Shown here one piece after another: positions 1 to 64,000 of a stretch of DNA of 64,000 bases. The notes below the pieces were generated by a model that was not told the origin of the DNA, did no database searches, and was given only the letters and a program-made list of their open reading frames with translations. How positions within the stretch are numbered: position 1 is the first letter of the stretch; each line of letters starts with the position of its first letter. This stretch comes from Sporomusa sp. KB1. GTDB taxonomy: Bacteria; Bacillota; Negativicutes; Sporomusales; Sporomusaceae. The translations under genes were made by a program, and so were the position numbers. The stretch spans positions 1,242,887 through 1,306,886 of the forward strand of contig NZ_VLKC01000002.1 in the NCBI RefSeq assembly GCF_007830295.1. The letters run 5' to 3'.

Positions 1-101
<101 letters not shown>

Positions 102-274
102 ATTATTATTGAAGCCATTTGTTGGCTCTATAAATCATAGTTAGAAATTGTTTTGGTTTTGTATGTCGCAAGCGACATACAACCGCACATCTGGCTTTTT
201 GATGCATTACTTACATTGTTCAGTTTTCAGGGAACATTTTGTCGTTCGCATTCTTGCGGATTCGACATTTATAT

Positions 275-303
275 ATGTTATCACGTTTGTTTCACCGTGT
301 CAA
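275..303 (-). promoter_or_regulatory. rRNA operon promoter
   Basis: On the minus strand TTGACA (298-303) and TAACAT (275-280) are separated by exactly 17 bases, a near-consensus housekeeping promoter about 170 bases upstream of the 16S start. The intervening leader has a perfect 20-base palindrome at 161-180 and a segment around 222-236 resembling common Firmicute rRNA leaders. The gene-free stretch 102-453 holds this promoter and leader; beyond the promoter I see nothing else in it. Confidence 0.8.
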
Positions 304-453
304 CAGTTTTTTATTCAATCCAACTAAGTTGTTAGCTTGACTTGGAATATTTCATCGCTCATCAAGGCGACTTACTTATAGTATCATGCCTTACCGGTTA
401 CGTCAACTGTGAATTTATGTATATTATCACCCTACATCCCAACCCAACCTTGC

Positions 454-1716
454 TCAAAGATATTCCTCATCAGGATCAAGGTACATCGAATAATCTATCA
501 TATATAACGGATAAGACAACTCCAACGTTTGTGTCTGACCATCCCAGTGGGCTGCCATATTAAATAATTGTCCCATATCATTGACAGTTATAAATGGCTG
601 TCCGTCCACAATGATAATAGGAGCTGCTTTCCCGTGAATGAATAATTCCGGTGTATCTGGCTGCCATTTTAGACGTTCACCCAACACGGCAGCTACGGTC
701 AACGCTGGCACCATCCAGACGGATTTTTGCTGGTAAATGTCGCTTGATAGTACCTGCCCTCCGAATTTGGCCACAGGCAAAATGAGTTCTAGGCAATTTT
801 GACTGTCATTCCATACTTCCCTCCCACCAAATAATGCCGGTAAGTATTCCACACTAACATATATTGAATTACCACGCCTCTTGCCGGGAACTATCTTATT
901 TTGGCGGGATACCGTTTGTTGGTGTTCATCCCATTTTACCGAAGTATTTAGACTATCAGCCAATGCCATAACCGGTATCTGTTTTTCACCAGCTATTGAA
1001 ATTATGTGTTCTGTACGCATTGTTCCGTTTATCTTGAGCTTGTGAATTTGGGCAAATTCTATTTGTCTGTCAGGAACCTCCTGAATCAATGACTTCAAGA
1101 AGGCATCTTCGGCCAAACCATCTAAACCAGCCTTGGCAAGTGCCTGCTTAACACCAGTTAGTGTAATCCTCTGCCTGCCATAGACATCCGGATAAATGCC
1201 AATAGAGGCTCTTCCGCTGGCGTCAACCCGTACTTTAACCCGTTCATACTCTATCTTAACCGGCGTATCACAAGCAACATACTCAAATAACTCCTCCACA
1301 TCTGCTTCCTGCATTCGTATACAACCATTCGATACAGCTCCCCCAATCGACCAAGGTGCGTTTGTTCCATGAATGCCGTACATAGGTGCAATACCCAGCC
1401 AGCGATATCCTAGGGGATTATTCGGCCCTGACGGCACTACAATTCCTTTGCCCGGAGGGTACCAGCAGGGATCCACTTCTTTTTCTATTATTGAAAACTC
1501 TCCCGTAGGCGTAGGGGAAGACGGTTTACCAATGGCAATCTGGTATTCCTTAAGTAGAGTATCCCCTTTGTATAATTCCAGTGTATGGCTGGGAAGATTG
1601 ATGATAATCTGTGGTAACAAATCTGGTACCACGGCCTGTGCATTGCCAGGCAAAATAGTCATGATAAAACCAAGGATTACCCCAAAAACCTGTCTGTATA
1701 CCCACTTTTTATCCAT
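454..1716 (-). CDS. L,D-transpeptidase (YkuD domain) with C-terminal copper-amine-oxidase-N-like domain
   Basis: Exported peptidoglycan-modifying enzyme of 420 aa. A signal-like hydrophobic segment covers residues 5-28. The YkuD domain follows, with the catalytic signature HGTN (about 116-119) and SNGCIRM (about 129-135, nucleophile Cys132). Such enzymes make 3-3 cross-links or attach proteins to peptidoglycan. The C-terminal half resembles Cu_amine_oxidN1 repeats, common in Firmicute cell-wall proteins and unlikely to bind copper. I chose the internal ATG at 1716, preceded by AAAAGGGG and starting MDKKW; the longer frame to 1866 would add 50 residues before the signal peptide. It stands alone between the rRNA promoter and panD. 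Physiological partner unknown. Confidence 0.85.
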   Translation of the reverse strand: MDKKWVYRQVFGVILGFIMTILPGNAQAVVPDLLPQIIINLPSHTLELYKGDTLLKEYQIAIGKPSSPTPTGEFSIIEKEVDPCWYPPGKGIVVPSGPNNPLGYRWLGIAPMYGIHGTNAPWSIGGAVSNGCIRMQEADVEELFEYVACDTPVKIEYERVKVRVDASGRASIGIYPDVYGRQRITLTGVKQALAKAGLDGLAEDAFLKSLIQEVPDRQIEFAQIHKLKINGTMRTEHIISIAGEKQIPVMALADSLNTSVKWDEHQQTVSRQNKIVPGKRRGNSIYVSVEYLPALFGGREVWNDSQNCLELILPVAKFGGQVLSSDIYQQKSVWMVPALTVAAVLGERLKWQPDTPELFIHGKAAPIIIVDGQPFITVNDMGQLFNMAAHWDGQTQTLELSYPLYMIDYSMYLDPDEEYL

Positions 1717-1883
1717 ACAGCCATCCCCTTTTAGCAAATGCTTAAGACAATAACATATATGAGGTTGAAGCGGCTGATATGCGCTAATTTGTCGGACAAG
1801 CATAAAAAAAGAAAGGAACTGTGTTTTTCTCCAGCACCCTTCTCTATTGAGCAACTTAGACGGCATAGACTCTGGCGGAGGAC

Positions 1884-2273
1884 TTACCGTGCGGCTGTTT
1901 GACCATGGAGTTCACCCTGCCTTATTTCCGCAATCCGATTAGCCTTGTCAACCATCACTATTTTTGGCCGATAATTTTTCTGCTTTGCTTCCGTCATCAT
2001 CGCATAAGCAATGATGATAACCACATCCCCGGGCTGCACCAGCCGGGCGGCAGCCCCATTTAAACAAACGATCCCTGAATTTCTCGGCCCCATGATTACA
2101 TAGGTTTCCAACCGGCTACCATTATTGTTATTTACAATCTGAACCTTTTCATTAGGTAAAATACCTGATGCTTCTAACAACGCCTCGTCTATCGTAATGC
2201 TGCCCATATAATTCAAGTTGGCTTCAGTGACAGTAGCACAATGAATCTTTGCCTTTAGTGAAGTCAATAACAT
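1884..2273 (-). CDS. panD: Aspartate 1-decarboxylase (pyruvoyl-dependent)
   Basis: Converts L-aspartate to beta-alanine for pantothenate synthesis. The 129-aa length is typical. The self-cleavage site YMGS is at residues 22-25; Gly-Ser cleavage would generate the pyruvoyl group on Ser25. The downstream RPG-type turn and NGAAARL stretch match the family. The start codon overlaps the panC stop (TGATG) and a GGAGG lies 7 bases upstream within panC, indicating translational coupling. Last gene of the DUF2520-panB-panC-panD operon. Confidence 0.96.
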
Positions 2274-3121
2274 CAGGTTGCCTCCAGAATGGTGTTATCA
2301 ATCAGCCTGGTTGTACCAAACCTAACTGCAAGTGCTAACAATGCTTTTGTTGATAAAGTGCTGACCGACTCCAGCTCAGGATAGTTGTAAATTTCCACAT
2401 AGTCTAGGCTAGCTAACGGTTGCTCAGTGATAACACTAACTACCGCTGTACGAATTTTCGCTATATCCCGCTCGCCATCATGAACAAGCTGCTGTGCCAG
2501 CGAAAGACTCTGTGACAAGACCATCGCCGCGCTGCGTTCCTCAGTTGATAAATATCTGTTGCGTGAGCTCATCGCTAAACCATCATCCTCGCGCACAATC
2601 GGTACCATTTCAAGCTGCACATTCATATTCAAGTCACGAACCATCTGGTCGATCACCAACACCTGCTGGGCATCCTTCTGTCCAAAAAACGCCTTATCCG
2701 GCTGTACAATGTTAAATAATTTACTAACAACAGTTGTAACGCCACGAAAGTGTCCTGGACGGGAAAGTCCGCATAACTTAGCTGTTATTTTTTCGACATG
2801 TACATAACTGGCATACCTGTTAGGATACATCTCCGCTGCAGTTGGATGAAAAATGGCATCCACGCCCACACCATTTGCTTTTTCACTATCACCTGTCAAG
2901 TCACGCGGGTAACATGCCAAGTCCTCCTGCGGACCAAATTGAGTAGGATTAACAAAGATACTAGTGATCACAATATCACACTGTGCTTTGGCCCGCCGCA
3001 TCAGCGTCAAATGGCCTTCATGCAATGCCCCCATAGTGGGAACCAAAGCGATGCTTTTCCCTTGTCTCCTGGCAGCACTTACAAAAGCACGCATTTCTTG
3101 AATAGTTTCTATTACTCGCAT
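2273..3121 (-). CDS. panC: Pantothenate synthetase (pantoate--beta-alanine ligase)
   Basis: Joins pantoate and beta-alanine in an ATP-dependent step to give pantothenate in the cytoplasm. The 282-aa protein has the nucleotidylyltransferase-fold signatures [10 protein letters not shown] (about residues 28-37), [12 protein letters not shown] and the KMSKS-like MSSRN segment. AAGGAG precedes the ATG. It sits 64 bases downstream of panB and overlaps panD by one base, so the three pan genes are clearly one transcript. Confidence 0.97.
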
Positions 3122-3185
3122 TGCCTACATTCCTCTCCTTACCACAATTCAATCAGTACAATTTTTCCAGCATAGTGTCAGCCAT

Positions 3186-3986
3186 TTAAAAGCTATACTC
3201 TGGTGCAGGAAATTGTCTTTCCTGCACCTCTTTGATATACCGTTGAACAGCAGCCCTGATTTCCTGGTGCAAATTTGCATATTTTTTAGCAAACTTCGGA
3301 AATCCTGCATGTAAACCTAATAAATCATGGCTAACCAGTACTTGTCCATCACAAGCGGCGCCGGCACCAATGCCGATCATGGGGATGGCAACCGCCTCAC
3401 ACACTCTCCTGGCCAGCCCATCAGGTATACATTCCAATACCAGCGCAAATATTCCCGCAGCCTCCAATGCCCGGGCATCATCCAACAGCGTTTGCGCGGT
3501 TTGCTCATCTCTGGCCTGTACCTTAAAGCCGCCTAATTGGTTAACTGACTGCGGCGTTAATCCCAGGTGACCTACCACCGGAATGCCTGCTGTCACAATT
3601 GCTTTCACCGTATCGGCCATGGCTGCGCCGCCTTCCAGTTTTACCGCCTGCGCGCCGCCCTCCTGCAGCAAGCGTCCCGCATTCTTGACAGCCTTTTTTA
3701 TCGATACTTGATAAGACATAAACGGCATATCGGCAACCACCATCGCACGTTTAGTACCCCGGCATACGGCTTTAATATGATGCAACATATCGTCCATCGT
3801 TACCGGCACTGTAGAGTCATAGCCCAATATGACATTTCCTAATGAATCACCTACTAAAAGCATATCCACTCCGGCTTCATCCAAGAGCTTAGCCATGGAA
3901 TAATCATACGCTGTCAGCATAGTAATTGCCCGGCCTTCACTTTTGTATTGACGCAAAACACTTGTCGTTATTTTGTTATGGCTCAT
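3186..3986 (-). CDS. panB: 3-methyl-2-oxobutanoate hydroxymethyltransferase
   Basis: Transfers a hydroxymethyl group from 5,10-methylene-H4folate to ketoisovalerate, making ketopantoate, the first committed step of pantothenate synthesis. Protein of 266 aa with the TIM-barrel motifs [20 protein letters not shown] and [15 protein letters not shown] chose the start at 3986 (MSHNK) rather than 4001. GGAGG lies 6 bases upstream, and the ATG overlaps the stop of the preceding gene as ATGA, typical of coupled translation. Confidence 0.97.
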
Positions 3987-4873
3987 ATTTCCCTCCAGCA
4001 TTTATCGCCCAGCATTTCGCCCATTGTCTCAAGCTGTGCTATTTCAAGACTGCCAATTTGTTGTACTAGCAGCAAAGTATGTAAACCTAATTGCCTGTAT
4101 AATTTCTCACTGTTATTATCCTGTCGCGCCAACGCTTGGAGATGAGCAGCCACGGTATTGGCATCCCCTCTTACAATCGGCCCGGTCAGTGCTTTAGGAG
4201 TCCCCTTATTGACCAAATTATCCACCGTTCCCTGCAAAAGCGGCAACAATGCCGTTGTCGCTTCCTCTGCAGATAGTCCGAGTTGTTGCAACAAGCTAAC
4301 CGCATTATGCACCAATACCACCAAATAATTTGACGCTATACAGGCAGCTGCGTGGTAAAGCACTCGCTGATCTGGTGGTACAAGAAAACTATCCCCGCCC
4401 ATATCCCGCACCATAGTTTTAGCAAGATTAACCGCTGCGTGGTCACCGTCTACAGCAAAATATACGCCAGACAGGCAACCGGTTTTATTTTTTATGCATG
4501 CAAATGATTGCAATGGATGCAGGGCACCAATAAAGGCCCCTTGCCGTTTGGCAGCTGCTAAGGTATCGGCTGGCAAAGCCCCGCTGGCATGATACACATA
4601 CTGTTCTTCATACCAACCGCCATTTTGTGCAATCTGCCCTGCAACATCTCCAATATACCTGTCTGATGTAGTGATAAAGACAACCTTTGCCTGTTGCGCA
4701 ATTTCTACCGGATTTACCGACCACGGTACAGCAAAACGTTCAGCCAGCATCGCAGCTGACGCCGGGCTCCTACTCGCAACTCCGGTTAATCTGTAACCGC
4801 ATTGGCACAAACTTGTCGCGAGCGCGTCTCCCACCTTACCTGCTCCAATAATCGCAAAACTTGGTTTTTCCAT
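3983..4873 (-). CDS. Rossmann-like / DUF2520 oxidoreductase, candidate ketopantoate reductase
   Basis: Protein of 296 aa with an N-terminal NAD(P)-binding motif [11 protein letters not shown] (about residues 9-19), an F420-oxidoreductase/6PGDH-like Rossmann domain, and a C-terminal helical DUF2520 domain. First gene of the pan operon, sharing an ATGA overlap with panB. PanB makes ketopantoate and PanC needs pantoate, yet no classical panE is present here. The inference is that this protein supplies ketopantoate reductase activity; a DUF2520-type enzyme (PanG) has, as I recall, been reported in Francisella. Family assignment is solid, the reaction is inferred. Confidence 0.8.
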
Positions 4874-4921
4874 TTCTCACTCCCTCCCGCTTACGCCCAC
4901 GCCGTAAAGAAGCAAGTAATA

Positions 4922-4952
4922 TAAAAAGCCTTCCGGCACGTGTCCGAAAGGC
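4922..4952 (-). terminator. Intrinsic terminator/attenuator in pan leader
   Basis: On the minus strand GCCTTTCGG and CCGGAAGGC form a 9-bp stem around a short loop, followed by TTTTT. It lies about 150 bases after the inferred transcription start and about 50 bases before the DUF2520 start codon, so it would stop transcription before the pan genes unless antagonised. Confidence 0.75.
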
Positions 4953-5095
4953 ATAACTCTCCCTTGCTACCTCCCGTCTCAGTCCTGCGGATCTAAGCGG
5001 ATTATTTAACTATGAAAATTTGGCCACATCCATTTTCTTTGTTACTTAGTGTGACTCCTCTCGGATGCCACCTAAAAAATGATGGATGTAAAGCA
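4953..5095 (-). ncRNA. Structured 5' leader of the pan operon, candidate cis-regulatory RNA
   Basis: From the promoter the transcript would contain an 8-bp outer stem (5082-5089 with 5026-5033) enclosing a smaller hairpin at 5051-5072 with a GAGA loop. A purine-rich stretch (4960-4990) follows, then the terminator at 4922-4952. This is the architecture of a transcription-attenuating riboswitch or leader. I do not recognise the class: it is not a recognisable T-box, TPP, FMN or SAM element. The pan RNA motif known upstream of panB genes is a possibility I could not confirm. No protein-coding content is seen in the gene-free stretch 4874-5232. Confidence 0.45.
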
Positions 5096-5100
5096 ATTTG

Positions 5101-5130
5101 ATGATAGCATACTATGTAAAAAGAAAGCAA
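5101..5130 (-). promoter_or_regulatory. Probable promoter of the pan operon
   Basis: On the minus strand TTGCTT (5125-5130) and TATCAT (5101-5106) are separated by 18 bases. The position fits the start of the structured leader. Confidence 0.5.
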
Positions 5131-5174
5131 GCGTTTATTTATTTTCAAGGCATTTATATTATCGCTGATTGGCA

Positions 5175-5206
5175 CTAAAAAAGCGTCCCGCAGGACGCTT
5201 AAAAAA
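5175..5206 (-). terminator. Terminator of the LUD-domain gene
   Basis: AAGCGTCC and GGACGCTT form a perfect 8-bp stem with a CGCA loop (5181-5200), flanked by A/T runs on both sides. It lies 33 bases after the stop of the upstream minus-strand gene and separates it from the pan leader. Confidence 0.85.
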
Positions 5207-5232
5207 TTCAATTCTTACCCCATAAAAGATCA

Positions 5233-5874
5233 TTAAAAACCTAATTCTTCCCCGATGATAATTATCTCAACATCGGTAGCTGATGGCTTTTTATGCATAA
5301 CAGTAGTGACATTGCATATCCGGGTTGGCCCCTGGCAATCCATACATTCTCCTGTCACGGTACAAGGATTCGGGCGATTTAGCCGTTTATTATTAATAGG
5401 AGCAGCAACCAGCTCAATCCGGTCCATTGCAGCCTCAAGGTTTGTAACAATTTTATTAACACCAGTAATTACAATAACTTTCTTGGGCCCGAAGATCATC
5501 GCAGCCACCCGATTGCCTGCGCCATCAACGTTGACCAGCTCACCCTTTAGGGTCAACGCATTCGTGCCTGTTAAAAATACATCACTAGTTAGTTCCTTAC
5601 GGCGCACCGCCAGTGACTCTTCCGGCGATAAACCCGGTTTATTATGATTAAATACGGTATTGCCCCGTTCCTCAAGCAGCGTGTCAATCCCAACTTCTTT
5701 AATTGTCCATGAGCCACCAATACCCACAGTAGCATCAATAGGAATAAGGGTAGCCAGTTTGTCTAATGCTTCTTGTTTGGTATTTACATAGCTGGCAGTA
5801 AAATGATTCTTTTGCAAAGCTTCAACCACTTTAGCTGCAATTGTTTGATTGTGCCAGGTTTTTAATTCGCTCAT
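5233..5874 (-). CDS. LUD domain (DUF162) protein, LutC/YkgG-like
   Basis: Protein of 213 aa belonging to the LUD family, which includes the lactate-utilisation subunits LutB/LutC. Visible hallmarks are the N-terminal helix ending in ALQKNHF, the VGIGGSWTIKE stretch (about residues 50-60), the GNRVAAMIFGPKKVIVITGVNKIV core and a cysteine-rich segment CTVTGECMDC near residues 170-180. Stand-alone members are frequent in anaerobes and mostly uncharacterised. I prefer the ATG at 5874 (MSELK), which has GAGAGGAG at good spacing; the ATG at 5880 is too close. No lut neighbours, so a lactate role is not implied. Confidence 0.8.
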   Translation of the reverse strand: MSELKTWHNQTIAAKVVEALQKNHFTASYVNTKQEALDKLATLIPIDATVGIGGSWTIKEVGIDTLLEERGNTVFNHNKPGLSPEESLAVRRKELTSDVFLTGTNALTLKGELVNVDGAGNRVAAMIFGPKKVIVITGVNKIVTNLEAAMDRIELVAAPINNKRLNRPNPCTVTGECMDCQGPTRICNVTTVMHKKPSATDVEIIIIGEELGF

Positions 5875-5911
5875 GATCATTTCTCCTCTCAATTAAACAC
5901 GCATTATGGTA

Positions 5912-6436
5912 TTAATTGCTGATATTCATATACGAGGTAGCCATTTCTCGCATTTCCTCAGCTGTAGACTGATTGTACACCATGTTTATATGCTTGGCAT
6001 AGGATAAGCCGTTAAAACTACCATTGGCTTGGATAGTTATATACTCATTAAGTTGACTAGCAAATTCCGCAGTTAGTGGGATTTCCCGCACTGCTTTTAC
6101 AAGACCATCAGTTGCCTCCACCAGCACAACCATAAGCGTATTATCCTTTAGAGCTTCCTGCGGATACACACGAATACCTGACGGCACAGTATGCCAGGAG
6201 TATGGCGCATCATTCCATTTGCTTGTTCCAAACTTAAAGAGCAAAAAAATAATAGGACCATCAATATATACGCCTAACTCAACTGCACCACTCTTGATAT
6301 CCTCAATTTCCTGATCGGTAATTTTTGTTTTGACAATCAGCAAACTATGCCCTTCATTATCCAAGCGATACCTAATCTTTTCTTCCAGCTTACCTTGCCC
6401 TGGTATATATGGCTGCCCAACCTGGTCTGTTTGCAC
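5912..6436 (-). CDS. Hypothetical protein, 174 aa
   Basis: Not recognised. A soluble-looking mixed alpha/beta protein with GTG start (6436). A hydrophobic strand GPIIFLLFKFG lies near residue 60, and there is an aromatic-rich stretch around WNDAPYSWHTV. No signal peptide or membrane helix. It is 37 bases upstream of the LUD gene on the same strand and could be cotranscribed. The long frame and normal composition support a real gene; the ribosome binding site is weak. Confidence 0.7.
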   Translation of the reverse strand: MQTDQVGQPYIPGQGKLEEKIRYRLDNEGHSLLIVKTKITDQEIEDIKSGAVELGVYIDGPIIFLLFKFGTSKWNDAPYSWHTVPSGIRVYPQEALKDNTLMVVLVEATDGLVKAVREIPLTAEFASQLNEYITIQANGSFNGLSYAKHINMVYNQSTAEEMREMATSYMNISN

Positions 6437-6696
6437 AACTTGTCACCACTTTTCGAATATAGCTCTATTTTTTATATTATATCATTATCCATATGGATAA
6501 TCAAAGTAAGTAGCCTTTGTGCTGTAATTTAACCAAATCGTAAGGGAAAATATTCATTTATTCATTTGTAATAAATTGCTGCTGTTTGCGGGAAACTATC
6601 TACAACGCGTTAAGCCTTTACAAACTTCTTTGATGCAGGAATATATTGTACGTGTTGAAATTTTTACGTTCAATAATTTATCAGGAGGTGATTTTT

Positions 6697-6867
6697 GTGC
6701 TGCAGCACAAATCAAAGGGATGCGACGATTGCATCGAAAGCAGCTCTTGTGAATTTTCCTCAGAATTCTGCCCTAAAACCGTGCTTGATCACAATCTTGA
6801 TAGCGATTTAACCGCAGATCCTGTATTTAAAAAATACCAGGAACTTTACCAGCGTCTAAAAAATTAG
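6697..6867 (+). CDS. Small cysteine-containing protein, 56 aa
   Basis: Starts at GTG 6697 with a near-perfect AGGAGGTGA 6 bases upstream; the frame to 6646 lacks a ribosome binding site. The product has four cysteines (Cys9, 12, 18, 25, in the order C-x2-C-x5-C-x6-C) in the N-terminal half, possibly a metal or Fe-S site, and a charged C-terminal helix. I do not recognise the family. It is 25 bases upstream of a second small ORF on the same strand, and a terminator follows both. Being convergent with the nif operon suggests, but does not prove, a nitrogen-fixation link. Confidence 0.65.
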   Translation: MLQHKSKGCDDCIESSSCEFSSEFCPKTVLDHNLDSDLTADPVFKKYQELYQRLKN

Positions 6868-6892
6868 CAATTACTATACTAGGAGGTCTGCC

Positions 6893-7054
6893 GTGAAAAC
6901 GAAAATAAAATATTCTCACGGTAAAGGATTTAGTAAAAATCTCTCCTCAGTTACCATCGTAACCGGTGCTCGCACCAGCCCGGAAATCCAGAAAAACATC
7001 GAAAAAGCCCGCCCAGAGCGACAGAGTAACGGGCAGGCTCACCAAGTATTTTAG
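6893..7054 (+). CDS. Small basic protein, 53 aa
   Basis: A short ORF starting at GTG 6893 behind a perfect AGGAGG (spacing 6) and ending with TAG at 7054. The product is lysine/arginine-rich with no cysteines; its central segment SSVTIVTGART looks like a beta strand and turn. Family unknown. It ends 3 bases before the nifV-alpha stop on the opposite strand, and a rho-independent terminator (7085-7110) lies just beyond. The strong ribosome binding site and dedicated terminator argue that it is real. Confidence 0.6.
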   Translation: MKTKIKYSHGKGFSKNLSSVTIVTGARTSPEIQKNIEKARPERQSNGQAHQVF

Positions 7055-7057
7055 ATT

Positions 7058-7882
7058 CTATGAAAACCCACGTCTACTGCTTATGGCTGCCACTTGGCAG
7101 CCTATTTTTTTGGCCGCAGCTAGATTAGTACCTTCTGGTATAATGTCAGTCTCTTCAAGAACCGCCAGCACCTCTTCCAACGCAGCATTACCTGCCCGTT
7201 CACCAATACCAGTGGCAGTTACACTGGCAAATAATGCCCCACTTTGTAAGGCAGCTACCGTATTGGCTGTAGCCAGACCAAAATCATTATGGGCGTGAAA
7301 TTCGATTGGCAGTGAACAGCGGGCAGCCAAATGACTCATTAAATTCCGCGTGGTAAACGGGTCTAACAGGCCGACCGTGTCCGCATAACGAATGCGTACA
7401 GCCCCCAAACGCTCACTTAATTCAGCCAATTCCAGAAATTGATCAGGATGGGCCCGCGAGGCATCTTCGGCCCCCACAGATACACGACAGCCATGGCTCT
7501 GGGCCAAGGAAACAGCATTGGTAAGCTGCTCGTACACCCATTTTCGGCTTCGCTTTAGCTTATGATAAATATGCAGGTCAGATACAGGCACAGAAATATG
7601 CAAAAACTCAAAACCACAAGCCACGGAAGCTGCAATATCTTGGTGACAAGCGCGGTTCCAGGAAAAGGCAACCGCCTTTAGTCCAGCATTCAGGATGAGC
7701 CGCATGGCCTCAGCCTCTTCCTGCCCCATCACCGGGGTACCTGCCTCTATCCAAGTAATACCGGCATTATCCAAAGCTATCGCAATTCCCAGTTTTTCCA
7801 TAGCAGAAAATACAACCCCGGCCGCTTGTTCCCCATCTCGCATCGTAGTATCAATAAGAAATCCGGGTTTGAGTTCTGGCAT
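7058..7882 (-). CDS. nifV-alpha: Homocitrate synthase, alpha (catalytic barrel) subunit
   Basis: Catalytic half of a split homocitrate synthase, which condenses acetyl-CoA and 2-oxoglutarate to homocitrate, the organic ligand of FeMo-cofactor. The 274-aa protein keeps the barrel motifs DTTMRDGEQAAG (about residues 11-22), EFHAHNDFGLATANT (metal-binding HxH) and the [14 protein letters not shown] segment. It lacks the C-terminal communication domain. Start chosen at 7882, where AGGAG lies 7 bases upstream of MPELK. It follows the omega subunit after 13 bases, the same order as nifV-omega/nifV-alpha in Clostridium pasteurianum. Last gene of the nif operon; its 3' end overlaps a terminator for opposing genes. 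Confidence 0.92.
   Translation of the reverse strand: MPELKPGFLIDTTMRDGEQAAGVVFSAMEKLGIAIALDNAGITWIEAGTPVMGQEEAEAMRLILNAGLKAVAFSWNRACHQDIAASVACGFEFLHISVPVSDLHIYHKLKRSRKWVYEQLTNAVSLAQSHGCRVSVGAEDASRAHPDQFLELAELSERLGAVRIRYADTVGLLDPFTTRNLMSHLAARCSLPIEFHAHNDFGLATANTVAALQSGALFASVTATGIGERAGNAALEEVLAVLEETDIIPEGTNLAAAKKIGCQVAAISSRRGFS
7085..7110 (+). terminator. Terminator of the two small plus-strand ORFs, inside nifV-alpha
   Basis: A perfect 8-bp stem (GGCTGCCA/TGGCAGCC, 2-base loop, 7085-7102) is followed by TATTTTTTT on the plus strand. It is embedded in the last codons of the convergent nifV-alpha gene. Confidence 0.8.
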
Positions 7883-7895
7883 AAATCGGCTCCTT

Positions 7896-8945
7896 TCAGC
7901 CTGATAGGTATAATCTCCGGAGTTCATCATCGCTTATGGCTGTTTTCTTACGAACAGCTAACGCCCGTACTGCGGCCAGCAAATGCTTACTCTCATCTTC
8001 CTCCAGACAAATACCCCAAGCCGCAAATTTTGTTCTAAGCGCCGCCGTTCCGGAGTGTTTGCCAACAATAAGCTGTCTGCTTAGCCCCACCAATTCAGGG
8101 GCAAATGGCTCATAAAGCTTCGGAGCTTTAGTAATGCCGTCAACATGCAGACCTGATTCGTGGGCAAAAATAGCGGGGCCAATAATAGCTTTGTTTACCG
8201 GCACTGTCAGACCCAGCATAGAATAAATCTGGTGACAGCCTATTGCAAGCTTAGGTGGCAGCTTAGTGTTGATCTCCAAAAGTTGTCTGGCAGCCAGAAG
8301 CACCTCTTCCCACGGAGCATAGCCGCCAATCCCGCCTACTGATTCCACCACTTGTGTGGCACCAGCCTTTAATGCTGCCAGAGTATTGGCAGTTGCCAAA
8401 CCATAGGCATTGCCAGCTGAAATGCCTATGGGGCAAGCCAAGCTACTTTTCAGGAGAGTTATTTGATCAAATAAAGCAAACGGATTTCCCTTACCAGTTC
8501 TATCCTGGTATATGACGGCAGCAATCGGATATTGTTTTATACTAGCGATAAGGCCTGACAACGCTTCTACCGTAAGAACGTCTATCCCTTCAACAAACAA
8601 AGAAACTACCAAGCCCAGCGTGCAAGCCTCTTTCATAACCTCCCGTAATCTGGTGCCAAACTCCACTTGGTTTGTGGCATCACAAACCAGAACAACTTGC
8701 TTTATACCTGCTCGCTCGGCCAGTGACAGTTCACAGCCTAAAAGGTTGAGTAACCCATAAAGCTTAATCTGGGTTTGCACCTCAGCCAACTCCGGACGAT
8801 CACACTGCCATTCATCAAGGTGAATAACTGCCTGTTGTATCCCCAAAGCAGTTAGCACACCAACAAAATCTACCAGCTTTTGCGCGGCAAACTGCTGTCT
8901 GATAGCGATATTCAAAGTCTGGTCTAACCACATAATTTTCTTCAT
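7896..8945 (-). CDS. nifV-omega: Homocitrate synthase, omega subunit
   Basis: Protein of 349 aa related to isopropylmalate/homocitrate synthases, but with a degenerate N-terminal barrel: the RDGEQ motif is replaced by LDQTLN, so it is unlikely to be catalytic alone. The C-terminal half retains HESGLHVDGI and the VGKHSGTAAL segment of the LeuA/NifV regulatory and linker domains. It matches the NifV-omega subunit of C. pasteurianum, which pairs with NifV-alpha. I favour the ATG at 8945, preceded by GGTGATC; a GTG at 8954 overlapping the stop of the upstream gene is an alternative. Confidence 0.9.
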   Translation of the reverse strand: MKKIMWLDQTLNIAIRQQFAAQKLVDFVGVLTALGIQQAVIHLDEWQCDRPELAEVQTQIKLYGLLNLLGCELSLAERAGIKQVVLVCDATNQVEFGTRLREVMKEACTLGLVVSLFVEGIDVLTVEALSGLIASIKQYPIAAVIYQDRTGKGNPFALFDQITLLKSSLACPIGISAGNAYGLATANTLAALKAGATQVVESVGGIGGYAPWEEVLLAARQLLEINTKLPPKLAIGCHQIYSMLGLTVPVNKAIIGPAIFAHESGLHVDGITKAPKLYEPFAPELVGLSRQLIVGKHSGTAALRTKFAAWGICLEEDESKHLLAAVRALAVRKKTAISDDELRRLYLSG

Positions 8946-8950
8946 ATTGA

Positions 8951-9568
8951 TCACCCGCAGCTTTGTTTTCTTATCACCAGCTTGACACCATTTTCCAAGC
9001 GCTCTGATTGACAGTCAAGACGGCCACTTTCCTTTTCGGCCTCCAGCCAAGGCGGGATATGACTGCACAGCACCTCCACCTGATAGTAATTTCCCGTTAA
9101 TAATGGCTGCAATACTTGCTTGGAGGTTAACCCACTGCCATTTTGTTGAATATCCTTGAGCGACACCCTGAAACAACCCGGCCCAGTCTCAACAATAGCT
9201 GGAGCTGTAGGTTTACCTGTTTCACTCTCGCGGGCGGCCAACTCCTCCTGCACTAAAATGTATTCTAAAAAATCTGCCGGACGACCACTAAACTCCCAAA
9301 TACTAAACCCATTTTGTTCTAATTCTTTGTATAACAGACCAACTACTGTCTGCGCGACAAATACACGGCATTGGCCCAACCATTGAATTATGTCCGCTAT
9401 TTGCCGCCGTACTCCAGCCATACCGCTTGTACGGTCAAGTTGAAATGGCAAGGAGTCAGATAACCGCCACTTTCCCTGCTGACGGCGATAAACAACCACT
9501 TTTCCCGGTTCTTCCAAGGACGCTGCATTGCCTTTATCCCCAATAAACACCGCTATGTCCCGCGCCAT
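8951..9568 (-). CDS. AnfO-family nitrogenase accessory protein
   Basis: A 205-aa protein resembling the Fe-only nitrogenase accessory protein AnfO: N-terminal MARDIAVFIGDKGNAASLEE, a central FSIWEFSGRPADFLEYIL segment, and a variable C-terminus ending in a basic strand. AnfO-type genes were named for the iron-only system but also occur in clostridial Mo-nif clusters. It sits between nifB and nifV-omega with tight spacing, so it is cotranscribed. No anfG or vnf genes are in the window, arguing for a role with the Mo enzyme. Molecular function is unknown. Confidence 0.8.
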   Translation of the reverse strand: MARDIAVFIGDKGNAASLEEPGKVVVYRRQQGKWRLSDSLPFQLDRTSGMAGVRRQIADIIQWLGQCRVFVAQTVVGLLYKELEQNGFSIWEFSGRPADFLEYILVQEELAARESETGKPTAPAIVETGPGCFRVSLKDIQQNGSGLTSKQVLQPLLTGNYYQVEVLCSHIPPWLEAEKESGRLDCQSERLENGVKLVIRKQSCG

Positions 9569-9587
9569 TTTCCTTCCTCCTTCACCG

Positions 9588-10835
9588 CTACACGGCAGCT
9601 GCCTTTAATTCCAGCTGTTCAACAGCATAATACAGACCGCTCTCCACGGTATAGCAATATTCCACCGACATAATACCCCGCTTTAACAAACGTTTTTGGG
9701 CCTGATAACCGATCCGCATCGTCAATACAGCATCACAATCACTTAACGCTGTCATTATAGCCTCTCGTCGCTTATCTTCGCTATCACAGTCCTCATTACC
9801 AGTACAATATTTTTCCAGGCAGCGCGTTTCCACTAGCTCATACCGGCTATTATTTACCTGATAAATATCAAATTTATCGGCATGACCAAAGTGCAAATCA
9901 ACCAGTTTCCCGGCTTGGGAGGTAACCGCCACTTTGTAATAACCGGCAAGCGGCAATGGTTTACTCTCAGCTGCTTCAACCAGCGTGGTAGCAGCACAGC
10001 TTCTAAACTCACTGTTACGATCCTGACTCAAAAGACCAATGGCATCTGCCCGGCACTGGCGGCAATGGGTCATCTGTTTCAGTTCAACATTACAAGCTAC
10101 CCGCATGGCCGTAACATCGTGCATATTGGTTTGCGGCAACCCGGAAAACACACTGCCCTGTGTGGGAAGAAAGGGCATAATATTGGTCAGACTAGCACCC
10201 AATTGCTTAACTTTCTTGACCACAGTAGGTATATGCCTGTCATTCACCATTGTAATCATTACAATGTTTACCTTGACAACAACACCATGATCGGCTAAAT
10301 ACCTAATGCCTGCCTGTTGGTTGTTCAAGAGAATTTCTGCACCTTCTGCGCCAGTATAACGAGTACCTTGGTAGTTGACAGCTCCATAGATCTGAGCACC
10401 AATGACCGGTTCAGTACAGTTAACGGTCACCGTGACGTGATGTACACCAAGTTTAACTATTTCCGGGGCGTATTCGGGCAATAACAGCCCATTAGTTGAC
10501 AAACAGAATAGCACGTCAGAGTCTGCTTTTTTTATAAGCTCAATGGTCTCACGGGTTTTATTCCAATCAGCCAGGGCATCCCCCGGACCGGCAAATCCAA
10601 CCACACTCAGATTGGGGATGGCAGCTTTCACTTTTTCAAATTTTGTAAAAGCCTCTGCAGGTGACAGCACTTCACTAGTTACTCCAGGGCGGCTTTCATT
10701 AACACAATCAAACTTACGGCTGCAATAGTTGCAGCTAATATTGCACTGCGGCGCTACCGGCAGATGCATACGGGCATATTGATGTTGAGCTTCACTAGAA
10801 AAACAGGGATGTTTATCGGTAAGCACGCTCGCCAT
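9588..10835 (-). CDS. nifB: NifB (radical SAM FeMo-co core synthase) with C-terminal NifX-like domain, copy 1
   Basis: Builds the [8Fe-9S-C] NifB-co precursor of FeMo-cofactor. The 415-aa protein has the radical SAM motif CNISCNYC (C-x3-C-x2-C) near residue 31 and a second cysteine set, CRQC. The C-terminal NifX/NafY-like cofactor-binding domain carries the intact DLHFGHADKF motif. Start at 10835 chosen because AAAGGAGGTGA precedes it. It lies 31 bases downstream of nifN in the main operon. A second, similar copy sits at 18717-19964. Confidence 0.97.
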   Translation of the reverse strand: MASVLTDKHPCFSSEAQHQYARMHLPVAPQCNISCNYCSRKFDCVNESRPGVTSEVLSPAEAFTKFEKVKAAIPNLSVVGFAGPGDALADWNKTRETIELIKKADSDVLFCLSTNGLLLPEYAPEIVKLGVHHVTVTVNCTEPVIGAQIYGAVNYQGTRYTGAEGAEILLNNQQAGIRYLADHGVVVKVNIVMITMVNDRHIPTVVKKVKQLGASLTNIMPFLPTQGSVFSGLPQTNMHDVTAMRVACNVELKQMTHCRQCRADAIGLLSQDRNSEFRSCAATTLVEAAESKPLPLAGYYKVAVTSQAGKLVDLHFGHADKFDIYQVNNSRYELVETRCLEKYCTGNEDCDSEDKRREAIMTALSDCDAVLTMRIGYQAQKRLLKRGIMSVEYCYTVESGLYYAVEQLELKAAAV

Positions 10836-10866
10836 AGAGCGGTCACCTCCTTTCTTCAAGTAAGGG

Positions 10867-12198
10867 TTATGATGATTTACTATAATATTTCTGGTACATA
10901 TTCTGACGGTAGTATTGATATTTTTCGGCTAGAAGGGTGTTGGTAATCCTGTCTAGCAAGTTCATAGAACCAGTATACCCTATTGACAACAGCCTCTGTC
11001 CACCCACTCGGTCATGAATGGGAAATCCTAAACGCACTAGGGGAATATGATCTCTTTCGGTAAGAAAGCGCCCGTCCGAATGGCCAATAGCAATATTAGC
11101 CGCGCCCGCCTTGGCCTGTTGCTGAACTAAATCAAAATCAGGGTCTGATAATACAACCGTTTCGGCTGACATCTCTGTTTTGGGCAAAAGCCGCGACAAG
11201 TTGCCGCTTTTATCCCCAGTTACTACTACTGGACGAATACCGTTTTCCAGGCAGAGCTGCGTCACAGCATAGACAAGTTCAGGATCACCAAAAATGGCAC
11301 TGCGTCCGGCAAAATTATATTTATGAGAATCAATCATGGCATCAATAAGCCGTCCCCGTTCGTTCTCAATGTCCGCCGGTCGTTTCCTACCGTTAATAGC
11401 CTCGATCGCGCCCATAAAGGCATCCGTGTTTTGAATACCAATAGGCAATGGTACAGAATACAGTGGTACACCAAAGGTATCTTCCAGATACTTTCCGGGT
11501 GATACACTACCATCTAAGGTAACACCCATTTCAATGGTTGCCGGCGCACCGCCCATGCGGTAAAGATCCGCAATAGGCGTGCCGCCCGCAGGTAATTTAC
11601 TATAGTTATTAGCAAGGTATGGCCGGTCAAGAGTGTCCGCAATATCAGGACACAACATATATTCCAAATCCATGGCAGTAAGCAAACGCTTCAGTTCTCG
11701 AATGTCGGCCGGACTAATGCTGGGTATAATAATATTTACTTTGTTATGGCGTTCGGTGGCGGTTGCCAGCGTCTCAACCAAACGCCTGACAGTCAGCCAG
11801 TAACCCTCACTATGATTGCCGCCATAACCGGGAGTGTTGGCTGTAACAATCGGCATAATAAGCTTGCGTTCCTGCCGATAGTCAGCTACTATCCTAGCTA
11901 TGTCTTCCCCAATGGTTTCAGCCAGACAGGTGGTAACAACACCAATCAGTCCCGGTTGATAAACTTTATTAATATTATCAAGGGCTTGGCGCAAATTAGC
12001 CTCACCGCCATACACTGTCCCTTTTTCATTGAGCGAAGAGGACCCAACATCAATCGGCTCATTAAAATGTTCAGCAATATGTCGCCGCATATAGGTACTG
12101 CACCCTTGTGAGCCATGAACAATTACCATTGATCGTTCAATACCTTTAAGCGCCAATATTCCACCCATCGGCATGCACATGTGACAGGGATTTTCCAT
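10867..12198 (-). CDS. nifN: Nitrogenase cofactor scaffold subunit NifN
   Basis: Beta-like subunit of the NifEN scaffold on which NifB-co matures to FeMo-co. The 443-aa protein resembles NifK/NifN (PCHMCMPMGGILALKG at the start, HGSQGCSTYMRRH, DIENERGRLIDAMID). Start at 12198 (MENPCH) has AAGGAGG upstream and lies one base from the nifE stop. No fusion to NifB is present, unlike C. pasteurianum nifN-B. Confidence 0.95.
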   Translation of the reverse strand: MENPCHMCMPMGGILALKGIERSMVIVHGSQGCSTYMRRHIAEHFNEPIDVGSSSLNEKGTVYGGEANLRQALDNINKVYQPGLIGVVTTCLAETIGEDIARIVADYRQERKLIMPIVTANTPGYGGNHSEGYWLTVRRLVETLATATERHNKVNIIIPSISPADIRELKRLLTAMDLEYMLCPDIADTLDRPYLANNYSKLPAGGTPIADLYRMGGAPATIEMGVTLDGSVSPGKYLEDTFGVPLYSVPLPIGIQNTDAFMGAIEAINGRKRPADIENERGRLIDAMIDSHKYNFAGRSAIFGDPELVYAVTQLCLENGIRPVVVTGDKSGNLSRLLPKTEMSAETVVLSDPDFDLVQQQAKAGAANIAIGHSDGRFLTERDHIPLVRLGFPIHDRVGGQRLLSIGYTGSMNLLDRITNTLLAEKYQYYRQNMYQKYYSKSS

Positions 12199-12199
12199 A

Positions 12200-13552
12200 T
12201 CAGACACCTCCTTGACGAGCGGTATATTGCCATACTGGTGAGCACACGGTAGAGTATACTTCCTGAGCAAAGTTAACGGCGCCATCAAAACCGCTTAAAG
12301 GATGTTTACGGTTGTGATTGTGGTCAATGAACGCGAGTCCCAGCTTGTATGCCAGTGGTCGTTCCTTGACCCCGCCAACCAACAAATGCGCTCCTTGGCC
12401 GGTCATAAACCGTTCCAGTTCTGCCGGATTGGCATCATCTAAAATAACAGTACCGTCACTCACAAGCTCGTTAATGGTGTCATATTCCTCCGGGCGCCCG
12501 GTCTGCGTACCTACCATTACTACTTCAATGCCAATTTCCCGAAACTGCTTGATCAGCGAGATGGCCTTAAACCCGCCACCAACATAGACGGCTGCTTTTT
12601 TACCTGCTAGTTTTTCTCTGTACCCTTTAATAATGGGTGCCACCCGGTCAGTTTCCCGACGAATGAGTACTTCAGCCTTAGCCCTGAGTTCACCGCCGCC
12701 CATGGCCTCAGCAATATTGCGCAACGATTGGGCGGTATCATCAAGCCCCAGGAAAGACACCTGCTGGTACGGAATACCATACAGTTCCTGCAGCTTGCCT
12801 GCTAAATAATACATTGAACCCGCACACTGAACAATATTGAGTGAAGCCTTAGCTGCTCCCTTAATGGTGGCGCTAGTCGAATCACCGGTAAATACAGTGT
12901 TGACTTGCACCCCCATCTGCTGGAGATAGTCTTTAATAATCCAGGCTTCACCTGCCAGATTAAATTCTCCCAGGTAGTTGATGGTTCTACTAGCGGCTTC
13001 GCGCCGGTCAACCGGATCGATGAGCTTTAATAGCGCCTCACAGGCAGCCCGGTAACCAGCTGATTTATTGCCAATAAAGCCACTGGATTCCACAGGAATA
13101 ACCTCAATATTATGACGGCTGGCCGCCGCTTTGCACACAGCCGTCAAATCATCACCGATTACCCCGACGATACAGGTCGAGTACACAAATACCAGCTTGG
13201 CTTGGTATTTAGCCACAAGTTCATCAATAATCCGGGCCAGCTTCTTTTCGCCGCCAAAAATAATGTCTTTTTCCCTCAAATCAGTAGTAAAACTGTTACG
13301 GTAAAGTTCGGAGCCACTGGACAGACTGCCGCGAATATCCCAGGTGTAGTTGGCACAGCCAACCGGGCCATGCACCAGATGGATTGCATCTGTAACCGGA
13401 TTTAAAACCACTCTGGCCCCACAGTACACACAGGCTCGTTGACTGACACAGCCGGCAATACTGTCAGCATCGCACTTTATCGTGTTTTTTCTTCGTCCTT
13501 TGGTAGCTATAAATTGTTCCCGTTCCGAAATAGCCGCAGTCGCCTCGCTCAT
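12200..13552 (-). CDS. nifE: Nitrogenase cofactor scaffold subunit NifE
   Basis: Alpha-like partner of NifN in the FeMo-co assembly scaffold. The 450-aa protein is NifD-like (CVSQRACVYCGARVVL, HGPVGCANYTWDIRG, STCIVGVIGDDL) but lacks the NifD insertion and active-site histidine context. Start 13552 chosen: AGGAGG lies 8 bases upstream of MSEAT. It directly follows nifK (19-base gap). Confidence 0.95.
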   Translation of the reverse strand: MSEATAAISEREQFIATKGRRKNTIKCDADSIAGCVSQRACVYCGARVVLNPVTDAIHLVHGPVGCANYTWDIRGSLSSGSELYRNSFTTDLREKDIIFGGEKKLARIIDELVAKYQAKLVFVYSTCIVGVIGDDLTAVCKAAASRHNIEVIPVESSGFIGNKSAGYRAACEALLKLIDPVDRREAASRTINYLGEFNLAGEAWIIKDYLQQMGVQVNTVFTGDSTSATIKGAAKASLNIVQCAGSMYYLAGKLQELYGIPYQQVSFLGLDDTAQSLRNIAEAMGGGELRAKAEVLIRRETDRVAPIIKGYREKLAGKKAAVYVGGGFKAISLIKQFREIGIEVVMVGTQTGRPEEYDTINELVSDGTVILDDANPAELERFMTGQGAHLLVGGVKERPLAYKLGLAFIDHNHNRKHPLSGFDGAVNFAQEVYSTVCSPVWQYTARQGGV

Positions 13553-13571
13553 ATCTTTACCTCCTGTCAAA

Positions 13572-14960
13572 CTACATAACTAACTCAAAATCCGCATCAG
13601 CAGCATCCCTGTCCGCCCTGTCTAATAATGCATTGCTGATACTCTCAATCAGGCGCATAGCGCCGCGATAGCCAACAATCGGCAAATAGGAATGGACACT
13701 GCGATCCAATACGGGGAAACCAACTCGTACCAGCGGGATATCTTCCGCACGAGCTATATACTTACCGTAGGTATTACCAATAATCAAATCAACTGGTTCA
13801 TTCTTGAGCCATTGATGGAAAGTAAATAGATCGCCACCTGACTTGATATTGGCTGTCACACCCGCGGATGCCAGCATAGCTTGAATCTCTTCTTCAAAAC
13901 TTCCAGTAACTGATCCTTTGGCCCCGCCCGGTGTACCTGTTAAGATATGGACTGGCTTCATTCCCAGACTCAGAACAAGTTCCGTCAAACCGATAACAAT
14001 ATCCGGATCACCAAAGATACCTACCTGTTTGCCATGAAAGTGAAAGTGAGTGTCAGTCATAATGTCTACCAATTGACCACGTTCTTCTTCCAGTTCGTAT
14101 GGTACTTCTTGCGCAAACGCCCGGCGCAAGGCTACAAGCAAAGCATCGGTAGCCTTAATTCCAATCGGTGTTTTCAAGGTAGTTGCCGGTACTTGACATT
14201 TTTGGACCAATAACTCGGCCGCATCACTTGAGGCAAAACGTCCGAGAGCCAATGTCAGTTTAGAATTTCCGCTGTCTTTGATCTGCGCCACAGTAGCACC
14301 GCCCTGGGGAAACATGGTGAACTTGCCTGTCATTGGCGCATCCAACACACCAGAGGTATCAGGGAACATGATTGACTTAATTCCCATGACCTTAACAATA
14401 CGTTTAATCTCCCGCATATCGCCAGGATTAACGAAACCGGGTATGATATTGACCTGTTCTCTTTTTACCGGCAAAGTGGCTTCTGCCAGATAACTGACCA
14501 TCCCCTTGGTCATGTTGGAAAAGCCGGTAATGTGTGAGCCTACATAACTCGGCGTATTGGCATGAATAACGATCTTGCCTTCAGGAACCTCGGTTGATTT
14601 AATAATATTGGGAATATCATCACCGATGGTCTCGGTCAGGCAGGTAGTGTGCACTGCCATAACCTCCGGGTTATAAATAGCAAATACATTTTTTATGGCG
14701 GTTTTTAGGTTGGCACCGCCGCCAAACACCGAAGCTCCTTCGGTAAAGCTCGAAGTAGAAGCCATGGCCGGCTCCCGGAAATGCCGGGACAAGTGCATGC
14801 GATGAAACGAACAGCAGCCTTGCGAGCCGTGACTGTGCGGCAGACAACCATGAATCCCCAGGGCAGCATACATGGCCCCAAGAGGCTGGCAGGTTTTAGC
14901 CGGGTTAATCGCGCCGCCGCTATTACGTTCTTTATGTTCTTTAGGTGTACAATCCAGCAT
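13572..14960 (-). CDS. nifK: Nitrogenase MoFe protein beta subunit
   Basis: Beta chain of dinitrogenase; together with NifD it holds the P-cluster. At 462 aa it is the short clostridial/archaeal form lacking the N-terminal extension of proteobacterial NifK. P-cluster cysteines sit in the contexts NPAKTCQPLG, HGSQGCCSFH and HTTCLTETIGDD. The start lies one base after the nifD stop. Confidence 0.97.
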   Translation of the reverse strand: MLDCTPKEHKERNSGGAINPAKTCQPLGAMYAALGIHGCLPHSHGSQGCCSFHRMHLSRHFREPAMASTSSFTEGASVFGGGANLKTAIKNVFAIYNPEVMAVHTTCLTETIGDDIPNIIKSTEVPEGKIVIHANTPSYVGSHITGFSNMTKGMVSYLAEATLPVKREQVNIIPGFVNPGDMREIKRIVKVMGIKSIMFPDTSGVLDAPMTGKFTMFPQGGATVAQIKDSGNSKLTLALGRFASSDAAELLVQKCQVPATTLKTPIGIKATDALLVALRRAFAQEVPYELEEERGQLVDIMTDTHFHFHGKQVGIFGDPDIVIGLTELVLSLGMKPVHILTGTPGGAKGSVTGSFEEEIQAMLASAGVTANIKSGGDLFTFHQWLKNEPVDLIIGNTYGKYIARAEDIPLVRVGFPVLDRSVHSYLPIVGYRGAMRLIESISNALLDRADRDAADADFELVM

Positions 14961-14961
14961 A

Positions 14962-16575
14962 TTAGGCCACTCCTTCCTCAGTTACAGTACCAGTTAACAG
15001 CGGTTCATCCTGCCAAGGCGGAACTATGAAGTTCCAGGTAGGAGAAGCAAACCCCATACTCACGTCACGGGCAAAATTAACTGCGCCGTTAAAACCGGCA
15101 TAGGGACCACTGTAATCATACGAATGAAGCTGTTTGGCCGGGATACCCATTTTCTGAATTACGTATTTATCCTTGATACCGGAGGCAAAAATGTCCGGTT
15201 TGAGAATTTTAATAAACTCCTCTGTTTCAAAGTGGTTGAGGTCATCAACAATGACACTGCCGTCCTTCATGGTCACAGCCATACCTGCATAGTCGCTTAA
15301 AGGGATTTTCTGTTTAAGTTCTTCCATTTTTTCCGGAGACACTTTGAGGCGAAAACGCTGTTCATCTGCATTCACATGCAATTCGGGAATATTTTTCGAA
15401 TCGGCATCTGTTTTAATTGTCGGGATAACCTGTCGGCCTTCATAATCGTCTCTGTGAGCAAATTCATAGCCTGCTAATACTGTTTCAATCCCTATCTCAG
15501 CAAATAGTCCTTGGTAATGATGGCCACGCGAACCGCCAACAAAACAAAACGCCGTCTTGCCATCGCAAATCTTCTTGTACTGCTCAATGAGTGGTTCTAT
15601 TCGCGTCACTTCACGTGCAATTACTTCTTCCGTTTTAGCAATGAGCGCTTTATCACCAAAGTACAACGCCATGTTTCTGAGAGATTCACTCATGCCTTGA
15701 ACACCAATGAAATTGACTTTGAGCCATGGCGTACCATACTTCGTCTCTAACATTTCCGCGATATAATTTATCGAACGATGACATTGAACTAAATTGAGTT
15801 CTGCCGTGTGGGCATTCTTTAGTTCTTCATACGAGCCATCACCAGTCATGACAGATACAATGGTATAACCGATCTCCTTCAAAACTCGCTCTATTTCCCA
15901 ACTATCGCCGCCAATATTGTATTCCCCGAGAATATTGATGGGATATTTGCCAGCAGCCTTCTCGGTTTCGCTGGCCCCAATAACCCGCTCCATCAAGATG
16001 TTGTTGGCAATATGGTGGCCGGCCGACTGGCTGACGCCTTTATACCCTTCACAACTAAAGGCAAGAACAGGAACCCCATGGCGGGACTCAGCAGACCGGG
16101 CAACGGCACTAATATCATCGCCAATCAGTCCAACCGGGCAGGTAGCCGAAACCGTTATCGCCTTAGGATGAAAGATGTCCATCACTTCGTCAATGACCTT
16201 TGCAAGTTTTTTCTCGCCGCCAAAGACGATGTCGCTTTCCTGCATATCAGTTGATACACAATAGTTAAGGAAATTCTGGGTGGGGTCATCTGATTGGGCT
16301 TTATTGCGGCGAGTTCCCCAGGTATAGTAGCCACAGCCAATAGGGCCGTGGGTGATGTGAACCATATCTTTAAGCGGGCCGAGCACAACGCCTTTACAAC
16401 CGGCGTAGGCACAGCCGCGATTAGTAATAATACCTGGAATCGTTCGGGTATTGGCTTCAATTACCTGCGCACTTTCTGCTCCATCTTTAATGAAGATGTG
16501 TTTTGTACGGTTTTTTTGGACTTTAGATGGATATTGGGCAAGTATCTCTTGTAACTCCTTTTCAGTAACAGCCAT
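14962..16575 (-). CDS. nifD: Nitrogenase MoFe protein alpha subunit
   Basis: Alpha chain carrying the FeMo-cofactor. The 537 aa include the roughly 50-residue insertion typical of clostridial NifD (about residues 385-430). Cofactor ligands are seen as Cys in LNLVQCHRSINYI and His in QLHSYDYSGPYAGF; P-cluster cysteines occur in NRGCAYAGC, HGPIGCGYYTWGTRRN and SATCPVGLIGDD. The sequence is Mo-type: the reading does not suggest a VnfD or AnfD, and no delta subunit gene is present. AAAGGGGGA precedes the ATG. Confidence 0.97.
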   Translation of the reverse strand: MAVTEKELQEILAQYPSKVQKNRTKHIFIKDGAESAQVIEANTRTIPGIITNRGCAYAGCKGVVLGPLKDMVHITHGPIGCGYYTWGTRRNKAQSDDPTQNFLNYCVSTDMQESDIVFGGEKKLAKVIDEVMDIFHPKAITVSATCPVGLIGDDISAVARSAESRHGVPVLAFSCEGYKGVSQSAGHHIANNILMERVIGASETEKAAGKYPINILGEYNIGGDSWEIERVLKEIGYTIVSVMTGDGSYEELKNAHTAELNLVQCHRSINYIAEMLETKYGTPWLKVNFIGVQGMSESLRNMALYFGDKALIAKTEEVIAREVTRIEPLIEQYKKICDGKTAFCFVGGSRGHHYQGLFAEIGIETVLAGYEFAHRDDYEGRQVIPTIKTDADSKNIPELHVNADEQRFRLKVSPEKMEELKQKIPLSDYAGMAVTMKDGSVIVDDLNHFETEEFIKILKPDIFASGIKDKYVIQKMGIPAKQLHSYDYSGPYAGFNGAVNFARDVSMGFASPTWNFIVPPWQDEPLLTGTVTEEGVA

Positions 16576-16610
16576 GCTGCTTTCCCCCTTTGCTTCCTAA
16601 TTAATCAAGC

Positions 16611-17018
16611 TTATACTGCGTCTTCGCCGGCTTCACCAGTACGAACCCTAATAGCATCCAGCATGGGCATAATAATGATCTTTCCGTCCCCCACCTTATT
16701 TTCGGTGCGGTTGGCCGACATAATGGCTTCCACAATCTTAGGTACATCTTCATCATGGGCTAAAATCGTAAATAATCGCCGTGGGAACAACCGGTGTCCA
16801 TCGAGAAAACCATCAATCAACATTTCAGCATCTGCCTCGTCAGCACCAGCCATACTCATCATTTTGTCTTTTCGTTCGGCTACAACGGCCGGATCATCAA
16901 CCAGTTTACCCCGCCCCATGACTTTGAAGGCTGTGAATCCGGCTACCCCGGCTTCTACCAATGCTTTCTTGGTAGCACTTGTTTTATTCATGCGCACTAT
17001 GGCTAGAATCTCTTGCAT
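16611..17018 (-). CDS. nifI2: PII-family nitrogenase regulator NifI2
   Basis: One of two PII-like proteins that, in methanogens and clostridia, form a NifI1-NifI2 complex binding dinitrogenase and switching it off when ammonium is plentiful. The 135-aa protein is longer than GlnB, with a divergent T-loop (GRGKLVDDPAVVAERKDKM) as usual in NifI2. Located between nifI1 and nifD, the standard position. Confidence 0.93.
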   Translation of the reverse strand: MQEILAIVRMNKTSATKKALVEAGVAGFTAFKVMGRGKLVDDPAVVAERKDKMMSMAGADEADAEMLIDGFLDGHRLFPRRLFTILAHDEDVPKIVEAIMSANRTENKVGDGKIIIMPMLDAIRVRTGEAGEDAV

Positions 17019-17031
17019 GGTACAGCCTCCT

Positions 17032-17367
17032 TTACAGTTCTTTCATGCCGCTTGACACGGTGTATACCTCAGAAACAGGCGTTATGAATATTTTTCCGTC
17101 GCCATAGGCACCCTTTTCTCCCGTTTTGGCCGCTTCCATTATTACCTTAATAATTTCCTGTTTGTATTCGGCCCGTACTGCCATTAAGAGCAGCGTTTTG
17201 GGGATTTCATCATAAACGACCCCACCAATTTTAATGCCTTTTTGTTTGCCGCGGCCCACAACGTCAACGACAGTAACAGCGTTAAATCCGGCTTGTGACA
17301 GTTCGGCCAGCACTTCATCTTTTTTATCTGGTCTAATAATGGCTCTGATTAATATCACAACATTCAC
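17032..17367 (-). CDS. nifI1: PII-family nitrogenase regulator NifI1
   Basis: A 111-aa PII-like protein with the C-terminal signature GAYGDGKIFITPV and a T-loop region lacking the uridylylation tyrosine context of GlnB. Partner of NifI2 in post-translational control of nitrogenase. It lies 24 bases after nifH and 13 bases before nifI2, in the archaeal/clostridial order nifH-I1-I2-D. Confidence 0.94.
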   Translation of the reverse strand: MNVVILIRAIIRPDKKDEVLAELSQAGFNAVTVVDVVGRGKQKGIKIGGVVYDEIPKTLLLMAVRAEYKQEIIKVIMEAAKTGEKGAYGDGKIFITPVSEVYTVSSGMKEL

Positions 17368-17391
17368 TCCTTCATTTTTCGTCGTTTAAGC

Positions 17392-18393
<1,002 letters not shown>

Positions 18394-18473
18394 TTATTTG
18401 TATGGAAGATAATCACCCCCCTTCCTGATCCTGCTTTTAACAAAGTTAACCTTTTGGTTGGATAACAAGACAA

Positions 18474-18628
18474 GGCTTACCACAGTCAATAATTGTGGTA
18501 AGCCTCATTGCTTGTTAAAACTATTAAACTATCTGCAGAAATTTACGCTGCCATAAAAACATAAAAAGCTATAAGCAGAATTCTCTACTTCATAGCTTCA
18601 TCGCTGAAAACCAATATCTATTAAACAC
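18474..18628 (-). ncRNA. nifH leader RNA with two terminator-like hairpins
   Basis: Downstream of the promoter the leader holds hairpin 1 (18566-18598: AAGCTAT and ATAGCTT outer stem, inner stem around a GAAT loop), followed by TTTTTATGTTTTT like an intrinsic terminator. Hairpin 2 follows (18474-18504, an 11-bp stem starting GGCTTACC). The whole block is repeated upstream of the second nifB at 20032-20184, with hairpin 1, its U-rich tail, a TTTCTGCAGA box and hairpin 2 all conserved. The arrangement suggests transcription attenuation or antitermination of nif genes. The rest of the stretch 18220-18473 shows only the hairpin at 18359-18391. Confidence 0.6.
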
Positions 18629-18657
18629 ACTATACCATAGATGCACCCCATCCGCAA
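18629..18657 (-). promoter_or_regulatory. nifH operon promoter
   Basis: On the minus strand TTGCGG (18652-18657) and TATAGT (18629-18634) are 17 bases apart. The same pair with the same spacing precedes the second nifB. It looks like a housekeeping-sigma promoter; no -24/-12 sigma-54 element is seen here, so control may lie in the leader. Confidence 0.6.
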
Positions 18658-18716
18658 CACTTCCGAATAATGTTCGAAAATTAAGTTTTCTGCATGCAAC
18701 AGTAGCTTCCAAACCT

Positions 18717-19964
18717 TTATCTGGCAGCTTCCTTTAATTCAAGTTGTTCGACGGCATAATAAAGCCCACTTCCCACGGTATAGCAATATTCCACCGACAT
18801 GATACCCCGCTTCAACAAACGTTTTTGCGCCTGATAGCTAATTCGCATAGTCAATACAGCATCACAATCCCGCAGTGCCGCCAGCGTGGACTCCCACCGC
18901 TTCTCTTTGGCATCACAGTCCTCATCGCTAATACAATTTTCCTTCAAGCTGCGCGTTTCCATTAGCTCATACCGGCTATTATTTACCTGATAAATATAGA
19001 ATTCCTTGGCTTGGCCGAAGTTCAAATCAACCATTTTGCCAAATTTGGTAGTAACCGCTACCTTGTAATGACCAACAAACGGCAATGCTTTGCGTTCAAC
19101 CAATTCAACCGGAGTGGCAGCTACACAATTTCTAAACTCACTGTTACGATCCTTAGCTAGAAGACCAATGGCATCTGCCCGGCACTGGCGGCAATGGGTC
19201 ATCTGCTTCAGTTCATCGTTGCAAGCCACTCGCATGGCCATAACATCGCGCATATTGGTTTGCGGCAGCCCGGAAAATACACTACCCGGCGTGGGAATGA
19301 AAGGCATAATATTGGTAAGGCAAGCACCTAATTGCTTGACTTTTTTGACAACAGCAGGCATATGCCAATCATTAACCATTTTAATCATTACAAGATTTAC
19401 TTTGACAGCAACGCCATGCCCCGCTAAGTACATTATTCCTTCCTGCTGGTTATTCAAAAGAATCTCTGCACCTTCTGCCCCGACATAACGAGTACCTTGG
19501 TAATTAACAGCGCCATAAATCTGTGCACCAACAATTGGGTCAGTACAATTAACAGTTACCGTGACGTGACGAACACCAAGTTTGACTATTTCCGGAGCGT
19601 ATTCGGGCAGCAGCAGGCCATTGGTTGACAGGCAAAATAGCATGCCCGGGTCTTTTTTCTTAATAAGCTCAATAGTCTCACGGGTTTCATTCCAATCAGC
19701 CAGAGCATCCCCCGGACCAGCAATCCCAATCACACTAAGATTGGGGATAGCAGCTTTCACCTGTTCAAATTTGGCAAACGCATCTGCAGGTGACAACAAT
19801 TCACTAGTTACTCCAGGGTGGCTTTCATTAACACAATCAAACTTGCGACTACAATAGTTGCAGCTGATATTGCACCGTGGCGCTACTGGCAGATGCATGC
19901 GTGCATATTGATCCTGGGCTTGACTGGAAAAGCAGGGGTGTTTATCGGTAAGCATGCGCGTCAT
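18717..19964 (-). CDS. nifB: NifB with NifX-like domain, copy 2 (diverged motif)
   Basis: A second 415-aa NifB, about 85% identical by eye to copy 1 over its whole length. The radical SAM motif CNISCNYC and the CRQC cysteines are intact. The NifX-like domain has diverged: the HFGH motif of copy 1 reads NFGQ here (DLNFGQAKEF), losing both histidines that would contact cofactor. The start is taken at ATG 19964 by alignment with copy 1; the ribosome binding site is weakened (AGGAAG instead of AGGAGG). It stands alone with its own promoter and leader. Role alongside copy 1 unknown. Confidence 0.93.
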   Translation of the reverse strand: MTRMLTDKHPCFSSQAQDQYARMHLPVAPRCNISCNYCSRKFDCVNESHPGVTSELLSPADAFAKFEQVKAAIPNLSVIGIAGPGDALADWNETRETIELIKKKDPGMLFCLSTNGLLLPEYAPEIVKLGVRHVTVTVNCTDPIVGAQIYGAVNYQGTRYVGAEGAEILLNNQQEGIMYLAGHGVAVKVNLVMIKMVNDWHMPAVVKKVKQLGACLTNIMPFIPTPGSVFSGLPQTNMRDVMAMRVACNDELKQMTHCRQCRADAIGLLAKDRNSEFRNCVAATPVELVERKALPFVGHYKVAVTTKFGKMVDLNFGQAKEFYIYQVNNSRYELMETRSLKENCISDEDCDAKEKRWESTLAALRDCDAVLTMRISYQAQKRLLKRGIMSVEYCYTVGSGLYYAVEQLELKEAAR

Positions 19965-20031
19965 AAAACGGGCCACTTCCTTTCTCTAAGTAGGCTTATA
20001 ATAAGAAAATTACATTTACACTCCATTAAAA

Positions 20032-20184
20032 GGCTTACCCCAGTAACTAACCGTGGTCAGCCTCATTACTTACTAAAAATAGTAAACTGTCTGCAGAAAA
20101 TACTCTCCATAAAAACATAAAAAGCTATGAGCAGAATTCTCTACTCAATAGCTTCATCGCTAAAATTCATTATCTTTTGAATTA
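20032..20184 (-). ncRNA. nifB copy-2 leader RNA, homologous to nifH leader
   Basis: Hairpin 1 at 20122-20154 and hairpin 2 at 20032-20062 match the nifH leader. In hairpin 1 the A-U pair of the nifH copy is a G-C pair here (inner stem begins GAGTAGA and ends TCTGCTC), a compensatory change supporting an RNA structure. The U-rich tail after hairpin 1 and the CTGCAGA box are conserved. Hairpin 2 has one mismatch more than in the nifH copy. No other content is seen in the gene-free stretch 19965-20368 apart from the promoter. Confidence 0.6.
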
Positions 20185-20213
20185 ACTATACCATAGCTAT
20201 AAGTTACCCGCAA
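20185..20213 (-). promoter_or_regulatory. Promoter of nifB copy 2
   Basis: TTGCGG (20208-20213) and TATAGT (20185-20190) on the minus strand with 17-base spacing, identical in both boxes to the nifH promoter; the final CTATGG of the spacer before TATAGT is also shared. Confidence 0.6.
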
Positions 20214-20368
20214 TAGTTCGGAGTATTTTGAAACATTTAATTTTTATGTAATTTCAGGTCAATTTTGACTTATTATTGCATTTGCATAAATATCGGGCTA
20301 TACTTTTAATAAACTACAATCTACCCTCAATCAGTAGATTGCAAATCCCCGAAGGGAGACTTGACTTT

Positions 20369-20560
20369 ATGGAAACTTCTAACGATGACGTACATGAACT
20401 GCTGGCAGCCTTAGTATCTTCCCTTAACAACACCCTTTACGATCTCTCAGCTGAGAGCGAAAGAAATAACAGTAAAGTAACTGCCAAACGCCTGGAGTAT
20501 TCCCGGCAAAAGGTTATGAGCGCTTGGGAAGTGTATACCAAAAAACGTGCCAACAAATAA
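20369..20560 (+). CDS. Small hypothetical protein, 63 aa
   Basis: Starts at ATG 20369 behind AAGGGAGA; the frame back to 20276 has no ribosome binding site. The acidic N-terminus (METSNDDVHELL) and basic C-terminus (YTKKRANK) suggest an amphipathic helical protein. No family recognised. It is divergent from the second nifB and ends at a bidirectional terminator. Confidence 0.6.
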   Translation: METSNDDVHELLAALVSSLNNTLYDLSAESERNNSKVTAKRLEYSRQKVMSAWEVYTKKRANK

Positions 20561-20602
20561 AAGAAGCTTAATGGACTCTCCTGTCCATTAAGCTTCTTTT
20601 AC
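20559..20602. terminator. Bidirectional terminator
   Basis: A 16-bp perfect stem (AAGAAGCTTAATGGAC and its complement, 20561-20598) with a 6-base loop, flanked by A and T runs. It serves both the small plus-strand gene and the minus-strand tcdA gene. Confidence 0.9.
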
Positions 20603-21360
20603 ATTCTATCAAAAACTATGTCTTTTACTACTTCCCCCGCAATAATGAGGCCAGCCACTGACGGTACAAAAGCAATACTGCCGGGAATTTGGTGGCGCGA
20701 TGTACATTTGCGCGTTGTTCCCTGCGGACAAATGCAGCCTTTGCTGCAGCTAGAACTCGCCGTCTCCACCGGGGTAAGCGGCACCTCTTTTGAATAGACT
20801 ACCTTAAGCGAAGTGATGCCCCGCTTTCTTAGCTCCTGACGCATCACCTTGGCCAACGGACACACTGAAGTACGGAAAATATCAGTCACCTCAAACTGTG
20901 TTGGGTCCAACTTATTGCCAGCCCCCATGGAGGAGATCACCGGAATATTTTTAGCTTTGGCCCTGACAACAAGATCAAGCTTACCGGTAACGGTATCAAT
21001 GGCATCTACGATATACGTATAATCGTCAGCAAGCAGTTTGTCTGCCGTATCTGGCAAATAAAATTCCTGAAAAACAGTGACTTCTGCCTTGGGATTTATC
21101 TCGAGAATACGTTCCCTCATAACCTCAACCTTAGGCTTCCCGATCGTTTTTCTAGTAGCATGCAGCTGCCGGTTAATATTAGTCAGGCAAATACAATCAT
21201 CATCCACCAGCACAAACTTACCTACACCTGAGCGCACCAGACCTTCCACAACATATGTCCCAACCCCGCCGATACCAAAAACAGCCACCTTGCTTTTTGC
21301 TAATTTACTCAGGCCTTCTGTGCCGATTAATAATTCTGTCCGGGAAAATTCATGCAGCAT
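20599..21360 (-). CDS. tcdA: tRNA threonylcarbamoyladenosine dehydratase (ThiF/MoeB family)
   Basis: E1-like ATP-dependent enzyme that cyclises t6A to ct6A at position 37 of ANN-decoding tRNAs. The 253-aa protein has the nucleotide-binding GIGGVGTYVVEGLVRSG motif (about residues 29-45), the VDDDCICLTNINRQ segment, and a C-terminal cysteine-containing stretch CSKGCICPQG. GGGTGA precedes the ATG. It stands alone; there is no sulfur-carrier partner nearby, which fits TcdA better than a ThiF/MoeB role. Confidence 0.9.
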   Translation of the reverse strand: MLHEFSRTELLIGTEGLSKLAKSKVAVFGIGGVGTYVVEGLVRSGVGKFVLVDDDCICLTNINRQLHATRKTIGKPKVEVMRERILEINPKAEVTVFQEFYLPDTADKLLADDYTYIVDAIDTVTGKLDLVVRAKAKNIPVISSMGAGNKLDPTQFEVTDIFRTSVCPLAKVMRQELRKRGITSLKVVYSKEVPLTPVETASSSCSKGCICPQGTTRKCTSRHQIPGSIAFVPSVAGLIIAGEVVKDIVFDRM

Positions 21361-21441
21361 CTATTGTCACCCTTTATTAACTAAAGTCTATGCATTTTAT
21401 TAGTGTAGCAAAAATCCCCAGGACAGTCAACAAGTCCTCGC

Positions 21442-21549
21442 CTATTTACGGGATATACGGGGCTTAATGGTTTTACCACATTTCGGGCAAATATGATTGC
21501 CCTCTTGATCCACTTCCATTACGGCCCCACACTGAATATGCACCAGCAT
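21442..21549 (-). CDS. Tiny zinc-ribbon-like protein, 35 aa
   Basis: A short ORF preceded by GGAGGTGG and starting ATG at 21549. The product carries one CPKCG knuckle and a third Cys at position 7, so half of a zinc-ribbon, followed by a basic tail ending RISRK. Similar micro-proteins exist in Firmicutes, but I cannot name a family. It lies 81 bases upstream of tcdA on the same strand and may be cotranscribed with it. Confidence 0.5.
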   Translation of the reverse strand: MLVHIQCGAVMEVDQEGNHICPKCGKTIKPRISRK

Positions 21550-21722
21550 CCTGCCACCTCCTAAATTAGTACCACAATAAACAGTATATGATGTTTCTTA
21601 AAAAATAGACCAAAAAATATATCTAACATTGATATAGCTGTTTAGGCAAAGATCTTCTGGGAGTAAACTCAACGGCTTTTTTTTACGATATATTAGTATC
21701 AACACCGACAAGGAGGTCTTTT

Positions 21723-22280
21723 ATGAACAAGGTCTATGCCCTTATTGGTCCCCCAGCTGCTGGCAAAAGCAGTATCTTGCATGAGCTTGCCCAATATGCC
21801 ATCCCCGAAATGGTCAGCCATACTACCCGTAAACCCAGACCCGGTGAAGAGCATGGTGTTCACTATTATTTTGTTAGTAAAGATGATTTTCAAAAAACCG
21901 AGCTTATTGAGCGGGTAGAATACTCAGGAAATTTCTACGGACTGAGTAAAGCAGAGGTATTAGACAAAGTCAAACTTTACCCAGTAAGCTTAGTAGCTGT
22001 TGAAATGCAAGGGCTTACCCAGTTAAAAAAATTGCTGGCCAATCGCCTTGAATCCATATTTCTTATGACCGACTATGATACTCTCATAACCCGCATGCTG
22101 GCCCGCGGTGATGCTGACGCGCTTATCAACCGTCGTATTGAATACGCCAAAAGCACCGGTGAGTTCGATAAGTGGCAAACTGCCACTTATGTAGTAAAAA
22201 ACACCGGTTCACTGGAAGTCGCCGTGCGCCAAATACTGGCAATCACCGGCAATGTCACCCTGCCGGACAAACGTGTATAG
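21723..22280 (+). CDS. Guanylate kinase-like protein
   Basis: A 185-aa P-loop protein: GPPAAGKSSIL at residues 9-19, then SHTTRKPRPGEEHGVHYYFVS, the GMP-binding region of guanylate kinases, and the EYSGNFYG segment. The P-loop is GPPAAGKS rather than GPSGSGKS, and the lid region is short, so it may be a paralogue of the main gmk with altered specificity. AAGGAGG precedes the ATG and a terminator follows at once, so it is monocistronic. Confidence 0.82.
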   Translation: MNKVYALIGPPAAGKSSILHELAQYAIPEMVSHTTRKPRPGEEHGVHYYFVSKDDFQKTELIERVEYSGNFYGLSKAEVLDKVKLYPVSLVAVEMQGLTQLKKLLANRLESIFLMTDYDTLITRMLARGDADALINRRIEYAKSTGEFDKWQTATYVVKNTGSLEVAVRQILAITGNVTLPDKRV

Positions 22281-22282
22281 CA

Positions 22283-22310
22283 AAAGGCCGCTCAAATTGG
22301 CGGCCTTTAT
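22283..22310 (+). terminator. Terminator of guanylate kinase-like gene
   Basis: AAAGGCCGC and GCGGCCTTT form a 9-bp perfect stem with an 8-base loop, 3 bases after the stop codon. The A/T flanks would allow function in either direction, also serving the minus-strand DUF1653 gene. Confidence 0.85.
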
Positions 22311-22326
22311 ACCCTTATTCTTACAC

Positions 22327-22566
22327 TTAATTGTCAACTTCTACTTCCAGGGCAAAGCGTGGGACCTCCTTGCCATCAAGTACAATATTTTCAAAAAACA
22401 TAGGTTTCGGACGTACCCATAACCGGTATTCCCCATACAATGCCCGGTAGACAATCAACGTCTCCCTAGTTTCACTATGAATAGCCTCACCGACAACATG
22501 ATACAGCTTTCCTTTATAATGACGATAAATTCCAGTCTTTACTCTAGGTGTCTTTTTTTCAGTCAT
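22327..22566 (-). CDS. DUF1653 domain protein
   Basis: A 79-aa protein matching DUF1653: GIYRHYKGKLYHVVGEAIHSETRE, YRALYGEYRLWVRP and MFFENIVLDGKEVPRF. The function of this small, widely distributed family is unknown. AAGGAGAAG precedes the ATG. It is 15 bases downstream of ribU on the same strand. Confidence 0.9.
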   Translation of the reverse strand: MTEKKTPRVKTGIYRHYKGKLYHVVGEAIHSETRETLIVYRALYGEYRLWVRPKPMFFENIVLDGKEVPRFALEVEVDN

Positions 22567-22581
22567 CCTCTTCTCCTTATA

Positions 22582-23160
22582 TTAATGCAAAATTGGGGAA
22601 AGCTTTTTGTAGACCAACAGGGTAATTAGCGAAATAATACTACCCTTGATTAAATTAAATGGCACAATAGCAAAAACAATAAAAGTCTTAAGATCAACAA
22701 TTAATGGGTTCGCTACCCTCCCCATAGTAACTATAGCCTCAAGAGGAAGATGTAATGCTGATTGATATAGTGGAATTAAAACCCAATAATTTACTGCCGC
22801 CGCCATCAGCGTCATAGAAACTGTTCCGGCAGCAAGAGCCAGAATCGCCCCGGTACGATTCTTTTTTTGACGATAAATAACAGCTGCAGGTACAACAAAA
22901 CCTGTCCCAACAAAAAAATTGGCCATCTCTCCAATACCTGCCGTTTGTGTACTACTTACATGCAGGATGTTTTTCAGCATCACAATCAAACACCCCGCCA
23001 ATGGCCCTAGTGCAAAGGCGCCAATAATAGCCGGTATATCACTAAAATCCAGTTTCAAAAAAGGCGGCATAAAAATAATTGGCAGCTCCAGCAGCATCAA
23101 AATTGTGGCTGCACTTGCCAGGATTGCCACCCGCGTCATATAAACCATATTTATATGCAC
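22582..23160 (-). CDS. ECF transporter substrate-binding subunit, RibU-like
   Basis: A 192-aa integral membrane protein with five to six hydrophobic segments. It has the RibU-type signature LKLDFSDIPAIIGAFALGPLAGCLIVMLKN in the first third, pointing to riboflavin uptake as the S component working with a shared EcfAAT module (not in this window). It starts at GTG 23160 behind GGAGGGGGAG; an ATG at 23148 is an alternative. The 45-base gap upstream leaves no room for an FMN riboswitch. Confidence 0.85.
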   Translation of the reverse strand: MHINMVYMTRVAILASAATILMLLELPIIFMPPFLKLDFSDIPAIIGAFALGPLAGCLIVMLKNILHVSSTQTAGIGEMANFFVGTGFVVPAAVIYRQKKNRTGAILALAAGTVSMTLMAAAVNYWVLIPLYQSALHLPLEAIVTMGRVANPLIVDLKTFIVFAIVPFNLIKGSIISLITLLVYKKLSPILH

Positions 23161-23205
23161 TTACTCCCCCTCCTACCAACTCGGTACAGCTATATTTCAT
23201 TTACA

Positions 23206-23499
23206 TCAATGCAGCACTTGTGGATTGTCTACTGTAGCGTTATGCAAGGCCGCAATAACAAATTCGACCAGCACGGTTTCTATTATCGTTTCATGAACAG
23301 CCATAACCTCTTCCATTTCTAAACCATGGCGCAGGTTCATATACTCAAACACCCGAGCTAAGCCTTCCGCATATACTTCCTGAACCTCGGCCGGCATCTT
23401 ACCTCTAAGAACATCATAATAAAGTAACCCGTAACGCTTGCTGATATCCTCCAAATGCAAGGCAAACAAGTACTTATAATCCTCTATCATATCCGTCAT
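23206..23499 (-). CDS. Hypothetical protein, 97 aa (RsbU-N-like helical)
   Basis: A helical, acidic, cysteine-free protein of 97 aa. The pattern (LFALHLEDISKRYG, VFEYMNLRHGLEMEEVMAVHETIIE) is reminiscent of the N-terminal helical domain of RsbU-type phosphatases, but the match is only by eye. It is upstream of ribU by 45 bases on the same strand. GGGAGAG precedes the ATG. Confidence 0.65.
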   Translation of the reverse strand: MTDMIEDYKYLFALHLEDISKRYGLLYYDVLRGKMPAEVQEVYAEGLARVFEYMNLRHGLEMEEVMAVHETIIETVLVEFVIAALHNATVDNPQVLH

Positions 23500-23715
23500 T
23501 GGGCTTCTCTCCCTTTTTTAACTCTGTGAAGTTTCTCAGCAACACATTATAACATACTTATTTATTCGCAACCAAATGCCAAATCCCTACATGTTTTTTC
23601 AGATAATCCTCATCATAAATAAAATTGTCTACAAACTTAGGGCTGACACATAGGATTTATGTTTCAACTTGGTGAATTCTATTTTCATTAGACTTACCTG
23701 ACTGGAGGAATTACC

Positions 23716-24000
23716 TTGAAAAAAATTCCCTTCTTCCCAAAACTACTCCTACTGCTTATGCTGGTTACTTGCATGGTTTTGCCTGTACAAGCTGTCTTCT
23801 CAGCAATAACCAACGTCGATCAAGTCAAAGTCTTCGCTGAGCCAACCCCCTCAGCGCCAGTTATCGAAACGCTAAAATTAGGCGACGTAGTCCGGGTGTA
23901 TAGCAAATCGGACGATGGCCAATTCTGGCAGGTAGAACACAAAAACCACCGTGGCTGGATTATATTTAGCCAAATAAGCCCCAAAGATCACAGGTACTAG
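23716..24000 (+). CDS. Secreted SH3b-domain protein, 94 aa
   Basis: TTG start with GGAGG 7 bases upstream. The N-terminus has lysines followed by a leucine-rich signal sequence ending near the VQAVFS region (about residue 29). A single bacterial SH3 domain follows: VKVFAEPTPSAPVIETLKLGDVVRVYS, then WQVEHKNHRGWIIFSQI. Likely periplasmic or wall-associated. It ends at a strong inverted repeat. Confidence 0.8.
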   Translation: MKKIPFFPKLLLLLMLVTCMVLPVQAVFSAITNVDQVKVFAEPTPSAPVIETLKLGDVVRVYSKSDDGQFWQVEHKNHRGWIIFSQISPKDHRY

Positions 24001-24013
24001 AGTTCCTAATCAC

Positions 24014-24066
24014 AAAAGGGGCGGTTCTGATTAAAATGATAGCTTCATTCCAATCAGAACCGCCCC
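24014..24066. terminator. Terminator shared by SH3b gene and small membrane ORF
   Basis: A 15-bp perfect stem beginning GGGGCGGTTCTGATT (24018-24032 with 24052-24066). On the minus strand it ends in a TTTT run, fitting termination of the small membrane protein gene. Confidence 0.8.
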
Positions 24067-24087
24067 TACTATCCGTGATTGTAAACA

Positions 24088-24195
24088 TCACCATTTGTCA
24101 CTTCTAAATAAGTTATCAAATAAAACCCTAATGATACCGCTAAAGCACAGAATCAAAACACCAAAGGCACACAATGTAAACAAATAATCAAGCAT
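24088..24195 (-). CDS. Small single-helix membrane protein, 35 aa
   Basis: A very short ORF on the minus strand starting at ATG 24195, with GGGGGAGG 9 bases upstream. It encodes one hydrophobic helix (LFTLCAFGVLILCFSGIIRV) followed by a charged tail NLFRSDKW. The downstream inverted repeat with U-run at 24014-24066 is correctly placed as its terminator. Its size and form resemble subunit-stabilising peptides such as KdpF, but no kdp genes are near, so the role is unknown. Confidence 0.5.
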   Translation of the reverse strand: MLDYLFTLCAFGVLILCFSGIIRVLFDNLFRSDKW

Positions 24196-24316
24196 TTGTC
24201 ACAGCCTCCCCCTTATGCTTTAGTTTCTTACTTTAAGAATAACATACTATGTAAAACAGTTCCAGGGACAAAAGTCCTATTTCTAGCTACATACAATACG
24301 ATGGAGCATTACAGCA

Positions 24317-24344
24317 AAGGATCCACGAATACTCGTGGATCCTT
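24317..24344. terminator. Terminator of LPP20-like gene A
   Basis: A 12-bp perfect stem (AAGGATCCACGA) with a 4-base ATAC loop, 16 bases beyond the stop of the minus-strand gene. It lacks a long U-run. Confidence 0.65.
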
Positions 24345-24359
24345 AAGTATTTATACTAG

Positions 24360-25202
24360 CTATTCAATAAATACTACTGAACAGTTACTAAGAAAACCAG
24401 TCGCTTGATTTTCAATTAGAACACGATTCGCATCTTCCACTGAAATAACCGGATTGCAATTTTGACCAGCTAAGCGCACAGCTTTCACTACTAGGGGATT
24501 ACTTCCAGCCTGGGATAAATCATTAACACCATCTGCCGAATAAACAGCCATCCCACGACTAACTACTTTATCATAATCTAGATTTTTATGACCATAAATG
24601 GGTTTATCATTATTATCCAGAATTACCGGTGACATAACCCTTTCTAAACCGAAACCACGGCAATCAATGATAAGTCCCGTATATCCATGGGAAGATGCAG
24701 GTATGCTTGGTGTAGCAGAAATGGCCTTAGAATATGTTGGATTTACAGGTGCAGGAAATGGTTCAACTACACCCGTATCTTGCAGGACTACACCCGCCAG
24801 ACTATCAGCTCCACCATACATAGGGATTTTTAATACCACCTGATAACTACCGTCAGAATTGGCTTGTTCAGATACCACTCTGGCACCCCTGACTAACGTT
24901 GACATTTTTGTTTTTACAACATCACTTTCCACGACCATGTCTTTTACGAAGGTTTCCGAATCAACACGTACGCCCTCCACAAATTCACCTAAGTTTCTGT
25001 AGGCATCAACAATAGCGGCTCTGCGTGCCAGGGCTTTTGCTTGTCCGGGATTTCTAGCTGTCGCTGGTGCCGCGCCATAACCTTCGGCTGTAATATCACC
25101 ATTACCCCAATCTGCATTACCACTGGCAAATGCACCAGCACAAAAAATAACAGATAATACAATCGCCGAAATCATAACAAATAACATTTTACTTCTTTTC
25201 AT
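24360..25202 (-). CDS. Secreted LPP20-like protein A
   Basis: A 280-aa exported protein with a clear signal peptide (MKRSKMLFVM...AGAFAS, cleavage near residue 26). The region 40-130 resembles the LPP20 fold: ALARRAAIVDAYRNLGEFVEGVRVDSETFVKDM, then LVRGARVVSEQ. The C-terminal half is variable. Its neighbour at 25279-26301 has the same domain arrangement, so the two arose by tandem duplication. Probably envelope-located in this diderm; there is no lipobox, so it is periplasmic or secreted rather than a lipoprotein. Confidence 0.75.
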   Translation of the reverse strand: MKRSKMLFVMISAIVLSVIFCAGAFASGNADWGNGDITAEGYGAAPATARNPGQAKALARRAAIVDAYRNLGEFVEGVRVDSETFVKDMVVESDVVKTKMSTLVRGARVVSEQANSDGSYQVVLKIPMYGGADSLAGVVLQDTGVVEPFPAPVNPTYSKAISATPSIPASSHGYTGLIIDCRGFGLERVMSPVILDNNDKPIYGHKNLDYDKVVSRGMAVYSADGVNDLSQAGSNPLVVKAVRLAGQNCNPVISVEDANRVLIENQATGFLSNCSVVFIE

Positions 25203-25278
25203 CTTCTCTTCCCCCTTGTCTTTTTATGGTGCTTAATTTTTTACCACTACTTTAATGTATCAGCTGCCAATCCGAACA

Positions 25279-26301
25279 TTAATCTTTTCTCCCTTGATGC
25301 CAGTTAAGTCCCCAATTATATGCATTATCCATTGCTTCATGTCCGCTGAAATAATCGCCCAGTTTAGTGATTTTATACTGACTGTCACCATTTTTTTCAA
25401 TGACAGCAATCGCGCACATATTTTTTCCAGCATCAGGTTTATCTAAGCGAATAATGATATCTGGCTTTCCGCTTTGTTTTACGGTAACCACACCATCTAA
25501 CTCTGACCACTGATTAATCCCCTTATAAATATAGGAATAAATCAATATTCGCTTAAAATTATTAATCCTCTGCCCATTTATCAATAAATTTTCTCCAGAT
25601 TGAGCATTACCTGATCGATCATCAATATCAATACTGATATATGGTGTATTTTTATAATCGCCAAACTGCTTATTTAATGCATCCATGACATCTTTATGCT
25701 GATAAGTTTCATAGAAACAACCAATATCCAAATCGACCTTTTTCCCTGCAGCTACTTTATTTTTAGAGCCTTGATACCAATTTAAGTTCGTATTAATATC
25801 ATCAATAACTAAGTTAGCCGTATCACCTGTATTGTCTAAAATAACACGTGATGTTTCGAGATTGAATTGTTCTGTATCAGGCACTATATTTACAATTGCT
25901 TGTAGCCCTTGAATTCCATATAGCGGCGCCCGCATAATGACACGATAAGAACCATCATATAACATATCAGCTTTAATAACTTGTGCCCCCTTGATAAAGC
26001 CGGAGACTTGTGTACGAATGGTATCATTTGCGACCATCATATCTTTAACTGTTGTTTTCGAATCTACTTTTACCCCGCTGACCATTTCCAACATATTTCT
26101 ATAACAATCGCTTTTAGCAGCCCGCAATGCTAATAAACGTGCTTGCGCTGCAGAATGTGCCTGTTCAGCGGGTACTCCATAACCTTCAATTTCTACAAAT
26201 CCAGCTCTCCAGTCTATACCATTTGCTAGCCCAGCAGACGCATTCGCCATTACAATTACTAATGTACAAAAAAGAATAGCATATTTTTTTAGCTTACACA
26301 T
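25279..26301 (-). CDS. Secreted LPP20-like protein B
   Basis: A 340-aa paralogue of the downstream gene: signal peptide (residues 1-26, ending SAGLANG), then LLALRAAKSDCYRNMLEMVSGVKVDSKTTVKDMMV and FIKGAQVIKAD matching protein A. The C-terminal 200 residues are unlike protein A and contain a NINTNLNWYQGS segment and several aspartate-rich turns. It is transcribed 76 bases upstream of A, probably as one unit. Function unknown. Confidence 0.75.
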   Translation of the reverse strand: MCKLKKYAILFCTLVIVMANASAGLANGIDWRAGFVEIEGYGVPAEQAHSAAQARLLALRAAKSDCYRNMLEMVSGVKVDSKTTVKDMMVANDTIRTQVSGFIKGAQVIKADMLYDGSYRVIMRAPLYGIQGLQAIVNIVPDTEQFNLETSRVILDNTGDTANLVIDDINTNLNWYQGSKNKVAAGKKVDLDIGCFYETYQHKDVMDALNKQFGDYKNTPYISIDIDDRSGNAQSGENLLINGQRINNFKRILIYSYIYKGINQWSELDGVVTVKQSGKPDIIIRLDKPDAGKNMCAIAVIEKNGDSQYKITKLGDYFSGHEAMDNAYNWGLNWHQGRKD

Positions 26302-26509
26302 TTCATCTAAACCTCCCCCATATAATCCAAAATTATAGGCATTACCAGGATAGCAATTCCTATAGTCTTATACAGTAAGCATCCTTGGCGATATCCATTG
26401 CAAAATTAAGTTCCCCCATTTGATCATATTTCGCAATTTTCGCTGCACTTCTATGAATTTCCTGCTATAATTAGCATAAAATTCATATCCTGACCCGGCT
26501 TGATAAGAC

Positions 26510-26556
26510 AAAAACTACCAGGAACAGTCCTTAGCTGGCTGTTCCTGGTAGTTTTT
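26510..26556. terminator. Strong bidirectional terminator
   Basis: An 18-bp perfect stem (AAAAACTACCAGGAACAG and complement) with an 11-base loop, ending in TTTTT both ways. It terminates the minus-strand gene at 26588. Confidence 0.9.
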
Positions 26557-26587
26557 CCGTGTCTTATGCCTAAAAACTCATCCCTAT

Positions 26588-26851
26588 TTACCTTGTATCG
26601 TCCCGCCGGATAGCGTCTTCCATAAGTTCGCTCCACTTTTGATTATTCTCATCTTCCTGACAAAACCGCAAATATAAATCAGCTACAGCCATGGCCGCCT
26701 GCTGTTCACGTATCGTTAAGCCAGCTTTAGCTACCATTGCCGCCACTTCCATTCCGGCCCGTTCCACTAATGCCTGTCGTTTGGCTGCCAGGATTCCGAT
26801 AATGGCCGGCACTGACTGTGCAAGTTCGATTTGCCTAGATTTTATCTCCAT
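26588..26851 (-). CDS. Hypothetical helical protein, 87 aa
   Basis: An alanine- and glutamate-rich all-helical protein without cysteine-metal motifs, signal peptide or membrane segment. AGGAGGTC precedes the ATG. It is monocistronic with its own terminator. Family not recognised. Confidence 0.65.
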   Translation of the reverse strand: MEIKSRQIELAQSVPAIIGILAAKRQALVERAGMEVAAMVAKAGLTIREQQAAMAVADLYLRFCQEDENNQKWSELMEDAIRRDDTR

Positions 26852-26968
26852 AGGAAGACCTCCTATCGCTCATTTAACGCCACCATCAATTCTCTTTATT
26901 CACTTTACTATTAAAATGTTTTTTTTTTGTTTGAACCAAGAAATCTACCCTCTTTTTATTGCAAATAA

Positions 26969-27001
26969 AAAGCCGCACAGATTAATTTTCTGTGCGACTT
27001 T
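26969..27001 (-). terminator. Terminator of RND efflux operon
   Basis: A stem of about 11 bp (AAAGTCGCACAG with CTGTGCGGCTTT on the minus strand, one wobble) followed by TTATTTG, 18 bases after the RND gene stop. Confidence 0.85.
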
Positions 27002-27018
27002 ATTATTTTACAATACTA

Positions 27019-30000
27019 TCAATTGGTACGATTCATTTTAAAAGCCTTTATTCTAGCAGTCCCGTATTCAATTACCACAAACAATACAGGTACCAAAAAG
27101 ATACTGAAACTAGTAGCAAACAGCATGCCACCGACAACCGTTGTTCCCAGTGCTGAACGGGCAGCAGAACCGGCACCTGTTGATACCGCTAACGGAATAC
27201 AGCCTAAAACGAAAGCCAGTGATGTCATCAAAATCGGCCGTAACCTAAGCCTGGCAGCTTCCACTGCCGCTTGCACCGGTTCCATGCCTTTGTCTGTCCT
27301 GACTTTAGCATATTCCACAATCAAGATCGCATTTTTGGCTGCAAGACCGATGAGCATAACCAAACCGATCTGCATATAAATACTATTTTCAAATCCCCGG
27401 GCATAAATGGAAAGAGCTGCACCTAAGATGCCTGTGGGAACAGATAAGAGTACGGCAAAGGGGATATTCCAGCTTTCATACAAAGCAGCCAGGCACAAGA
27501 ACGCAAACAGTAGCGCAAAGCCGAAGATAATCGGTGTATGCCCGCTGGAAAGCTTTTCTTCCCGACTTGCATCAGCCCATTCATAGGTAAACGTTTGTGG
27601 TAATACCTCGGCGGATACTTCCTCCAGTGCCTTCATTGCTTGACCGGAACTATAGCCGGTAGCCGCAGTCGCGTTAATTTGCATGGCCTGGTAACCGTTA
27701 TAGCGTTTAACCAATGTCTGGCCGCTGGTTGAAACTGGTTTAACCAATGTGTTAAGCGGTACCATGGTACCGGCGGAGCTCCGCACATAGAAGAAGCGGG
27801 TTGCATCCACGTCGACACGGAATTCCGGTTGTGCCTGCAACATAACCTTATAAGTACGGCCAAATCGGTTAAAGTCATTTACCTGAACACCACCCAGAAA
27901 GGTTTGCAAGGCTGTAAATACATCCTGAACAGGAACTCCCAAAGCTTTCGCTTTTTCCCTGTCAACTTCGTAACGGTACGAAGGCGTATCAGCCCGGAAA
28001 CTTGATTGAGCCATGCTGATTTCCGGACGCTTACGGGCAGCTGAGATGAACTGTTGGGAGACATCATTCATTTCTGCCATAGTCGCGGCACCTCTATCCT
28101 GAATAATAAAGGTTAAACCGCCAACAGTACCAATACCTGGCAAAGCAGGCGGAGTAAAGGCGAAAACAGTAGCTTCCGGTATATCGCTTACCTTAGCCAT
28201 GGCTTGCCCAATAATAGCTTTCAATTGCGTATTAGGTGTTGTACGCTCTGCCCATGGCTGCAAGCCAACAATAACCATCGCGCCATTTGGCTTTTGCCCA
28301 CCGGCCAATATATCATAACCGGCTACTGATCCAGTCATTTCTACTCCCGGCAGCGAATGAAAGATTTCGCCGACATGTTTGGCAACAGCCTTGGTGCGGT
28401 TCATGTTGGCGGCTTCCGGCAGACTAACAACAGATAACATAAAACCCTGATCTTCAGTAGGAACAAACGTGGAAGGAATGATCTTGAGCATCCCCCCGCA
28501 CAATATAGCGATTATTACTAACCCTATACCCCATAGCCTGGCCCGGCGTATAGACTGCCGAACACCAGCGGAATATTTTTCAGTAATACGCTCAAACCAA
28601 GTGTTGAAGCGGCTAAAAAATCTTACCATCAATCCGGTACGTTTTTCATCAGTATACGGCTGCAGCAACAGGCTGCATAATGCCGGCGTCAGTGACAACG
28701 CCACAATAGCTGACAACATCATGGAAACAGCAATTGTCAGCGCAAACTGTTTATACAGAATACCAGTTGTCCCGCCAAAAAACGCAACTGGTATAAAAAC
28801 AGACGCAAGCACGAAAGCAATAGCGATAACCGGACCGGACACCTCTTCCATCGCCCGAATAGTCGCTTCCCTGGGGTTGAGGCCTGAATGGCGCATATGA
28901 TGCTCAACCGCCTCAACAACGACAATAGCATCATCTACTACTAAGCCAATGGCCAGTACCATGGCAAACAAGGTCAGGGTATTGATGGAAAATCCCAACA
29001 CTACGAAAGCTCCAAACGTTCCAACCAGGGAGACCGGCACCGCCAGCATAGGAATCAAAGTGGCTCGCCAATTTTGCAGGAATAGATATACAATAACAAG
29101 TACCAGCGCAAGGGCTTCTACAAAAGTATGGAATACCTTTTCCAGGGATTCCCGGATATATTTGGTACTATCGTTAAGAATACGGTATTCCATGTCTGGT
29201 GGAAAACGCTTTGATGCACTCTCAATAACTTGCCGTACACCACTGATTGTCTCCAGCGCATTGGCTTCTGTTGTTAATTGGACTGCAAAAACAACAGCTT
29301 CCGCGCCATCAAAGCTACTCTTAAAAGTATTATCTTTGGCACTTAATTCAATTGTGGCTACATCACCTAAATGAATAGCCGAACCATCTGACTGCGAACG
29401 AACGATAACTTTTCTAAAATCTTCTTCGGTAATCAAACGGCCCTGGACACTGGCCGTATATTGGAATTCCTGTTTTGCCACCGACGGAAGTTGGCCAATT
29501 GTACCAGCTGGCGCTTGCACATTTTGTTCTTTTATAGCGCTAACAATGTCGGCAGCAGTAATTCCCATCTGTGCCAATTTATCCGGTTTGAGCCAAACAC
29601 GCATACTAAAGTCAGAACCATATTCGCTAACATCACCTACACCCTTAACCCGGCGAATGTCATCAATAATATTGATACTGCCGTAATTCTTGAGAAACAC
29701 ACTGTCATAGCTGGCATTCGGTGAAACAAGACTAAAAAACAAAGCCGTATCGGGTGAAACCTTGCGGGTTGTTACCCCGGTAAGCTGCACATCCTGAGGC
29801 AAACCGGCATTAGCCTGCGCCACCCGGTTTTGAGTGTACATCGTCACCATGTCAGGATTTTGTCCCAGTTCAAATTGAACATTAAGTGAATAGCGGCCGG
29901 TATCGGCGCTAATTGAGGTCATGGATACCGCGCCTTCTACACCATTAACCTGTTGTTCGATGACTTGAGCTACTGTCTTTTCTACTACATCTGAGTTAGC

Positions 30001-30153
30001 ACCAGTATATGAAGTACTAACGCTGACCTGTGGCGGCGTAATCTGCGGATATTGGGCAATTGGCAGGAAAAAAGCAGCAATACCACCTGCCAGCACAATA
30101 AGTATGGATATGACGATCGCGAAGATTGGTCGATTAATAAAAAACTTTGCCAT
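27019..30153 (-). CDS. RND multidrug efflux permease (AcrB/MexB, HAE1 family)
   Basis: A 1044-aa inner-membrane proton antiporter that, with the adaptor and an outer-membrane channel, pumps drugs out of the cell. The length is standard. It begins MAKFFINRPIFAIVISILIVLAGG, the classical AcrB N-terminus. GLVVDDAIVVVEAVEHHM carries the proton-relay aspartates in TM4, and the C-terminal half repeats the topology (QIGLVMLIGLAAKNAILIVEYA). It sits 12 bases after the adaptor. No TolC-type gene is adjacent. Its presence implies an outer membrane. Confidence 0.96.
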   Translation of the reverse strand: MAKFFINRPIFAIVISILIVLAGGIAAFFLPIAQYPQITPPQVSVSTSYTGANSDVVEKTVAQVIEQQVNGVEGAVSMTSISADTGRYSLNVQFELGQNPDMVTMYTQNRVAQANAGLPQDVQLTGVTTRKVSPDTALFFSLVSPNASYDSVFLKNYGSINIIDDIRRVKGVGDVSEYGSDFSMRVWLKPDKLAQMGITAADIVSAIKEQNVQAPAGTIGQLPSVAKQEFQYTASVQGRLITEEDFRKVIVRSQSDGSAIHLGDVATIELSAKDNTFKSSFDGAEAVVFAVQLTTEANALETISGVRQVIESASKRFPPDMEYRILNDSTKYIRESLEKVFHTFVEALALVLVIVYLFLQNWRATLIPMLAVPVSLVGTFGAFVVLGFSINTLTLFAMVLAIGLVVDDAIVVVEAVEHHMRHSGLNPREATIRAMEEVSGPVIAIAFVLASVFIPVAFFGGTTGILYKQFALTIAVSMMLSAIVALSLTPALCSLLLQPYTDEKRTGLMVRFFSRFNTWFERITEKYSAGVRQSIRRARLWGIGLVIIAILCGGMLKIIPSTFVPTEDQGFMLSVVSLPEAANMNRTKAVAKHVGEIFHSLPGVEMTGSVAGYDILAGGQKPNGAMVIVGLQPWAERTTPNTQLKAIIGQAMAKVSDIPEATVFAFTPPALPGIGTVGGLTFIIQDRGAATMAEMNDVSQQFISAARKRPEISMAQSSFRADTPSYRYEVDREKAKALGVPVQDVFTALQTFLGGVQVNDFNRFGRTYKVMLQAQPEFRVDVDATRFFYVRSSAGTMVPLNTLVKPVSTSGQTLVKRYNGYQAMQINATAATGYSSGQAMKALEEVSAEVLPQTFTYEWADASREEKLSSGHTPIIFGFALLFAFLCLAALYESWNIPFAVLLSVPTGILGAALSIYARGFENSIYMQIGLVMLIGLAAKNAILIVEYAKVRTDKGMEPVQAAVEAARLRLRPILMTSLAFVLGCIPLAVSTGAGSAARSALGTTVVGGMLFATSFSIFLVPVLFVVIEYGTARIKAFKMNRTN

Positions 30154-30165
30154 GAATCCGCCCCC

Positions 30166-31302
30166 CTACTTCGTGCCTGGAATAGTCAGATCGTTAAGGC
30201 CGATCATGGTAATTTTGAGCGGAGTTCCCGGCTGGGTTTTGGCAAACCCTTCCACAACAACAACATCCTCGACGGTAAGGCCTTCTTCAACAATTTGCAA
30301 ATTGCCAATTTTAGGTCCTAATTTTACTGGTTTAGTCACTGCTTCGCTATTAGCCCCCGCAACAGTAACAAAAGTTTTGCCAAGCAATTCCTGAACAGCA
30401 CGCTGAGGAATAAGCAATGCCCCCTGCCTGGTTTCGCCGTTTGCCACAATCCTGGCAAACATGCCCGGTACCAGCAATTGCTGCGGGTTGCCGAAAGAAG
30501 CTTTCATCGCCAACGTACCTGTTTGGTTGGCCATTCCCCGGTCAACCTGCTCCAGACGGCCAGTAATCGGGTATTCACTCCCATTGCTGAGAACCAGCTT
30601 AAGGTTTTGTCCCCAGGCGTCAGGCGAATTGCCCATTTGGGCGAATTTTAGATATTCATTTTCACTCATACTGAAGCGAACCTGCACAGGGTCTACTGTG
30701 GAAACAGTTGCCATCACTGTACTGCCAGCCTGAACATAGCCGCCGACACTTAACTCACCTACACCAATCCGGCCATTTACCGGCGATACAACTACCGTAT
30801 CTGACAAATCATTCTGGGCCTGGTCCAATTTGGCCTGATATGCGCTTACCTGCGCTGCAGCCTGTTCGGCCTGTGACTTGGACGTATCCAAAGTTTGAAC
30901 AGCAATGCCGCCTTGATCAGCTAAATTCTGATACCGCACAACATCGCGTTGGATGTTGCTCAGCGAAGCCTGCGCTTGTGCGACCTGAGCCTGCGAATCG
31001 GCTACTGTCGCTACATATTTGCGCCGATCAATTTCATACAATGGTTGCCCGGCTTGAACCGTGTCGCCGCCATTGAATAGTTTGCGGGAAATATTGCCAG
31101 TAACCTGCGCTTTGATTTGGACTTCATCTTTTGCTACAATTTCGCCAACAAACTCATATGTAACAGGTGTATCCTGCTGCATAACCTGCATAGCCTTGAC
31201 TGCTACTTCCTTCGGTTGACCGGTCGCCTGTTGTTTGCTGCAGCCTGCCGTTACAATTAGAAATAGTACAGCAAGGCATAGGATACTTTTTTTATTCACC
31301 AT
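30166..31302 (-). CDS. RND efflux periplasmic adaptor lipoprotein (AcrA/MexA family)
   Basis: A 378-aa membrane-fusion protein bridging pump and outer-membrane channel. The lipobox VTAGC puts the lipidated cysteine at residue 21. The biotinyl-lipoyl-like half motifs (AQVTGNISRKLFNGGDTVQAGQPLYEID and VVSPVNGRIGVGELSVGGYV) flank a coiled-coil hairpin of about residues 95-150 rich in Gln/Ala. It lies between the TetR gene and the pump in one operon. Confidence 0.95.
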   Translation of the reverse strand: MVNKKSILCLAVLFLIVTAGCSKQQATGQPKEVAVKAMQVMQQDTPVTYEFVGEIVAKDEVQIKAQVTGNISRKLFNGGDTVQAGQPLYEIDRRKYVATVADSQAQVAQAQASLSNIQRDVVRYQNLADQGGIAVQTLDTSKSQAEQAAAQVSAYQAKLDQAQNDLSDTVVVSPVNGRIGVGELSVGGYVQAGSTVMATVSTVDPVQVRFSMSENEYLKFAQMGNSPDAWGQNLKLVLSNGSEYPITGRLEQVDRGMANQTGTLAMKASFGNPQQLLVPGMFARIVANGETRQGALLIPQRAVQELLGKTFVTVAGANSEAVTKPVKLGPKIGNLQIVEEGLTVEDVVVVEGFAKTQPGTPLKITMIGLNDLTIPGTK

Positions 31303-31326
31303 TTTCCCCTCCCATTTTTGCTGTTT

Positions 31327-31950
31327 TTAAGAGCGCTTGGCAACGCCATTTAAATAGATTTCAATGGCCTGTGACATATACTCCGCAGCAATATTTTGTT
31401 TGCTTGGCATCAATTCTTTAAAAAGATCCTGAGCCGTAAAGGATAAGTTCAATATTTTCAACAGCGACATGGCAGCAAGATCTGAATCAATATCTGATCT
31501 AAATTCACCATTACTTTTCGCTTCTTCAATACAACCCTGCAAAAAAAGATGCGAATGATGTGTAGCGCTTTTCACCAGACTGTCAAAATATTTGGTCGGA
31601 CTGAATACTTCCGTGAAAAATAAACGGTCTATGTATGGATTTTTTTTATTAGTGACAAGCAGTATCTCCGCAAATCGTCTTAGTTTCGTAACAGCTGAAA
31701 TCTCTTCTTTGCTGATAGCATCAATGGCATCTCTTAGTATCGCTAATTGGCTTTCTAGTACAAATGCATACAATTTATCTTTCCCGCCAAAATAGTATGA
31801 GATTAGTGCAATATTAACCCCGGCAGCATCAGCCAACTCTTTTACTGAAACAGCAGCTAACCCTTTAGTTGCAAATAAAGGAATGGCCGCTTCAATAAGT
31901 TTATTAACGGTTGGCTTATCTGTGCATATCTCTTTTTTCGTTATATTCAC
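31327..31950 (-). CDS. TetR-family repressor of the RND operon
   Basis: A 207-aa regulator with an N-terminal helix-turn-helix (LFATKGLAAVSVKELADAAGVNIALISYYFGGKDKLY, about residues 24-60) and a ligand-binding C-terminal domain of the CerR/YbiH type. It is first in the operon and presumably autoregulates it by binding the palindrome at 31972-31995. GTG start at 31950 with AAAGGA unusually close (2 bases), so the start is uncertain, but the HTH fixes the frame. Confidence 0.9.
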   Translation of the reverse strand: MNITKKEICTDKPTVNKLIEAAIPLFATKGLAAVSVKELADAAGVNIALISYYFGGKDKLYAFVLESQLAILRDAIDAISKEEISAVTKLRRFAEILLVTNKKNPYIDRLFFTEVFSPTKYFDSLVKSATHHSHLFLQGCIEEAKSNGEFRSDIDSDLAAMSLLKILNLSFTAQDLFKELMPSKQNIAAEYMSQAIEIYLNGVAKRS

Positions 31951-31971
31951 ATCCTTTCCCTAACTTATTTA

Positions 31972-31995
31972 AAAATACATTTTAAACGTACTTTT
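31972..31995 (-). promoter_or_regulatory. Putative TetR operator
   Basis: An interrupted inverted repeat, AAAGTAC and GTATTTT on the minus strand separated by 9 bases (6 of 7 positions matching). It lies 22 bases upstream of the regulator gene and immediately downstream of its promoter, the usual place for a TetR-type operator. Confidence 0.45.
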
Positions 31996-31999
31996 AATT

Positions 32000-32028
32000 A
32001 TATTATATAATATTTTCCCTGTCTACAA
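32000..32028 (-). promoter_or_regulatory. Promoter of TetR-adaptor-RND operon
   Basis: TTGTAG (32023-32028) and TAATAT (32000-32005) on the minus strand with 17-base spacing, just upstream of the palindrome. Confidence 0.5.
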
Positions 32029-32050
32029 TATGCAACCGGAAAAAGCATTG

Positions 32051-32106
32051 TTTAAACTGAAAAACACCTAATTATTTGTTCATAACTAGGTGTTTTTCAG
32101 TTTAAA
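32051..32106. terminator. Long inverted repeat, terminator of proline-rich protein gene
   Basis: A perfect 20-bp stem (TTTAAACTGAAAAACACCTA and complement) with a 16-base loop, 27 bases after the stop of the minus-strand gene. No extended U-run, but the stem itself contains TTTTT. Confidence 0.7.
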
Positions 32107-32132
32107 GCCAAATTTCTCCATCTCTCGTCAAA

Positions 32133-32714
32133 CTACACTCGCACTTCAAAGTGTTTTTCTGCTTTAGGTGCTGTCGTCTGTGGCGATACAACTATATCTA
32201 GGCCCTCTTTATTAGTTACCGTGGCTGTTTTCTTAGCATAGTCACTCAGCGTACACTGTTGTGTTGGTTTCTTTTTAAATAAGCGTAAACCCACTAAAAT
32301 CACGGCAGTAATTGCTACTACCCCAATAAAAGGAAGATAGTTCAATCCAGACGGCTTGCTGCTTACCACTGGCGGTTTCGCCGGAACAGCAGTCTGCGCC
32401 AAAACCTCAGCCTGAGAATCAGAGCCTGCGGCGGGAGCTGCCTTTATACTATTTGTTTTGTTTGTCGTAGCTGCAGCAGGTGCTGACTTTTCGCCATCCT
32501 TAGCCGGTGCTGACTTTCCCTGAAAAGCCTTTCCTAATTCATCTAGTTTCTTGGCCGTGCCTGAAAGTTCCGTACTCACCGGTTTACCCGAATTCGGGGT
32601 TGAATTACCCGAAGAAGCCGGCGCAATATCAGACCCTGTATGGGAGCCTGTCGGAGTAAGCGTAGGTGCAATAGGCGGCGTGGGTTTTGTTGGCGGAGTA
32701 GGCGCTATTGGCAT
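32133..32714 (-). CDS. Proline/alanine-rich single-pass membrane protein, 193 aa
   Basis: Not a recognised family. The first 110 residues are low-complexity, rich in Pro, Thr, Ser and Ala (MPIAPTPPTKPTPPIAPT...). A single transmembrane helix follows (LPFIGVVAITAVILVGLRLF, about residues 127-146), then KKK and a 45-residue tail. The topology suggests an N-terminal extracytoplasmic spacer anchored by an internal helix. It is downstream of the histidine kinase on the same strand. An ATG start with AAGGAG is present. Confidence 0.65.
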   Translation of the reverse strand: MPIAPTPPTKPTPPIAPTLTPTGSHTGSDIAPASSGNSTPNSGKPVSTELSGTAKKLDELGKAFQGKSAPAKDGEKSAPAAATTNKTNSIKAAPAAGSDSQAEVLAQTAVPAKPPVVSSKPSGLNYLPFIGVVAITAVILVGLRLFKKKPTQQCTLSDYAKKTATVTNKEGLDIVVSPQTTAPKAEKHFEVRV

Positions 32715-32775
32715 AACAAGACTCCTTTTTCTATGTTTACTATACTATTTGCCAGTTCACTCTTGTTGCAACATA

Positions 32776-33987
32776 TCACGGTTGGTTACGCGGAAATTTT
32801 ACCATAAAAGTAGTCCCGGAGTCTCCGGTCTTAACCTCTATTTTTGCATTATGCCGATTGGCTATGCTGAAACATATCGGCAACCCCAGTCCGGTGCCAT
32901 TTTCTTTCGTTGTCACAAAGGGCGTACCTAATTTCTGCTCAATTTCCTGTGGAATACCGATACCCTGATCTTGGATATATAAGACCACCTGTTCAGCTTC
33001 CGCAAACGTGCCAATCGTCAATTGTCCTCCCGGCAACATGGCTTCCAACCCATTCCTGACAAAATTGAGAATTAGTTGACGCATTTCCTGGGCATCCAGA
33101 AGCAAATCAGGAATATCGACCGACAACTTCGTAACAATCCACTTCTCATTAAGCAGAGCATCTGACTCCAATAGTGGCAATAGCTTTTGGACAATCGTAT
33201 TCAGATTCTGCAGCGACTGATCAAGCAGCTTATTCCGGGCTAGAGAAAGATACTCTGTAATGATGGAATTTGCTCTGTCCAGTTCGGTAATCATTAAATT
33301 GAGCCGCGAATCAAACTGGGAAAATTCGGCCTTTCGGAGGAAGAACTGTAGAAACCCCCTTACCGTTGTCAATGGATTCCTGATCTCGTGGGCAATACCA
33401 GCAGCCATTTCCCCAATCAGATTTAACCTTTCTATGCGGGACATCTCTTTTTCCATGAACTTACGTTCGGTGATATCGGAGATAACTGACCGATAATTTG
33501 ATCCATAACCACCCACACCCGTCAGTGGCACACTGATAATTTGAGCATAGATAATCGCATTACTTTTTGATATTATTTCCAATTCGGTAATTACTTTTTT
33601 ACCAGTCAGCCTGCATGAATGCAGATGATCAAAAAAAAGCTTATAACTACCTTTATCGAGAAAAACAGTCATCGGCATGCCTAGCAGGCGTGATCGCTCT
33701 ATACCTAATAAAGCCGCGCCAGCAAGATTAATCTCTTTGATACAGCCTTTTTCGTCAAAAGTCACGTAACCTGTCGGTGCAAAATCATAAAGATCAGCAT
33801 AGCGGTTGCGGGATTCCTCTAACTCCACGAGAGCCTCTTGCATCGCCTGGCACTGAATCTCCAAGTCCCATTCCTTAGCCTGCAATTTTGCTCTTAGCTG
33901 CTCTAGTTCTTCTGTTCCATCCGAAGATAGAACCGGTTTCTCGATAGCAAGGGCTCCCCGCTTTTCATTATCATCTGAGCTGGTCAT
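32776..33987 (-). CDS. PAS-domain sensor histidine kinase (soluble)
   Basis: A 403-aa protein without membrane segments. An N-terminal coiled coil (about 20-70) leads to a PAS domain (about 75-190, GYVTFDEKGCIKEINLAGAALLGI). The HisKA box HEIRNPLTTVRGFLQFF holds the phosphorylated histidine. The HATPase_c domain has NFVRNGLEAM, DQGIGIP and GTGLGLPIC. Start 33987 chosen: AGGAGG precedes MTSSDD. No response regulator gene is adjacent; the upstream CheR-PAS protein is the likely functional neighbour. Confidence 0.92.
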   Translation of the reverse strand: MTSSDDNEKRGALAIEKPVLSSDGTEELEQLRAKLQAKEWDLEIQCQAMQEALVELEESRNRYADLYDFAPTGYVTFDEKGCIKEINLAGAALLGIERSRLLGMPMTVFLDKGSYKLFFDHLHSCRLTGKKVITELEIISKSNAIIYAQIISVPLTGVGGYGSNYRSVISDITERKFMEKEMSRIERLNLIGEMAAGIAHEIRNPLTTVRGFLQFFLRKAEFSQFDSRLNLMITELDRANSIITEYLSLARNKLLDQSLQNLNTIVQKLLPLLESDALLNEKWIVTKLSVDIPDLLLDAQEMRQLILNFVRNGLEAMLPGGQLTIGTFAEAEQVVLYIQDQGIGIPQEIEQKLGTPFVTTKENGTGLGLPICFSIANRHNAKIEVKTGDSGTTFMVKFPRNQP

Positions 33988-34088
33988 ATAGCTTCCTCCT
34001 GACCGGGTACATTGTTCCCCGGTTTTTCCAGGCATCCCTGGCATTATCCTGACATTTACTTGACGATTTTGTTTTACCGTTATCCTAA

Positions 34089-36596
34089 CTATGAGACAAC
34101 AATTTCAAAAGCCATCAGAATCAACTTGGTATTGTCGTGTGAATTTATAATCCGGCGGGCATTAATCAACATGGTACATTTTCCGCTATCAGGGAAGTCG
34201 CTGGTAACCGCAAAGTCTTCGAACGCTTTATCCTGATCCAAAAGTTCAGTCAATCGGGTACGCAGTTCTAACAAATTCCACTGGTTGTTTTTGATTTGGA
34301 AAATGGATTCACCAGTCAATTCTGCAAGCGTCATCCGAAAGGTATGACAAAAAGCCTTGTTGGCTTTTTGCAGGCGCATATCGCCGTCAAGTACCACCAT
34401 AGGGTGCCTTACAGTTTCCACAATAGCTTCAACATACTCCCTGGATTCCTGGGCAACTCTAATGCTTTGCTTAATGACATCAATATCGGCAAAGGTGATA
34501 ATAACACCATCAATTTTATTATCTGTAGTCCGATAGGGACGTATCAGCATAGAATACCAGTGCTCCCATCGATCCTGAACTTCTTGTTCTATACTGTTTA
34601 ACGTGTCAATTACCTTGAGACTCATTTGCTCCAAATCAGGAACATCAATGTTCGGCTTAATATTGCTAATCGGCCGTCCGACATCGGTGCCAATCAAGTT
34701 AAATACCTTTTCAGCAGCCGCATTGAAACGCCTGATACGCAAATCACTGCTAAGTATCAAAACCGGAAGCTTGATACTACGCAGCAGATTGATCATATCA
34801 TTGTTAACATGGTTTAATACCATATTGCGGGTTTCCAATTCTTCATTCAGGGTCATTAACTCTTCGTTGGTCGACTGCAGTTCCTCTTTGGATGTCTCCA
34901 TTTCTTCATTCATGCTTTGCAATTCTTCGTTACTTGATTGTACTTCTTCGTTCGCATACCGAAGGTCTTCATTGGCCGCTTCATGCTGATCAATGATCGA
35001 CTGCAAGTATTCCTTCGTGGCGGCAACTTCCTGTTGCAGACGCAGGATTTCATCGGCAGCCCTCGCCTGTTGTACCAATTCCGGTGCCGCAATGGCACTG
35101 TTAGCCCTATCAGGCAGTGGCTGTGATACACCATCCCGAAACAATACCAGAAAATATTCTCCTTTTGAAAACGGCCCCGTGATCGGAACAACATCAACGT
35201 TAACCGGAAATGACTGCCCGTTCTGGAGAACATGCAGGCCTTCCCTTTTAACCAGTATATTTTCTTTTTTAGCCTGATTCACAGCTGCCCGCAGTCCAGC
35301 AAACAAACCGTCCCGGGCCATCTTCAGCAGGTTTACGCTCGGTATTCCTGATGCCGGTTCAAGATAAACACCAGTCCGGCCCCGGAATTGAATAATATCC
35401 AGTTGGCTGTTGATAACAACACCGGCCGGAGCGTATTTGCTGAGAACAATCCTATCAGCCTCTTTTTGCACATCCAGCCAAGAACCACTGCTCAACCCGT
35501 CTGTCTCGTCCTTGCTGCGGTTTTGAAACGCTATCGCATGTTCAGCAGCCAAAAAATCCAACATCAGCGGTGTGGCTACCGATTTTTTTGTATAAATCCT
35601 GCATTTTTTATCCACCAGGTAAAACAGATCGGCAAATACACCGATAGATTCCGACGCTCCCAAAATTAGAAAGCCGTTAGGATTCAAAGCATAATGGAAA
35701 ATCGGAAATATTCGCTTATGCAAGGCCAACCCAAAATAGATCATCACATTGCGGCAACTGACAAGATCCACCCTGGAAATAGGCGGATCTTGACCAATGT
35801 CCTGCCTAGCGAATACGCATATGTCACGAATCATCTTGCTGACCTGATAGCCCTGCTCCACTTCAATAAAAAAACGGCTAAGGCGTGCTGGACTAACATC
35901 GGTCATGATTGTCTTAGGGTAAATTCCAACTCGTGCTTTGTCGATAACCGTTTTATTAATATCGGTGGCAAAAATCTGGATTTGCCTATCAACATTGTTG
36001 TCCTCTAAAAATTCCAGCAAAGCGATAGCCAATGAATAGGCTTCCTCACCTGTTGAACAGCCAGGCACCCATAGTCGGATAGGCACGTTGGTTGCGGCCG
36101 CGCTTACAACAAATGGAAATACCGTCTTTTTCAAAGTTTCGAATGCCTGTGGCTCACGAAAAAATTTCGTGACATTGATCAACAGGTCTTGCTGCAGAGC
36201 GATAAGTTCTGCACCATTTTTCTGCAAATAAGCAACATAATCTTCAAGCTTGTCGAGCTTAAGCAAGCCCATCCGTCGCATGATCCGCCGTTTTATTGTT
36301 AGCTGCTTGTATTCAGAGAAATTAATACCACTGGTTTTGCATAACAAGGCAATAATTCGATTAAATTCCATGGTTCCGTCCGGGAACAACTCGTCGTCAG
36401 CTACAGGGCTTGCAATAATCCGGGATTTGTCTCCCCGCGAAAGTTCAGCAGTGATTGGACAATCCTGCCGCTGTTCTTGCTTACCGTCGGTATGTTCTGT
36501 TGTCAAGACAAGCCTAGCGGCTTTTGCCACTGATGCAGAAGATTCCCTTCCAGATTGCTGGTTATAATTTTTGTCGCCAGAATTATTCTCTTTCAT
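34089..36596 (-). CDS. CheR-type methyltransferase with coiled coil and PAS domains
   Basis: An 835-aa protein. The CheR N- and catalytic domains (about residues 70-330) include the SAM-binding motif GCSTGEEAYSLA and SCRNVMIYF. Two further regions resemble PAS (about 370-480 and 590-710). Between them lies a striking heptad coiled coil with repeats of NEE and LQS (about residues 520-590). A last PAS-like domain ends the protein. This is the architecture of CheB-CheR-PAS hybrids with the CheB domain missing. Start 36596 has GAAGGAGAAGG. It is upstream of the histidine kinase by about 100 bases, so they may be cotranscribed in a signalling module outside the core chemotaxis operon. Confidence 0.92.
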   Translation of the reverse strand: MKENNSGDKNYNQQSGRESSASVAKAARLVLTTEHTDGKQEQRQDCPITAELSRGDKSRIIASPVADDELFPDGTMEFNRIIALLCKTSGINFSEYKQLTIKRRIMRRMGLLKLDKLEDYVAYLQKNGAELIALQQDLLINVTKFFREPQAFETLKKTVFPFVVSAAATNVPIRLWVPGCSTGEEAYSLAIALLEFLEDNNVDRQIQIFATDINKTVIDKARVGIYPKTIMTDVSPARLSRFFIEVEQGYQVSKMIRDICVFARQDIGQDPPISRVDLVSCRNVMIYFGLALHKRIFPIFHYALNPNGFLILGASESIGVFADLFYLVDKKCRIYTKKSVATPLMLDFLAAEHAIAFQNRSKDETDGLSSGSWLDVQKEADRIVLSKYAPAGVVINSQLDIIQFRGRTGVYLEPASGIPSVNLLKMARDGLFAGLRAAVNQAKKENILVKREGLHVLQNGQSFPVNVDVVPITGPFSKGEYFLVLFRDGVSQPLPDRANSAIAAPELVQQARAADEILRLQQEVAATKEYLQSIIDQHEAANEDLRYANEEVQSSNEELQSMNEEMETSKEELQSTNEELMTLNEELETRNMVLNHVNNDMINLLRSIKLPVLILSSDLRIRRFNAAAEKVFNLIGTDVGRPISNIKPNIDVPDLEQMSLKVIDTLNSIEQEVQDRWEHWYSMLIRPYRTTDNKIDGVIITFADIDVIKQSIRVAQESREYVEAIVETVRHPMVVLDGDMRLQKANKAFCHTFRMTLAELTGESIFQIKNNQWNLLELRTRLTELLDQDKAFEDFAVTSDFPDSGKCTMLINARRIINSHDNTKLILMAFEIVVS

Positions 36597-36987
36597 TTTT
36601 CCTTCTCCTTCAATAACTAGAAACAGCAATATGCTTTATTTGCAATCTTGTAGTAGTCATTCCCAGCAACTAATACAATAAATGGCTATTTTTGTTACGT
36701 CTTCTATCATCTTACACCCTTTTCCTGCCGAAAACCTAATACAATTATCTAAACACCAAGTATATTACTTTTTGCAACATTCCTATACGCCATCACAAGA
36801 AAACCTTTCTGTCCCCCCAACCGCTTTTCCTGCCAAACATAGCAAAATCATAGCATACACCGAGCCATTTCTACAAATGAAAATGCATATACCATTCGTA
36901 TGTCTGCAAGCTTTGGAATTGCTGAATATGTGTTTGGAGAAGATGTGGTCACATATACTATATTATTAGTTGGGATGAGGTGTCGAC

Positions 36988-37245
36988 ATGAACAAAATCT
37001 CACTTTCTAGAGCAGAGTCAATGATCAGTCCTGATATTGGCGACGAGCTCGAAATTTTTTTATATACCAACCTTAGTGCCCTAGTTTCGTCTAATCCGGA
37101 TGTGGTATTAACACCCAGTTTTCAAGCAGCATTAACTTCCGCTTTAAATAGTATCGACGGTCGGCACAATATCACTACTTTACCAAGCGACCTTACTAAT
37201 ATATTGGAGGTGTTTATAATAATGAACGCAAGCAGAATCGTTTAA
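36988..37245 (+). CDS. Hypothetical protein, 85 aa
   Basis: A small acidic protein preceded by GATGAGGTG, divergent from the CheR gene. No motif recognised; it seems soluble and mostly helical, with a short hydrophobic C-terminal helix (ILEVFIIMNAS). Its stop is directly followed by the structured segment at 37246-37325. The coding call rests on the ribosome binding site and length only. Confidence 0.45.
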   Translation: MNKISLSRAESMISPDIGDELEIFLYTNLSALVSSNPDVVLTPSFQAALTSALNSIDGRHNITTLPSDLTNILEVFIIMNASRIV

Positions 37246-37325
37246 CTGGCTCTGTAGCTTAGTCGATGAGCTAAGACTTCCGCCGCTATAGGCGGCGTTA
37301 TTTCAGACGGGGTAGAATCCCCACG
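37246..37325 (+). other. Structured RNA-like segment of unknown class
   Basis: Three consecutive small stems can be drawn: TAGCT/AGCTA (9-base loop), CCGCC/GGCGG (6-base loop) and GGGG/CCCC (6-base loop). The order resembles a tRNA cloverleaf, but the ends do not form an acceptor stem and the T-loop is wrong, so it is not a tRNA. The hairpin series could be an end fragment of an IS200/IS605-type element or its guide RNA, or an unclassified small RNA. The strand is uncertain. Confidence 0.35.
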
Positions 37326-37332
37326 GAATATG

Positions 37333-37371
37333 AAACGCCCCCAATACTTTTAAAGCACCGGGGGCGTCTCT
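37333..37371. terminator. Hairpin between structured segment and SGNH hydrolase gene
   Basis: ACGCCCCC and GGGGGCGT form an 8-bp stem around an AT-rich loop. It can terminate the convergent SGNH hydrolase gene (minus) or the plus-strand unit. The U-run is weak on both strands. Confidence 0.55.
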
Positions 37372-37403
37372 GCTATGTCTCATTTTTCCTCTGCTTTTTT
37401 GTA

Positions 37404-37964
37404 TTAGGATTTCCTAGACATTTGCGTTTGTAATGCTTTGACAGCAATCCCTGCCATAACTTTATAACCGTGTTCGTTAGGATGTAGCACATCTGCGTAG
37501 AATTCCACTTGTGGTCGCTTACTTTTCAAAAAGGCTGTATAAAAATCAATTGCAGTTAACTTATTCATGAGCGCATACTCCCGCATGTCTTCGCGGTATA
37601 GCCCCAGAATATATTCATCTTGAGGATACATACAAGGTATTGGTAAACCAATCAGCGGCGTTATTCCATATTGCAAAGCTGTTTCTACCATATAACGAAT
37701 ATTATTATGTACTTCTTCCGCCTCAACTTTGGCGCAAGCATCGTTAGTACCACCCATTATAATTACATGGGATGGCAACTGGCTGATAACGTCAAAGTCA
37801 AACCGTTCCACCATTTGTGAACTAGTGTTGCCATTTACACCTTTGTTAATTATCGAAAGGCCTAACTCCTCACCGGCTAAATGAACCCATGACAAGCATG
37901 GTAAATAAGGAAACCCATAGGTGATAGAATCACCTATGGCAACTATCTTTTTCTCATCTGACAT
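37404..37964 (-). CDS. SGNH/GDSL-family hydrolase
   Basis: A 186-aa esterase or lipase-like enzyme with the four conserved blocks: GDSITYG with the nucleophilic Ser (about residue 13), Gly in NKGVNGNT, GGTNDA, and HPNEHGY carrying the catalytic Asp/His pair. No signal peptide, so cytoplasmic; the substrate is unknown. A monocistronic gene. Confidence 0.9.
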   Translation of the reverse strand: MSDEKKIVAIGDSITYGFPYLPCLSWVHLAGEELGLSIINKGVNGNTSSQMVERFDFDVISQLPSHVIIMGGTNDACAKVEAEEVHNNIRYMVETALQYGITPLIGLPIPCMYPQDEYILGLYREDMREYALMNKLTAIDFYTAFLKSKRPQVEFYADVLHPNEHGYKVMAGIAVKALQTQMSRKS

Positions 37965-38079
37965 ATTTTTAGCACTCCCGCCAGATATGTTTCCGTTCCG
38001 GCTATTTCACTTTGAAACTGCTTTTGAAAGCCATGTCTGGCTCGATCATATTTTTTATTATACCACCACGCATAGCTTG

Positions 38080-38123
38080 TAGTGAACTGCACCCTGTCAA
38101 AATTGACAGGGTGCAGTTCACTA
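38080..38123. repeat. Perfect 44-base inverted repeat
   Basis: Two 21-base arms beginning TAGTGAACTGCACCCTGTCA, perfectly complementary, with only a 2-base AA centre. It lies 68 bases after the metQ stop. No U-run on either strand, so a poor terminator. The arm resembles the terminal repeats of some IS3-family elements (TGAACTGCACCC), so it may be a minimal palindromic element or abutted IS ends. Confidence 0.6.
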
Positions 38124-38190
38124 TAAAGGTTGAGACCTTTTTTCGCCGTTATCAGTGATACGTTCAAGCAAATATAATGTACGGAATATA

Positions 38191-39015
38191 TTAGAATGCC
38201 GGAAGTACGGCACCTTGATATTTTTCTTCTAAGAATTTCTTAAGTGTTTCTGATTTCAAAGCTTTTTCCAATCTGGCAGCTATTGCTTCATTATGTTTGT
38301 CCTTGTTGAGAGCAATAACGATAGCATATTTATCGCTTTCACTGGGAGCTTCTGTAGCAATTGCTGATTTGGGATCCAGTTTTCCATTCGCCGCTACAAC
38401 TGAAATAATTGTTGCACAATCAACATCTGCTAAAGAGGTAACCAGTTTTAATACATCCATTTCAACAATATTTAAATTTTTATTGTTCTCGACAATATCT
38501 AATTTTGTTGGCAGATCTACCCCCTCCTTAATTTTGATCAAGCCATTAGCCTGCAGTGCCTTTAAGGCCCTGCCCCGGTTGCTGGGGTCGTTAGGAACTG
38601 CTATTGTAGCTCCATCCTTTAATTCATTAACATTTTTTATTTTGCTGGAATAAATACCCATAAAATATTTTACGATACCGCCATTATATTTAACTAAATT
38701 TGTGCCCTTATTTTTATTAAATTGATCAAGATAAGGCTCATGTTGATAGAAATTGGCATCAATACTTCCTTCTTGCAGAGCAATATTAGGAGTTACCAAG
38801 TCATCAAACACCTTAACCTCTAAAGTATAGCCATCTTTATCAAATTCGTCTTTTACAGCTAGTAAAATATCTTTAAAAATTGGTGAAGTTCCTACAATAA
38901 TGTTCTTTTTTTCCGGCTGCTTTGTACCGGCCTGATCTTGTGTCTTGCCGCAACCTACTAGTGATAACAAAGTTCCAATGACTAATACGAATACAATTAT
39001 TTTTTTAAAATTCAT
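38191..39015 (-). CDS. metQ: Methionine ABC transporter substrate-binding lipoprotein
   Basis: A 274-aa NlpA/MetQ-family lipoprotein: lipobox SLVGC (Cys at residue 22), then IIVGTSPIFKDILLAVKDEF and the YQHEPYLDQFNKNKG motif diagnostic of the family. It binds methionine (D or L) and delivers it to MetI. Last gene of a cupin-metN-metI-metQ operon. Confidence 0.94.
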   Translation of the reverse strand: MNFKKIIVFVLVIGTLLSLVGCGKTQDQAGTKQPEKKNIIVGTSPIFKDILLAVKDEFDKDGYTLEVKVFDDLVTPNIALQEGSIDANFYQHEPYLDQFNKNKGTNLVKYNGGIVKYFMGIYSSKIKNVNELKDGATIAVPNDPSNRGRALKALQANGLIKIKEGVDLPTKLDIVENNKNLNIVEMDVLKLVTSLADVDCATIISVVAANGKLDPKSAIATEAPSESDKYAIVIALNKDKHNEAIAARLEKALKSETLKKFLEEKYQGAVLPAF

Positions 39016-39032
39016 CGTACATCCTCCATTTT

Positions 39033-39695
39033 TTATTTTAATACTTTGTATAAAAAATTACCCAACGATTGAATTATTTGGACGAAAATGATGAGCACAA
39101 AAACCGTCCCGTACATAATGGTGTTATCGAAATTTGCGTAGCCATATGTTATGGCTACAGCTCCCAGACCGCCGGCACCTACAGCCCCCGCCATGGCTGT
39201 GCAGCCTAGAATGGATATAATCGCTAAGGTTATGCCTGAAATCACAGAGGGTATGGCCTCTGGCAGCATGACCTTAAAGATAATTTGAAAATTACTGGCA
39301 CCAAAAGACTTTACAGCATCAATAAGTTCTTTATCCACTTCCCGTAAACTTGCCTCAATAATTCTGGCAATAAAGGGGGCACCCGCGAGCGTCAAAGGAA
39401 CGATGGCTGCTTTTTCTCCAATAGAAGTCCCTACAATGGCGCGAGTCACAGGAATAATCGCTACAATTAATATGATAAAAGGAAATGAGCGAACAACATT
39501 AATCACTGTAGTTAATATTTGATAGATATGTTTATTGGGCTTTAATCCTTCTTTATAGGTAACGATTAATATAATGGCTAATAAAGTACCAATGATTGAC
39601 GACAGCAGCGTGGCAGCAACAACCATATACATCGTTTTTGAAAATTCAGGGATGAAGATTGTCGAAAAAAGTTGATACAGCTCACTGTGACTCAT
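39033..39695 (-). CDS. metI: Methionine ABC transporter permease
   Basis: A 220-aa permease with five hydrophobic segments and the EAA loop EVDKELIDAVKSFGASNFQIIFKVMLPEAIPS, which contacts MetN. Its start overlaps the metN 3' end by 14 bases and metQ follows after 17 bases, so the genes are coupled. Confidence 0.94.
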   Translation of the reverse strand: MSHSELYQLFSTIFIPEFSKTMYMVVAATLLSSIIGTLLAIILIVTYKEGLKPNKHIYQILTTVINVVRSFPFIILIVAIIPVTRAIVGTSIGEKAAIVPLTLAGAPFIARIIEASLREVDKELIDAVKSFGASNFQIIFKVMLPEAIPSVISGITLAIISILGCTAMAGAVGAGGLGAVAITYGYANFDNTIMYGTVFVLIIFVQIIQSLGNFLYKVLK

Positions 39696-40659
39696 TGTTT
39701 AAAACCTCCCACCTGGCCCTTAAACCGGTTAAATATTCGCCGACAACCGGCACATTGGCTTCATCAACATTGATAATCACCCACCCTAAGACCATATCAC
39801 GGTATTTTTCGGTTTTAGCCCAAACCAGAGAAAAGCCAATACCCAGCTTTTGCGCCATATCGGACAAGACTCTTTCATTGACACTCGCTTCGGTATAGGT
39901 AATTTTAATGTTGGTACCATTGAGAGGCAAAACTTCTTCCTCGTCATCACCTAAAAGGTTCTTTAAGGATTGCGGTCGCTTCATAAAAATCTCACCTACG
40001 GCCCCCTTCGCCGTAATTTCGCCATTTTCCAGAATACACATCTTGTTGCAGACCTGTCTTACTACCGACATTTGATGGGTAACCAAAACGACAGCTATTC
40101 CTAAGGTTTCATTAATTTTCTTAAGAAGCAGTAATATAGACTGTGTGGTTTTTGGATCCAATGCAGAAGTGGCTTCGTCGCAAAGCAGAATTTTTGGATT
40201 TAGTGACAAAGCTCTGGCAATAGCCACTCTTTGCTTTTGCCCACCGCTTAATGAACGTGGCCGTTCATTAATTTTATCTTCAAGGTCAACAATTTTTAAT
40301 AGCTCTTTTACCCGTTTATCAATCTCCTTTTTAGGATAATTCCAACATTCCATCGGTAGTGCGATATTTTGATAAACTGTCTTTCTCTCCATTAACGAAA
40401 AGTGTTGAAAAATCATGCCAATATTTTTTCTAAACTGCCTTATTTCCTGAGCACTATGATCTTTAATTTCAAAGCCATTAATTTTTAAACTGCCAGAGTC
40501 ATACTGTTCCAAGCCATTCATGCATCTTAATAAAGTCGACTTACCTGCACCGCTTCGGCCAACAAGTCCATAAATTTCGCCATCAAGAATGGTTAAATCA
40601 ATATTTTTTAGAATTTTCGTATTATCATATGATTTTTGCAAATTATATATCTCGATCAA
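39682..40659 (-). CDS. metN: Methionine ABC transporter ATP-binding protein
   Basis: A 325-aa ATPase with Walker A GRSGAGKSTLLR, signature LSGGQKQRVAIARAL and Walker B LLCDEATSALD. A C-terminal NIL/ACT-like domain (about 255-325) in MetN proteins senses cytoplasmic methionine and inhibits transport. It starts at TTG 40659 behind AAGGAGGAGGG. It lies downstream of the cupin gene. Confidence 0.94.
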   Translation of the reverse strand: MIEIYNLQKSYDNTKILKNIDLTILDGEIYGLVGRSGAGKSTLLRCMNGLEQYDSGSLKINGFEIKDHSAQEIRQFRKNIGMIFQHFSLMERKTVYQNIALPMECWNYPKKEIDKRVKELLKIVDLEDKINERPRSLSGGQKQRVAIARALSLNPKILLCDEATSALDPKTTQSILLLLKKINETLGIAVVLVTHQMSVVRQVCNKMCILENGEITAKGAVGEIFMKRPQSLKNLLGDDEEEVLPLNGTNIKITYTEASVNERVLSDMAQKLGIGFSLVWAKTEKYRDMVLGWVIINVDEANVPVVGEYLTGLRARWEVLNNESQ

Positions 40660-40710
40660 AATGGCCCTCCTCCTTCAGGTGCAACGATGAACTACCAATT
40701 CCTTGTAGAT

Positions 40711-41088
40711 TTAGCCGCATTGACACGAAAATGTACGAGTACCTTTAGGAACGACACAGATAATATCCAAAGTCTCTTCTAATGAAGTGTTGATAATTTG
40801 ATGCGGTTCGTTAGGCAACAGCAAAACAGCATCATTGGCCTTTATCGCCGTTTCTCCCTGTTCAGTTTTAACCTTTCCTGTACCTTTAACAACAAAAACT
40901 TCATGTTCCCACTGATGATCATGATAGACTGTATACGCGCCTACCGGAAAGGAAAGATAGCGTAATTCATAATTAGGTGCTCCTTCCGGTTCACCCAAAA
41001 GCCACTGTACCGATACAGGGATTTGATCTGCCTCTAGATTTGCCGGTGTAGCGGCTGGTTTTGTCTTTTGTAAGTTGGTAATATACAT
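40711..41088 (-). CDS. Cupin-domain protein
   Basis: A 125-aa single-domain cupin with metal-binding motifs G-A-Y-x-x-Y-H-D-H-Q-W-E-H-E (about residues 51-64) and PNEPHQIINTS (about 92-102). The C-terminus ends in the cysteine pair CQCG. It is the promoter-proximal gene of the met transporter operon, with AAAAGGAGA before the ATG. The substrate is unknown; the context suggests sulfur or methionine metabolism or a sensor role. Confidence 0.82.
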   Translation of the reverse strand: MYITNLQKTKPAATPANLEADQIPVSVQWLLGEPEGAPNYELRYLSFPVGAYTVYHDHQWEHEVFVVKGTGKVKTEQGETAIKANDAVLLLPNEPHQIINTSLEETLDIICVVPKGTRTFSCQCG

Positions 41089-41128
41089 CTGCTTTTATTC
41101 TCCTTTTATTGATAGAATTTTCAAAATA

Positions 41129-41176
41129 AAAAATGAAGGTAAGAAATATCAATTGATATTTCTTGCCTTCATTTTT
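41129..41176 (-). promoter_or_regulatory. Leader hairpin/attenuator of the cupin-metNIQ operon
   Basis: A 48-base near-perfect palindrome (one wobble) centred at 41152/41153, made of AAAAATGAAGG, AAGAAATATC and their complements. On the minus strand it ends in a TTTTTTATTTT run, like an intrinsic terminator. It starts only about 20 bases after the inferred transcription start and 41 bases before the cupin ATG, so it would attenuate the operon. No SAM riboswitch fold is seen; the mechanism is unknown. It could instead terminate the upstream minus-strand gene at 41324. Confidence 0.6.
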
Positions 41177-41200
41177 ATGATCAGCTAAAATATTGATATT

Positions 41201-41229
41201 ATTATCACACATGTAAACTACCTTGTCAA
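41201..41229 (-). promoter_or_regulatory. Strong promoter of the cupin-metNIQ operon
   Basis: TTGACA (41224-41229) and GATAAT (41201-41206) on the minus strand, spacing 17, with a TGTG motif just before the -10 box. This is the best consensus promoter in the window. Confidence 0.75.
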
Positions 41230-41323
41230 TCATTAGTTGTAAATTTGACGGGTATAACAGTGAATTTTTATCAGCTATGGCCATATTTTTTGTTTTTGAG
41301 GAAAATCCACAATTCTGTACTTC

Positions 41324-42154
41324 TTAGGCTTCTATTTTTCTAGTAATTATGCTATTTACCGCATGCTGATGTGGTATTCCTGCCGAATTACAGTCTATAA
41401 TTTGTTCCTCACACCAAAGGATTTCCCAGTCATAATAATACTTAGCAAGATCACCAGACAAATAGAAAAACTCGTTTTTTTCCCAATCAGGCGCGGTCTT
41501 TATAAACGGCTTTTCAACAAATAGTAAATGTGCGTTAAGTCCGCCAATATTCGTATACCGTTTATATTTGTCAAAATGATTCTGCCGTTGCTCCAACGGC
41601 AAAAATTGAAGTGAACCATGAGAATAAATTACGTCATAAGCAACAGCAAGCTCATATCCGATCATATCGGCCTGAAGAATATTGACCTCATAGCCAGCTG
41701 CCTGGCTATACTGCCTGATTTTTTGGGTACCAGGAGTTGAAAATTCCAATGCATCCACCTGGAAACCGCATTTAGCAAAATAGACAGCATCCCGTCCTTC
41801 ACCGCTGCCAATATCTAATAAGCTCTTGTTTACCTTATCCTGCATGATTTTTACAATTTGCTCAGCAAGCAGGGAATGCTGAAGTCCCCAATAATATTCT
41901 TCTTTCTTATATTCACCATCATAGGGGCTTACTTTTTCCTTTAGGCTACCGCCTGTCAGCAAGCAATCAATTGATGTCCCAAGCACCTTCGCTAAAAGCG
42001 GCAGCAATGGGGTATCCGGCAAAGCATTGCCTTTTTCCCATTTGGAAACCGCTTGTGGTGTGACATTCAATGTCAAACTGATTTGTTCTTGCGTATAGCC
42101 CCGTTGTTTTCGTAACAAAGCAATACGCTGACCGATAGTATTATCATTAGACAT
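41324..42154 (-). CDS. XRE-type HTH fused to a class I SAM-methyltransferase
   Basis: A 276-aa two-domain protein. Residues 5-65 are an XRE helix-turn-helix (IALLRKQRGYTQEQISLTLNVTPQAVSKWEKG). Residues 85-276 are a TehB-like methyltransferase with SAM motif LLDIGSGEGRDAVYFAKCG. Such fusions occur in Firmicutes, and the methylated substrate is not established. The gene is upstream of the met operon on the same strand, which makes a SAM/methionine link possible but unproven. Confidence 0.88.
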   Translation of the reverse strand: MSNDNTIGQRIALLRKQRGYTQEQISLTLNVTPQAVSKWEKGNALPDTPLLPLLAKVLGTSIDCLLTGGSLKEKVSPYDGEYKKEEYYWGLQHSLLAEQIVKIMQDKVNKSLLDIGSGEGRDAVYFAKCGFQVDALEFSTPGTQKIRQYSQAAGYEVNILQADMIGYELAVAYDVIYSHGSLQFLPLEQRQNHFDKYKRYTNIGGLNAHLLFVEKPFIKTAPDWEKNEFFYLSGDLAKYYYDWEILWCEEQIIDCNSAGIPHQHAVNSIITRKIEA

Positions 42155-42996
42155 AGTTTTTCTCCCTTTTCGATTCTATCAGACTGACACTACCATTGTA
42201 TCGTTGGTTGCTGTCAAAGTCTACCTAGCCGTAGTTGCAGACATCTGAAAGAAATACAACCACTGGTTGATTTCACTACCAACATGTTTACACCCCTACT
42301 TTGTACTTGGTGACACAGATATTGGTACTGAACCTAATGAAGCCTTTCATTATTGGCAAACAACATAAAACAGGTAGGAAGTTTGACCTTCCTACCTGTT
42401 TTTACTCGCATCCATCCCTATAGCACTAAACTATACACGACAATCTCAAACAACCTATTCCAAACTTAACATGTTGATTCTTCCGTACCCTGTGAGATAT
42501 AGACCAGAAAACCAGATAAACCACTACAAACCAGATGAAAAAACTTGTTTCAAACAGTCACTTACTCAACTTCAATACTTAGGGGTCAGATGATTAAATT
42601 GTAACTAAAAAACACAATCCTGAGCCAGATATACTAATCGCTTGCAACAACGAAACTGAAAGTTCCTACCTCTGCAATACTTAGCTGAATCTAGGTCGCT
42701 ATAAGGATGGTGCTTGATTAGATAATAACATAATAATAATTATTATGCAACTCTTTTTTTGACCTATTAAGCAGTTTCATTTCTTTAAAAGCTCTAGGAA
42801 GCAACAGGACGTTCTTTTTGCTTCTTTGCTTATATCTTAAAAACTTAACTTTCGCAGAGGCAAAATCGTCCGAACACCTTGAGGTAGTTAACAGCAAGCC
42901 AATAAAATAATCATTCTTGACAATGGAAAAACACCCCAATGTCTGGTAAAGTGAAGTTTCTACTCAACACTACCATACAGAAGAGGTGTCTCCCAT
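42155..42996. other. Gene-poor region with gene relics
   Basis: No intact gene is visible. On the plus strand a short open frame (about 42309-42368) ends in TAA immediately before an orphan terminator (42367-42403) and looks like the last residues of a lost gene (ending FHYWQTT). Around 42930-42990 an imperfect inverted pair (ACACCCC and AGGTGTCT) may mark an IS end. The rest is AT-rich without structure that I can see. Confidence 0.35.
42367..42403 (+). terminator. Orphan terminator
   Basis: A 14-bp perfect stem (AAACAGGTAGGAAG) with a short loop, followed by TTTTTA on the plus strand. No intact plus-strand gene precedes it. Confidence 0.7.
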
Positions 42997-43159
42997 ATGA
43001 CAATAGAGATCGACTTTCAGATTCTAGTTGAGGCTGATTTCCTAGTGAATATCTTCGAAGATAATTTAAACCGGGTAGATACAAAGTATCAGAGACAAGT
43101 ATTTTAAGACAACTGCGGGGAAAGGCTATTTGGATAGTATGTATGGCGGTGAGGCGTAA
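42997..43159 (+). pseudogene. HD-domain hydrolase C-terminal remnant (frameshifted)
   Basis: The first frame reads IEIDFQILVEADFLVNIFEDNL, typical of the C-terminal part of HD-domain phosphohydrolases. It then hits a stop; a +1 shift restores FKTTAGKGYLDSMYGGEA and a stop at 43159, the normal end of that family. The catalytic N-terminal part is absent, so this is a decayed, 5'-truncated gene. Assignment by family resemblance only. Confidence 0.6.
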
Positions 43160-43212
43160 GCCGAGTGAATGCGCCTATGAAAGTGGCATAACCTTTTTAT
43201 ATATTTTGGTCT

Positions 43213-45237
43213 TTAAATCTTGAAACAGCTGACGGCTTTCTGCAAATCAGCCGCCATCTTAGCCAGCTCCTGACTGGAAGCGGCAATTTCCTCCATTGAC
43301 GCGGATTGCTCCTGCGTGGCGGCTGAAATGGACTGGGTCTGGCCGGCGGTGTCTTTGCTGATTTCTTCGATTTTCTCCACGGCTGATACCATTTGTTCAC
43401 TATTGCCTGCCATTTGCTGTATAGTAGCCGAGTTTTCCCTGATCTGTACCGATACGGCGTCGACTAGCGAGACAATCTCCTGAAAAGCCTGTCCGGCGTT
43501 ATGAACAACTTCGGTGCCGGCTGCAACTTCAGATGTCCCTTTCATCATGGCCAAAACCGCCTGATCGGTATCGCTTTGAATATGATGAACCAAGTCAGCG
43601 ATTTGTTTGGCCGATTCCTGGGATTGTTCTGCCAGTTTACGCACGGCTTCGGCAACCACGGCAAAACCACGGCCCTGTTCACCGGCCCGGGCGGCCTCGA
43701 TAGCCGCATTGAGGGCCAGCAGATTGGTCTGTCCGGTAATATCGGTTATAGTTTCCACAATCAGTTCGATCTTTTTGGAATTTTCCCCCAATTGTTTAAC
43801 AACCTCCGCCGAAGTGGTCACGGCCTGCTCAATAGCAGCTATCTGCATAATGGCCGATTCTATGGAATGAGTGCCGTTCTGAGCAGTATGGGACGCTTTT
43901 TCCGCCATATTTGCCACCGCATCGGCTTTATCGGCGACTTGGCGGATGCCGGTAGACATCCGTTCAACAGTCAACGTCGCTTCGGTCACGACATTGAGCT
44001 GATTTTCAGAACCAGCGGCTATGGTGTTTATTGTTCCGGCAATCTGCTGCGTTGCCTGGGCCGACTCGTCCGCATTGGCTGTCAGCTCTTCCGAGGCGGC
44101 GGCTATCTGTTCGGTTGTCTGGGCAATGTGGCGGACTAAATCGGCTAGACTTTTTGTCATGTCATTAAAAGCCGTCGTTACTCGCCCGACCTCGTCCTGG
44201 GATTTGGTTTCAATAAAATTGTTCGCCAAATTGCCGCCGGCTACTTCCTGAGTGTAGCCGACTAACGCCTTAAGCGGCTGGGACAAGCGCCTGGCCAAAA
44301 GCCAGATGACTGTCAAGAGTACGGCCATTACCACACCAAGGGCAATTCCCAACGTTTTCATAATGGTAGCCTGTGGTGCGAAGAGTTCGGTTTCAGACAT
44401 AGTGGCGGCGATTGCCCAGCCTGTAACGGGGATCGGGTGATAGAAGGCTATTTTTTTCTCACTATTCACCGTATAGCGATATATGCCCGGACTACCGCCT
44501 AACATGAGCCTGCCTAGTTCACCGGTACTCTGATCCGTATCGGTTATTTTCTTTTTCATTACCATTTCTTTATCCGGGTGCTGAATAAAAGTCCCATCCG
44601 CTGCAATCATAATTCCGTAACCGGTGGTGCCAAATTTGAGGCTGTCCGCAATTTGCTGAACGGTTGTCAATGAAATGGCCGTGCCGACCACCCCCTGCGG
44701 GATGTTGTGCTCGTCTTTTATTGGCGCCGCCATAAATACGGCCGGCAGTCCTGTCGATAAGGAAATGAGCGGCGGTGTGATCTGAGTAGAACCACCAGCC
44801 ATAATTGCCTTAAAGTAACCACGGTCTTTCAGATTGCCGGCTACAATCACATAGTCACTGCCTTTTTTCTGGGCGGTGTGAAAATCACCGCTGCGATTGA
44901 CGGCATAAACATATTGATAAAAACCAGGATACTTTTTGTCCAGGAATTTGTACCAGTTCATATTTTGTGTATCAATCTGCGTAAAATCATTATTGATTGT
45001 GGTGGATGACACCAGTGTTGTGGCCATTGTTTCCGGCTCCAGCTTATGCGCTTCCAGCCAGGTATTAATGGTGGCCGCTGTTTGGCCGGTTGCTGTCAGC
45101 ATACTTTTGCTCAATTCGTGTTCGATAAGATTGTTAATGCCCAGATAGGCAACGGTGCCTACGGTCAGCAGTCCGAGGACTACGGTTGGTATGATGGCCA
45201 GCATCATTTTTGCCTGGTAAGACTTAATTTTGAGCAT
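43213..45237 (-). CDS. Methyl-accepting chemotaxis protein with dCache-like sensor
   Basis: A 674-aa transmembrane chemoreceptor: TM1 at about 12-34, a large extracytoplasmic dCache-type sensor (about 40-285), TM2 at about 290-312, HAMP (about 313-365), and a long cytoplasmic signalling domain with the hairpin tip [36 protein letters not shown]. It lies next to MFS and methyltransferase genes, so it may sense their substrate; that is inference. The 5' region shows no special promoter. Confidence 0.93.
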
Positions 45238-45347
45238 AAATATCCCCCTAAATCAATGACTCTTGAATATTTTCGTACGACGCAAAAAGAGGAATACCTC
45301 GCCTGCGGCCAATCGTCGGCTGTAAGTGTTCTGTTGCAGGAAGTACT

Positions 45348-46709
45348 TTAACCCGATATGTTTTCCAGGGATTTTCCTTTGGTTTCTTCACCCAGTATAA
45401 CTACCGCCACTGCCGCGACAGCGTAGCATACGGCGCCCAAGGCAAAGACTCCTTCGATACCCGTATGCGGCAAAATGACTCCCACCAGATAAGCGCCCAC
45501 GATCGCCCCCAAGCGTCCGACTGCCGAGGCAAATCCTGACCCGGTTGCCCGGGCTCGCGTAGGATATAGCTCAGGTGTATACGCATACATACAGGACCAC
45601 ATACCTAGCATAAAAAATTGCATAATAAAACCAAAAATCACCAAACTGGTTAAGGTTGTCGCCGTCCCGTAGAGATACGACCCCAATGCCGCTCCAAACA
45701 AAAAGATAACGTTGGTGGGCTTGCGGCCCAAGGCTTCAACCAGATAGGCAGAAGTCAGGAACCCCGGAATGCCGCCAAATGAAATGGCCACCGTGTAGAA
45801 AACCGATTTTGTTACCTCAAAACCTTTCTGTTGTAATAATGTACCCAGCCAGGTGGTTAATCCATAATAACCGAGCAGGGCAAAAAACCATAAACTCCAT
45901 ATCATAACCGTGCGTTTGACATAACCCGGCGCCCACAAATCGGCAAAGGTGGATTGGACGGCTTGTTTGTCGGGCTCATACGGCCGGGGTTGGACAACAG
46001 GCAATTCGTGCCCTCCCAGGGCTTTTTTGACCCCTTCCTCAAAATCGGTGACTACCTTGTCCGCTTCCGCCAGCCGCCCCTTATCCTCCAGCCAGCGCGG
46101 CGACTCGGAGATATAATATTTGACCACAAAATAATACAGCACCGGTACGGCTTCTGCCAGAAACACCAGCCGCCAGCCACCGAAGGGAATCAGAAAATAG
46201 GCAAGAATGCCGGCACAAATAAAACCGATAGGCCAGAAGCCTTCCAGTATGGCGATATAGCGGCCCCGGTCTTTGCTGGGAATGAATTCGGACACCAAAG
46301 ACATGGCCGGAGGAAAACCCGTGCCTAAGCCAAAGCCCACAAGAAAACGGAATATACCCAGTATTTCCGGCGTCTGGGCCAGAGCGCACAGGATGCTGGC
46401 GCCGCTATACACCAATATGCTATTCTGCAGCATCACCTTCCGTCCGAACTTATCACTTAAGATGCCGGAGACCGATGCGCCGACGGCCATGCCGATAAAG
46501 CTCATTGTGGCCAGCAAGCCTGCCTGCTGCGCTGACAGGCCAAAATCCGTTTTAATCGAACCCAGGATAAAAGTTAGCATGGCAAGATCTATAGAATCAA
46601 ACAACCAGGCTGCGGCAATCAGTGCAAAAATTCGCTTTTGATAGCCAGTGAGCGGCAATCGTTCAAGCCGGTCGGGTACACTTACACGCAGTATCTTATT
46701 TTTATTCAT
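45348..46709 (-). CDS. MFS transporter, sugar/aromatic-acid porter type (copy 1)
   Basis: A 453-aa, 12-helix major facilitator. MFS signatures DKFGRKVMLQN (loop 2-3) and ALGRKPTNVIF (loop 8-9), plus the R-A-R-A-T-G-S-G segment in helix 11, place it with NiaP/sugar-porter-like symporters. It is similar throughout to the carrier at 52302-53657, which is sigma-54-controlled. Start 46709 chosen: GAGGGGG precedes MNKNK. Likely uptake of an organic acid or methoxylated substrate for the nearby methyltransferase; the substrate is unknown. Confidence 0.88.
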   Translation of the reverse strand: MNKNKILRVSVPDRLERLPLTGYQKRIFALIAAAWLFDSIDLAMLTFILGSIKTDFGLSAQQAGLLATMSFIGMAVGASVSGILSDKFGRKVMLQNSILVYSGASILCALAQTPEILGIFRFLVGFGLGTGFPPAMSLVSEFIPSKDRGRYIAILEGFWPIGFICAGILAYFLIPFGGWRLVFLAEAVPVLYYFVVKYYISESPRWLEDKGRLAEADKVVTDFEEGVKKALGGHELPVVQPRPYEPDKQAVQSTFADLWAPGYVKRTVMIWSLWFFALLGYYGLTTWLGTLLQQKGFEVTKSVFYTVAISFGGIPGFLTSAYLVEALGRKPTNVIFLFGAALGSYLYGTATTLTSLVIFGFIMQFFMLGMWSCMYAYTPELYPTRARATGSGFASAVGRLGAIVGAYLVGVILPHTGIEGVFALGAVCYAVAAVAVVILGEETKGKSLENISG

Positions 46710-46932
46710 ACCGGAAATCCCCCTCTGTATAGTGTCTCTGTGCCAACCAAGGTGATCTGTTACCTGTCCACTATTTGCAAAAGAGGGGCAAGAGCCTCTT
46801 TTGCCTGCTTCTGCAAAGATATATCGCAATATAATAATTGTAGATAATTCAGATAATTTATGTTAATTTTGGATATCTTTGTAATGTTACTGTGGATGCA
46901 ATTGACTCTCGGATAAATCTGTATAAGGCCAG

Positions 46933-46981
46933 TGATTATGAAGCGGGGGGAAGTCTCTCGACTTCCCCTGGTTCATAATCA
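46933..46981. terminator. Inverted repeat downstream of the methyltransferase operon
   Basis: An outer stem GATTATGAA/TTCATAATC and an inner stem GGGGAAGTC/GACTTCCCC with a 4-base loop, separated by 3-base internal loops. It lies 23 bases after the URO-D gene stop. There is no clear U-run, so it may be a terminator or mRNA-end stabiliser. Between here and 46709 a second hairpin at about 46776-46803 is visible. Confidence 0.6.
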
Positions 46982-47003
46982 TCCAGTATTTTCTGAAAAA
47001 TAA

Positions 47004-48158
47004 TCAGTATTTGCAATTGGCCTGGAACGTTTCCCACATAGCAATGAAATTCTCAATAGGCACATCGTCCTGAATATTATGCACTGGCGAGAATACAAAT
47101 CCTCCGCCCGGAGCGAAGATGTCAATATTCCGTTTGGTTTCTTCCCGGACTTGTTCAGGAGTTCCGTTTGGCAAGGTTGCCTGAGTATTAATGCCGCCGC
47201 CCCAGAAGGTAATCACCTTCCCGAATTCGTTCTTTAAGCGTTCAGGTTCCATATTGGCGGCGGCAATCTGTACTGGGTTCAGGCAATCATAGCCTGCTTC
47301 GATAATGTCACCAATTACCTCATATACCGAGCCACAGGTATGCAGCGTGGTTTTAATGCCCGGTTGCGATTTTTTTATAAATTCATTAAGTTTTTTATGA
47401 TAGGGAAAAATCAGTTCCCGCAACACTCGCGGTGAACAGAAGGTTCCGCGTTGGGTGCCAAAGTCATCGGCTTCCGCGGTTACATCAAGCAGTCCGTCGT
47501 ATTCATCAAAAAGATAGCCGTACCATTCGATTTTCTTTTCATATAGTTTCTCAATAAAAGCTGTACAACGCTCAGGTTCGGCAACCAGCATGGCAAGCCA
47601 ATTTTCATAACCGTAGACCAATGGTCCGGTTTGCAGAAAGCCATTCCCAAACACCTGACAGGTTGTAGTTAGGAAGCCCGCTGCGCGGTAATCCTCAAGT
47701 TCTTTTCTCGTACCGGGCACAAGCCGGTTGGGACAAGGCCAGATATACTTGGCATCGTCTTCTTCGTCTTCCGCATTTCCCAGGGCAGTGTCATACAGGT
47801 CATAGTACAGACTGTGCTTGTGGGGCATGCGATAGGTTGTGCCAAAGTCATTCGTGAAATAAGTGTAACTTTCATCTTCCCATTCTCTGACATAAGGGCT
47901 TACATGATCTTTTACATATTTTACTCTGGCATTGCGGACATCGCAGCCGAGCAGGTCCATCACTTTATCCGACGCATAAACCAGCTGATAAGGTTTTTGA
48001 GCGATTTCAAGGTTGTCCTCTTTTAAGCCAAAGTAATCAAGCAACTTCAGATAAAAGTATTTTGTAAACTTACACGCATGGCCTGAACCTAAATCAAGCG
48101 GTATACGGTCCGGTTCCTGATGATTCAGGGCCATCTGCAGTCTCTCACGGGAATTCAT
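47004..48158 (-). CDS. URO-D-superfamily corrinoid-dependent methyltransferase
   Basis: A 384-aa protein of the uroporphyrinogen-decarboxylase superfamily, in the MtaA/MtbA/CmuA-like methyltransferase branch. A zinc-binding H-x-C motif (HTCGS, about residue 272) is followed by a distal Cys in YDCLNPVQ, the usual zinc ligands. Adjacent corrinoid and methyl-H4folate methyltransferase genes show it works in methyl transfer, not heme synthesis. In acetogens such proteins demethylate methoxyaromatics, methylamines or thiols; the substrate cannot be told here. AGGGAGGGG precedes the ATG. Last of three cotranscribed genes. Confidence 0.88.
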   Translation of the reverse strand: MNSRERLQMALNHQEPDRIPLDLGSGHACKFTKYFYLKLLDYFGLKEDNLEIAQKPYQLVYASDKVMDLLGCDVRNARVKYVKDHVSPYVREWEDESYTYFTNDFGTTYRMPHKHSLYYDLYDTALGNAEDEEDDAKYIWPCPNRLVPGTRKELEDYRAAGFLTTTCQVFGNGFLQTGPLVYGYENWLAMLVAEPERCTAFIEKLYEKKIEWYGYLFDEYDGLLDVTAEADDFGTQRGTFCSPRVLRELIFPYHKKLNEFIKKSQPGIKTTLHTCGSVYEVIGDIIEAGYDCLNPVQIAAANMEPERLKNEFGKVITFWGGGINTQATLPNGTPEQVREETKRNIDIFAPGGGFVFSPVHNIQDDVPIENFIAMWETFQANCKY

Positions 48159-48199
48159 ATAGTAACCCCTCCCTGTATTGTTTGTGTTGCTTTATTTGG

Positions 48200-48835
48200 T
48201 TAAGCGATAAGTTTTTTGGAAATGCTTGCGGCCGAAGCTGCATTTTCCGCATAACCGTCGGCGCCGATTTTATCGGCAAATTCCTGGGTTATCGGCGCGC
48301 CGCCGACAATAATCTTAACCTGGTTTTTAAGGCCGGCTTCCGCGATGGCACTGACAGCGTCTTTTAAGGCCGGCATAGTAGTGGTAAGCAGGGCGGTTAA
48401 GCCGACTATCCGGCAATCCGGATTGGCTTTGATGGCATCAATAATTTTTGCCGACGGAACATCAACGCCTAAGTCAACCACTTCAAAGCCCGAGCCTTCC
48501 AGCATCATGCCCACGAGGTTTTTGCCGATATCATGCAAATCACCCTCGACCGTGCCGATAATGAATTTTCCCAAAGTAGCGGTTACTCCGCCGGCAAGAT
48601 GGGGCTTAAGCTTTTCCACGCCCTTTTTCATCGCTCTGGCGGCAACTAACATTTCCGGAACATAGATTTGGCCGTCCTTAAACTGGTCACCTACAATACT
48701 CATCGCGGCGATCAGACCTTCATTCAAAATGTCAGTGGCGGCAATACCTTCCGCTAATGCTTCGTCAATAAGGCCACCAACAATTTTCATTTTGCCGCCC
48801 GCAACTGCGGTTGCGATTTCCTGAATCTTTGACAT
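48200..48835 (-). CDS. Corrinoid (methyl-carrier) protein
   Basis: A 211-aa cobalamin protein: helical cap (residues 1-85) and B12-binding Rossmann domain with the D-x-H-x-x-G motif (D99, H101, G104 in EGDLHDIGKN) whose His ligates cobalt. It carries the methyl group from the substrate-specific methyltransferase to the H4folate methyltransferase. It lies between the two methyltransferase genes with gaps of 41 and 34 bases. No reductive activator (RamA-type) gene is in the window. Confidence 0.95.
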   Translation of the reverse strand: MSKIQEIATAVAGGKMKIVGGLIDEALAEGIAATDILNEGLIAAMSIVGDQFKDGQIYVPEMLVAARAMKKGVEKLKPHLAGGVTATLGKFIIGTVEGDLHDIGKNLVGMMLEGSGFEVVDLGVDVPSAKIIDAIKANPDCRIVGLTALLTTTMPALKDAVSAIAEAGLKNQVKIIVGGAPITQEFADKIGADGYAENAASAASISKKLIA

Positions 48836-48869
48836 GTTTCATTCCTCCTGGTTTAATATTATCTATTTG

Positions 48870-49673
48870 TTATTTTTGTTGCCCGAATTTGTTTTCCCGA
48901 TAGGCCCCGATATATTCGATGCAGTATTCGTCCATGCCCAGGAGCGCTTCGGTGGCATAAATCATACCCATCAAATCCCGGTTTAGCGGGTCAATGATCG
49001 CGCTATCCATACCCGCGTTCATTGCCAGGACGAGGAAAGCCTGATTTACCAGTTTTCTGGCAGGCAAATTAAAGGAAATGTTGCTGCCACCGCCGGTAAC
49101 ATGAATATCCGGATATTGTGTTTTGATGGTTTTAATTACTTCCGTAACGGTATTGATTCCGTCTTCCGAGGTGCAGAGCATTTGCACCAGGGGATCAATA
49201 TGCAGGCGGTTCGGAGCAATATGGTATTCTTTTGCTTTTTTCATAATAGCGGCAAATACAGCCAGACGTTTTTCGGCATTCTGGGGCAATCCCGTATCGT
49301 CGCATAAGAGCGCGGCGCATTCCCATTCTGTATCGGCAATTAACGGGAAGATGACATCAATCTTGTCGCCTTCCATGGATACCGAATTAATAAGACCAGG
49401 CTTGTTGCAGAACTTCATCGCCGCGGCACAGATACGAACATTGGGGCTGTCAATGGCAATGGGGGTATCGGTAACTTCCTGCACCAGTCCGATAAGCCAT
49501 TGCATGGTTTCTAGTTCGATATGGTTGTCAACCGACGCGCACACATCGATAAATGCGGCACCGGCATTTGCCTGCACTTTTGCAAGGTTACGGATAAAAT
49601 CCGCATCCTTCCCGGTGATTGCCTTGGCTACGGAGGGAATGGATCCATTAATTTTTTCACCGATAATAATCAT
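48870..49673 (-). CDS. Methyltetrahydrofolate:corrinoid methyltransferase
   Basis: A 267-aa pterin-binding TIM barrel (MtvA/AcsE-like): IIIGEKINGSIPSVAKAI at the start, the catalytic Asp/Asn context IDVCAS, and NRLHIDPLVQ. It moves the methyl group between the corrinoid protein and H4folate, feeding the Wood-Ljungdahl pathway. First gene of the operon, about 185 bases downstream of a sigma-54 promoter. GAGGAG lies rather far (13 bases) from the ATG. Confidence 0.93.
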   Translation of the reverse strand: MIIIGEKINGSIPSVAKAITGKDADFIRNLAKVQANAGAAFIDVCASVDNHIELETMQWLIGLVQEVTDTPIAIDSPNVRICAAAMKFCNKPGLINSVSMEGDKIDVIFPLIADTEWECAALLCDDTGLPQNAEKRLAVFAAIMKKAKEYHIAPNRLHIDPLVQMLCTSEDGINTVTEVIKTIKTQYPDIHVTGGGSNISFNLPARKLVNQAFLVLAMNAGMDSAIIDPLNRDLMGMIYATEALLGMDEYCIEYIGAYRENKFGQQK

Positions 49674-49871
49674 TTTTTATTACCATCTCCTCATGTGTGT
49701 TATTGCAGGACGTTATGCGTCAACAAAAAATCCGTAAGTTCTAACAGGCTTTTACTGTTTTCACCTCCTTTGGACAAGCTGCGCCACTCAGCCGTCTTAG
49801 CGACCTGGATACTGGATTTAAATTTTGGATTTTAATTCTGGATTGGATGATAAAATTTCGTTTTATGCCTA

Positions 49872-49889
49872 ATGCAACATTTATGCCAA
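49872..49889 (-). promoter_or_regulatory. Sigma-54 promoter of the methyltransferase operon
   Basis: The minus strand reads TTGGCATAAATGTTGCAT: -24 GG and -12 GC separated by exactly 10 bases, with 10 of 12 consensus positions kept. It lies about 200 bases before the operon and the sigma-54 activator gene is divergently encoded nearby. The gene-free stretch 49674-50425 holds this promoter, its leader, and the TGATTC repeats. Confidence 0.75.
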
Positions 49890-50269
49890 TCTTCGCAAAA
49901 TTAATAGATTATACACCTTGGATGTTTGGATATAATGGCATGGTCATTGCTTGTGATTTTAGTTAGGAAGTATTGAAAAACCGCTCAGCAGGATGCAATA
50001 ACATTATTTTTGAGCTTGCGGCTGGAAATAGCCCTGGCTATACTTCTTGTATTGACAAAAAAACATTAAAATTTTAATAATTTTTTGATATTTCACTAAA
50101 ACCGTCATTGCTTTGCGTTAAAAAATGACTGCTATGAGTTGTTTTTGCATCAGTTTTAACCGAGAATGCTGCCAATCAGTACGGTATGTAATATTTTCTT
50201 TGAAAATGACAAGTTGACATATATTTGATAGAGAGCTATAAGCATATGAAAAACAGCCTATTTTTATAG

Positions 50270-50378
50270 TGATTCATTTATGATTCGGTACGGTGAAACA
50301 TTTATTGGCAATGTTTTAAAAACACGTATACTTTAAAGTAATTTGAGCGTATTATTAGAGTGATTCAATAGTGAATCA
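50270..50378 (+). promoter_or_regulatory. TGATTC repeats, candidate activator binding sites
   Basis: TGATTCA occurs at 50270-50276, a similar TGATTCG at 50281-50287, and a palindrome TGATTCA-ATAG-TGAATCA at 50361-50378. They cluster just upstream of the AAA+ activator gene and 380-500 bases upstream of the divergent sigma-54 promoter, consistent with enhancer sites for the activator. Confidence 0.45.
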
Positions 50379-50425
50379 TAAAATTTAAATATTGCAATAA
50401 TTTCATAAACAAGGAGACTGAGTGG

Positions 50426-52117
50426 GTGAAAACGTTAGATAAGGCAGAATACGTTATCAATAAAGAAACTATCATTGTAACTATTTCTGAAAAAAGAGAA
50501 ATTTTATATTGGAATAAAAGTGCCGCATGTATTTTCGGTGATGAGGCCGGTATAGTTTCTTTTTTAGAAGGCCTGAATATCTCGGAAATCTTTGACATGG
50601 TTATAATGGATGGCGCGGAACAGTCTCTGCGCTGCACACTTCCCAACAACCACTGTTATGAAATGTTCATCTTCCCGTTCCGGCCGGCGGAAAACCAGGT
50701 AAATATCACTATTTTGTGGCATTTATCCGAAGCCTGGGAAAGTTGGTCCAACTGGGACGAGAACATTATCGCCCTGACCCAGGAAATCATTGACGCCGTA
50801 GCCGATGGGATCATTATTGTCGATGCCCGGGGCATTGTCCGCCAGACCAATAAATCCTATGAGGCCATGGCCAATATCCGCAAGGAGGACTATACAAACG
50901 TACACATTGACGCACTGGTGGAAAACGGCTTAATTCACCAGGGTCTGTCACCCATGGTTGTTGACAGGAAAGAAACCATGTCCATAGTTGATTTCCGGAA
51001 TGGCAAGGATATGTTGCTCACAGGCACTCCCGTGTTTGGACGTACCGACGAAGTCATTTGCGTTCTGTGCAACGTGCGCGATGTAACTGAACTTAGGAAT
51101 TTGAAAGAGCAACTTTCGGAAAGCAAACGACTTCAACAGGATTATTTACAGAAGCTCAGCCAAATCATGTCACCCAATATCTACGCAGATTTTCACACCG
51201 AAAATTCCAAGATGCAGCATATTGTCGAGCTGGCTATGCGGGTGGCGCCATCCAATTCCACGATTTTGCTGCTGGGTGAATCCGGCGTGGGCAAAGGTGT
51301 TTTTGCAAATTTAATCCATCAGTCGAGCAAACGCAATGCTAAACCCATGATGGAAATTAATTGCGGCTCCATTCCTCCCAGCCTCTTTGAATCAGAACTT
51401 TTCGGCTATGAGGCCGGTGCCTTCACCGGCGCCAGCAAAGGAGGAAAACTGGGAATATTTGAGCTTGCCGACAAGAGCACCTTATTTCTGGATGAAATCG
51501 GCGATTTGCCCGGCGATATGCAGGTCAAGGTTCTCAAAGCCATTCAGGATAAAAAAATCATGCGTATCGGCGGCAATAAAACAATTAATGTCGATGTACG
51601 CATTATTGCCGCAACCAACCGGAATTTAGAGGAAATGGTAAAAGAAAAGACCTTCCGGGAAGATCTTTATTACCGGCTGAATGTTATTCCCATCCTGATT
51701 CCACCTTTACGAGAAAGGCCGGAAGATATCTTTGCGCTGACGCTGCATTTTATAAAAAAGCTCAACAAGGAATACAGTATGAACAAACGCCTCCATTCCC
51801 TGGTACTCAATGCCTTTTTGGATTACCACTGGCCCGGCAATATCAGAGAATTGGAGAATACAGTGGAACGCTTGCTGATAACCAGCACCTCTTCCGAAAT
51901 TCCGCTCGCAAGCTTTTATGAAATTAAAGGTATTCCCAACAATAATGACGGTAACACAGCAATACCTTTGCAGGAAATTGTAGATCAAAAGGAAAAAGAG
52001 ATTCTTCTTTCAACCTACCAAAGCACGAAAAGCACGCGAAAAAGTGCTTCCATATTAGGTCTAAGTCAGTCGACCTTCGTGCGAAAAGCAAAAAAACACG
52101 GTATAATCCTGCGTTAA
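50426..52117 (+). CDS. PAS/AAA+ sigma-54-dependent transcriptional activator
   Basis: A 563-aa enhancer-binding protein. N-terminal PAS-like domains (about residues 10-105 and 115-225) may sense the inducer. The AAA+ domain has Walker A GESGVGKG (about 282) and the sigma-54-contacting GAFTGA (about 330); Walker B is LFLDEIGDLP. A Fis-type HTH closes the protein (RKSASILGLSQSTFVRKAKKHG, about 535-560). There is no receiver domain. GTG start behind AAGGAGA. Divergent from the methyltransferase operon, upstream of MFS copy 2; it presumably activates both sigma-54 promoters. Confidence 0.94.
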   Translation: MKTLDKAEYVINKETIIVTISEKREILYWNKSAACIFGDEAGIVSFLEGLNISEIFDMVIMDGAEQSLRCTLPNNHCYEMFIFPFRPAENQVNITILWHLSEAWESWSNWDENIIALTQEIIDAVADGIIIVDARGIVRQTNKSYEAMANIRKEDYTNVHIDALVENGLIHQGLSPMVVDRKETMSIVDFRNGKDMLLTGTPVFGRTDEVICVLCNVRDVTELRNLKEQLSESKRLQQDYLQKLSQIMSPNIYADFHTENSKMQHIVELAMRVAPSNSTILLLGESGVGKGVFANLIHQSSKRNAKPMMEINCGSIPPSLFESELFGYEAGAFTGASKGGKLGIFELADKSTLFLDEIGDLPGDMQVKVLKAIQDKKIMRIGGNKTINVDVRIIAATNRNLEEMVKEKTFREDLYYRLNVIPILIPPLRERPEDIFALTLHFIKKLNKEYSMNKRLHSLVLNAFLDYHWPGNIRELENTVERLLITSTSSEIPLASFYEIKGIPNNNDGNTAIPLQEIVDQKEKEILLSTYQSTKSTRKSASILGLSQSTFVRKAKKHGIILR

Positions 52118-52164
52118 TTCCTGTTGTTTTTCACCTCTTTTGTTCACTGACGCAGCAAATTTAT

Positions 52165-52181
52165 TTGGCACGAAAATTGCA
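52165..52181 (+). promoter_or_regulatory. Sigma-54 promoter of MFS copy 2
   Basis: TGGCACG-AAAA-TTGCA (52166-52181), a perfect match to the -24/-12 consensus, 121 bases before the MFS start codon. Confidence 0.9.
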
Positions 52182-52301
52182 TTAATTAAAAGCAGGATTT
52201 AATGGATGATGATTCTTGTCTGGATTGGAACCAAAGCTGCTTTTACCATTACGCAATGGGATCGCCACATGATTCATGAATACTGCGAGGAGGAGTAAAT
52301 A

Positions 52302-53657
52302 ATGGGGGAAAGATTTGAGAACAACATAGCCGGCCGGCTGGACAGACTGCCGTTATGTTCAGTTCAGTGGAAACTATGGCTTGTGCACGAAATATGTTGG
52401 ATATTAGGGTCTGTTGGTCTGGGTACGGCAACTTTTGTATTGGCTTCCATAGGCAATGAATTTACTCTTACATCCACAACCAAGGGGCTTGTGGCTTCAT
52501 CCACCTACCTTGGTATGTTTTTTGGGGCTAGCCTTTCCGGATACCTAGGCGATAAATTCGGGCGAAAAAAAATGTTGGTGATATCTATATTTATTTGGAG
52601 CTTGGCCAGTTTGGGGTTGGCCTGGAGTCCCAATATCACTGCCTTCTGGGTTTTCCGGTTTTTTCTTGGCTTAGGAATGGGCGCTCAATTCCCCATGACG
52701 CAGTCCATGCTTTCCGAGCTGTTTCCTGCCAATAGCCGGGGACGGGCGATTTGTCTTATGGAGGGTGGTTTCCCGCTGGCCTGCATTTTAGCCGGTCTTA
52801 TTTCCTGGGTTGCTCTTATGTATGTCGACTGGCGGTATGTTTTCTTTATACAGGCGTTAGGCGGACTTTGTGTGTTTATGGTGATATACAAAATTCCGGA
52901 ATCAGCGCGCTGGCATGAATCTGTAGGTCAGCTTGACAAAGCAAAAGAAATAGTGGTGGCTATGGAAGCGCAAGTAATTAAAGTAACCGGAAAATCGCTG
53001 CCGGAAATTCCTGAACCGATTATTGACGAGAAGGACTATTCGAATAAATCGAAGCTTGCTCAATTGCTCGAACGTAACCAGATTAAAAAGACACTTACCC
53101 TTTGGACGCTTTGGTTCTGCGTATTGTTTGGCTTTTATGGCTTAAATACCTGGATTTCGGCCTTGCTGGTAAACGCGGGTTTCAGTGTTGTCAAGTCCAG
53201 CGGTTTTGTTCTATTAATGTATTTACCCGCCATACCGGGCTATTTGTGCGCAACGTACTTTGTTGAAATATACGGCCGCAAAAAAATGATTTTCTCGTAT
53301 TTGATACTTGCTGCGGTATTCTGTTATTTTTATGGTCAGTCGAAAACACTTACAGAACTATTTGTCTTTGGCTGCTGTATGCAATTCTTTATGTTTGGTA
53401 TGTGGTCGCTTATTTACACCTATGCGTCAGAAGTATTCCCGACAAGAATTCGTTCAACCGGCTGCGGTACGACTTCCTCCGCAGGCAGGATGGGCTCACT
53501 TATCGCCCCCACACTGTTTGGATTGCTGCTTCCTTATATAGGCAATGCCGGTTTGTTTAATCTTGGGGCCGCAATATTTTTCATTGGCGGCACAGTAACT
53601 CTTATTTTTGGAGTAGAGACAAAAGGAAAACGCTTAGAGGAAATCCGCAGCCTGTAA
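52302..53657 (+). CDS. MFS transporter, sugar/aromatic-acid porter type (copy 2, sigma-54-controlled)
   Basis: A 451-aa, 12-helix carrier closely related to MFS copy 1 (shared signatures DKFGRKKMLVIS and MYTYASEVFPTRIRSTGCGTTSS-type helix 10-11 region). Transcribed from a consensus sigma-54 promoter beside the PAS activator, so its substrate is probably also the inducer and methyl donor. GAGGAGGAG precedes the ATG. A terminator follows. Confidence 0.88.
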   Translation: MGERFENNIAGRLDRLPLCSVQWKLWLVHEICWILGSVGLGTATFVLASIGNEFTLTSTTKGLVASSTYLGMFFGASLSGYLGDKFGRKKMLVISIFIWSLASLGLAWSPNITAFWVFRFFLGLGMGAQFPMTQSMLSELFPANSRGRAICLMEGGFPLACILAGLISWVALMYVDWRYVFFIQALGGLCVFMVIYKIPESARWHESVGQLDKAKEIVVAMEAQVIKVTGKSLPEIPEPIIDEKDYSNKSKLAQLLERNQIKKTLTLWTLWFCVLFGFYGLNTWISALLVNAGFSVVKSSGFVLLMYLPAIPGYLCATYFVEIYGRKKMIFSYLILAAVFCYFYGQSKTLTELFVFGCCMQFFMFGMWSLIYTYASEVFPTRIRSTGCGTTSSAGRMGSLIAPTLFGLLLPYIGNAGLFNLGAAIFFIGGTVTLIFGVETKGKRLEEIRSL

Positions 53658-53682
53658 GTTTGTTGACGGAAACAATAAGGAG

Positions 53683-53733
53683 GGGCGTGTCGCTAAACGT
53701 TTTAAAAAAAACGCAATGCGACACGTCCTTTTT
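53683..53733 (+). terminator. Terminator of MFS copy 2
   Basis: An 11-bp stem (GGGCGTGTCGC with GCGACACGTCC, one wobble) around an A-rich loop, followed by TTTTT. Confidence 0.85.
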
Positions 53734-53849
53734 GCGTAAAGAAAAAGGAAAACTCGCTGGAAGAAAGAAAAAAAGGAAGCCCCAGACGATTTATAGGCAT
53801 AACAAAACAGAGGAAGCCCATTCCTCTAAAAAAACTCTGTATATAGTTA

Positions 53850-54650
53850 TCAGGCCGCTTTGGGAATATGCAAATAGGTTCCACAGCGACCACTTTGGAT
53901 TTTGTTGTGGAGTTTGTTTAGGTTATATCCCATACACAGCAGCAGGAATTCGGTCTGCACTTTAACTTTGGCCTCGCAACAGAAATCGCCGGAAGCCCAT
54001 GTCCTCTTTAAGGACTCCGAACGCTCCCTCTACCTGAATGGAGCGGTTCATGCGCAACAGGACACCTTCCTCGCTTTGAATGCGCTCCTGCATTTCTTGG
54101 CGCTGCCTGAGAAAGGCTTTGGATACATGCAGGTTCTTGCTCCGTTCTTCTTGCTTGCCCCCTTGATGCATTGCGCCTTATGCGGGCAGCCGGTGCACTC
54201 TGTGCAGGTGTATACCGTTGTCACGATTGCGTAACCGGCTTTAGAACGGGTCTTTTTCCCCATGTGACAGAGGTAGCTGTCGCTTTTGGCATCGTAGGGC
54301 ATGTTCTCCCGTCTGCCAATATCACTTTTGTATTTACGGGTTTTTCTCGTGTCGTAATTAGCCGGCTTGATAAACGCCGTTTGTCTATGTTCCTCGCACC
54401 AAGTGTAATTTTCCTCACTCTCGAACCCTGCGTCTGCTACAGGTTTGGTATACCCCAGTCCTTGCCATTCCTTTGGCACTGGTCGTTTCGATGTTGAATG
54501 TGCCCGAATAATTAGTAGGAGTAAAATCTGAAGTTAATGGTGAGCCGGATAGCTCATCACGACTCCGTAATGAATCAGCGAAATTATACCCGTTCCTTAT
54601 ATGTGGCGGATTATTTATTAACATGGCCTTATCAAATAATGTTCGCATTT
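53850..54650 (-). pseudogene. IS1182-family transposase pseudogene
   Basis: Fragments in several minus-strand frames align end to end with an IS1182-type DDE transposase: EWQGLGYTKPVADAGFESEENY, then the cysteine box YTCTECTGCPHKAQC, RIQSEEG...RSIQVEGAFGVLKEDMGFRRF, and TEFLLLCMGYNLNKLHNK at the end. At least three frameshifts separate the pieces; one near 53962 looks like a single inserted base. Dead element; no intact terminal repeats are recognised. Confidence 0.8.
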
Positions 54651-54749
54651 TTTGAAGGTTTGTTTGCTATACCCTTTTTTAGTACAAGATTTTTTTAGTT
54701 TAGGGCTTGACTTCAGTCAGTTAGCTGGTCTTTGTTAAAACAGTGTACA

Positions 54750-55019
54750 CGGTCTAACTCGCATAAGAAAGTTCTCACCTGCTACGTAGGGCAAGAGATC
54801 CGGGAATGGGTTCACCAAAATCGACTTACCCCAGAAGGCAAGATGTTGTATAAAAAAAGAAAAGAAACTATTGAGCAAAGCTTCGCGGATTCAAAACAAC
54901 TCCATGGGCTTCGCTACTGCCATTTCCGTGGTCGCGAGCAAGTACAAGAGCAATCACTCATGACAGCGACTTGCCAAAATAATAAGAAGATCGCTAACCA
55001 CCTGGCCAAGATGATCTAA
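54750..55019 (+). pseudogene. IS1182-like transposase C-terminal fragment
   Basis: About 89 codons in one frame, 5'-truncated: REWVHQNRLTPEGKMLYKKRKETIEQSFADSK, then RYCHFRGREQVQEQSLMTATCQN, the C-terminal end of an IS1182-type transposase. It is oriented opposite to the preceding pseudogene and is a different copy. A 12-bp perfect inverted repeat (55138-55163) lies 119 bases downstream. Between 55020 and 55280 nothing else is seen. Confidence 0.7.
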
Positions 55020-55280
55020 GATGGGAGCGATCTTCTTATTATTTCTTGATGATTTCTGAAACCAAGCGTCAACTAACACGTTCTAAACCTTTTATTGCGG
55101 TAAATTTATATTATTAAGTGGGTTTCTCGACACTCTGAAGTGTTTTCCCTCGGGAAAACACTTGATCAATGTATCAGATCACGTTTGATGTATTGTAATG
55201 GCTTGCACGTTTTTTGTATTTCTTTGAACTCTTCCGTTTTTGCCAACTGACTTATTCATAATATTCAGAGGCGTATACCC

Positions 55281-55508
55281 CTACTTTAAGTACTCTTGCG
55301 CGGGTTCTCTCGCCAGCGCACTCTGCTCGCCTGCCAAATCAATAAGAGAAAGTACTTTGCCCCGAAGACTTCTAAATTCCGTCCATATATTTGGTCCTAT
55401 TAGGCAGTTTAGTAGCGCCGTTATAGCGAATAACTTCTTTGACCTGCGATATCGGAAGTGCATATTCTTCCGCCACCAACTAAAAACAACTACTTGTTCA
55501 GATGCCAC
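55281..55508 (-). CDS. Doubtful small ORF, 75 aa
   Basis: GTG start behind GGGGGGATATC; basic N-terminus (WWRKNMHFRYRRSKK), a hydrophobic middle, and an acidic C-terminus. It starts 30 bases after the MCP stop on the same strand. No family is recognised, and it may be a chance frame or a relic within the IS-scarred interval. Confidence 0.25.
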   Translation of the reverse strand: MASEQVVVFSWWRKNMHFRYRRSKKLFAITALLNCLIGPNIWTEFRSLRGKVLSLIDLAGEQSALAREPAQEYLK

Positions 55509-55537
55509 GATATCCCCCCATCCTTTCCATACAAATA

Positions 55538-57511
55538 CTAAACCCGGAAATAGCCGACAGCTGTCTGCAGATCCTGGGCCAACTTTGCAAGACTCTGGCT
55601 AGATGAGGCAATTTCCTCCATGGAGGCCAGTTGTTCTTCCGCCGCTGCCGAAACCCCCTGAGCTTCACCCGTCGACTTTTTGCCGAGCTTGTCGATTTTT
55701 TCGACCGAACCCACAATTAGCTGGCTGCTGGCCGCCATTTGCTGCATAGCCGCCGAAGCCTCTTTAACCCGACCTGACACCTCAGTCACCAAGCCGACGA
55801 TTTCTCGAAAAGCAGCCCCAGCAGCGTTGACAACCTCGGCCCCTGTCTCGACTTCCCGCGTACCGTCGTTCATCGCTACGACCGCTCTATCGGTATCCCC
55901 CTGAATTTCTCCGATCAGCCCCGCGATCTTCTTGGCCGCCTCCTGAGACTGCTCAGCCAGCTTCCGCACTTCTTCGGCTACCACCGCGAAACCCCGGCCC
56001 TGTTCACCGGCTCGCGCGGCCTCAATAGCGGCGTTGAGGGCTAAGAGATTGGTCTGACCGGCTATGCCGGAGATAGTGGCAACAATCTGTCCAATTTCCT
56101 TGGACCGTTCGCCCAGCTTAGTTACCAGTGTGGCCAAGGTATGAACGGTATAACTAATCTGATTCATCTGGACGATCGCATTCTCCACCGCCTGACCGCC
56201 GTCTTTCGCCTTGGCAGCCGCTTGAGCCGATTGATCAGCCACCTGATTGGTGTTGGCTGCTACATGCTGGATACTAGCCGACATCTGCTCCACCACTGCC
56301 GAGGTTTCATTGGCAACCGCCAATTGCTCGTCGGCACCAGCGGCCACGGTGGTAATTGCAGTGGCGATTTGGTTAGCGGCCTGTGCCGACTGTTCCGAAC
56401 TGGCGGTCAGTTCCTCTGCTGAAGCCGCCACTTGCTCTGTAGCACCGAGGATTTGCTGGATGAGATTGCGCAGGTTTCGCGTCATCTGCTCAAAGCTCTG
56501 TCCCAACCGCCCGATCTCGTCGTTGGAGGTGATCTTCAGCTCGGTAAGTGATACATCACCGTCGGCGATGCGATTGGCCGCCACCTCCAGTTCCTTGAGC
56601 GGCTTGGCAATACGGCGCGCGAACCACACGACGACTAACGCCGTGATAATGAGTACGACCACTATGGTCACCAATGATATCATTGTCAAAGCTGACAGAA
56701 CATCCGTTATCTCTGCCACCGGCGCTGCCACTGCCAACGACCACCTGACACCCGATACTGGCGCAAAAGATAGCATTTTATCGACGCCATTCCATTCGTA
56801 GCTGACAAGGCCCGTATCGCCTTTCACCATATGCCCGTATGCTTCTTTGAGTGCAGGTGAAGAAGTGCTATCTTGCAAAGAATTGACCTTCATCACATTG
56901 TCTTTATTTGGATGAATAATAGTCAGTCCGTCCCCTTGCACTACGTACCCGTAACCCGTCTGACCCATCTTTACTGACATAACTTTTTGTGAGAGAGCTT
57001 CCATGTTGATGGCTCCGAATAGCACCCCAGTCACCTTGTCATTAACCTTGACCGGAACAGCTACCACCGTCACCAAATGTCCGGTGTCCTTTGACATCAG
57101 AGGATCGGAAATAAAGACTTCTCCTTTCACCGCCCTCTGGAAATATTCCCGGTCGGCTGCATTGTTTGCCGTTCCTAACGAGGTCACATACGCGCCACTC
57201 GGGTCAACGTAGCCGATGGTATCATACTGCTGATTCGCCTTGGCGACATTTACCATGAAGGGGATAATCTTCTCACGGTCACCGCTCTGAACCACCGCCG
57301 ACACTGACATAATCGCCATCTCGGCTTTGCGAGCTTCCAGCCAGTCGGCAACATCACCTGCGCCTGTTTTCGCCTGTACAGCCATGTCATGTCTAAGATT
57401 CTCGATAATAATTTCCTTAGCCTTCCAATAATTAAGCCCACCCAATACACTAAGCGCTACAAAAAAAATAATGAGAATACTAACCGTCAATTTGGTTTGA
57501 ATGCTTTTCAT
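55538..57511 (-). CDS. Methyl-accepting chemotaxis protein with dCache domain
   Basis: A 657-aa chemoreceptor: TM1 (about 10-30), a dCache_1-type extracellular sensor (about 35-275, with the [13 protein letters not shown] and [12 protein letters not shown] segments of amino/organic-acid receptors), TM2 (about 280-303), HAMP, and the conserved tip [35 protein letters not shown]. Start 57511 chosen (MKSIQ), behind AGGGAGAAAA. It is the second chemoreceptor bordering the methyl-transfer island. Its 5' leader contains a perfect 8-bp hairpin at 57552-57569. Confidence 0.94.
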
Positions 57512-57910
57512 ATTTTTTCTCCCTATCATTTATAAACTTGTAAACAGAAACGTCAACGCAAGCGTTGACTGCCAATGTGCGTTCTTTTGGACGCTCCAAC
57601 TTGCGATCCGTTCTCTTGACAGTTCAAAGAATCTGACAAAAATCCCGGATGTTCGCTAGAAACACCCTACCATGATCGGGTCCAATTTATAATTTATGTC
57701 ATCGTCTCTACTGCAAAAAAAATGTGACATTTGCGATTGATATACCCTTTCGTTGGTCATGGCACCAAACATATATTTTTAAGTATTTATGCATTGTTTT
57801 TTATAAAATCCCTTTTTATAAAAGGCTTTATTAGCCTACTCTTTAACTTTGCTATGAATTTGCAAAACCATTTACGCTTTTTGCAGGACTGGTACATCTT
57901 ATGGAGATTA
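57512..57910. other. Leader region upstream of chemoreceptor gene
   Basis: No gene. On the minus strand two small hairpins are visible, GTCAACGC/GCGTTGAC (57552-57569) and a 7-bp stem at 57647-57667 (GGGTGTT/AACATCC with wobble). They may be regulatory; I do not recognise a riboswitch class. The plus-strand part beyond 57720 shows nothing. Confidence 0.35.
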
Positions 57911-57956
57911 ACTATTAAACACCCCGTAACATAGACGCTGCGGGGTGTTTAATAGT
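57911..57956. repeat. 16-bp inverted repeat
   Basis: ACTATTAAACACCCCG and its exact complement separated by 14 bases, with no U-run. It lies between the chemoreceptor leader and a small ORF; possibly a terminator of the minus-strand ORF at 58026. Confidence 0.6.
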
Positions 57957-58025
57957 ACAACAGGTACTATGCAAATTAACACGTTATAGAGACAACCGAA
58001 AAATCCATCTGCTGGAAAGTTTTAT

Positions 58026-58259
58026 TCACGCTGTAATATCGAGTAGACGCCTGTTAAGAAGTTTGGTTTTCTTTTTCAAATTTGTGACAGCCTGGGCTAA
58101 AGATTTCCGCTCGTTCCTAGTCGACATTATTGCCAAAAGCCGCTGTTCCTTATGAAGCTGTTTGTATCTATAACATCGTTCAACATAATTCTTAGAGTTT
58201 TTTATTGTGGGTATTTCATATTCGGATAGTAAATAAATCGCGCTTACAAAAGCAGACAT
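58026..58259 (-). CDS. Hypothetical basic protein, 77 aa
   Basis: A lysine/arginine-rich helical protein (KKKTKLLNRRLLDITA at the end); weak TTGAGA ribosome binding site. Not recognised, with no metal-binding motif. It is downstream of leuA on the same strand, and an inverted repeat follows its stop. Coding status is uncertain. Confidence 0.4.
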   Translation of the reverse strand: MSAFVSAIYLLSEYEIPTIKNSKNYVERCYRYKQLHKEQRLLAIMSTRNERKSLAQAVTNLKKKTKLLNRRLLDITA

Positions 58260-58368
58260 TTTCTCAATAGTCTGGGCAATTTTACGATGATTTCTTCCAG
58301 TGTTGCATATTGCCCAACAAATCTGTCATCGTCATTCCCATGATTTAATGTTCCACTGCTGCCTGAGC

Positions 58369-59886
58369 CTATTTGAGATAGCCACAAACGCCAATCATCT
58401 TGTTCATAGCATTCACGTAGGCCCGTGCACTAGCTTCAATTACATCAGTACTAATTCCTCGGCCGATAAAAATCTTATCATCATGTCCCAGCCAGACAGT
58501 CGCCTCACCCAAGGCATCTTCGCCAGAGGTAACCGCTTTTAATTGATAATCTTTCAGGCATACTGAGAATCCTACTGTTTTTTCAATAGCCTTAAATAAG
58601 GCATCCACGGGACCATCGCCGCAACTAGCTTCTTCCATCATTCCGGAATCGGTTTCAAGCCGTACGGAAGCAGTAGCAACCATTTGATTGCCGCTTACTA
58701 CCTGGTGGTAAAGCAGTCGGTAACACTCATCGGTCATTTGTTGCCTGTCGGCAACAAGCGCTTCAATATCACGATCATAGACCACCTTTTTGCGGTCAGC
58801 CAGTTCTTTAAACTCCTTGAATAGGACATTAATTTTCTCTTCAGGTAAATCATAGCCCAGTTGTTGGATACGTTCTTCAAAAGCATGTCGCCCAGAATGC
58901 TTCCCAAGTACGATAGCATTTCGGCTGCCCACCATTTCCGGATTCATAATTTCATAGGTTAAGGGATTGTTAAGAACTCCATGCTGATGAATCCCTGATT
59001 CGTGGGCGAAGGCGTTGTCGCCTACGACAGCTTTATTGGGCGGAACCGCTATGCCGCTGAGAGTGCTAACCTGGCGTGATGTCCGGTAAATCTGCCGAGT
59101 ATCTATCCGTGTAGTAGCACGATAATACTCTTTCCGAGTAGCCAGAGCCATTACCAATTCTTCCAGTGATGTATTACCTGCCCGTTCTCCAATTCCATTA
59201 ATGGTGCACTCCACTTGCCGTGCCCCGTTTTGCACGGCAGCGAGCGAATTAGCAACCGCCATACCCAAGTCGTTATGACAATGGGCGCTAACAATAGCCT
59301 TATCAATATTAGGCACGTTATCACAGATGTAGCGAATAAGAGCACCGAATTCAGACGGCGTTGAATACCCCACTGTATCAGGTATGTTAATTACTGTAGC
59401 ACCAGCAGTAATGGCTGCTGTATAAATTTTACATAAATAGTCCCAATCTGACCTAGATGCATCCTCCGCCGAAAACTCGACATCACTGATAAACTTTTTA
59501 GCATACCGAACAGCCGCTTCGGCTTGGGCTAGCACCTGCTCTCTCGTCAGTTTTAACTTATATTCCAAGTGGATATCACTAGTTGCAATAAAAGTATGAA
59601 TACACGGGTTCTCTGCCTTACGCAAGGCTTCTTTGGCGGCATCAATATCCTGAGTATTAGCCCGGGCTAGCGCCGCTATAGATACGCCTTTTACTTGCGC
59701 CGCAATCTCACTGACCGCAGCGAAGTCACCTGGAGAAGCACTAGGGAACCCAGCTTCGATGATATCAACCCGCAGTTTAGCCAGTACCTGGGCAATTTCC
59801 AACTTTTCCCTAGCTCCCAGGCAAACTCCCGGGGTTTGTTCCCCATCCCTAAGTGTTGTGTCAAAAATTTTTATACCGGTTTCCAT
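58369..59886 (-). CDS. leuA: 2-isopropylmalate synthase
   Basis: First committed enzyme of leucine synthesis, condensing acetyl-CoA with 2-ketoisovalerate. The 505-aa protein has the catalytic barrel ([13 protein letters not shown] at residues 8-20; metal-binding [12 protein letters not shown]), the [11 protein letters not shown] linker motif, and a C-terminal regulatory domain (about 390-505) for leucine feedback. Full length, unlike the split NifV. AGGAAGAGG precedes the ATG. An ilvC remnant lies just upstream, indicating a former ilvC-leuA branched-chain operon. Confidence 0.95.
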
Positions 59887-59910
59887 GCCTCTTCCTCCAT
59901 TTGCTCTTTA

Positions 59911-60116
59911 CTATTTCAGTCTGGACAGCATCGAACACAATTCTTTTCCCGCTATCTCAATTTGATGATTCGCTTTTTCACCCGCATACCAGAGCAATTG
60001 GGGCGTCTCATCTCCTTTTCGGCAATCAACTTCTTGGCAAAGGTACTGTCCTGCACTTCACCTAGAATCTATTTCATGTCCTTGAGGGTAGCCTCTATAA
60101 GCAAAATCAACTTCCC
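59911..60116 (-). pseudogene. ilvC: Ketol-acid reductoisomerase (ilvC) C-terminal remnant
   Basis: A minus-strand fragment reads EATLKDMK, an in-frame TAG, then ILGEVQDSTFAKKLIAEKE. After a frameshift it continues with WYAGEKANHQIEIAGKELCSMLSRLK and a stop at 59911. This is the C-terminal end of IlvC (MKxILxEIQDGTFAKEW, then HxIExVGKELRxMM). The rest of the gene is replaced by the unrelated enolase-superfamily gene that ends at 60118. Not functional; position upstream of leuA is the classical ilvC-leuA order. Confidence 0.75.
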
Positions 60117-60117
60117 T

Positions 60118-61218
60118 CTATCCGATTTTTATCGCATACTTGTGCACTTTTTCCCAATCAAGCTCAACTCCCATGCCTGGTCCTTCGGGGAGTTGCATAA
60201 ATCCATTCTTAATGACAAGAGGTTTTTGTAACAGACTGTCGCCCATATTATCCACATAGTACGATACCTCACAAGGCAAACTGACTTGCTTATGTGCGCA
60301 CGCAAACTGAATGCATGCCGCATTCCCGTAATCAGTTTCGGCTTGTAAGCTGACTTGAATGGGCATATTGGCTACTTCCGCCAGATGGACAATCTTTGTG
60401 GATAGCGTAAAACCTGTCCTTGGAATCTTAATACCGATTTGTTTCAGTGCTCCTAACTGAATCTGGTGATAAACGTCAACAACTGTAAACGTACTTTCAT
60501 CACTCAATATAGGGGTGTTTACCCGATTGGCCAAATCTTTTCTACCTTCATTATCCCAACTAATCAAAGGCTCCTCCAGACTTGCCAATACCCCTTCCAG
60601 TGCTTTCATAACCCGCAGCGCATCTTGGCGGCTATATGCCATGTTGGCATCAATATAGAGTCTGACATCATCAGGCGAATTCTCTCGCATCAATTTGAGC
60701 ACCTTAATATCATTATCTGGATGCGGTCCGCCTTTGACCTTGAAGGTTCGATATCCTTCTGCAATTTTCTGTTTCAGTTCATCTAGCATTTCTTCATTTG
60801 TGCCAAACCCAATCTGCCAGGAAATCGGAATTTGCGTCCTGTAAGGACCACCCATTAATTTGTGGACAGGAATATTGAGCAATCTGGCGTTCAAATCATA
60901 CAACGCCACATCGATAGCACCTTTTGCTGCTGGATTCCAAACAACCTGGTCTAATTTTTCCCATATTTTTTGCAGAGCAAAAGAATCTTCACCAATAATT
61001 AGAGGGGCCAGATACTTGGTTAACGCATAATACATGCCTTCTTGCGTTTCCCCATAAATCATCGGACGGGGTACAGCTTCTGCAACACCATAAGTACCGT
61101 CTTCTGCTTCAATCTTTACAATGAGATGCTCTGCCGCCGGCAATGAGCCAGCAGCCCAGAATACCTCTCGTTTATTGACAATCTTAAAAGGAATAACTTC
61201 AATTTTTTTTATTATCAT
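60118..61218 (-). CDS. Enolase-superfamily enzyme, muconate lactonizing/racemase subgroup
   Basis: A 366-aa cytoplasmic enzyme with the MLE-subgroup acid/base motif K-x-K in FKVKGG (about residue 165), metal ligands D in YIDANMAY, E in LEEPLI and D in LSDEST, and the second Lys in GIKIPRTGF. It could be a racemase, epimerase or cycloisomerase; the specificity loop does not let me choose. Start 61218 (MIIKK) chosen, with AGGGG 8 bases upstream. It is followed upstream by an MFS carrier, suggesting catabolism of a transported acid. Its 3' end abuts an ilvC relic, so the gene probably arrived by insertion. Confidence 0.88.
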   Translation of the reverse strand: MIIKKIEVIPFKIVNKREVFWAAGSLPAAEHLIVKIEAEDGTYGVAEAVPRPMIYGETQEGMYYALTKYLAPLIIGEDSFALQKIWEKLDQVVWNPAAKGAIDVALYDLNARLLNIPVHKLMGGPYRTQIPISWQIGFGTNEEMLDELKQKIAEGYRTFKVKGGPHPDNDIKVLKLMRENSPDDVRLYIDANMAYSRQDALRVMKALEGVLASLEEPLISWDNEGRKDLANRVNTPILSDESTFTVVDVYHQIQLGALKQIGIKIPRTGFTLSTKIVHLAEVANMPIQVSLQAETDYGNAACIQFACAHKQVSLPCEVSYYVDNMGDSLLQKPLVIKNGFMQLPEGPGMGVELDWEKVHKYAIKIG

Positions 61219-61323
61219 GATTAACACCCCTTATTTTTTTATTCCAAACTCAAAAATTATAGTTCCTGTCATATATTACTATGAATCCGTATCCTCTAAT
61301 TCATTTGTCTTTTCCTCCCTTTG

Positions 61324-62613
61324 TCACTGCCCGATAGTCGGGCTTGTTATTATATCTTCTAGGCGTTTCTGTGCTGTTTCAGGTCCTGTAAAGATGGTTG
61401 GTACCATCAGCCAACCGATACACACAGCGACAAGTACGCCAGCAGAAACCGAGTATTTTTGCGCAATAACCCCTAATATAAATGGTGCTAACATTGATGT
61501 TCCTTTGCCCACAGCCACAGCAAGTCCAAGACCCAAAGACCTTACATGCGACGGAAATATCTCACTGCTGTAGCTAATCAACACAGTATGAGCACCCATG
61601 CCACAGCCAATCAATGCTGCAATAACATAAATCGCAGATAAAGGCACTCCGGGAATAGTTTTCAAATAGTTTATGAAGCTCACACAGATCAAGCTAGACG
61701 TTACAAATATTGTTAATGTTGGCTTTCTGCCAATTTTATCGGAAAGCGGCCCTGCAACTACATAGCCGATAGTGGCAATACCCCACATGAACATCGTTAT
61801 GTACGAAGTTGTCAATTTGTCAATGTTGAAATCTAACATTAGTACACTTGGAAACCATAGCACGAGGCCCCATGAGTAAAATCCGCCAAAAATATGGAGC
61901 AAAGTCCCAATGATTGTGAACTTACGGTATTCTGGCTTGAACAGTTCCCTGAAGCTTACATTGGCTTTATTGCGGTCCAGTTTTGCTTCTTCTCGCCCTT
62001 TCAGCCACCGCTCACTTTCTTTCAGTGTCATAAGCACCCAAAAACACATTCCAGCGGGAATCAGCAGTATAAAGTAACAACCTCGCCACCCTAGATTCAA
62101 CCCTACAAATCCCGCAAAAATTGCTGCTGCAAGAAAGTAACCGACGGGGTAGCCAGACTGCATAAGCCCCATGGCAAACCCGCGTTTTTTGGCTGGAACT
62201 ACCTCAGACAAGTACGCAGCTCCAATTGGCCACTCACCGCCAGTCCCGCTTCCAGTGAAAAACCTTGCCAGTGCCAAATGATAAAAATTTTGAGCAATCC
62301 CTGTAAAACCAGAAAAAATTGAATATAGACCTATGCATCCGGCCATACCCCACCGTCTTCCTTTACGGTCTGCTAAATAAGGTAGAATAATCGACCCAAT
62401 AACTGCGCCTCCAAGAAAGATGGATCCAACCATACCCATTTGCCACAGTGAAAGTCCAAATTCTTCGCGTATTATAGGCAAAGTTAATGCATAAATAGTC
62501 CCGTCAGCAGCATCAAAAACCCACGCAAAAAATACAAACCATAGTACTTTCCATGAATAAGGAGTCATTTCCAGGCTTTCTTGCGCCACAATTTTTTGAT
62601 TCTCTTCCTGCAT
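61324..62613 (-). CDS. MFS transporter (AAHS/metabolite:H+ symporter type)
   Basis: A 429-aa, 12-helix carrier. MFS motifs LADRKGRRWGMA (loop 2-3) and LSDKIGRKPTLTI (loop 8-9) and the FAWVFDAADGTIYALTLP helix-1 region (D in helix 1) match aromatic-acid or sialate-type symporters. Start 62613 (MQEEN) has GGAGTGAG upstream. It is upstream of the enolase-superfamily gene by about 105 bases on the same strand and probably supplies its substrate. Confidence 0.88.
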   Translation of the reverse strand: MQEENQKIVAQESLEMTPYSWKVLWFVFFAWVFDAADGTIYALTLPIIREEFGLSLWQMGMVGSIFLGGAVIGSIILPYLADRKGRRWGMAGCIGLYSIFSGFTGIAQNFYHLALARFFTGSGTGGEWPIGAAYLSEVVPAKKRGFAMGLMQSGYPVGYFLAAAIFAGFVGLNLGWRGCYFILLIPAGMCFWVLMTLKESERWLKGREEAKLDRNKANVSFRELFKPEYRKFTIIGTLLHIFGGFYSWGLVLWFPSVLMLDFNIDKLTTSYITMFMWGIATIGYVVAGPLSDKIGRKPTLTIFVTSSLICVSFINYLKTIPGVPLSAIYVIAALIGCGMGAHTVLISYSSEIFPSHVRSLGLGLAVAVGKGTSMLAPFILGVIAQKYSVSAGVLVAVCIGWLMVPTIFTGPETAQKRLEDIITSPTIGQ

Positions 62614-62689
62614 CAACCTACTCACTCCTTTTATTTCTAGATTTATTCTGTTCACATTGACCGTATAAGCCTCTCCTGTCTACAATGCA

Positions 62690-62990
62690 TAGTTCACCGC
62701 CATGCCCCACTAGGATTGCCCAATGCGATTGGCCCCTAGCCATGACCTGGATTGACGATACGCCGCCAGCGATTAGCCGGTATCTCCGGTTGCACGAAGG
62801 CGAGGTGAGCGCATGGTTTCTAAGATGACGACTCATTTTCTAAAAGAGCTACGGCTATCCGGCGCTGCCAACGGTTACCGGCCCTATGGAGGCCAAAGGC
62901 TCGTCTCACCTTGACTTTTGCTCTGCTTTGCTCAAACAAGAGATGGATCACCGTGAAGAGACCCTAAGCGCTCGCGGAGAAAGCAGGCCC
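62690..62990 (+). pseudogene. IS21-family istB remnant
   Basis: In plus-strand frames after about 62826, TTHFLKELRLSGAANG and (in another frame) SSHLDFCSALLKQEMDHREETLSARGE resemble the N-terminal part of IstB helper ATPases of IS21 elements. The ORF is broken by frameshifts and a stop, and the ATPase core is missing. The 62690-62826 part may be the end of the istA transposase. Assignment by resemblance only. Confidence 0.45.
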
Positions 62991-63268
62991 ATTTTTTCTC
63001 ACACCAAAACCCTTGTAATAAAGTGAATTTATTATTGCGTTTCAATATTCGGATAATTAAAGCTTTAATGATATTCTAATTTTCCTAATAATCTATAAAA
63101 CAGACTTGACATAAGGCATGGATATCTTCATCGTAAAATAAAACCCTACTATTATGCACGACTTTATCCTCAACAAGAATAGGTTAGCAAATACCCTGAC
63201 TGAATTATCTTTCGATTTGAAATTGAAACCGTTCTTAAACGACTTTACTTAAATGACTCTGACTATCT
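62991..63268. other. AT-rich stretch without genes
   Basis: No open frame with a ribosome binding site, no inverted repeat of note and no RNA signature seen. It lies between two decayed relics. Confidence 0.6.
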
Positions 63269-63400
63269 CTAACTACTTTCGATAATTCTTTCGATGTTAA
63301 CAGCTGATGAAGCCAATTGCTGCATAGAAGCCGTAATTTCGCCTACCACAGCGGCTTGGCGCTCTCCAAAAGCCGCAGCATGATTAATAGTAAATCTCGC
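63269..63400 (-). pseudogene. Chemoreceptor signalling-domain relic
   Basis: A minus-strand fragment reads NHAAAFGERQAAVVGEITASMQQLASSAVNIERIIESS and stop, resembling the C-terminal signalling coiled coil of MCPs (the E-x-T-A-S-M-Q-Q-L-A-S-S-A segment). It is too short to be functional and its 5' part is gone. Confidence 0.55.
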
Positions 63401-63479
63401 ATATATTTAGCAGTTATTTTTGTGTTTTATATATTCAAGTTTTTTTAGCACACCTTTGTTAGAAGCATCTAAAGTACTG

Positions 63480-63513
63480 GATGTCAGCCCCTGCGCTCGC
63501 AGGGGCTGACATC
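63480..63513. terminator. Inverted repeat downstream of the hydrolase gene
   Basis: A 15-bp stem beginning GATGTCAGCCCCTGC with a short loop, immediately after the minus-strand hydrolase stop. There is no U-run on either strand, so it is a poor intrinsic terminator but well placed. Confidence 0.6.
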
Positions 63514-63519
63514 AGCCAA

Positions 63520-64000
63520 TCAGTCAAGTTGCGTGATAAATTCGTCCATGTATTCGCAAACTTTTTCCGGATTTTCTACTAGAATAAAATGACCGTAGTC
63601 CGGAATTGGTTTGTAAATTAGTTTCTTGCAATTGGAAATACGCGCAATGGTGGCCTTTGCCATCTCCTCGGTAGCAATCGGGTCGTCAAGTCCTTGAATA
63701 ACAAGTGTCGGGCAGGTAACCTTGTCCATTTTGTCTCGGACATCAAAGCCGTTGTACTGCGTCAAATCCCCTTGTTTGGTAATACCAATTTCCGACATAA
63801 CCCCCCAGAGAATGAAATCTTTCCTTTCCTGTGTAGTAGCCTTTCCAATCAGGCATTCAGAAAATTCTAAGTGGGAATGCTGGCAACTGACATAAGGATG
63901 GTTCAACAGTTCCAAAATACGTTCATCAATAGTAGGAGTATAATCGGAACCCTGCATCGAAACAATTGCGCGAACAGGATATTCCTGGGCTATATGATAG
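63520..64000 (-). CDS. Alpha/beta hydrolase, C-terminal part (truncated by window edge)
   Basis: An open frame running off the right edge without a start: upstream of the in-frame ATG at 63957 the reading continues with IAQEYPVRAIVS, so the true start is beyond base 64000. The visible 160 residues show the hydrolase core strand TCPTLVIQGLDDPIATEEMAKA, the Asp of the triad, and GHFILVENPEKVCEYMDEFI with the catalytic His in the GH pair. Probable hydrolase acting on a small ester or acyl substrate; the family is broad. Confidence 0.85.
   Translation of the reverse strand, partial: YHIAQEYPVRAIVSMQGSDYTPTIDERILELLNHPYVSCQHSHLEFSECLIGKATTQERKDFILWGVMSEIGITKQGDLTQYNGFDVRDKMDKVTCPTLVIQGLDDPIATEEMAKATIARISNCKKLIYKPIPDYGHFILVENPEKVCEYMDEFITQLD

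Follow-up and report, generated by a model that had tools for sequence, protein, structure and literature searches.

Tandem terminators with putative ANTAR hexaloops in the leaders of nifH and a second nifB of Sporomusa sp. KB1

Here we describe two homologous leaders in Sporomusa sp. KB1, one ahead of nifH and the other ahead of a second nifB (nifB2), which, judging from their sequence and predicted pairing within a stretch of 64,000 nucleotides (the window), are most likely ANTAR antitermination leaders. In the arrangement that we propose, each leader would consist of a sigma-70-type promoter followed by two terminators in series, each with a hexaloop hairpin before it that is incompatible with it. 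We hold it to be highly probable that these serial terminators are relieved by a phosphorylated receiver-ANTAR response regulator that binds the hexaloops. Without a signal, RNA polymerase would halt at either terminator. With the signal, which would be nitrogen starvation, a PAS-HisKA_2 histidine kinase would phosphorylate the neighbouring receiver-ANTAR response regulator, and the phosphorylated regulator would then bind the G4 hexaloop and hold the antiterminator, so that transcription could continue beyond the terminators into nifB2 and the nifH operon. The binding, the phosphorylation, the readthrough, and the nitrogen-starvation signal are all steps that we infer. The protein family is a known one; what looks unusual is that each stop signal comes with a single recognition loop rather than a pair.

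Architecture of the two leaders

All features of the leaders lie on the minus strand (Table 1), the nifH leader at 18657-18470 and the nifB2 leader at 20213-20030. The original prediction of paired homologous promoter-leaders before nifH and the second nifB was borne out, as the two share 85% mean column identity in a pairwise alignment and carry an identical promoter, TTGCGG-17-TATAGT. The second nifB is 81% identical to the nifB of the operon (9588-10859), with both above the TIGR01290 (NifB) cut-off, and the NifH of the window has 100% identity with that of S. ovata and 98% with that of S. silvacetica. Within the nif cluster, whose structural genes are nifHDK by eye, there is also an AnfO-family protein (PF09582, E=2e-61) at 8951-9568 on the minus strand. 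The cluster is adjoined by a ThiF/TcdA-like ORF (by eye) at 20599-21360 on the same strand, a homologue of which also neighbours the leader in S. ovata, S. silvacetica, and one further genome (G008).

Table 1. Positions in the window of the leader features and of the genes behind them
Feature	Position	Strand	Basis and remarks
-35 box TTGCGG, nifH leader	18652-18657	-	sequence; TTGC-type box in like position in many relatives (by eye)
-10 box TATAGT, nifH leader	18629-18634	-	17-nt spacer
nifH module 1, putative antiterminator hexaloop AGC[GAUGAA]GCU	18594-18605	-	pairing, relatives; G4, loop position 1 is G
nifH terminator 1 stem-loop	18565-18599	-	fold, family covariation; 5′ arm overlaps hexaloop
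Split U-tract UUUUUAUGUUUUU, terminator 1 of nifH leader	18555-18567	-	sequence
nifH module 2 hexaloop AAGC[AAUGAG]GCUU	18500-18513	-	exact AGCAANGRRGCUY match
nifH terminator 2 stem-loop	18470-18508	-	fold
nifH, which opens the nif operon behind this leader	17392-18219	-	Pfam Fer4_NifH E=5.8e-125
-35 box TTGCGG, nifB2 leader	20208-20213	-	sequence
-10 box TATAGT, nifB2 leader	20185-20190	-	sequence
nifB2 module 1 hexaloop AGC[GAUGAA]GCU	20150-20161	-	sequence, alignment of leaders
nifB2 terminator 1 stem-loop	20121-20155	-	fold
nifB2 module 2 box, degenerate (AAGTAATGAGGCT)	20059-20071	-	sequence
nifB2 terminator 2 stem-loop, internal mismatches	20030-20064	-	fold
Second nifB, 419 aa	18717-19976	-	above TIGR01290 cut-off

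Hairpin 1 folds at -15.4 kcal/mol in the nifH leader and at -17.6 in the nifB2 leader (z -3.0 and -3.3 against shuffles), and hairpin 2 at -17.2 and -15.9 kcal/mol, respectively (z -5.1 and -2.9). The self-pairing sequence AGCGATGAAGCT, as AGC[GAUGAA]GCU, lies at the foot of hairpin 1 on the 5′ side, and the bases that make up the 3′ arm of this hexaloop also serve in the 5′ arm of that hairpin; since these bases are shared, the two structures are mutually exclusive. The shared arm supports the earlier suggestion that AGCGATGAAGCT may be an antiterminator competing with the 5′ arm of hairpin 1, and the overlap between box and terminator is likewise consistent with the predicted control through transcription attenuation. 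A second box, AAGCAATGAGGCTT, which had escaped the original prediction, pairs as AAGC[AAUGAG]GCUU, is placed likewise before hairpin 2 of the nifH leader, and overlaps that hairpin. In the nifB2 leader the second box is degenerate, and it is gone from the nifB2 copy of S. ovata (L006); the second module of the nifB2 leader is decaying. Pairing, fold, and alignment show a hexaloop hairpin and an intrinsic terminator sharing sequence, in the 3′ arm of the former and the 5′ arm of the latter, which is the arrangement by which an ANTAR target RNA is recognised. Folded alone, the 18-nt piece with box 1 (final base omitted) takes another, weak fold (-1.8 kcal/mol, z -0.8) and the 21-nt piece with box 2 forms a four-pair hexaloop (-2.2 kcal/mol, z -0.9); neither piece does better than its shuffles, and therefore the antiterminator would need a ligand.

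According to Ramesh et al. 2012 (PMC3369931), ANTAR proteins bind a hexaloop formed by the box AGCAANGRRGCUY, which extends into the 5′ part of the eut terminators. The module 2 box of the nifH leader is an exact match, and the module 1 box departs from it by two changes, G for A at loop position 1 and A for Y at the last base; the module 1 copy of one related locus (L012) reads AGCAATGAAGCTA. By direct reading, G4 is present in all four loops of the window, and loop position 1 is A in both module 2 loops and G in both module 1 loops. The leaders had been put forward as an undescribed RNA element. That label has to be given up, because the box agrees with the ANTAR consensus and Ramesh et al. 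(PMC3369931) had already predicted ANTAR targets at nitrogenase genes; box, terminator overlap, and nitrogen-gene context are together those of ANTAR target RNAs in that account. In the literature searched, the string AGCAANGRRGCUY was found only in Ramesh et al., and the matches listed for ANTAR, nif, Sporomusa, Pelosinus, and Negativicutes, from a search with subscription literature largely outside its scope, held no study of these leaders.

An Rfam search of the whole window at the gathering score returned only an SSU rRNA and a pan match, with no family at the leaders; at loose E-values nothing significant turned up there, and we discounted the top match, to an Enterococcus sRNA, whose 24.5 bits (E=0.043) fall short of the cut-off of 123. 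The pan motif (RF01749) lies at 4970-5074 on the minus strand, upstream of ORFs at 1884-4001 that are, by eye, pantothenate synthesis genes.

Past terminator 2 and roughly 200 bases upstream of nifH there is a Shine-Dalgarno-like AGGAAGGGGGG at 18416-18426, which in relatives is AAGGAGGTG (L024, L027, L029, L033; by eye). No clear ORF is found at AGGAAGGGGGG, and it may stabilise the 5′ end of the mRNA or mark a leader peptide. A third hairpin, GGCTTCACG...CGTGAAGCC at 18359-18391 on the minus strand, lies between terminator 2 and nifH, and is also present at L007/L012. The CTGCAGA box, which had been counted as a part of the element, is present in close Sporomusa copies but absent from L012 and L013, and we dropped it because it is not conserved.

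Conservation and covariation among relatives

The leaders were compared with the upstream regions of nifH from the best 80 of 374 NifH relatives. Under a strict test, in which a module is a box with a pairing 3′ arm and a T-rich tail, two modules were found in 17 of the 80 regions and at least one in 21, against means of 0 and 0.06 in 100 dinucleotide shuffles, and 0 and 2 on the antisense strand. Five looser loci bring the tandem box-terminator modules upstream of nifH to 22 of these best 80: three identified through pattern and fold (L025, L033, L046), one whose second module is a weak model match (L014, E=0.034), and one recognised by eye (L041), which the search pattern missed and whose loops, GUAGAA and GCUGAC, both have G1 and G4. 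The 22 range over Sporomusa, Pelosinus, Lucifera, Propionispora, several MAGs, a locus labelled Peptococcaceae (L035), and one labelled Gracilibacter (L049). No tandem was seen in the other 58 of the 80, which include the methanogen loci and most of the clostridial ones; some of these contigs end near nifH, only some 260-270 bases are available upstream at L034 (with one model match) and L052, and L043, which has one module and an ANTAR protein, is counted as without a tandem. By box positions, the serial terminators of a leader are spaced 51 to 182 nt apart.

In all, 46 modules were collected. Since the search pattern demanded G4, its presence in 46 of 46 modules is no test of that base. Loop position 1 is A in 36 of the 46 and G in 10, under a pattern that admitted only A or G, and loop-base counts are biased by the pattern that found the modules. 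Split U-tracts (UUUUUAUGUUUUU, UUUUGUGUUUU) are frequent, occurring by a crude pattern in 20 of the 46 modules, and could slow release. A degenerate CAAGTTAAT-like box ends approximately 7-11 nt before many hexaloops (L012, L013, L027-L031, L046, and the module before amtB in the KB1 genome; by eye); for module 1 this is near the expected transcription start, yet the box is also found at module 2 of L012.

The original prediction had pointed to an A-U pair in hairpin 1 that is a G-C pair in the other leader of the window. The change is real (AAGUAG/CUGCUU versus GAGUAG/CUGCUC), but one such compensated pair, in a comparison of just two copies, carries little weight by itself, and a wider alignment is stronger. 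Six of the collected modules (both of L035, both of L049, that of L043, and module 2 of L012) were omitted before alignment, and alignment A2 omits two more, module 2 of the nifB2 leader of the window and module 2 of L046. Over 36 distinct modules, the terminator stem has 86.9% of its cells paired versus 69.6% when shuffled, 103 cells changed on both sides versus 37.6, and a covariation score of 0.581 versus 0.262, each value being reached in 0 of 500 shuffles; 11 of the 14 pairs change on both sides, a count that 43 of 500 shuffles also reach. This covariation of the terminator stem across the wider alignment argues for selection on RNA structure, as had been claimed, and the homologous leaders with covariation on which the original prediction had staked itself are found upstream of nifH in relatives. 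The antiterminator stem has 93.1% of its cells paired in register versus at most 46.5% when slid; its two inner pairs are invariant and therefore uninformative, and the third pair has G-C for A-U in one sequence (L046).

A model of the module (R1), built from 38 modules, matched in 12 of 12 genomes of the family at E<=0.05 and, at E<=5e-4, in 17 of the 28 searched from the order. Because plain terminators and reverse strands score with R1 too, these tallies are not used as evidence. With the leader itself as a DNA query, 4 of the 12 family genomes gave a match.

A candidate regulator and its regulon

The KB1 genome has a single ANTAR gene, which encodes a receiver-ANTAR response regulator (Pfam Response_reg 5.6e-26, ANTAR 1.8e-20) and adjoins a HisKA_2 histidine kinase with a weak PAS match just below the cut-off. 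This kinase-ANTAR pair lies about 1.9 Mb from nif. EutB has no match in the KB1 genome, and therefore the ANTAR protein is unlikely to be an ethanolamine regulator. The best solved relatives of the protein are 1s8n (a putative antiterminator, E=8e-56) and 6wsh (E=8e-44), the latter of which we take to be EutV. Walshe et al. 2022 (PMC8934654) named 11 RNA-contact residues of EutV. When the KB1 protein is aligned with 6wsh, 7 of these 11 are identical, among them the G4-holding Arg142, Lys149, Glu160, and Tyr164, plus the Met172 plug; of the other four, Lys147 is replaced by Arg, and Arg168, Asn173, and Arg177 are changed. The numbering carries an offset of 2, deduced from the match of all 11 residue types.

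Among the 50 genomes searched (of the 80 loci), 37 have an ANTAR protein, namely 22 of the 22 with tandem leaders versus 15 of the 28 without (Fisher p=1.6e-4, relatedness ignored), a co-occurrence that is confounded by relatedness. A motif search of 22 ANTAR loci, taken from KB1 itself and from 21 of the 22 genomes with a tandem leader, recognised the kinase-ANTAR pair in 20, and in 18 of those 20 a motif that we take to be GroES-like lies downstream of the pair.

In the KB1 genome, R1 has 11 matches at E<=0.05, three of them within the nif leaders. Two tandem matches precede a PucR-type regulator (PF07905), one precedes amtB (TIGR00836), one a corrinoid protein (TIGR02370), and one a GntR-type regulator (by eye), and the three further matches resemble ordinary terminators or a reverse-strand echo. 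The modules before amtB and the PucR-type gene are probably read by the same ANTAR regulator. The corrinoid-protein and GntR-type matches are less certain, since single matches may be ordinary terminators, given what else R1 scores. The amtB module, AGGC[AAUGAA]GCCU, is another compensated stem, and is followed by GGAC[AAUGGC]GUCC and then by a second terminator-like hairpin (by eye). In relatives, modules are found before homocitrate synthase and, with translations read by eye, before nifB, an amino-acid-type transporter protein, and alanine dehydrogenase; the module at G003:C54, from a genome treated as one with G015, precedes an EutB gene. For nif control in Sporomusa there are now a candidate regulator gene, a candidate kinase, and a small candidate regulon; among the literature matches listed, no mechanism of nif control was seen for Sporomusa, Pelosinus, or Negativicutes.

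The missing P1 hairpin, other readings, and known systems

The studied ANTAR leaders, eut (PMC3369931) and nas (PMC3369936), are described as needing a P1 hairpin a few bases ahead of the antiterminator hairpin, and lengthening the linker by 20 nt abolished the action of EutV in vitro (PMC8934654). In 40 modules from 20 loci, a P1 with an AnnGnn loop and a short linker was found 4 times versus 5.2 in shuffles, and a P1 with only G4 required was found 14 times versus 13.6; the search used four loop patterns, two stem lengths, and mononucleotide shuffles, and the lowest of the eight shuffle fractions was 0.13. As a positive control, the box pattern gave 3 sites in 13 regions around eutB genes. 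The control is small, because it comprises one full canonical site with P1, P2, and terminator (L228), a partial one with P1 and P2 and the terminator unconfirmed (L234), and one with a doubtful P1 about 20 nt away (L230). These eut regions replaced an earlier dual-hexaloop scan around ANTAR genes, whose eight matches were judged to be chance; the CAAGTTAAT-like box, considered as a P1 remnant, gave no consistent stem. Module 1 is often so near the promoter that there would be little room for a P1. No P1 was found, and thus each leader has one hexaloop per terminator and two terminators in series.

Counting against the ANTAR reading are the P1 that was not found, though EutV and NasR need one, the G at loop position 1 in module 1 of both window leaders, and the kinase-regulator pair that is not near nif in the KB1 genome. 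As for loop position 1, the EutV crystal has no specific contact with A1 (PMC8934654), and changing A1 reduced eutP induction (PMC3369931). Walshe et al. 2022 (PMC8934654) redefined the minimal ANTAR binding motif as a single hexaloop, yet with both hexaloops needed during transcription, and proposed P1 as a recruitment site from which the dimer then passes to P2. We suggest that in the Sporomusa leaders the first hexaloop may do both jobs, recruitment and antitermination. We tentatively put forward a single-hexaloop ANTAR antiterminator from which P1 has been dropped, where loop 1 would relieve terminator 1 and then recruit the ANTAR dimer for loop 2. If this is true, transcription would have to leak past two gates in series, with the two leak rates multiplied, and nitrogenase, which is costly, could be kept under tight control although its promoter is constitutive. 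Whether ANTAR proteins need one or both hexaloops is a question that these leaders touch on through their missing P1: they suggest either that a single loop is enough for each terminator or that the preceding module provides the P1.

That P1 was not found, and that ANTAR binding is a step that we infer, would also suit a switch driven by some other RNA-binding antiterminator, or by a ligand-binding riboswitch, instead of an ANTAR protein, as would the degenerate CAAGTTAAT-like box upstream of many hexaloops; however, the box fits the ANTAR consensus, ANTAR proteins occur in all 22 tandem-leader genomes, and a riboswitch has no Rfam family at the gathering score to speak for it at the leaders, which makes this reading unlikely. 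Another reading is that duplication has preserved what are simply constitutive terminators, or processing sites, with the box as a by-product of terminator sequence. The terminators are indeed strong on their own, the second module of nifB2 is decaying, and reverse-strand matches show that stems alone score with R1. Yet AGCAA lies largely outside the terminator stem and is conserved across species whose terminators differ, and although the modules were chosen by an AGCAA pattern, shuffles and the antisense strand were without the combination. Constitutive terminators before nifH would, moreover, only silence nifH, and we regard this explanation as very unlikely. The slimmest chance belongs to control of nif by sigma-54 and a NifA-type activator with the leader secondary, for rpoN is present in the genome and 42 NifA-model matches fall below the cut-off (mostly other enhancer-binding proteins by reading), but no NifA stands above the curated cut-off, neither leader has a -24/-12 match at up to 2 mismatches (the absence of a sigma-54 site had been predicted correctly), and the sigma-70-like promoter recurs in relatives.

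Read as ANTAR antitermination leaders, the Sporomusa leaders resemble several known systems. The GnfK/GnfR pair of Geobacter sulfurreducens also places nif genes under two-component control; GnfR is reportedly an ANTAR antiterminator in nif control, and the pair is said to be part of a wider cascade. GnfK and GnfR are annotated as nitrogen fixation kinase and regulator (PMC7962754), and the ANTAR targets of Geobacter have been linked to nitrogen use (PMC8164766). ANTAR targets have likewise been predicted for the nitrogenase genes of Pelobacter carbinolicus and, with 13 sites in six transcription units, for nitrogen genes of Desulfotomaculum acetoxidans (PMC3369931); these were identified with a dual-hairpin model, in other lineages, and the comparison is by description only. 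NasR/nasF of Klebsiella and AmiR/amiE of Pseudomonas share ANTAR antitermination of a leader terminator, but take their signal through a NIT domain and an AmiC partner, respectively, with P1 essential (PMC3369936). In the eut system of Enterococcus faecalis (EutV/EutW; PMC3369931; PMC8934654), an AGCAANGRRGCUY hexaloop also overlaps the 5′ arm of the terminator, a kinase is joined with a receiver-ANTAR regulator, and there are several terminators per regulon. There, however, P1 and P2 stand before one terminator, 5-12 nt apart in E. faecalis, whereas in Sporomusa each terminator has a single hexaloop, the terminators come two in a row, and the genes behind them are nif genes.
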